Source of the DNA: an uncultured bacterium
GTDB lineage: Bacteria > Bacteroidota > Bacteroidia > CAILMK01
DNA: 22,677 bases
Reading direction: 5' to 3'
NCBI GenBank assembly: GCA_903835275.1
Contig: CAILMK010000118.1
Coordinates: 1 to 22,677 of the forward strand
Part shown: positions 1-22,677 of the stretch, piece after piece
How the letters are laid out: each line of letters starts with the position of its first letter
How positions within the stretch are numbered: the stretch's first letter is position 1
Translations under genes and position numbers: made by a program
Notes under the pieces: generated by a model
What the model was told of the DNA's origin: nothing
The model's database searches: none
The model's input: the letters and a program-made list of their open reading frames with translations, nothing else

Positions 1-12
1 AAGGAGCATTTT

Positions 13-47
13 CCCCTCCTTTTCAAGGAGGGGTTAGGGGTGGTTTT
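13..47 (+). repeat. Short palindromic repeat, CCCCTCCTT/AAGGAGGGG family
   Basis: Bases 13-21 (CCCCTCCTT) and 25-33 (AAGGAGGGG) form a perfect hairpin with a three-base loop, followed by TTAGGGGTGG. A related arm in the opposite orientation (CCCCCTAACCCCCTGAAGGG at 22021-22037 region) lies near the other end of the window. I recall this kind of C-rich/G-rich element as common between genes in Bacteroidota; that is memory, not a search. Its function is unknown. Confidence 0.65.
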
Positions 48-70
48 TAGGTCACGATTCGAGAACATAA

Positions 71-107
71 AAAGAAAGGCTCCAATATTGGAGCCTTTCT
101 TTTTTTA
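71..107. terminator. Bidirectional intrinsic terminator
   Basis: Bases 71-83 (AAAGAAAGGCTCC) pair perfectly with 90-102 (GGAGCCTTTCTTT) around the loop AATATT. A run of T follows on the plus strand, and the A-rich left flank gives a T run on the minus strand. It can therefore end transcripts from both sides: a gene left of the window and the small minus-strand gene at 126-224. Confidence 0.85.
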
Positions 108-125
108 TATCAATCAAAAATATAC

Positions 126-224
126 TTAGGAATGTGCAGCATAATGCCAGGCGCAGAGTGCTGCAACTATCAATAAGAGAGTAAAGCTTTTCTTTAAATT
201 CCTTCTCAATATTTCCGCATTCAT
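126..224 (-). CDS. Possible 32-residue single-pass membrane protein
   Basis: An ATG at 224 opens a frame of 32 codons ending in TAA at 126-128. The peptide begins MNAEILRRNLKKS, a positively charged amphipathic start. A hydrophobic stretch of about 16 residues follows (FTLLLIVAALCAWHYA), then a short AHS tail. That layout suits a small inner-membrane protein with its N-terminus in the cytoplasm. Two other signals support a real gene: a perfect -7 box (TAATTTTG on the minus strand) sits 5 bases before the ATG, and a strong terminator lies 19 bases after the stop. There is no clear Shine-Dalgarno sequence, which is usual in this phylum. The frame is short, I know no family for it, and no function is proposed. 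Confidence 0.5.
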   Translation of the reverse strand: MNAEILRRNLKKSFTLLLIVAALCAWHYAAHS

Positions 225-229
225 GGTCA

Positions 230-237
230 CAAAATTA
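230..237 (-). promoter_or_regulatory. -7 promoter element of the small minus-strand gene
   Basis: On the minus strand this reads TAATTTTG, a perfect match to the Bacteroidota TAnnTTTG box. No good TTG is seen at the expected -33 distance. Transcription would start near 226, giving an almost leaderless message for the ATG at 224. Confidence 0.45.
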
Positions 238-273
238 AGAGGCATATATTAATAAAATGAAAACCCAATGTTA

Positions 274-287
274 TGGTAACGTTACCA
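274..287. promoter_or_regulatory. 14-bp perfect palindrome, candidate operator
   Basis: TGGTAACGTTACCA is perfectly self-complementary with a central AACGTT, the general style of LacI-family operators. Its centre lies about 50 bases from the predicted start of the TonB-dependent receptor transcript and about 54 bases from that of the divergent small gene. That near-symmetry suits a shared activator or repressor. No regulator gene lies in the window, so the protein that binds it is unknown. Confidence 0.5.
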
Positions 288-297
288 CATTCCTGTG

Positions 298-327
298 TTG
301 CTATATCTTTAATTTGTGATAGTTTTG
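298..327 (+). promoter_or_regulatory. Promoter of the TonB-dependent receptor gene
   Basis: TTG at 298-300, 19 bases, then TAGTTTTG at 320-327 is a perfect match to the Bacteroidota -33/-7 consensus. The predicted start of transcription (about 331) falls next to the ATG at 332, so the message may be leaderless. Confidence 0.6.
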
Positions 328-331
328 CAAT

Positions 332-2509
332 ATGAAAAAGTGGTTGTTTCTCATTGTATGTTTTCTTCCGGTATCCTTTCTTTCAAAGGGACAAAATACT
401 TTCAGGGCTATTGTTAAGGATAGTGCGGATGCGGATATTTTGCCCGGGGTATCAGTTATCATTAAAGGAACAAAGATTGGTGCAGTCAGCAATGATCAGG
501 GAAATATAACAATATCTCAGGTGCCTAACGGAACGGTAACTTTTGAAGTTTCACTGATAGGGTACAAAAAAATGGCTTTATCTTATCATTTCCCACTGGC
601 AGATTCAAGTCCGGTAGTAATTTTAGTTCCATCAGAGGCTATAGAAGAGGAGGAAGTAACGGTAACCAGTACGCGGACCAATTCAAGAATAGAAAATGTC
701 CCTGTGCGTATTGAGGTTATAGGTCAGGAAGATCTGGAAGAAGAAACTGTTATGCAGCCGGCAAATATTTCCAATCTGCTGGGCGAAACAAGCGGCATAC
801 AATCTCAAACCACGTCTGCTACCAGTGGTAATGTAAGCATCAGGATTCAGGGTTTGGATGGTAGATACACGCAAATATTAAAAGATGGATTTCCTTTATA
901 TGGCGGTTTTTCAGGAAGCCTCAGCATTATGTCCATTCCTCCTCTGGATTTGAAACAGGCGGAAGTAATTAAGGGTTCTTCATCCACTTTATACGGTGCG
1001 GATGCCATTGCAGGTATCATCAATTTTGTTTCAAAGGCGCCTTCATTTACACCGGAAAGAATTGTTGTTCTCAACCAGACTTCTCTTAGGGAAACCGATC
1101 TCGGAGCATTCTTTTCCGGAAGAACGGAAAAGGTTGGATATACATTACTTGTAAATAGCGTTAACGGGCAAGCCGTGGACGTAAACGGGGATGGATTTTC
1201 AGATGCGCCGCAATTATCGCAATTGAGTTTTGCCCCTAAATTATTTTTCTATGGAAAGGATTCATCTTTGTTTACGGCTGGAATGAACGTAACCTATGAA
1301 GATCGCATAGGCGGGGATATGTATGCCATTCGTTATAAAACGGATTCATTGCATCCTTATCTGGAAAGAAGCCAGAGTCAAAGGGATTATTCACAATTGC
1401 GCTATGATTCTAAAATAGCGGATAATATTTATCTGACATTAAAAAACAGCGTGGGTACTTACAGCCGCAGCCTGCAAAGCGGAGATGTGTATTTTAAGGG
1501 TCAGCAATGGAATACATTTTCCGAAGCATCATTATTTATAAGGGAAAGACAAAATAATATCGTTGTAGGTAGTTCTTATACCACTGAAGATTTTATGGAG
1601 GATAAAACCCTCAGCTTGCTGGACAGGAGTTATAATTATTCTACGATTGGAGTATTCATACAGGATGACTGGCATCCGGGGAAACATCTGGTGGTGGAAG
1701 GAGGAGTTCGTGAGGATTACCAGAACAGATTTGGTTCTTATACGCTACCAAGGCTTTCTATGCTGTACCACTTTACTTCCAATTTCAGCGGAAGGCTGGG
1801 TGGAGGCATGGGATATAAAAGCCCAACCGTTTTTACAGAAATTGCGGAGGAAGCAGGCTATAGAAATGTACTCCCTATCGATAAAAGCGTAAAGCCTGAA
1901 AATGCCGCAGGCGTCAATCTTGATTTTACGTATAAATTTTATTTCGGCAATACTGCAAATCTGACTCTTAACCAGGCATTTTATTATACCCGCCTTCAAT
2001 CGCCTTTGGTGGAAGATTCTGTCAGTTATGCCAAGGGAATAATAAAATATATTAATGCTACATCCCCGATCATTTCGCAGGGATTGGAATCCAATATCCG
2101 CTTTTCAACGCATCGCATTGATGTGGTGGTAGCCTATACATACATAGATGCAAAACAGCAATATGATAAGGTGGATCCGTATCTTAGTTATGTTCCCAAA
2201 AACAGATTGGTGGGAACCTTTGTTGTGAATACTACCAACAAATGGCGCTTCGGACTGGAATCATTTTATACCGGACAACAGCATTTGCCTGATCATACCG
2301 TGAGTCATGATTATTTTGTAGGAGGCCTGATGATTTCAAAATCCATTGGATATTTTACTTTCGTTGTAAATGGCGAAAACCTGACCGATACACGCCAGAC
2401 GCGATTTGAAAATGTAGTCCTGGGCCCGGAAACCAATCCAACATTCCGCCCTATTTATGCACCGCTGGAAGGAAGGGTAGTGAACCTGGTGGTGAGGATG
2501 AATTTTTAG
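332..2509 (+). CDS. TonB-dependent outer-membrane receptor
   Basis: This is a 725-residue outer-membrane transporter of the TonB-dependent family, which imports bound substrates using energy passed from the inner membrane by TonB-ExbBD. A signal peptide of about 20 residues (MKKWLFLIVCFLPVSFLSKG) fixes the start. Residues about 24-100 form a carboxypeptidase-like regulatory (CarboxypepD_reg/CNA-B type) domain with LPGVSVIIKGT and GAVSNDQGN, typical of Bacteroidota receptors. A TonB-box-like segment EEEVTVTSTR follows, then the plug domain (about 115-235) with IRIQGLDGRYTQILKDG and IKGSSSTLYGADAIAGIINF. The remainder is a beta-barrel ending in VRMNF, with the usual C-terminal phenylalanine. 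The barrel has the size of cobalamin, siderophore or metal receptors rather than the much longer SusC type, and no SusD-like partner follows. The substrate cannot be read from the sequence. The gene appears monocistronic and divergent from the small gene at 126-224. Confidence 0.92.
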   Translation: MKKWLFLIVCFLPVSFLSKGQNTFRAIVKDSADADILPGVSVIIKGTKIGAVSNDQGNITISQVPNGTVTFEVSLIGYKKMALSYHFPLADSSPVVILVPSEAIEEEEVTVTSTRTNSRIENVPVRIEVIGQEDLEEETVMQPANISNLLGETSGIQSQTTSATSGNVSIRIQGLDGRYTQILKDGFPLYGGFSGSLSIMSIPPLDLKQAEVIKGSSSTLYGADAIAGIINFVSKAPSFTPERIVVLNQTSLRETDLGAFFSGRTEKVGYTLLVNSVNGQAVDVNGDGFSDAPQLSQLSFAPKLFFYGKDSSLFTAGMNVTYEDRIGGDMYAIRYKTDSLHPYLERSQSQRDYSQLRYDSKIADNIYLTLKNSVGTYSRSLQSGDVYFKGQQWNTFSEASLFIRERQNNIVVGSSYTTEDFMEDKTLSLLDRSYNYSTIGVFIQDDWHPGKHLVVEGGVREDYQNRFGSYTLPRLSMLYHFTSNFSGRLGGGMGYKSPTVFTEIAEEAGYRNVLPIDKSVKPENAAGVNLDFTYKFYFGNTANLTLNQAFYYTRLQSPLVEDSVSYAKGIIKYINATSPIISQGLESNIRFSTHRIDVVVAYTYIDAKQQYDKVDPYLSYVPKNRLVGTFVVNTTNKWRFGLESFYTGQQHLPDHTVSHDYFVGGLMISKSIGYFTFVVNGENLTDTRQTRFENVVLGPETNPTFRPIYAPLEGRVVNLVVRMNF

Positions 2510-2527
2510 GGAGTTGTAAAGTTTTAA

Positions 2528-2560
2528 GGTTGAAAGGTTGAAAAGTTATTCCTACCTTCG
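2528..2560 (+). promoter_or_regulatory. Promoter of ruvC, with a tandem 8-base repeat
   Basis: Two direct copies of GGTTGAAA (2528-2535 and 2536-2543) precede TACCTTCG at 2553-2560, a one-mismatch -7 box. The TTG at 2530-2532 lies 20 bases before it, a normal -33 spacing. The coding start lies 45 bases downstream at 2606. Confidence 0.5.
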
Positions 2561-2605
2561 CAATTAGCGTGGACAGTGGACCGTCAGCTGTGGACTTTAC
2601 GAACA

Positions 2606-3184
2606 ATGGAAAAGATAATCTTAGGAATAGACCCAGGTAGCCAGATAATGGGATATGGAATTATTGCCTGTGTGGGCAAGAATTTCCGTCTGGTGGATCT
2701 TGGCGTTATCCAAACTGGAAAGACCAAGGAGAGTATGGATAAAATGCAGGTCATTTTTGAGGAAACCAATAGGTTGATACGTTTACATTCTCCTTCGGAA
2801 GTAGCTATTGAAGCACAATTTTTCGGCAAGAATGTACAATCTATGCTGAAATTGGGCCGTGCGCAGGGGATTGCCATTGCAGCCGCCCTGCATAATAAAC
2901 TCAGCGTGCATGAATATGCACCGAGGAAGATCAAGCAAAGTATAACAGGAAAAGGTACCGCCACCAAGGAGCAGGTGGCTTTAATGCTGCAACGACTTTT
3001 TAAAATTGAAGAAATGCCGCAGTACCTGGATGCAACCGATGGGCTTGCCGTGGCGGTTTGTCATTTCTTCCAAAATGGAATTCCGGTACCTGAAGCAACG
3101 GGTAAAACGCCTGCGGCAAAATCAAATAAAAAATACGGCTCCTGGGAAAGTTTTGTAACGGAGAATAAAAACAGGATAAAATGA
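2606..3184 (+). CDS. ruvC: Crossover junction endodeoxyribonuclease RuvC
   Basis: RuvC is the dimeric nuclease that resolves Holliday junctions together with the RuvAB branch-migration motor. The 192-residue protein has the family's RNase H-like fold and all four acidic metal-binding residues: D9 in LGIDPGSQIMGYG, E69 in VAIEAQFFGKN, and D142 and D145 in DATDGLAVAV. It also has the conserved KGTATKEQV segment. I chose the ATG at 2606, since RuvC proteins begin a few residues before the IDPG motif. An upstream GTG at 2576 would add ten residues unlike the family. The lysine-rich tail after residue 165 makes it longer than the 173-residue E. coli protein, as I would expect for this phylum. No ruvA or ruvB is nearby, so the gene stands apart from its partners. 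The stop is followed after 30 bases by a secreted-protein gene. Confidence 0.96.
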   Translation: MEKIILGIDPGSQIMGYGIIACVGKNFRLVDLGVIQTGKTKESMDKMQVIFEETNRLIRLHSPSEVAIEAQFFGKNVQSMLKLGRAQGIAIAAALHNKLSVHEYAPRKIKQSITGKGTATKEQVALMLQRLFKIEEMPQYLDATDGLAVAVCHFFQNGIPVPEATGKTPAAKSNKKYGSWESFVTENKNRIK

Positions 3185-3214
3185 TTTTGAGTTTTGAATT
3201 TTGAATGAAAATAA

Positions 3215-3937
3215 ATGCGCCAAAAATATTTACTACACATCTGCACTCTTTTCGTTTTTGTGTTTTTGTTCTTAACTGAATCAAAAGCGCAGGACACTTG
3301 CAGATGCAAAAGCTACCCTACCAATGAAGACACCGTACTGCAGGATTTTCCTGCAGTGGTGCATTTCCAAACATTCAAAACCCAGCATATCAGTGTATGC
3401 GGACAGGCAAATAAATTCTCGGAAACCTCTGAAGGATATTTTTATGTGGAAGTATTGGATTGCAGTATTGGCCATGTTATCAGTGATTTTGCAGAGGAGG
3501 ATATATATAAGATCGTTGCTGTAAAGGATACATTGTCCCTGTATTATCGTGATCAGCTTATAACTGTAAAGGGTAGTTTGGATCTGGTTTATGGTTATCC
3601 GTTTCGGACGGTTTATTATGAGCAGGACAGCGTAATAAAACATACAAAAAAATGGGCATCTGCCTTCAAGCCATATAACAGGAAGCAATTGAAAAAGCTC
3701 AGGAAAAAATATCTGGCTTTTAACGTGAAAAAACTCCCTCCTGAAACTGTCGATCAGGAATTGCAGACCTTTGTTTATCAACTTGCCATAGGCGCCATCA
3801 GCGGAGACAATGAAGCTGAAAACAGGCTGCATAATTTCACCGACTTTTACGGTGAATTGGAACAATACTCCGTAACAATCGGCCTCGGCCGAAAGGCATT
3901 AAATATGATGAGGAAAGTGGAGCCGTTTAAGAAGTAG
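3215..3937 (+). CDS. Secreted protein of unknown function
   Basis: I do not recognise this 240-residue protein. It starts with a clear signal peptide (MRQKYLLHICTLFVFVFLFL, then ESKAQ as the likely cleavage site), so it is exported. Mature residues begin DTCRCKSYP; further cysteines occur in SVCGQ and VLDCS, so disulfides are possible. The middle (about 45-135) is rich in alternating hydrophobic residues and probably beta-structured. Residues about 150-170 are lysine-rich (KQLKKLRKKYLAF) and the C-terminal third is probably helical. No lipobox, repeats or metal motif is visible. It follows ruvC by 30 bases, and the gap contains an echo of TTTTGA words with only a weak -7 candidate (TGATTTTG), so it could be co-transcribed with ruvC, although the two need not be functionally linked. 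Confidence 0.8.
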   Translation: MRQKYLLHICTLFVFVFLFLTESKAQDTCRCKSYPTNEDTVLQDFPAVVHFQTFKTQHISVCGQANKFSETSEGYFYVEVLDCSIGHVISDFAEEDIYKIVAVKDTLSLYYRDQLITVKGSLDLVYGYPFRTVYYEQDSVIKHTKKWASAFKPYNRKQLKKLRKKYLAFNVKKLPPETVDQELQTFVYQLAIGAISGDNEAENRLHNFTDFYGELEQYSVTIGLGRKALNMMRKVEPFKK

Positions 3938-3969
3938 TTGGCGGTTTGCAGTCGACAGTCTTGCCGGCC

Positions 3970-4192
3970 CAAGTTCGCCGCGGCGAATACTTGTGCCAAA
4001 GCCTGCAAATAGACCACAAGCCAACGTCGTTTTGTACCTAAAGGCACAAATTTCTTGCTACAATTTTCCTTTCTACCCACATTTGATGCCCAAAGGCATC
4101 TGTCAAATTCGTAATTATTGCCTTCGCATCCCGTAGGGATGCAATGTGTGTAGGAAAACCTGAAACCATCTTCAAATCGCCCCTTCGGGGCG
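3970..4192. repeat. Cluster of five short hairpins (REP/BIME-like)
   Basis: This fills most of the 358-base gap before the next gene. Hairpins: 3970-3993 around the palindrome TTCGCCGCGGCGAA; 4031-4050 (TTTGTaCC, loop TAAA, GGcACAAA); 4085-4100 (GATGCC, loop CAAA, GGCATC); 4126-4142 (GCATCCC, loop GTA, GGGATGC); 4178-4192 (CGCCCC, loop TTC, GGGGCG). The third and fourth also sit in a larger inverted pair: TTTTCC..CTACCCACATT at about 4064-4083 mirrors AATGTGTGTAGGAAAA at 4143-4158. Hairpins flanked by GTAG/CTAC feet resemble REP sequences handled by RAYT transposases, but no such gene is present here. No protein-coding signal is credible in this gap. Confidence 0.65.
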
Positions 4193-4241
4193 AAACAGAG
4201 ACAAAATCCATCAAAAATCCCCTCTTCCATCAGCTTTTCTT

Positions 4242-4270
4242 TTGAGCTTCGCCCAAAATTCGTACTTTTG
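4242..4270 (+). promoter_or_regulatory. Promoter of the glycosyltransferase operon
   Basis: TTG at 4242-4244, 18 bases, then TACTTTTG at 4263-4270 fits the Bacteroidota consensus exactly. The predicted start near 4274 leaves a leader of about 22 bases before the ATG at 4296. Confidence 0.65.
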
Positions 4271-4295
4271 AGTCCAAATTACTAAGATTCACCCG

Positions 4296-5999
4296 ATGGC
4301 AGATAAAAAGATAAATCCTACAGGCGATGATTTTTTGCAGAGAATAGAGAATTTCCTCAGTGCCAGGAGCCGGATGTTCTTCGGTATTTGCATGGGATTG
4401 ACCGCCTTGCTTGGCTTCCTGCTTTTTGACGGAAGGCTCAGCTTCGCTACGGATGATTCCACCTATATCCTCAATGCTCTTTCATTTCTGAAACGCGGGG
4501 CTTATCCAAATTACCAGGGAGCCTTGTACCCGCTCGTGCTGGCTTTTATCATCAAGATATTCGGGGTGCGAATATTAGTTTTCAAAACCTTCTCAATGAT
4601 CTGCCTGCTGGTGGGTAATTTTTTCTTTTACCGTGCATTCCGCGGCAGGGTTCCTAATCTGATCATGTTTGCCGGATTAATGGTGCTTTCTGTAAATGCA
4701 TATATTCTCGCCTACGGAAGCTCTACTTTCTCAGAGGCATTTTTCATGATGCTGCAATCGCTTTGCTTCTTTACATTTTTCAAACTGACAGATGTATTGA
4801 ATGACAGGGATTCAAAATATAATTTCCTCGGTACGGTACAATACTGGCTGTTTTTTGCCATCAGCCTGTTTTTATTGAGCCTTGCCAAGAACCTCGGCGT
4901 ATTTGCCATACTTGCAGTAATGGTCTATTTCCTCTTGAGAAAAGAATGGAAATTTGCCATTCTTGCCATTGTGTTTTTCGCGGTGATAAAACTTCCTTAT
5001 GAAGTAATCGTCCGCTCCAAATACGGGAATATTGGCGGTAGCCAGGTGGAGCAATTGATGCGCAAGGATTTTTATGATCCTTCCAAGGGAAATATTGAAA
5101 TTCCGGGAGATCTTTTTGACCGCTATTATGAAAATTTTGCCAATTACTGCACAGTACATGCATTTAAAATCCTCGGCATGCGCGAAGCAGGAGTTTCATC
5201 TTTATTTACTGATGAAAAAATGCAGGAAATAAAAATGTCCCAGGATCCCAATACAGGTCAGCCTATACAGGAAAATGAAAATCCGTCCGGTTTTTTTGCG
5301 CTTGTATTTATCGGACTTTTCGGCCTGGGAATATGGCAGGCATTCAAGCATAATAAATACATGTTGTTTACTTTGCTTTATACAGGCACACTGGCTTCCG
5401 TAACCTTTGTGGTGCTTCAAAGCAGCTGGAATCAGGACAGGTTGATTGTTATCTTTACACCTATGATTTTCATGGCATTTGGCTATGGTATTTATCAACT
5501 CGCCAAAGAAAGAAATATTACGGCACTAAAAACGATTCTGCCAATTTTACTTGCTATTATTATTGTGATACAATTCGGCTTTAGTTTAAAATCTGTCGCA
5601 AAAAACAGCCGGCAATTCAAGGCATATACCAAGGGTGATCTTTATACCGGTTACCCCGATAACAAGGCAAATTTCCTTCGTGCCAGTGAATGGGCGGGAG
5701 TGAATGCCAATGATTCCACTTCCATCCTATCCGCTCAACCGGTAGAAGCGGCCATTTTTGCAGGAGGACGTTCCTTTACCCGTATGCCTGCATTAACCAA
5801 GGAACAACAAAACGGCGATTCTATCCTGGCAATTTTTCATCGCAGAAAAATAGGGTATATCATGATTGATGGGTTCCGCGGAAAAAACCTTGCACAGGTT
5901 ACGCAATTCCTGAGTCAGCAATTCCCGGATAAAATTAAACCGATACACTCAGAAGGTGAAGGCGAAGATGCCACTTACCTCGTAAAAATAAATTATTAA
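4296..5999 (+). CDS. GT-C type integral membrane glycosyltransferase
   Basis: This 567-residue protein looks like a polytopic glycosyltransferase of the GT-C fold (GT39/PMT_2/ArnT-like), a class that moves sugars from polyprenyl-phosphate donors to acceptors on the outer face of the inner membrane. The first membrane segment (about 28-46) is followed by a large outside loop containing FATDDSTYILNALSFLK. The paired aspartates there, together with YPNYQGALYPL, are in the place where this fold keeps its catalytic acid. Roughly ten hydrophobic segments run to about residue 430. A soluble C-terminal domain of about 130 residues follows, with WAGVNANDSTSILSAQP and RRKIGYIMIDGF. The start is set by a well-placed promoter. 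It is followed after 46 bases by a methyltransferase/GT2 fusion, which may make its donor. The acceptor (lipid A, a glycan or a protein) is unknown. Confidence 0.8.
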   Translation: MADKKINPTGDDFLQRIENFLSARSRMFFGICMGLTALLGFLLFDGRLSFATDDSTYILNALSFLKRGAYPNYQGALYPLVLAFIIKIFGVRILVFKTFSMICLLVGNFFFYRAFRGRVPNLIMFAGLMVLSVNAYILAYGSSTFSEAFFMMLQSLCFFTFFKLTDVLNDRDSKYNFLGTVQYWLFFAISLFLLSLAKNLGVFAILAVMVYFLLRKEWKFAILAIVFFAVIKLPYEVIVRSKYGNIGGSQVEQLMRKDFYDPSKGNIEIPGDLFDRYYENFANYCTVHAFKILGMREAGVSSLFTDEKMQEIKMSQDPNTGQPIQENENPSGFFALVFIGLFGLGIWQAFKHNKYMLFTLLYTGTLASVTFVVLQSSWNQDRLIVIFTPMIFMAFGYGIYQLAKERNITALKTILPILLAIIIVIQFGFSLKSVAKNSRQFKAYTKGDLYTGYPDNKANFLRASEWAGVNANDSTSILSAQPVEAAIFAGGRSFTRMPALTKEQQNGDSILAIFHRRKIGYIMIDGFRGKNLAQVTQFLSQQFPDKIKPIHSEGEGEDATYLVKINY

Positions 6000-6045
6000 T
6001 CCTGAATTCTTTCCTGACCAAAAGAATCATAGTAAGAACTACCAA

Positions 6046-7500
6046 ATGACCACTGAAAACGAACCGCTTTCCAGACTGAGAAAAAACGATAATCTTTCCT
6101 ATTTTGAAAGCATTGCCTCCGGCCGCCATAGCTACAGGCGCAAGCATCATTATTACTGGGATGAGATCACCAAATACTGCGATTATTTTTCCCATCGTGA
6201 TATCAGCGTCCTCGAAGTAGGATGCGGAACAGGTGAACTGATTTCCCAGATAAAAGGCAAGCGTAAACTCGGGCTGGATTTCAGTCCGAAGATGATTGAG
6301 GAAGCAAAGCGCAACGGAACAGGCGATACCGAATTCCGTGTGATGGATGCCGAAAACCTGGAGCTGAATGAAAAGTTTGACCTCATCATTATCTCCAATG
6401 TAATAGGGTATGTAAATGATGTGGAAGAAGTTTTTATGCAATTGCATAAAGCCTGTCACCCGCAAACAAAAGTGGTGGTTACTTATTACAATTACCTGTG
6501 GGAACCGTTCTTGAATTTCAGTGAGAAAATAGGTCTGAAAAAGAAAACACCTCGTCAGAACTGGCTTTCCCGCCACGATGTAAAAAATCTTTTGTTCATT
6601 TCCGGATTTGATGTATACCGCACTTCCATGCGGATGCTCATTCCGTTTTATATTCCGCTGATCTCAGCTTTGTTCAACAGGTATATTGCCAAGCTTCCCA
6701 TCATACGGCACTTGTGCATTAATATCTACGATTTCGCGATGCCGGAAAACCGTTCCCCGAAGGAGGAATACGAAAAGAAATACACTACTTCTGTTGTAAT
6801 TCCTGCTCGTAATGAAAGTGGAAACATAGAAGATGCTATTTTGCGCCTGCCGAAATTCGGCAAGGATGTAGAGATCATTTTCATTGAAGGAAATTCAACG
6901 GATGATACCTGGCAGAAAGTGCAGGAGATAGCTGCCAAATACAAGGACACACACAATATTAAAATTGGTCAGCAGGACGGCAAGGGCAAGGGCGATGCCG
7001 TGCGTAAAGGCTTCAAAATGGCGACCGGGGATATTTTAATGATCCTTGATGCTGACCTGACCGTTCCGCCGGAAGATATTCCGAAGTTTTATGATGCCAT
7101 CGCCTCCGGAAAAGGTGATTTCATCAATGGCTCCCGCCTGGTGTATGCCATGGAAAAGAATGCCATGCGCCCTTTGAATTTGCTCGGCAATAAATTTTTC
7201 AGCCTTGCGTTTTCATGGTTGCTGGACAGGCCATTTAAAGATACCCTTTGTGGTACCAAGGTGATCTTCCGCGAGGATTATATAAAGCTGATTGAAAACA
7301 GAACCTTCTTCGGGGAATTTGATCCGTTTGGCGATTATGACCTCATTTTCGGTGCTTATAAACTCAATCTTAAGATCGTGGAACTGCCAATCCGCTACCG
7401 TGAACGTACGTACGGAGAAACAAATATTTCCCGCTTCAAACACGGGCTTATTCTATTGAGAATGACGGCTTTTGCTGCACGGAAGATCAAGTTTATTTAA
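6046..7500 (+). CDS. Bifunctional SAM methyltransferase / GT2 glycosyltransferase
   Basis: Two enzymes appear joined in one 484-residue chain. Residues about 35-220 are a class I SAM-dependent methyltransferase: motif I is VLEVGCGTG (55-63), followed by LGLDFSPKMIEEA and FDLIIISNVIGYV. Residues about 247-480 are a family 2 glycosyltransferase of the dolichol-phosphate-mannose-synthase type, with SVVIPARNESGNI at its start, GKGKGDAVRKGF, the metal-binding DAD at D335-D337 in LMILDADLT, and RYRERTYGETNISRF near the end. GT2 enzymes of this type load a sugar onto polyprenyl phosphate at the cytoplasmic face. No strong membrane helices follow the GT2 part, so it probably binds the membrane peripherally. 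Its place 46 bases after a GT-C glycosyltransferase suggests a donor-making and donor-using pair, with the methyltransferase modifying the same product. The substrates of both halves are unknown. Confidence 0.88.
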   Translation: MTTENEPLSRLRKNDNLSYFESIASGRHSYRRKHHYYWDEITKYCDYFSHRDISVLEVGCGTGELISQIKGKRKLGLDFSPKMIEEAKRNGTGDTEFRVMDAENLELNEKFDLIIISNVIGYVNDVEEVFMQLHKACHPQTKVVVTYYNYLWEPFLNFSEKIGLKKKTPRQNWLSRHDVKNLLFISGFDVYRTSMRMLIPFYIPLISALFNRYIAKLPIIRHLCINIYDFAMPENRSPKEEYEKKYTTSVVIPARNESGNIEDAILRLPKFGKDVEIIFIEGNSTDDTWQKVQEIAAKYKDTHNIKIGQQDGKGKGDAVRKGFKMATGDILMILDADLTVPPEDIPKFYDAIASGKGDFINGSRLVYAMEKNAMRPLNLLGNKFFSLAFSWLLDRPFKDTLCGTKVIFREDYIKLIENRTFFGEFDPFGDYDLIFGAYKLNLKIVELPIRYRERTYGETNISRFKHGLILLRMTAFAARKIKFI

Positions 7501-7575
7501 GTCGCTGAGGCTCGCGCAAGTCTTTAGCGGAGCGATGACTCGCGCCGAAAGGATGGATAGGAGTCCTCAGACTCC
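7501..7575. repeat. Hairpin-forming intergenic repeat after the glycosylation operon
   Basis: GCGCAAGTC (7514-7522) is inverted against GACTCGCGC (7537-7545) with one mismatch, and the CTCGCGC word also occurs twice in direct orientation. A second perfect hairpin follows: GGAGTC (7560-7565), loop CTCA, GACTCC (7570-7575). No T run follows either stem, so a repeat element is more likely than an intrinsic terminator. Confidence 0.5.
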
Positions 7576-7652
7576 GGTTATATAGAGAAATTGTTTCGTA
7601 ACCATATTTACTGCCAAAATGTCAATTAGCATACTTTTTGCAGGTACTTTAC

Positions 7653-7660
7653 TAAATTTG
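7653..7660 (+). promoter_or_regulatory. -7 promoter element of the Bax inhibitor-1 family gene
   Basis: TAAATTTG matches TAnnTTTG exactly and lies 17 bases before the ATG at 7678. No convincing -33 TTG is seen at the normal distance. Confidence 0.4.
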
Positions 7661-7677
7661 AATAAGAAAATATAAAA

Positions 7678-8400
7678 ATGGAAAACACAGAATTTAGAGT
7701 AAGTCCATCATTAACCCAACAAGGGGAACTTGCCAAAACATTTATGGCAAAGGTTTTTTCATGGATGGCTTTAGCACTTTTTTTAAGCGGGGCAACAGCC
7801 TGGTTGTTTGGTAGCTCATCTTCATTGATGTCGCTATTGTACACTGCCACTGAAGGAAGAACGTTATTTGGAACAATCGTAATGTTTGCGCCTTTTGCAT
7901 TTATCCTCCTGATCAGCTTTGGCTTTCAGAGGCTATCAGTACCTGTATTGATCCTTTCTTTTATTGCATACTCAATACTTATGGGAATGAGTCTGAGTTT
8001 CATATTTATGATCTATGCGGGCAGTTCCATAGCCAGCACTTTTGCCATCGCAGGCGGGATGTTCGGAGCAATGGCTATCCTGGGTTATACTACCAAAACA
8101 GACCTTACCGGATTCGGAAGGATCATGATGATGGGTCTGATAGGCATTATCATAGCCAGTGTTGTGAATATGTTTATTGGAAGTTCGGGTATGAGTTATT
8201 TGATCAGCTTCATAGGCGTATTGGTGTTTACGGGATTGACTGCCTATGACGTTCAAAAATTGAAAAACATTGGTTCCGGTGTTGCAGAATATGGTGCTGC
8301 TACAACCGACAAACTTGCCATTATGGGAGCCTTGAGTTTATACCTTGATTTTGTAAACCTGTTTTTATTCCTTTTGAATTTATTTGGAAGAAGAAGATAA
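7678..8400 (+). CDS. Bax inhibitor-1/YccA family membrane protein
   Basis: This 240-residue protein belongs to the Bax inhibitor-1 (TMBIM/YccA) family: seven-helix membrane proteins, some of which leak calcium in a pH-dependent way (as shown for the Bacillus homologue) or modulate FtsH (YccA). After a soluble start of about 22 residues, hydrophobic segments fill the rest to residue 236. The two family signatures are present: TAYDVQKLK with D191, and GALSLYLDFVNLFLFLLNLF with D224. These two aspartates correspond to the di-aspartyl pH sensor of the family. The chain ends in GRRR on the cytoplasmic side. The gene has its own -7 box and a strong terminator, so it is probably monocistronic. The exact role in this organism cannot be told. 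Confidence 0.93.
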   Translation: MENTEFRVSPSLTQQGELAKTFMAKVFSWMALALFLSGATAWLFGSSSSLMSLLYTATEGRTLFGTIVMFAPFAFILLISFGFQRLSVPVLILSFIAYSILMGMSLSFIFMIYAGSSIASTFAIAGGMFGAMAILGYTTKTDLTGFGRIMMMGLIGIIIASVVNMFIGSSGMSYLISFIGVLVFTGLTAYDVQKLKNIGSGVAEYGAATTDKLAIMGALSLYLDFVNLFLFLLNLFGRRR

Positions 8401-8426
8401 GGCATAAGCCCCAACATACACACTTG

Positions 8427-8457
8427 CCGCGATGGATACCCCATCGCGGTTTTTTTT
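8427..8457 (+). terminator. Intrinsic terminator after the Bax inhibitor-1 family gene
   Basis: CCGCGATGG (8427-8435) pairs perfectly with CCATCGCGG (8441-8449) around a five-base loop and is followed by eight T (8450-8457). It lies 26 bases after the stop codon. Confidence 0.92.
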
Positions 8458-8476
8458 GACCTGCCCTATCGTTCCA

Positions 8477-8581
8477 GCAGAGTCTCTCGAAGTATTGGAT
8501 TGCAGGAAGGGAGAGGACTCTGCGTGCCAATGCTCAACAGTGTCCCTTCCCACCACAGACCCTACCCTTCAGGAGACACTG
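8477..8581. repeat. Pair of long-armed hairpins (intergenic repeat)
   Basis: The first hairpin pairs GCAGAGTCTCTC (8477-8488) with GAGAGGACTCTGC (8511-8523), allowing one bulged base, around a 22-base loop. The second pairs CAGTGTC (8538-8544) with GACACTG (8575-8581). This takes up much of the 343-base gap between the Bax inhibitor and rhomboid genes. I see no reading frame worth calling here; a dispersed repeat element is the simplest reading. Confidence 0.5.
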
Positions 8582-8670
8582 CGGGGAACTGCAGGAAAAC
8601 TTTAAACCTTAACTAAAATTTATTTTGAAGCAATACATGCTTTAGATTATCGTCTTAACAGTATTAATTC

Positions 8671-8678
8671 TATTTTTG
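8671..8678 (+). promoter_or_regulatory. -7 promoter element of the rhomboid operon
   Basis: TATTTTTG matches TAnnTTTG exactly, 65 bases before the ATG at 8744. The -33 region is poor. A purine-rich GAAGGATC lies about 18 bases before the ATG. Confidence 0.4.
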
Positions 8679-8743
8679 TAGGTACTTCTGAATTTTTCAA
8701 TCATCATTTAACGTTAGAAAGAAGGATCAAGAGTTGTAAATTT

Positions 8744-9640
8744 ATGCGCGATACCACTTTATGGCAGGATTTCAGGGCGTATGTACTGCATAGCGGCAAT
8801 ACATTGAATAAGCTTATTGCCATCAATGTAGCTGTTTTCATTTTGTTCGGCACCTTATATGTCGTGCTTCTCATATTCGGAGTATCGGAAACCATCCATG
8901 ATAAACTGGACCTGTATCTGCAATTTCCTTCTTCTTTTATCGAATTCCTGCACAAGCCCTGGTCCATTGTCACCTACCAGTTCATGCATGCGGGTTTAGG
9001 ACATATTTTTTTCAATATGCTGGTCTTTTTATTTGCAGGACGTATTTTCAGGGAATACCTCGGGGATAAAAAACTCCTTGCGGTTTATCTGCTTGGTGGC
9101 GCGGCAGGAGCACTGATGTTCATGTTTGGATACAATGTGTTGCCCTTCCTTAAAAACTCCAACGGCGAGATATTGGGAGCCTCAGCAAGCATTATGGCGA
9201 TACTGGTCGCAGTCGGTACGCTTCTGCCAAGATACACCGTGTACCTTTTCTTTCTGGGTGCGGTGAGATTGGTATATATCGTCCTGTTCCTTGTAGTAAT
9301 AGATTTTCTGAGTATAGGATTTACCAATACCGGTGGCAGCATAGCTCATTTGGGTGGCTCACTTTTCGGATATGTATATATTGTTTTACTGCAACGTGGT
9401 ACTGATATTGGCGCATGGCTGACCAAACTCATTGATGGCATTGCAGGATTATTCAAAAAGAAAAGCAGTGTGAAACTCTATTCATATAACGATGTGCCAC
9501 TCCGTGCAAAACCTGTCCGCCCGGGAAGGATCAGTCAGGATGAAGTGGACAAAATACTTGATAAGATAGCACAAAGCGGATACGAAAGCCTCACCCAACG
9601 GGAAAAAGATATTTTATTCCGTGCAAGCAAAGAGGATTAA
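8744..9640 (+). CDS. Rhomboid family intramembrane serine protease
   Basis: Rhomboids cut proteins inside the membrane with a serine-histidine dyad. This 298-residue protein has both residues: S147 in GEILGASASIMAI and H202 in SIAHLGGSLFGY. It also has the HxxxN oxyanion element, H87 and N91, in GLGHIFFNML. Six or so membrane segments lie between residues 22 and 217. GASAS in place of the more usual GASGA is, from memory, common in Bacteroidota. After the membrane part there is a basic linker and a soluble C-terminal tail ending DEVDKILDKIAQSGYESLTQ..., probably a small helical domain. The stop TAA shares one base with the next ATG (TAATG), so the two genes are surely co-transcribed and translationally coupled. 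The substrate is unknown. Confidence 0.94.
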   Translation: MRDTTLWQDFRAYVLHSGNTLNKLIAINVAVFILFGTLYVVLLIFGVSETIHDKLDLYLQFPSSFIEFLHKPWSIVTYQFMHAGLGHIFFNMLVFLFAGRIFREYLGDKKLLAVYLLGGAAGALMFMFGYNVLPFLKNSNGEILGASASIMAILVAVGTLLPRYTVYLFFLGAVRLVYIVLFLVVIDFLSIGFTNTGGSIAHLGGSLFGYVYIVLLQRGTDIGAWLTKLIDGIAGLFKKKSSVKLYSYNDVPLRAKPVRPGRISQDEVDKILDKIAQSGYESLTQREKDILFRASKED

Positions 9641-10728
9641 TGAAGCTCGGGAAAAACATATTCTGGCGGCTGATTTACGCGGCCTTTTCATTAAACCTTC
9701 TTATGTTGATCCTTTCTCTGTGCGCCTCATGGATGAATCCGAAATATTTCTGGCCCCCGGCATTTATTAAATTATTTTTCTTTCTCTGGCTCATCATAAA
9801 TGTACTGTTCCTGGCACTTTTCATAGTGAAGAAAAAAAGAATTTTCCTAATGATTGCTGCCGCTGGAATCCTGCTCTGCTTTCCTGCCTTCGGAAAAATA
9901 TTTGCTTTTCATCCCTTTTACAAGGCTACTGTGCCGGAGAAAAAACTCCGGGTTATGACCTACAACGTAATGGGATTTTCCTGGTATGCCAAAAAGAAAG
10001 ATGCCTACATGATCCTGAAAAATATCCGTGAGCAGCAACCGGATATTGTCTGTATGCAGGAATACCTGGCACGTACCGATGATAAATTTCATATTCTTGA
10101 TAGTCTGACGAACCGTTATGGTTATAAATATTACAAGGAACACGTCATTGTAAATTCAGGGAAATTCTACTATTTCGGCGGGGCGGTTTTTTCAAAATAT
10201 CCCTTGCAGAATTACCACGGAATACCTTTTCATAATTCAGTGACCAATGGGGCGTTTTATATTGATGTCCCCATGGGAAAGGATACATTCAGGCTGGTGA
10301 ATGTGCACTTTCAGTCCTTCTCCTTAAAACCCAGGGAATATGATTGGGAAAGTAAATATCAGGGGAAAACCAGCCGTTATAAGCTGATAAAAATTGCCTT
10401 GTATAAAATGCGCCTTGCTTTCCGCAAAAAAAGCTTCCAGACGGAAGAAGTGAAAAAAGTATTGAAGGCAAGCCCCTACCCTGTTATACTCTGCGGTGAT
10501 TTTAACGATACGCCGCTCTCCTATACTTATTCTGAACTCACGGAGGACCTGGACGATTCCTATCTTGCAACCGGTAGCGGGCTCGGCACCACCTACGCCG
10601 GAAATCTTCCTTACCTGAGGATCGATTATATTCTTGCTGATAAAAAATTCAGGCCCTTCAATTCATTCGTAGTCCGCAAAGGGGCGTCTGATCATTATCC
10701 TTATGTATGTGATTTTGAGTTGAAGTGA
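9640..10728 (+). CDS. Membrane-anchored endonuclease/exonuclease/phosphatase family protein
   Basis: This 362-residue protein has about three membrane helices (residues 10-30, 41-63 and 67-87). A periplasm-facing domain of the endonuclease/exonuclease/phosphatase (EEP, DNase I-like) superfamily follows. The family's residues are in place: N in RVMTYNVMGF, E in DIVCMQEYLA, H in LVNVHFQSF, the GDFND motif with PVILCGDFNDTPLS, D in LRIDYILAD, and the final SDHYP. The fold cuts phosphodiesters in nucleic acids, lipids or nucleotides, so the substrate cannot be named. An outward-facing enzyme on a three-helix anchor makes chromosomal DNA unlikely. The start codon overlaps the rhomboid stop by one base. 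I recall rhomboid and EEP genes side by side in other Bacteroidota, which suggests a functional pair rather than chance. Confidence 0.92.
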   Translation: MKLGKNIFWRLIYAAFSLNLLMLILSLCASWMNPKYFWPPAFIKLFFFLWLIINVLFLALFIVKKKRIFLMIAAAGILLCFPAFGKIFAFHPFYKATVPEKKLRVMTYNVMGFSWYAKKKDAYMILKNIREQQPDIVCMQEYLARTDDKFHILDSLTNRYGYKYYKEHVIVNSGKFYYFGGAVFSKYPLQNYHGIPFHNSVTNGAFYIDVPMGKDTFRLVNVHFQSFSLKPREYDWESKYQGKTSRYKLIKIALYKMRLAFRKKSFQTEEVKKVLKASPYPVILCGDFNDTPLSYTYSELTEDLDDSYLATGSGLGTTYAGNLPYLRIDYILADKKFRPFNSFVVRKGASDHYPYVCDFELK

Positions 10729-10771
10729 AACGGACGATAGACGATTGAAAATTATATTATACTTCGTTTTT

Positions 10772-11530
10772 TCATTTTACCTTTTTGCCTGTGAAAATGT
10801 AATTATTCAATTGCAGACTGCCTTTAGGATAAGCATTGTATTTTATTGTAATGCCAGTATTGCTAACCAAAATATTGCCGGTATTAATATTGGGATAATG
10901 CGCAACACTATCACACATTCCCGTAATTTGAAATTCTTTTGTCCCAAGATATCCCGTAAGTTGACAAGTATTATAACTCGGATTCCTATAAAGATTTTTT
11001 ATCCAGGTTGTTAAAGTGGTTTTGGTACCCGGACACAATACATTGGTTTTTATACTTATTGTAAAAGTATCATTTGGGTTGCTACTCATATATCCTTGAT
11101 AATTTCCTTCCAATGGATGTCCTGACAAGTCAAAATATAAAGTCCGGATAACTGTATCAATTCCATCATCATCAGGAAAGCATTGTTTATTAGGGGATTT
11201 ATGAACTATTAACATAATTGGAACGGATGCTGGCGTTGTCTGACTAAAATTTATAGTGAAACTTTGCTTAGTATATACGCCTGCGCCAATATGCCATTCA
11301 TAAGTAGCATTATCTTCGGAAGCTTTGAAATTAATAAGATAATTTGCAGCAGTATCTGAATCGTAATATACCCATTCAGGATCTGCAAAATCCTGGGTTT
11401 CCTCCATGGTAAATGCAGCACTAACCGGATGGGTTGCCGTGCAGGGGCTGGCAGGATTATCCTTGTGACAGGAGACACCTATTATCACAAATAAAATTAA
11501 TAACGCATTGACTTTAATATATTTAAGCAT
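10772..11530 (-). CDS. Putative lipoprotein with a PKD-like domain
   Basis: I chose the ATG at 11530 because it directly begins a signal sequence (MLKYIKVNALLILFVIIGVS) ending in SC-HKDN. That is the lipoprotein style seen widely in Bacteroidota, although glycine at -3 of the lipobox is unusual. A TTG at 11566 would extend it by 12 residues with no benefit. The mature part has a PKD/Ig-like stretch (ATYEWHIGAGVYTKQSFTIN, then VPIMLIVHKSP). A second, beta-rich half starts near LEGNYQGYMSSNPNDTFTIS, which resembles lipocalin-like or other small barrels of cell-surface lipoproteins. The product is 252 residues. The gene is convergent with the rhomboid operon and divergent from the outer-membrane pair at 11687-12921. 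Function unknown. Confidence 0.8.
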   Translation of the reverse strand: MLKYIKVNALLILFVIIGVSCHKDNPASPCTATHPVSAAFTMEETQDFADPEWVYYDSDTAANYLINFKASEDNATYEWHIGAGVYTKQSFTINFSQTTPASVPIMLIVHKSPNKQCFPDDDGIDTVIRTLYFDLSGHPLEGNYQGYMSSNPNDTFTISIKTNVLCPGTKTTLTTWIKNLYRNPSYNTCQLTGYLGTKEFQITGMCDSVAHYPNINTGNILVSNTGITIKYNAYPKGSLQLNNYIFTGKKVK

Positions 11531-11660
11531 GACTTTAATCGTATTGAAGCTTGGTTTTTTATGCAAGATAATAATTAATTTAGTAATCAGGTGCTTTTGA
11601 GGCTTTAATCCCTTCAGGCAACCCTTTTTCTTCTTTTACCGTCTTTAGGCAAGTATTTAC

Positions 11661-11668
11661 TACATTTG
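11661..11668 (+). promoter_or_regulatory. -7 promoter element of the outer-membrane protein pair
   Basis: TACATTTG matches TAnnTTTG exactly and lies 18 bases before the ATG at 11687. No good -33 box is visible. It rules out the upstream TTG at 11666 as a start, since that codon overlaps the promoter. Confidence 0.5.
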
Positions 11669-11686
11669 TTACCAAACTACCCTTGT

Positions 11687-12292
11687 ATGAAAAGAAGTAT
11701 CCTGCTGCTGCTCTTACTCTTTCCGGCATTTCTTTTTGCCCAGAATTCCTATACCCGCGGATACGATGAAAACACGGATGAAAGCAAAAAACTCATGTAC
11801 AATTACACGTACGGGAGCTATTTGTTTTCGGGGTCGGGTAATTATATTATGGGCATCAGTTCGGTGAGTTATTTTTCCAATGGCAGGCAGCAATTCGGAC
11901 TTGGTGCAGGTGTATCTTCACAAAAAATAAACTCCGATAGCGGGAGGGTAAATTTCGTAAGTGTCCCGGTATATTTAGCCAATAAATATTATTTAACACA
12001 AAATGCCACCAATGGCGGCTTGTACATGGATATCCATGCGGGTTTCAATCTGCCTGTTTCTGCAATCTTTGAATCCGGTGAAAAATCAGGCCAACCCGTG
12101 GATCCTGCCAACATAAGGAGCACGGGTATGTATGGCATTGCCTTTGGATGGAGGTTTACCGGCAAAAAAGAATTCCGCCAGTTAAATTACATCGTTGAAA
12201 TAGCCTACCGCAAACAGCAAGTCCCTGTAGATCCCGATACAAAAAAGCACTCATCGGATTTCATGGGTATTAACCTGGGACTATCATTTTAA
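11687..12292 (+). CDS. Putative outer-membrane beta-barrel protein, first tandem copy
   Basis: This is a 201-residue exported protein with a signal peptide (MKRSILLLLLLFPAFLFAQ, cleavage after FAQ). Beyond it are alternating hydrophobic and aromatic stretches, such as FGLGAGVSS, VPVYLANKYYL, GLYMDIHAGFNLPVS and GIAFGWRF. The chain ends in GINLGLSF with a terminal phenylalanine, as in small outer-membrane barrels. It is a clear paralogue of the gene 23 bases downstream: both are 201 residues long and share the pattern FSNG..QFG.G.G, RVN, P.Y..N..YL, H.G..LP.S, GQ, YG..FG.R, YR.Q..P and G(V/L)SF. I recognise no named family and propose no substrate. Confidence 0.82.
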   Translation: MKRSILLLLLLFPAFLFAQNSYTRGYDENTDESKKLMYNYTYGSYLFSGSGNYIMGISSVSYFSNGRQQFGLGAGVSSQKINSDSGRVNFVSVPVYLANKYYLTQNATNGGLYMDIHAGFNLPVSAIFESGEKSGQPVDPANIRSTGMYGIAFGWRFTGKKEFRQLNYIVEIAYRKQQVPVDPDTKKHSSDFMGINLGLSF

Positions 12293-12315
12293 AAATCATT
12301 ACCGAAATTTGCACC

Positions 12316-12921
12316 ATGAAGAAAACACTCATCCTTCTCATTTTTAGTTTCAGCATCATTGATATGCATGCGCAGTTTACGCAAAATCCTTTCGGGGATT
12401 TCAGCAAGAAAAAAGTATACAATTATCTGGAAGGACAATTATTCCTGAATAGTCCCGCAGGTAAAAATGAAAGCCAGGCAATATCCGGCATCATGTACAG
12501 TGTGTGTTTTACCAATGGGAAATACCACCAGTTTGGTATTGGCAGCGGATACATTTCACATACCGCGGCGGCAGATACCGCCAGGGTAAATTATACAGGT
12601 ATTCCTATATTTATAACCAACCGTTTTTATCTTTCCGATATAGAAAACAGACAGGTATCGCTATATCTTGAGTGTCATGGTGGCTATCATTTACCACTCT
12701 CCGGGACCTACCAATCAGGAACCAGGGAAGGGCAGCAAATTCCTCCATTCCTTCCCAAAGGAACAGGATTTTATGGCTTTACTTTTGGAGCAAGGATACC
12801 ACTGGCAACCAATACAGCATTCATCATGGAATTCATTTACCGCAACCAGCATTTACCCTATCCCGGCAGGGAAAACTGGGATCCAAATTTTGTAGGACTG
12901 GCATGCGGAGTATCTTTCTAG
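12316..12921 (+). CDS. Putative outer-membrane beta-barrel protein, second tandem copy
   Basis: Second member of the tandem pair, also 201 residues, with a signal peptide (MKKTLILLIFSFSIIDMHAQ). It shares the spacing of conserved positions with its neighbour (FTNGKYHQFGIGSG, RVNYTGIPIFITNRFYL, ECHGGYHLPLSG, GFTFGARI, FIYRNQHLPYP, GVSF), but many residues differ, so the duplication is old. The gap between the two genes is 23 bases and includes GAAATTTG at 12304-12311, a one-mismatch -7 box just before the ATG. The copies could therefore be co-transcribed or separately controlled. No catalytic motif is visible. Confidence 0.82.
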   Translation: MKKTLILLIFSFSIIDMHAQFTQNPFGDFSKKKVYNYLEGQLFLNSPAGKNESQAISGIMYSVCFTNGKYHQFGIGSGYISHTAAADTARVNYTGIPIFITNRFYLSDIENRQVSLYLECHGGYHLPLSGTYQSGTREGQQIPPFLPKGTGFYGFTFGARIPLATNTAFIMEFIYRNQHLPYPGRENWDPNFVGLACGVSF

Positions 12922-12975
12922 AACTTGTCTGAACACGATTTTATAGGATTTAAAGATTCACAGGATTTTTTTTGG
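12922..12975 (+). repeat. GGATT-rich dispersed repeat
   Basis: CTTGTCTGAACACGATTTTA followed by AGGATTTAAAGATTCACAGG is a family of GGATT echoes that I remember between genes in many Bacteroidota. It starts right after the stop of the preceding gene. The rest of the 301-base gap to 13222 holds a short inverted repeat (GCAAAT-TG-ATTTGC, 12983-12996) and the two repeats listed next; I see no gene in it. Confidence 0.45.
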
Positions 12976-13078
12976 TTGAGACGCAAATTGATTTGCCAAA
13001 TTTATACGCCGCAATAAAATAATTTGGGAAATCTAATATATAGTTTGTTGACATTCCTGCCGGAAACAATGGCACACA

Positions 13079-13092
13079 TCCGCCGCGGCGGA
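13079..13092. repeat. CCGCCGCGGCGG palindrome
   Basis: TCCGCCGCGGCGGA is perfectly self-complementary. Its GCCGCGGC core also occurs between genes at 3977-3984 (within TTCGCCGCGGCGAA) and at 22083-22090. These GC-rich sites stand out in AT-rich intergenic DNA. Confidence 0.5.
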
Positions 13093-13119
13093 ACGCAGAT
13101 TAATGCTGCACGTCCAAGC

Positions 13120-13157
13120 TGTCATTCAGCAGGAACCTTGCCAGTGCTACAGATAAA
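13120..13157 (+). repeat. TGTCATTCAG dispersed repeat, single copy
   Basis: TGTCATTCAG, a variable base, AGGAACCTTGCC, then five variable bases and TACAGATAAA. The same order of blocks, including the distal TACAGATAAA, occurs at 16142-16179, and the first 23 bases recur inverted at 16254-16276. It is one of three members of this family in the window. Confidence 0.7.
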
Positions 13158-13222
13158 GTTTGTAAATTGGTGTGATCTTTCTGATATTGATCACTGTTGA
13201 CTATAAATTGAAAACTGAACTT

Positions 13223-14170
13223 CTATTTCGATTTATCAAGAGTAAAGCTAAAGATAGAGCCTATGCCCGGCACACTACTGACGATGATCTTTTGTTTGTG
13301 TGCCTCTATAAAATGTTTTACAATGGAAAGCCCCAAACCGGTACCACTTTGTGAACGGGATCGGCTTTTATCCACCCGGTAGAAACGTTCGAAAATACGC
13401 GGTAAATGTTCAGGTGATATTCCTTCACCATTATCAGATACTTCTATGCTCACCTGTTGGTGCAGATCCTCCAGGCTGATGGTGGTACTTCCGTTATCCC
13501 TGCCATATTTTATACTGTTGCCGATAAGATTTATAAGTACCTGCTTTATTTTCTGGCGATCGGCATTTACATAAAGATCATTCTCTGTATTGGTCTTCAT
13601 GTGCAGGTGAATGTTCCTGCCCCTTGCCGGAAGATCTAAAAATTCGATGACTTCCTTGACCAGTTCCTTTATATTGAAACTGGAATATTCAATCTGCACT
13701 TCCCCGGATTCGATCATGGAAATGGTTACAAGGTCTTCCACCAGTGAACTGATATGATCAATATTCCGCGCAGCCTTCTGAAGAAATTTCATATTTACTT
13801 CTTCATCCGTCATCGCGCCTTCCAACAGCGTATAAACATATCCCTGGATATTGAAAATTGGCGAACGTAATTCATGTGCTACATTGCCCAGGAACTCTTT
13901 TCTGAAACGTTCCAGCTCCTTGAGGTTATCAATTTCACTGGTTTTTTCATTGATCAGTCTTTTTACAGAGCGTTCCAATCCATCAAGATCATATTGTTCG
14001 CTGATAAGCGCTTCGCCAATACGTTTTTTGAGTGATTTATCAATTTCCCCTGTAATGAGCTTGATCTTATTCAGGTAATGCTGTCTTACCAGATAATAAG
14101 CAATGACCACACCAATAGCCGTTCCAATAAGAACTACAATAATGGTGTATATGGAAGAGGAGAACTCCAA
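13223..14170 (-). CDS. Sensor histidine kinase without a periplasmic domain
   Basis: This 315-residue two-component kinase has a single membrane helix (about 7-28), a short helical linker, and then a HisKA dimerisation domain with H99 in FLGNVAHELRSP. The ATPase domain follows: N218 in NLIGNSIKYG, DNGEGI (246-251), RIFERFYRVD and GTGLGLSIVKHF (276-287). It looks complete as an enzyme. It lacks the large periplasmic sensor and the PAS domain of typical PhoR-like kinases, so it may sense within or near the membrane, or rely on a partner protein. The gene starts 34 bases after the response regulator stop, in the same direction, so the two form an operon. The catalytic core is of the PhoR/VicK/ResE class, but I do not assign a gene name. 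Confidence 0.93.
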   Translation of the reverse strand: MEFSSSIYTIIVVLIGTAIGVVIAYYLVRQHYLNKIKLITGEIDKSLKKRIGEALISEQYDLDGLERSVKRLINEKTSEIDNLKELERFRKEFLGNVAHELRSPIFNIQGYVYTLLEGAMTDEEVNMKFLQKAARNIDHISSLVEDLVTISMIESGEVQIEYSSFNIKELVKEVIEFLDLPARGRNIHLHMKTNTENDLYVNADRQKIKQVLINLIGNSIKYGRDNGSTTISLEDLHQQVSIEVSDNGEGISPEHLPRIFERFYRVDKSRSRSQSGTGLGLSIVKHFIEAHKQKIIVSSVPGIGSIFSFTLDKSK

Positions 14171-14204
14171 AGGAAATATTTACTGCGAAGGTAGAAAGAA
14201 AGTA

Positions 14205-14885
14205 TTAAGACTCGAACTTGTAACCGATGCCCTTGATCGTTTTTATACTTTCAGGGTCAATTTTTTCACGAATCTTCCGGATATGTACATCCACGGTACG
14301 GTCACCTACAAATACTTCATTACCCCAAACCTGCTCCAATAGTTTATCCCTGCTGAAAACCTTGCCGGGATGGCTGGCAAGCAGATAAAGCAATTCAAAT
14401 TCCTTGCGGGCAAAATGAAGTTTTTGTGACTTATATATTACCTCGTAAGAGTTACGATCTATAATAAGATCCCCCATATCCAGGAGTGTGGATTCGGATT
14501 CATCCTTATTCTTACGCTTAAAGATCGCTTTTATACGACTCAATAAGGCACCCGGCTTAATCGGCTTGTTTATATAGTCGTCCGCACCGGCGGAAAATCC
14601 TGCAATTTCAGAATATTCCTCTATACGTGCCGTAAGGAATATAATATGTGACTCGGAAAGCTTTTTGTTTTTGCGCATTTCCTGGCAGGTGGTAATGCCA
14701 TCCATTTCGGGCATCATTACATCCAGCAGAATCAAGTCGGGAAGATATTTATCCGCTACCTTGAGTGCCTCTTTACCGTTGGGAGCAGAGTAAACGGTAT
14801 ATCCTTCCTTCTTCAAGTTATATTCAAGAAACTCTAAGATATCCGGATCGTCATCAACTATCAATATTTTAGCATTCTCTTGCAT
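14205..14885 (-). CDS. OmpR/PhoB family response regulator
   Basis: This is a 226-residue DNA-binding response regulator and the partner of the kinase that follows. The receiver domain (1-120) has the acidic pocket D11/D12 in LIVDDDPDI, the phosphoacceptor D55 in LILLDVMMPEMDG, T85 in FLTARIEEY and K107 in YINKPIKPG. The winged-helix domain (about 135-226) has HFARKEFELLYLLASHPGKV, then VFVGDRTVDVHIRKIREKI and IKGIGYKFE, the OmpR-type signature. The ATG at 14885 suits the family's usual beginning. A plausible promoter lies 92 bases upstream, and the leader can fold into a stem-loop. The two putative small RNAs lie further upstream on the same strand. The regulated genes are unknown. Confidence 0.95.
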   Translation of the reverse strand: MQENAKILIVDDDPDILEFLEYNLKKEGYTVYSAPNGKEALKVADKYLPDLILLDVMMPEMDGITTCQEMRKNKKLSESHIIFLTARIEEYSEIAGFSAGADDYINKPIKPGALLSRIKAIFKRKNKDESESTLLDMGDLIIDRNSYEVIYKSQKLHFARKEFELLYLLASHPGKVFSRDKLLEQVWGNEVFVGDRTVDVHIRKIREKIDPESIKTIKGIGYKFES

Positions 14886-14913
14886 AGCGTATTTTTATAT
14901 AACTAAATTTTTA

Positions 14914-14946
14914 GTGCAAAATTCCGCAAAAGCAACTGAATTGCAC
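14914..14946 (-). promoter_or_regulatory. Stem-loop in the leader of the response regulator operon
   Basis: On the plus strand GTGCA..ATTC (14914-14924) is inverted against GAATTGCAC (14938-14946), a nine-pair stem with a two-base bulge and a 13-base loop. It lies between the predicted transcription start (about 14973) and the ATG at 14885. No T run follows, so it is not a standard terminator; a regulator site is equally possible. Confidence 0.3.
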
Positions 14947-14976
14947 CATACCCAATATTAGCTTATTGTTAATTCT

Positions 14977-15006
14977 CAAAGATAAGCATTTATAAAGGCC
15001 TGTGAA
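14977..15006 (-). promoter_or_regulatory. Promoter of the response regulator / histidine kinase operon
   Basis: On the minus strand TATCTTTG (14984 to 14977) is a perfect -7 box, with TTC instead of TTG 19 bases upstream. Predicted transcription starts near 14973, leaving a leader of about 88 bases. The same -7 octamer is used by both putative small RNAs upstream. Confidence 0.5.
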
Positions 15007-15141
15007 TGAATAAAAATACCTTTAAAACCATTGAATTATATCTTGTTCAATGTTACCAAATTGTTAACCCCCTTGGCTAACCAGTTGCAAATGCCTGAAA
15101 ACGAATAAGAATACTTTAAGAACGCTCAACCCTATAAACAG

Positions 15142-15170
15142 AAAAAGGGCGAAACTTGTGGTTTCACCCT
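15142..15170 (-). terminator. Intrinsic terminator of small RNA copy 1
   Basis: AGGGCGAAAC (15146-15155) faces GTTTCACCCT (15161-15170) around TTGTG. On the minus strand five T (15146-15142) follow the stem. On the plus strand no T run follows, so the signal is directional. Confidence 0.75.
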
Positions 15171-15232
15171 CTTCCATTGCCAAAATATCAAAACTACAAC
15201 TGCCTATGAAAAATTGTTAAACTTAATTAACG
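15142..15232 (-). ncRNA. Putative small RNA, copy 1
   Basis: Read on the minus strand, this is a predicted transcript of about 90 nucleotides starting some four bases after a perfect -7 box. It ends in the stem AGGGTGAAAC/GTTTCGCCCT (15170-15161 with 15155-15146; one mismatch; loop CACAA) followed by five T, an intrinsic terminator. Bases 15161-15214 are identical, 54 of 54, to 15458-15511 in copy 2, while the first 18 or so bases of the RNA differ. Strong conservation of both stem arms with a changing loop points to RNA. A small frame on this strand (15177 down to 15064, 37 codons) runs through the terminator and is not kept in copy 2, so I do not call it. I do not recognise the RNA family. 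Confidence 0.65.
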
Positions 15233-15235
15233 ATA

Positions 15236-15265
15236 CAAAGATACCTTGGATATAACACCAATAAA
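15236..15265 (-). promoter_or_regulatory. Promoter of small RNA copy 1
   Basis: The minus strand reads TATCTTTG at 15243-15236, a perfect -7 box, and has TTT within a CTTTTAT block 19 bases upstream at the -33 place. Both blocks are kept in copy 2 while the spacer is not. Confidence 0.65.
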
Positions 15266-15277
15266 AGATGAAAATTA

Positions 15278-15298
15278 CAAAAATCTTACGCTTTCAAA
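15278..15298 (-). promoter_or_regulatory. Conserved box upstream of small RNA copy 1
   Basis: On the plus strand CAAAAATCTTACG, one variable base, then TTTCAAA. The same box occurs at 15576-15596, in each case beginning 35 bases beyond the end of the -7 box. It would sit at about -46 to -66 of the RNA. An activator site or an UP-like element would explain it. Confidence 0.5.
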
Positions 15299-15369
15299 TC
15301 TAAGATTTTGATCATGTGTTTATAATAACTTAACACATATTGCGCAAATCAAAGCATTGATGTTCAATA

Positions 15370-15411
15370 AAAACGAGCGTTAAAACCTCAATTCAAAAAC
15401 CATCTCGTTTT
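15370..15411. other. Inverted repeat between the two small RNA copies
   Basis: AAAACGAG (15370-15377) is inverted against CTCGTTTT (15404-15411) with a 26-base loop. It lies in unique sequence between the two repeated units, just downstream of the copy 2 terminator. Significance unclear. Confidence 0.3.
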
Positions 15412-15438
15412 CAGGAAAAGTTACATCCCCTAAAACGG

Positions 15439-15467
15439 AAAAAGGGCGAAACTAATAGTTTCACCCT
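15439..15467 (-). terminator. Intrinsic terminator of small RNA copy 2
   Basis: AGGGCGAAACT (15443-15453) faces AGTTTCACCCT (15457-15467) around AAT, with one mismatch, and five T follow on the minus strand. The loop is shorter than in copy 1 because an extra pair forms, as expected if the stem is under selection. Confidence 0.75.
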
Positions 15468-15530
15468 CTTCCATTGCCAAAATATCAAAACTACAACTGC
15501 CTATGAAAAATCTTTAATTTCTACTTAACA
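15439..15530 (-). ncRNA. Putative small RNA, copy 2
   Basis: Second copy of the putative small RNA, about 92 nucleotides, same strand and same layout: -7 box, variable 5' part, 54-base invariant core (15511 to 15458 in the RNA direction), terminator hairpin, five T. The offset between copies is 297 bases through the RNA body and 298 through the promoter and upstream box, so only one indel separates the units. The invariant core contains unpaired-looking runs such as TTTTTCATAGGCAGTTG, a candidate contact region. The neighbours are the response regulator operon downstream and a divergent GNAT gene upstream. Confidence 0.65.
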
Positions 15531-15533
15531 ACT

Positions 15534-15563
15534 CAAAGATACCACCTCTTATTACATTATAAA
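15534..15563 (-). promoter_or_regulatory. Promoter of small RNA copy 2
   Basis: The minus strand reads TATCTTTG at 15541-15534 with the CTTTTAT block 19 bases upstream, as in copy 1. The 19 bases between are unlike copy 1, which is the pattern expected of a working promoter. Confidence 0.65.
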
Positions 15564-15575
15564 AGGAGGAAAATT

Positions 15576-15596
15576 CAAAAATCTTACGGTTTCAAA
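15576..15596 (-). promoter_or_regulatory. Conserved box upstream of small RNA copy 2
   Basis: Same 21-base box as at 15278-15298, with a single difference at its variable base, and at the identical distance from the -7 box. Confidence 0.5.
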
Positions 15597-15678
15597 ATTA
15601 TCAATCACAAATTAAAAGTTTTTGAGGTAACTTCATCGCTCGAAAATTTATACAAATTTTGAATGTAACTTACTGAAT

Positions 15679-16101
15679 ATGATAAACATTGAAAGAATAA
15701 CAAGCCCTGAAGGAATGGAATGGGCCTTTGAGATCAGGAAAAAGGTATTTGTTGAAGAACAAAAAGTAGATCCTTCCGAAGAGTATGATGAATTTGAGAT
15801 CAGCTCCCATCATTACCTTGCTATGGAAGGAAACCATCCTGTTGGCACTTGCCGCTGGAGGATCACAGATAAGGGAGTTAAACTAGAACGCTTCGCAGTA
15901 TTGGAGGGTGCACGGAATGACGGAGTGGGAAGGCATTTGGTGGAAGTATGCCTGGAGGATGTCCCAAGGGATAAAGGCCCTATTTACCTGCATGCGCAGG
16001 TGCAAGTCATTCCTTTTTATGAAAAATGTGGCTTCGTAGCTGAAGGCGATGAATTTATTGAAGCGGACATACGTCACAGAAAGATGGTATACGTCGGATA
16101 A
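15679..16101 (+). CDS. GNAT family N-acetyltransferase (YjcF/ElaA-like)
   Basis: This 140-residue protein is a member of the GCN5-related acetyltransferases, which move an acetyl group from acetyl-CoA to an amine. The N-terminal pattern EIRKKVFVEEQKVDPSEEYD, then HHYLA and GTCRWRI, is typical of the YjcF/ElaA-like branch. LERFAVLEGARNDGVGRHLV contains the acetyl-CoA pyrophosphate loop (RNDGVG). AQVQVIPFYEKCGFVAEGDE and the closing HRKMVYV complete the fold. The length is normal for a single-domain GNAT. The acceptor is unknown. It stands alone, divergent from the small-RNA units, with only a weak -7 candidate (AAATTTTG, 15654-15661) upstream. The sequence just after it, with two echoes of AATTTGCT (16101-16125), is a low-complexity junction. 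Confidence 0.93.
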   Translation: MINIERITSPEGMEWAFEIRKKVFVEEQKVDPSEEYDEFEISSHHYLAMEGNHPVGTCRWRITDKGVKLERFAVLEGARNDGVGRHLVEVCLEDVPRDKGPIYLHAQVQVIPFYEKCGFVAEGDEFIEADIRHRKMVYVG

Positions 16102-16141
16102 TTTGCTGATGAGGTAATTTGCTAATGGGATAAATCCATTT

Positions 16142-16276
16142 TGTCATTCAGTAGGAAACTTGCCCGCAATACAGATAAACTGAATAAGAAAACCAAACTT
16201 TCCTTGGAGATAATTTCGATGAATTTCCTATCTCCCAACTCGTCAAAAATACCGGCAAGGTTCCTCCTGAATGACA
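16142..16276. mobile_element. MITE-like element with 23-bp inverted ends
   Basis: The left end (16142-16164, starting TGTCATTCAG) and the inverted right end (16254-16276, ending CTGAATGACA) match at 21 of 23 bases and enclose a 135-base unit. The inside has no convincing gene. Both flanks contain CATTT near the ends, but I cannot show a clean target duplication. A lone copy of the left end lies at 13120-13142. The element sits 49 bases downstream of the menD stop and could also fold as a long hairpin in the menD transcript. A REP-type inverted pair is the alternative to a transposon-derived MITE. Confidence 0.5.
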
Positions 16277-16325
16277 GTTCATTTTTGCACAAATTTCCTT
16301 CCGTATTGTATTCTGTCTCCTTGTG

Positions 16326-17999
16326 CTACACCTGCATTTCTTTCTTCACATCACCGAGGCTTATTCCGTTTTTGAATTTTAATTCAAGGATGGAAGGCAT
16401 CTTGCGTGATTTGAAGAATGATGGTAAAGCACTGCCAAGCTGTTTATCATTTTCAGCAGTAAAATATTCCATTCCGTGATGCGCTGCGATGTGCTCAAAA
16501 CTGAGTGGTTGTTCTGTCACAAAATATTCATTCAGTTCTGCCTGCACGGATGCGCCGGGCAGAGATTCAAAGATCCTTCCGCCAAAATTATTCAGTATAA
16601 TGATCTTCAAATTTCCTTTCAGATATTTATTCCAGAGTCCGTTGCTATCGTACATAAAACTCTGGTCGCCGATAATGAGAAGATGCGTTCGTTCATCCAC
16701 CATGGATTGTCCTGCGGCAGAACTTACCGATCCGTCAATGCCACTGGTGCCTCGGTTGGAATATACTTCGGATATATGTTCAAGGCCCGGGAACGCCGTT
16801 ACATGACGTATCGCAAGGCTGTTTCCCACATGGAGTATACTTCTGGATGGTGCATCCTTCAAAATTTTCCATACTGAACTTGACTCTGAATAAGCAAACT
16901 TTTTAAAACCAATTTCCACTGATTTCATATATGAAGCTTCAGTATCCTGCCAGAGTTCATAATATTTTTTATTAAATACGACTCCGCTTGCTGCAAGTGC
17001 TGAAATAAACCTTGCGGGCGGCATCTTAATTACCTGCGTTAGATGCTGAAATGTATCCGGTGCCGGTAATCCCTCGCCCACATGCCAGTGTTCCTGTATC
17101 TGGTTTTTGCGAAGGAACGTTTTAAGATGTTTGGAAACCACAGGTCCGCCGAAACTAATAACCAGTTCAGGTGCCAGTTTATTCAGCAATGAATTATTCC
17201 CGGAGGAACAAAGCATATCCGAGTACAATATCACATTAGAAACCGGATGCAGATTGGAGGTAATATCCACTAAAACGTTCGCATTCTGCAAACCCTCCAG
17301 GGCGGATACAAGCTTAGAATCCGTTTTCATCATTCCTGCTACAAAAAGAACTTTTTTATAGTGCCTGAGCTTTTCTAAAAGATCCGCACCAAGCGTATTT
17401 GCAAAAGCGGGAATCTGACTCTTTATAATTTGCGGGGAAGAAACATTCTTCAGGGCATTGAGCATATACAAGGGCTCCCTGAGCGGAATATTGATGTGCA
17501 CGGGTCCATGCCTGCCATCGGTGGCGATCACCAAGGCTTCATTCATCTGCCGATGCGCCTGCCATACAGATTCAGGAGCTGAATAATCCACAGGAAAATT
17601 ATAGGCCGCCTTCACATGGTTTCCGTAAATATCCGTCTGGAATATACTCTGGTTATCGGCCTGCGCAATCCATTCCTGCGGACGGTCAGCTGTAAGAACG
17701 ATCAATGGTATCTCGCAAAAAAATGCCTCAGCAACCGCAGGAGCATAATTCAATGCCGCCGTTCCCGAAGTGCATATCAATACCACCGGGCTTTGCGTTT
17801 GCCTCGCTATTCCAAGGGCGGTATATGCGGCGGACCTTTCATCAGCGATAACGAAATGCGTTATTTCACTATTCCTCATAAATGAAAGTGCCACGGGTGC
17901 GCTGCGACTTCCCGGGGAAAGTACCGCGTATTTTACGTCATGCGCGACGCAAATTTCGCTTATTTGAGAAAGTGTGGTATAGGTAGTTTCAATAGTCAT
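16326..17999 (-). CDS. menD: 2-succinyl-5-enolpyruvyl-6-hydroxy-3-cyclohexene-1-carboxylate synthase (MenD)
   Basis: MenD uses thiamine diphosphate to join isochorismate and 2-oxoglutarate (losing CO2) to give SEPHCHC in menaquinone synthesis. The 557-residue length is normal. The N-terminal pyrimidine-binding domain has AVLSPGSRSAPVALSF and the catalytic glutamate E54 in VIADERSAAY, followed by VVLICTSGTAALNYAPAVAE and IVLTADRPQEW. The C-terminal cofactor domain has NRGTSGIDGSVSSAAGQS, then LLIIGDQSFMYDSNGLW and IIILNNFGGRIFESLPG. The start MTIETTYTTLSQI lies right where the first domain begins. The preceding gene on this strand is menF, with 113 bases between, so the two form a pathway pair. 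The other men genes are not in this window. Confidence 0.97.
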   Translation of the reverse strand: MTIETTYTTLSQISEICVAHDVKYAVLSPGSRSAPVALSFMRNSEITHFVIADERSAAYTALGIARQTQSPVVLICTSGTAALNYAPAVAEAFFCEIPLIVLTADRPQEWIAQADNQSIFQTDIYGNHVKAAYNFPVDYSAPESVWQAHRQMNEALVIATDGRHGPVHINIPLREPLYMLNALKNVSSPQIIKSQIPAFANTLGADLLEKLRHYKKVLFVAGMMKTDSKLVSALEGLQNANVLVDITSNLHPVSNVILYSDMLCSSGNNSLLNKLAPELVISFGGPVVSKHLKTFLRKNQIQEHWHVGEGLPAPDTFQHLTQVIKMPPARFISALAASGVVFNKKYYELWQDTEASYMKSVEIGFKKFAYSESSSVWKILKDAPSRSILHVGNSLAIRHVTAFPGLEHISEVYSNRGTSGIDGSVSSAAGQSMVDERTHLLIIGDQSFMYDSNGLWNKYLKGNLKIIILNNFGGRIFESLPGASVQAELNEYFVTEQPLSFEHIAAHHGMEYFTAENDKQLGSALPSFFKSRKMPSILELKFKNGISLGDVKKEMQV

Positions 18000-18086
18000 T
18001 GTTTCTGAATGGTTTCAGTGCGAATTTAGATAGAAACAAGTCGTTTGATGGAAAAAAGGGAGAAAAATTTATTGCTAATTGCCTTT

Positions 18087-18118
18087 TTGTAGAGACGTAG
18101 CATGCTACGTCTCTACAA
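18087..18118. repeat. 32-bp perfect palindrome overlapping the menF stop
   Basis: The half-site TTGTAGAGACGTAGCA is followed by its exact reverse complement. The core GTAGAGACG..CGTCTCTAC is a pattern I remember as a dispersed repeat in Bacteroidota and cyanobacteria. It covers the last leucine codon and stop codon of menF (18113-18115) and most of what would be the end of its transcript. It could act as a terminator or processing hairpin within the menF-menD transcript. Confidence 0.8.
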
Positions 18119-19123
18119 TTCAATATTTCCCAGTACGCGCTTCAGCGTTTCCATTTTATTCTCCGTTTCCTTCCATTCCCTCGCCGGATCGGAACCCTGA
18201 ACAATACCTGCTCCTGCATATAGGATGGCATGACTTCCGTTCAGCTCCATGCAGCGTAAATTCACAAACAGGTCCGTGGAGTTTTTCCTGATCCTGCCAA
18301 GAAAACCGGAGTATAATTTTCGGTCGTATTGCTCACTTTTGGAAATAAATTCAAATGCTTCCCTCACCGGTAAGCCACATACTGCAGGAGTGGGATGAAG
18401 TTCAAAGGCGATCTTTACGGGTGATATATTTTCCCAGCATTCCGCCTTGAAGTACGTAACAATATGTTCCATGTTTCCTGCCTGCCGCACCCCCTGGATG
18501 AGGGATACATTATCGCAGGATTTATCCAGGATCTCGCGGACATATTCCTTTACAAGTGATTGCTCATTGATTTCCTTTTCAGTAAAATTTCCCTCAGGAG
18601 AGTGATTCATCCGTGTCCCGGCAAGTGCCATGGTATGGATATTCTTACCTTCTGAATTTAATAATATCTCCGGGCTGGCACCCATCCATGTACCGAAAAC
18701 AGGAACAGTCAGCATATAGGTGAAGGCATCGGGATAACTGATGCTAAGGTCACGGAAAAATGATTCCGCCGCGAATGTTTCGGGAAGTTCCACCTGTTCA
18801 CAACGGGAAAGCACTACCTTTTCGAGCCTTCCGTTTTCAATGGCTTTCACTCCGGATTTAACGTACTCCATGTATTCACTGTGGCCTGAAAAATGATTAT
18901 TCAGCCTGTCGGCAATATGAAGTTCAAGATCATTGGATGGAATAAATTTATGAAGGGAAATGATTTCCTCTTTCTCATTAAGGATGATGTATCTCTCCTC
19001 TTCATTGCTGAAGGGAGCCACGATGAAACCTTCGTCCCCCGGGTCATATAACTTGAAATTGCCACTTAGGCGAATGATAGTGTCCTGTAAGGGAAGGCGA
19101 TATAAAACAGTTCCTTTCAACAT
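18113..19123 (-). CDS. menF: Isochorismate synthase (chorismate-binding enzyme)
   Basis: MenF turns chorismate into isochorismate, the first step of menaquinone synthesis. The 336-residue protein covers the chorismate-binding domain: GRLEKVVLSRCEQ with the general-base lysine position, TMALAGTRMNHSPEG, KEINEQSLVKEYVREIL, ELHPTPAVCGLPVREAFEFI, YSGFLGRI, and AILYAGAGIVQGSDPAREW near the end. It is shorter than E. coli MenF (about 430 residues), mainly in the N-terminal part. I chose the ATG at 19123; a TTG at 19132 would add three residues. EntC-type enzymes of siderophore synthesis catalyse the same reaction, but the adjacent menD makes the menaquinone role far more likely. Its stop codon lies inside a perfect palindrome. 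Confidence 0.93.
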   Translation of the reverse strand: MLKGTVLYRLPLQDTIIRLSGNFKLYDPGDEGFIVAPFSNEEERYIILNEKEEIISLHKFIPSNDLELHIADRLNNHFSGHSEYMEYVKSGVKAIENGRLEKVVLSRCEQVELPETFAAESFFRDLSISYPDAFTYMLTVPVFGTWMGASPEILLNSEGKNIHTMALAGTRMNHSPEGNFTEKEINEQSLVKEYVREILDKSCDNVSLIQGVRQAGNMEHIVTYFKAECWENISPVKIAFELHPTPAVCGLPVREAFEFISKSEQYDRKLYSGFLGRIRKNSTDLFVNLRCMELNGSHAILYAGAGIVQGSDPAREWKETENKMETLKRVLGNIEL

Positions 19124-19124
19124 T

Positions 19125-19156
19125 TTGGGCAAATTTCGGATTTTTTCTTATTTTCG
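19125..19156 (+). promoter_or_regulatory. Promoter of the OmpA-family gene
   Basis: TTG at 19125-19127, 21 bases, then TATTTTCG at 19149-19156 (one mismatch to TAnnTTTG). A minus-strand GAAATTTG (19137-19130) inside the same stretch may serve menF, so the two divergent promoters probably overlap. The leader before the ATG at 19206 is about 45 bases. Confidence 0.5.
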
Positions 19157-19205
19157 CACTCATATTGAGGTATCCATTTCATCCAAATTAAAAAATAGTA
19201 AAAAT

Positions 19206-21827
19206 ATGAAGCCTAAATTCAGACTCCTGTTCCTCCTACTGCTCCTTCTTTCGCCTATGGTGAAAGCTCAGGATATTATGGGATTCAATACCGGAAATTA
19301 TGCCGGTATTAGTGGTATCGATATAAATCCTGCAAGCATTGCCGACAGCCGCTACAAATTTGATTTTGGCGTAGGCACCGGTTTTACATTTACCAATAAT
19401 TACCTCGGTATAGGCAGTAAGGAGCTCTTTAACGGGAATGCCTTTTCAAGCGTAGCCCCGGGGGATAAGTCTGTTACTACGTATTCTGGCAGTGGTATGT
19501 CCGTAACTGAAACAGATGCTAATGGAAATTTTGTAAAGAATAAACTAATTCTCCAAAAGGATAATAGCAGCACAGACAAGATGATTTACCAGCAGGCGTA
19601 TGTACAGATGCCGTCCTTTATGGTGAGTCTTTCTAAAACGAGTTCCATTGCATTTACATGGAATATCAGGGAAATAATGAACATTGATAATGTAACTCCT
19701 AATCTTGCGGAAATTGCCTTTTACGGAAACGATCCCAAGAACAAGGCTGATATTTCCAATTTATATTGGAAAACCCAACTCAATAATGATAAACTGGCAG
19801 TAAATGCTATGGCATGGAATGAATTTGGCCTTGGCTTCGGACAGGTTCTTATAAACGAAGGAAGTAATTTCCTTAAAGTGGGTGCAAGGGTTAAAATGGA
19901 TTGGGGACTTGGTTCAGCTTATATTTACGGAAATGACCTGAATTATAAATGGGAGGATAAAACCCACCTTGATCTGTTGCAGGCTCAACTTGGATATGGC
20001 CACTCAGGCGGGCTTAATTTCGGTGGTGCCAACGGGCAGACATTTTCCGCAGCAAGTTTAACAAATATGATCACCCATCCGGGTTTTGTATTTGATCTGG
20101 GAGCAGTTTATGAATATCGCCCCGGTGATAAAAGCCAGTTTACATACAATATGGATGGGGAAACCGGTATACCAAGAAGAGACCTGAATAAATACAAATG
20201 GAAAATTGGCGCTTCGCTGGTTGATGTAGGAGTCGTTCCATTTACCAAGCAGGACCCTTCCAATGACTTTACTGCAGATGTGAAGAATCTCAACACCAGC
20301 GATATTAAGTTGGACAAAAGCTTATCCACCATTGCTGCAGTTGATAAATTGTTAAAAGATTCATTCGCGATAAAAAATACAGCCAAGACCTATAACATGG
20401 TTTTGCCCGCAGCATTGAGTTTCCAATTTGATTATCATGTTTACAAAGGTTTCTATGCAAACCTGACTACCTATACGCACCCAAGTTTCATTTACAAGAA
20501 TGAAGAGCATTTGCTGCATACACTCGATTATTATTCGGTAACCCCACGGTGGGAAAGCAAATGGTTCGGCGTATATATGCCGATATCTGTGATACAAACC
20601 GGTGAATTCATGTTTGGTACTACTCTACGCCTTGGTCCACTGATCATTGGAACGTCTGATATAAGCCCATGGCTGGGTAAACAATATATACATGGCGTAG
20701 ACCTGCACGTTGGTTTAAAGATACCGATCATGTGGGGCAAAGGCCCAAGCGACAAGGACCACGATGGTGTATCCGATAAAAAAGATAAATGTCCTAAAGA
20801 GCCGGGTACCTGGGAAAATCACGGTTGCCCTCCTAACAAGAAAGTAGAGGAAAAGAAAGCTCCGGTGGTATTGGATCGCGATAAGGACGGCGTACCTGAT
20901 AATCTGGATAGCTGCCCTGATGTACCGGGACTTGCAAAACTGCACGGCTGCCCTGACAGGGATCATGACGGTATTCCGGATTACAAGGATAAATGCCCGG
21001 ATGATAGCGGCCTTGCCATCTTTGGCGGTTGCCCTGATAAGGATGCGGATGGCGTGCCAGATAAGGACGACAAGTGTCCTTCCATACCTGGATCCAAATT
21101 GCACCACGGTTGCCCTGATACGGATGGTGACGGTGTATTTGATGACGAAGACCAGTGCCCTAAGGTAGCAGGTCCTGTATCAAATCATGGTTGCCCTGAA
21201 GTGGATACCGATCACGATGGTGTCCCTGATGCCATAGATAAATGTCCTGATGTGGCAGGTCCTAAGGAAAACAATGGTTGTCCTTGGGGTGACCGCGATA
21301 AGGATGGTGTCCTTGATAACGTAGATCAGTGTCCTGACGTTGCAGGTCCTGTAGAAAATCATGGTTGCCCTTGGGGTGACAAGGATGGAGATGGTGTACT
21401 TGATAATGTTGATCAGTGTCCTGAAACTCCGGGTCCTGCATCCAACCACGGTTGCCCTGTGGTAGAGAAGAAAGTACAACAAAAGCTTGATTCCGCTGTG
21501 ACAGGATTACAATTTGAAACAGGCAAGGATGTTATTAAACCTATATCCTATAAAGTACTTGATAAAGTGGCAGACATGTTGGCTAAGAATCCTACCTACC
21601 AACTTTCTCTGGCAGGACATACGGACAACGTAGGTAATGCTGCTGCTAACCTTGAACTGAGCCGTCAGCGTGCTGAAGCCGTGAAGAAATACGTAATGGA
21701 TAAAGGCATTCCTGACAACAGGATAGTGGTTACTTACTTTGGCGCTACCAAACCAATAGCTCCTAACACTACTGAAACCGGAAGAGCCATGAACCGCCGC
21801 GTAGCAATGAAGATCATCTTCAAGTAA
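19206..21827 (+). CDS. Outer-membrane protein with thrombospondin type-3 repeats and OmpA domain
   Basis: This is a large, 873-residue envelope protein. After a signal peptide (MKPKFRLLFLLLLLLSPMVK, then AQ), residues about 25-505 look like an outer-membrane barrel of the DUF5723-like kind (FNTGNYAGISGIDINPASIA, ending VDLHVGLKIPIMWG). Residues about 515-755 hold eight calcium-binding type-3 repeats of the form DxDxDGxxDxxDxCP...GCP, for example DKDGDGVLDNVDQCP. Residues about 765-873 are an OmpA domain that binds peptidoglycan (LQFETGKDVIKPISYKVLD, LAGHTDNVGNAAANLELSR, NRRVAMKIIFK). The protein should tie the outer membrane to the cell wall through a calcium-stiffened stalk. I chose the ATG at 19206; the open frame reaches further back but there it overlaps menF and has no signal peptide. 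It has its own promoter and terminator. Confidence 0.92.
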   Translation: MKPKFRLLFLLLLLLSPMVKAQDIMGFNTGNYAGISGIDINPASIADSRYKFDFGVGTGFTFTNNYLGIGSKELFNGNAFSSVAPGDKSVTTYSGSGMSVTETDANGNFVKNKLILQKDNSSTDKMIYQQAYVQMPSFMVSLSKTSSIAFTWNIREIMNIDNVTPNLAEIAFYGNDPKNKADISNLYWKTQLNNDKLAVNAMAWNEFGLGFGQVLINEGSNFLKVGARVKMDWGLGSAYIYGNDLNYKWEDKTHLDLLQAQLGYGHSGGLNFGGANGQTFSAASLTNMITHPGFVFDLGAVYEYRPGDKSQFTYNMDGETGIPRRDLNKYKWKIGASLVDVGVVPFTKQDPSNDFTADVKNLNTSDIKLDKSLSTIAAVDKLLKDSFAIKNTAKTYNMVLPAALSFQFDYHVYKGFYANLTTYTHPSFIYKNEEHLLHTLDYYSVTPRWESKWFGVYMPISVIQTGEFMFGTTLRLGPLIIGTSDISPWLGKQYIHGVDLHVGLKIPIMWGKGPSDKDHDGVSDKKDKCPKEPGTWENHGCPPNKKVEEKKAPVVLDRDKDGVPDNLDSCPDVPGLAKLHGCPDRDHDGIPDYKDKCPDDSGLAIFGGCPDKDADGVPDKDDKCPSIPGSKLHHGCPDTDGDGVFDDEDQCPKVAGPVSNHGCPEVDTDHDGVPDAIDKCPDVAGPKENNGCPWGDRDKDGVLDNVDQCPDVAGPVENHGCPWGDKDGDGVLDNVDQCPETPGPASNHGCPVVEKKVQQKLDSAVTGLQFETGKDVIKPISYKVLDKVADMLAKNPTYQLSLAGHTDNVGNAAANLELSRQRAEAVKKYVMDKGIPDNRIVVTYFGATKPIAPNTTETGRAMNRRVAMKIIFK

Positions 21828-21877
21828 GGAACGAAAGGCGAGTGACAGAAAACGATAATTAAATTCGTGATCATAAT

Positions 21878-21909
21878 AAAAGGGCTGCATGAAAATGCGG
21901 CCCTTTTTT
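21878..21909 (+). terminator. Intrinsic terminator of the OmpA-family gene
   Basis: AAAAGGGCTGCAT (21878-21890) pairs with ATGCGGCCCTTTT (21895-21907), with one G-T pair and the tetraloop GAAA, and ends in six T. It lies 50 bases after the stop. Confidence 0.88.
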
Positions 21910-21920
21910 GGTTTGCACCG

Positions 21921-21953
21921 AGACATGCCATTTCTTTAAGAAATGGCATGTCT
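21921..21953. repeat. 33-base inverted repeat
   Basis: AGACATGCCATTTCTT (21921-21936), one T, then the exact reverse complement AAGAAATGGCATGTCT (21938-21953). It begins 12 bases after the terminator. No T run follows, so it is a separate palindromic repeat rather than a second terminator. Confidence 0.75.
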
Positions 21954-22014
21954 GTCCTGCTCGCGACGGGAATAGCGGAAAGTTTTTATTTGACTATCCG
22001 CTTACAGGAACCAT

Positions 22015-22125
22015 AACCCCCTAACCCCCTGAAGGGGGAAGCACTTCGTGCATTTAGTGCTGATGGTAAAGTCCCCTTTAGGGCCGCGGCGGACGGTAAT
22101 GTAGGGGCGACCCTTGTGGTCGCTC
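22015..22125. repeat. Patchwork of short palindromic repeats
   Basis: This occupies the rest of the 355-base gap after the OmpA gene. It includes CCCCCT-GA-AGGGGG (22025-22038), the inverted relative of the element at 13-47; GCAC-TTC-GTGC (22041-22051); TCCCCTTTAGGG (22072-22083); the GCCGCGGC core (22083-22090); and GCGACC (22107-22112) paired with GGTCGC (22118-22123) in the segment GTAGGGGCGACCC. I see no gene between 21828 and 22182. Confidence 0.6.
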
Positions 22126-22182
22126 AATAATACAATGTAACAATTTTTTCGCTTTATCGTTTTAAGACAAAATCATAATAAA

Positions 22183-22677
22183 ATGGTTCGTTGTCTTATT
22201 ATCCTTTTATTTATTTCTTCTTCGCTTTTTTCAAAACCGATTTTCGGCAAAGTAATCAATAAGGCAAACGGACAGGCAATTCCTTATGTAAGTATTGGAA
22301 TAAAGAATAAATCCATAGGCACTGTAACCAATGAAAATGGCAAGTTTTTCATGGATATTGAAATACAAGATAATGATACTTTGTGTTTTTCAGAGATTGG
22401 TTATAGAATGCGTTGCATAAATACAAAGGATGTTTTAAAAATTCAACAAAACAATGACAGCATAATTGTAGAATTGGATTCTGTAGCATACGAACTTAAG
22501 AATGTGGAAGTTGTACACAAACCAATGCATGAAGAAGTGGTGGGATGCATGAAACATAACCGTCATTTGGTATTCACATTTAATCCGCTTGATAGCTCTA
22601 CCAAACAAAACCTTGGAACAGAAGAGGGAATTAAAATACAATCTGAACATTATCCTGTAATACTAAAGGATATGAAT
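22183..22677 (+). CDS. Secreted protein with carboxypeptidase-like regulatory domain, cut by the window end
   Basis: An ATG at 22183 opens a frame that stays open to the last base (165 codons, no stop). It begins with a short signal sequence (MVRCLIILLFISSSLFS). A CarboxypepD_reg-like beta-sandwich domain follows: IFGKVINKANGQAIPYVSIG, then KNKSIGTVTNENGKFFMDIE and DTLCFSEIGYRM. Such domains stand at the front of TonB-dependent receptors and of many surface or secreted proteins in this phylum. After it comes VELDSVAYELKNVEVV, the linker usually seen before a further domain. The next residues (EEVVGCMKHNRHLVFTFNPL) do not look like a receptor plug, so a DUF-type surface protein is more likely, but the rest is missing. 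The codon use is more AT-rich than in its neighbours. Confidence 0.75.
   Translation, partial: MVRCLIILLFISSSLFSKPIFGKVINKANGQAIPYVSIGIKNKSIGTVTNENGKFFMDIEIQDNDTLCFSEIGYRMRCINTKDVLKIQQNNDSIIVELDSVAYELKNVEVVHKPMHEEVVGCMKHNRHLVFTFNPLDSSTKQNLGTEEGIKIQSEHYPVILKDMN

Follow-up and report, generated by a model that had tools for sequence, protein, structure and literature searches.

The two tandem units on the minus strand of the window, by which we mean the whole stretch of 22,677 nucleotides that was analysed, are very probably small RNA (sRNA) genes of a narrow and apparently undescribed family. This reading is supported by the joint recurrence of promoter, core and terminator in seven copies, including three single copies that lie beside other genes in a related genome, and, together with a terminator helix that covaries, it makes the proposal of an earlier note on this DNA, two sibling sRNA genes, the best account of the locus. 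As for function, the explanation towards which we lean, with somewhat more confidence than doubt, is that of tandem sRNA genes with their own promoters and terminators whose RNAs carry an antisense seed that would block translation starts. The family is probably ordinary in kind and new in sequence, resembling the FopS sRNAs of Bacteroides in action and, by the tests made here, not belonging to them.

A repeat search of the window found two direct minus-strand copies spanning 15133-15597 and lying 297 bases apart. The previously claimed pair of near-identical tandem units was borne out by a 94-nt block (15127-15220 and 15424-15517; 89% identical, spacing 297) and a 38-nt block (15261-15298 and 15559-15596; 84% identical, spacing 298); the identical run of 54 bases was recovered as described, and the run beyond the variable loop comprises 16 identical bases instead of the claimed 15. 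With up to three mismatches allowed, a 25-base piece of the core has two occurrences in the window, and 100 dinucleotide shuffles contained none. Read 5' to 3', each unit consists of an upstream box, a TTT-rich -33 region, the -7 element TATCTTTG, a leader of 22 to 23 bases, the core TTTTTCATAGGCAGTTGTAGTTTTGATATTTTGGCAAT and a long terminator hairpin with T's at its end (Table 1), so that all three promoter parts named in the earlier note (-7 element, -33 region and upstream box) are present in the window.

Table 1. Positions in the window of the parts of the two putative sRNA units and of the adjacent genes
Feature	Positions	Strand	Remark
Copy 1 upstream box (TTTG.A...GTAAGA.TTTT)	15278..15299	-	GTAAGA 46 nt ahead of TAnnTTTG
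Copy 1 promoter -7 element TATCTTTG	15236..15243	-	inferred transcription start near 15228-15232
Copy 1 5' leader, type A, small hairpin GTTAATTAAGTTTAAC	15214..15235	-	leader comparison and predicted fold
Copy 1 core TTTTTCATAGGCAGTTGTAGTTTTGATATTTTGGCAAT, predicted antisense seed	15176..15213	-	alignment of seven copies
Copy 1 intrinsic terminator hairpin	15141..15175	-	T run is part of the 3' arm of the hairpin
Copy 2 upstream box	15576..15597	-	GTAAGA box comparison
Copy 2 promoter -7 element TATCTTTG	15534..15541	-	inferred transcription start near 15527
Copy 2 5' leader, type B	15511..15533	-	predicted pairing with part of the core in copy 2
Copy 2 core, same as copy 1 core	15473..15510	-	alignment of seven copies
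Copy 2 intrinsic terminator hairpin	15438..15472	-	fold and covariation
Response regulator gene (Response_reg and Trans_reg_C), neighbour	14205..14885	-	adjacent, partnership not conserved
GNAT acetyltransferase gene, neighbour	15679..16101	+	similar gene by the units in G001 and by the box in G002 (by eye)

The distribution of the units is narrow. A DNA search of 40 near genomes gave matches in six, with units in the genome of the window (G000), a genome of the same genus (G001) and a Lac Pavin MAG of the same family (G003), and partial matches in G002, G014 and G021. The covariance-model search proposed in the earlier note, with copy number and neighbours recorded, was performed with a model built from all seven copies (R1) and counted two copies in G000, two in G001, three in G003 and none in G002 across the four genomes of the family; the copies form a tandem pair in G000 and G001 and are dispersed over three contigs (C2, C82 and C140) in G003, where the neighbours differ. 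No copies were found in the other eight genomes of the order among that part of the first-look candidates that was scored. A 29-base core, searched with up to three mismatches, was found in three of 395 genomes of the class, its seven occurrences all being exact, and 21 exact core bases were found in four stretches of the GTDB 220 contigs, belonging to uncultured bacterium isolate Umea2p1_bin-1064 and Bacteroidetes bacterium LacPavin_0920_WC57_MAG_38_8; these are probably G001 and G003 themselves, in a scan from which the window's own records were possibly left out. Contig C12 of G002 starts within the upstream box and continues into a similar GNAT gene, and since the contig edge falls inside the box, the units of G002 may have been lost in an assembly gap. 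The multiple copies and their dispersal in G003 are also what might be expected of a mobile or repeat element of the MITE or REP type that carries a hairpin by chance. This we regard as very improbable, because the repeat search found no inverted repeats around the units, just two or three copies occur per genome in three of the four genomes of one family, conservation tracks promoter, core and terminator rather than the ends, the exact 25-base core is absent from viral contigs, and copy 1 has no plasmid match.

Both window RNAs fold better than all 200 of their own shuffles (z of -3.16 and -3.86), mostly by virtue of the terminator; a simple terminator scan reports copy 1 only, and copy 2 has a like stem with the tail CCCTTTTTC. 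When the seven copies were aligned by fitting to the model, 98.9% of the cells of the terminator helix were paired and 8 of its 13 pairs showed changes in both partners; for the structure as a whole the covariation was 0.461 versus 0.240 (sd 0.035), a value reached by none of 500 shuffles and higher than in all six slid versions, on an alignment whose fitting favours pairing. RNAalifold on the unfitted alignment gave double changes in 6 of 26 predicted pairs and a covariation term of +0.3 of -10.95, that is, no bonus. It is on the fitted alignment, then, that the units are seen to keep an intrinsic terminator of their own through compensatory change.

No reading frame is conserved in the seven copies, whose open frames vary in length and sequence, and the outcome that was to have spoken against RNA genes, a frame kept in place of the stem, did not occur: no frame is kept, and the stem persists through double changes. 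An ATG at the end of the core in six of the seven copies could be taken as the start of a small open reading frame encoding a leader peptide, an idea to which we assign a practically negligible probability; the frames that follow the ATG vary from copy to copy in both length and sequence and continue into the terminator, G003 C140 has ATA, and the 29-base core is without any change, hence without synonymous ones. A peptide gene was accordingly rejected for want of a kept frame and for the ATA in G003 C140. Rfam 15 gave no match in the window at the gathering cut-off, the best match below it being L20_leader over copy 2 (26.2 bits against a cut-off of 58.7, E 0.0078). Open-licence PMC papers were searched for RNAs of this kind and for the letters of the core, and none was recognised as describing this family.

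As to the promoter, TA..TTTG is invariant in all seven copies, and GTAAGA starts 46 bases ahead of TAnnTTTG in six of them and 47 in the seventh, so that, by motif, every copy has a promoter of its own. Judging from this layout, transcription of each unit would begin on the minus strand at a TAnnTTTG promoter of its own, of the Bacteroidota type, probably with the help of an activator bound to the GTAAGA box, and would stop at the intrinsic terminator, giving an RNA of about 90-100 nt. When up to three mismatches are allowed, the 22-base pattern of the box has 28 matches in the four genomes, a number that represents background, since the reversed pattern gives nearly as many (27). Twenty-seven matches were examined, the one at the contig edge of G002 C12 being omitted: six belong to sRNA copies, 20 fall within open frames that are 134 codons long or longer, and a single one is intergenic (G002 C55:17528). 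At this last place (L075) the box is followed 45 bases downstream by TATCTTTA, before a gene that by eye starts MKKISILLFVLMSCASLINAQ, looks signal-peptide-like and is cut by the contig end. Co-regulation of that gene with the sRNA units is possible, and the near-equal spacing makes a shared activator a lead rather than a result.

A position upstream of a two-component operon, noted previously, holds for the window and G001; it is not a conserved association. The response regulator has one orthologous match each in G001, G002, G003 and G006, and units adjoin it only in the window and G001, the orthologues of G002, G003 and G006 having none in the preceding kilobase, so that the two-component operon is to be seen as a mere neighbour. 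The GNAT gene lies beside the units in G000 and G001 and, likeness being judged by eye, beside the contig-edge box in G002. In G003, the C2 copy stands beside genes for a class I tRNA synthetase (I/L/M/V type) and a protein like geranylgeranyl reductase, the C82 copy beside a glycosyltransferase gene and one that has no Pfam match, and the C140 copy beside sodium symporter and radical SAM genes. These surroundings bear on the alternative that the units are cis-acting leaders or attenuators of downstream genes such as the two-component operon: both units do lie upstream of the response regulator, on the same strand, in the window and G001, and two of the three G003 copies (C2 and C82) have a same-strand gene about 50-60 bases downstream. 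Every unit, however, ends in a terminator of its own, the genes that follow at the G003 loci are not those of the window/G001 locus, and the C140 copy points against both of its neighbours. We therefore consider cis action improbable, and as a leader of the two-component operon it is largely rejected, given the unlinked regulator orthologues.

The most conserved part of the presumed RNAs is the core, the last 29 bases of which are identical in all seven copies, the first nine being identical only in the four copies of G000 and G001. Compared pairwise, these four have identical cores in all six pairs, boxes that are 83-93% identical, terminators 83-97% and outer flanks 49-63%. In the mechanism that we favour, the invariant and largely unstructured core would act as the antisense seed; by base-pairing over the translation starts of a few mRNAs, the RNAs would keep these from being translated, as has been reported for FopS and GibS; two copies would raise the dose, and the differences in their 5' leaders may govern how accessible the seed is. 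The complement of the core in the window, AUUGCCAAAAUAUCAAAACUACAACUGCCUAUGAAAAA, resembles an A/C-rich leader that runs into a start codon followed by lysine. Six copies have AUG in this complement, in the form AUGAAAAA in the four G000/G001 copies and AUGAAU in G003 C2 and C82, with none in C140. This resemblance to a translation start suggests repression like that by Bacteroides FopS.

Searches for the targets gave weak evidence of antisense action at starts. ATGAAAA begins 97 of 649 start regions (pieces of G001 and G003). Among 652 first-ATG start regions, six match the core complement in at least 12 of 14 positions, compared to 1.38 (sd 1.53) after dinucleotide shuffling (fraction 0.02), and the same test gave no excess inside genes (1 versus 0.56) or further upstream (0 versus 0.74). 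The other thresholds gave fractions of 0.125, 0.085 and 0.085, and the counts for the reversed complement were 90, 21 and 2 at 10, 11 and 12 positions and 0 at the remaining threshold, against 83, 22, 6 and 1 for the true complement, so that the two score alike at 10 and 11. This test replaces an earlier run (8 versus 1.28) that contained loci fetched by means of the core. Predicted duplex energies, computed for 399 G001 start regions on 40 stretches, two of which (C76 and C93) had been picked because of the core, were better in start regions than in plain shuffles, mildly better than in dinucleotide shuffles (0.036 and 0.027) and not preferential when set against coding windows (0.25 and 0.23). 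A test in fixed register with the ATG showed no consistent enrichment, one of 13 offsets reaching 0.02. Near-matches to the core complement in the four genomes numbered 11 outside the units themselves, versus 10 for the reversed control; among the 11, one in G000 C358 ends four bases before an ATG, one in G001 C76 runs into an ATG and one in G000 C69 begins 25 bases inside a gene. Neither of the candidate targets in G000 C358 and G001 C76 has a clear orthologue: the C358 protein has no relative in G001 and just distant ones in G002 and G003, and the C76 protein (L041) is a member of a large repetitive family, one query from which had 113 matches in G002. In the window itself, a TonB-dependent receptor gene at 332-2509 starts with ATGAAAAAG and has a predicted duplex with the core of -18.1 kcal/mol, which is unexceptional (the start at 6046 has -22.0).

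Pairing seeds usually need less than 29 bases. The identity of the 29-base core in all seven copies exceeds this usual length, and this, together with the weak target enrichment, leaves room for a second view of the core, in which the units are sRNA genes and the core is a protein-binding or titration site (a sponge) in place of an antisense seed. We judge such a role to be rather unlikely, though to be reckoned with: the core does not consist of a short motif in repeat and in most copies folds little, its complement looks like the translation starts of Bacteroidota, and the copies of the genus share UUUUUCAUAG with a FopS seed that is reported to pair.

The siblings differ in their leaders. 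Leader type A (TATCGTTAATTAAGTTTAACA) belongs to the copy nearer the regulator in G000 and to the one nearer the GNAT gene in G001, the two being 96% identical; the remaining two leaders are 71% alike, and mixed pairs of types A and B 56-64%. The view of the earlier note that these are siblings with a common contact region and a different 5' part thus receives some support, with a type A leader kept at this level across two species and the order swapped. The terminators of both G001 copies are 97% alike and look as if homogenised. By predicted folding, the type A leader can form a hairpin of its own, and the type B leader pairs with the core in G000 copy 2, not so in the type B copy of G001; leader-core pairing in type B is accordingly a speculative element of the model.

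The closest counterpart in layout is FopS, described as 14 paralogous Bacteroides sRNAs with the seed consensus GTGTTTTTCATAGTATTAGATTTAAGGTTAACAAA, which contains TTTTTCATAG; FopS-10 is reported to block susC translation by binding adjacent to the start codon (PMC11697453, the consensus in its methods). Like the window family, FopS is multicopy and has a TAnnTTTG-type promoter, a short RNA, an invariant seed and a variable intrinsic terminator. Tandem arrangement is also shared, two FopS units in Phocaeicola massiliensis (L332:135-205 and 399-475) being 264 bases apart. In sequence, UUUUUCAUAG is found both in the FopS seed and in the four copies of G000 and G001; the remainder of the seed is different, and UUUUUCAUAG is absent from the copies of G003. 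With regard to the FopS R1' seed, only TTTTTCATAG is shared exactly, in four of the seven copies, and the common ground of the two families amounts to ten bases in four copies plus the layout. The RNAs predicted here are about 95 nt long with a 5' leader and GTAAGA box, whereas those of FopS have 65-70 nt. A model trained on FopS (R3) misses the window units, aligning its seed to the core in one copy of the family (E 3), and R1 detects none of 13 FopS loci. Alignment of the copies with the FopS consensus gave P values of 0.048-0.056 for G000 and 0.66-0.92 for two G003 copies. By these tests the units are not members of FopS, as seed and models do not match. FopS binds RbpB, an RRM protein, and a motif scan of the few loci read found no RRM-like protein. 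FopS seeds were also seen in Parabacteroides and Prevotella records of the plasmid collection, beyond the Bacteroidaceae that the FopS paper names (PMC11697453), and in the literature searched the consensus letters came up in that paper and in one unrelated HIV paper.

Other known sRNAs are further removed. GibS of Bacteroides, whose unstructured conserved 5' region is reported to pair with start regions (PMC7366714), has a conserved promoter sequence and an unstructured conserved region in common with the window family and differs from it, by description rather than by letters, in its 145 nt and its non-canonical promoter motif. Rfp18 of Flavobacterium psychrophilum is likewise compared by description, as a Bacteroidota sRNA that affects target mRNAs and is said to be strongly structured (PMC9723704), unlike the window family. 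The tandem siblings of other phyla (LhrC, Omr, Cia-dependent and NmsR) are adjacent or multiple near-copies with a common contact region, a likeness for which no sequence relation is claimed. Some of them act under a response regulator. LisR, for instance, is described as activating lhrC1-5 (PMC5880928). The response regulator next to the window units, in contrast, is a non-conserved neighbour.

A search with R1 of the 395 genomes of the class yielded further weak matches in G169 and G173, of which that in G173 C24 was discounted as probably due to chance. At the G169 locus there are two units in tandem, their core being TTTTCATAAGTAGTAG(TAG)TTTAGGTTA. When the DNA around this locus was used as a query, 14 of 39 relatives gave a match; one of these (G419) matched at the terminator end only, and the remaining 13 are all members of lineage f23 (24 genomes), with tandem pairs in G169, G395 and G396. 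The units (L100:1166-1260 and 1501-1595; L142-L151, L153, L154 and L158) make up an apparently undescribed sRNA-like family with a TTTTCATAAGTAGTAG core and a variable terminator, and it resembles the window family in its TTTTCATAAGTAGTAG-type core, variable terminators and tandem pairs. R1 scores 16 of 17 f23 units, at a low 16-36 bits, and its 14 best matches in those 15 loci are all units, in loci collected starting from an R1 match. Conversely, an f23 model (R2) run on five loci has the seven window-family units among its best eight matches at 20-24 bits, with a non-unit second at 22.7, and does not list the window-family units in its search of the 395 genomes; homology of the two families is suggestive only. 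As regards FopS, R2 in 13 FopS loci ranks nine FopS units first and misses five of the 13 loci; R3 in 20 loci places three f23-lineage units first of 42 matches (E 0.06-0.09); and the alignment of three f23 units with the FopS consensus is better than that of shuffles (0.002 to 0.015), in a set of comparisons whose P values are inflated for units that the models had found, the one with FopS alone being independent. Because of these cross-searches and consensus alignments, FopS and f23 are probably related, and the window family and f23 possibly so.

Beyond these lineages, R2 matched 14 of the 395 genomes. Twelve further R2 places were inspected: a TTTTCAT core is present in four (L202, L213, L204 and L208), TTTTTATAGGTAGTAGTAG in L203, and the rest are without a clear core. 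The units at L202:1501-1578 (G143), L203:1501-1573 (G067; core TTTTTAT) and L213:1501-1569 (G139 C13) have a clear terminator hairpin after the core, and that at L208:1501-1542 (G102) has no clear one; the G143 and G067 units compare with the FopS consensus at 0.37 and 0.29. Two 16-base patterns occur in 41 and 44 loci of viral contigs, of which a hairpin-plus-T filter kept none and one, respectively. The latter, L264:380-455, lies on a contig that is listed as viral and combines TACATTTG and TTTTCATAGGCAGTTGTTGG with a terminator; it may be a carried sRNA or chance (one in 85). The phage collection was queried with an f23 unit, which found no match, and with the FopS consensus only. It is tempting, as a tentative and rather doubtful generalisation, to see FopS, f23, the window family and the scattered units (G143, G139 C13, G102, perhaps G067 and G290) as branches of one Bacteroidia-wide multicopy sRNA class, in which an anti-start seed UUUUCAU (complement AUGAAAA) would be joined to a lineage-specific 3' extension that picks the targets.

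To conclude, the trans-acting sRNAs of Bacteroidota have, in the literature consulted, been worked out mainly in gut Bacteroides, which are described as lacking an obvious Hfq as well as Shine-Dalgarno sites (PMC7366714). The kept GTAAGA box of the present family points toward an activator, and the combination of a UUUUCAU-type seed, a TAnnTTTG promoter and a terminator offers a rule by which genomes can be searched. A second, environmental multicopy family of the same layout, with a similar anti-start element and a different extension, would mean that this kind of translational control may be general in the class.
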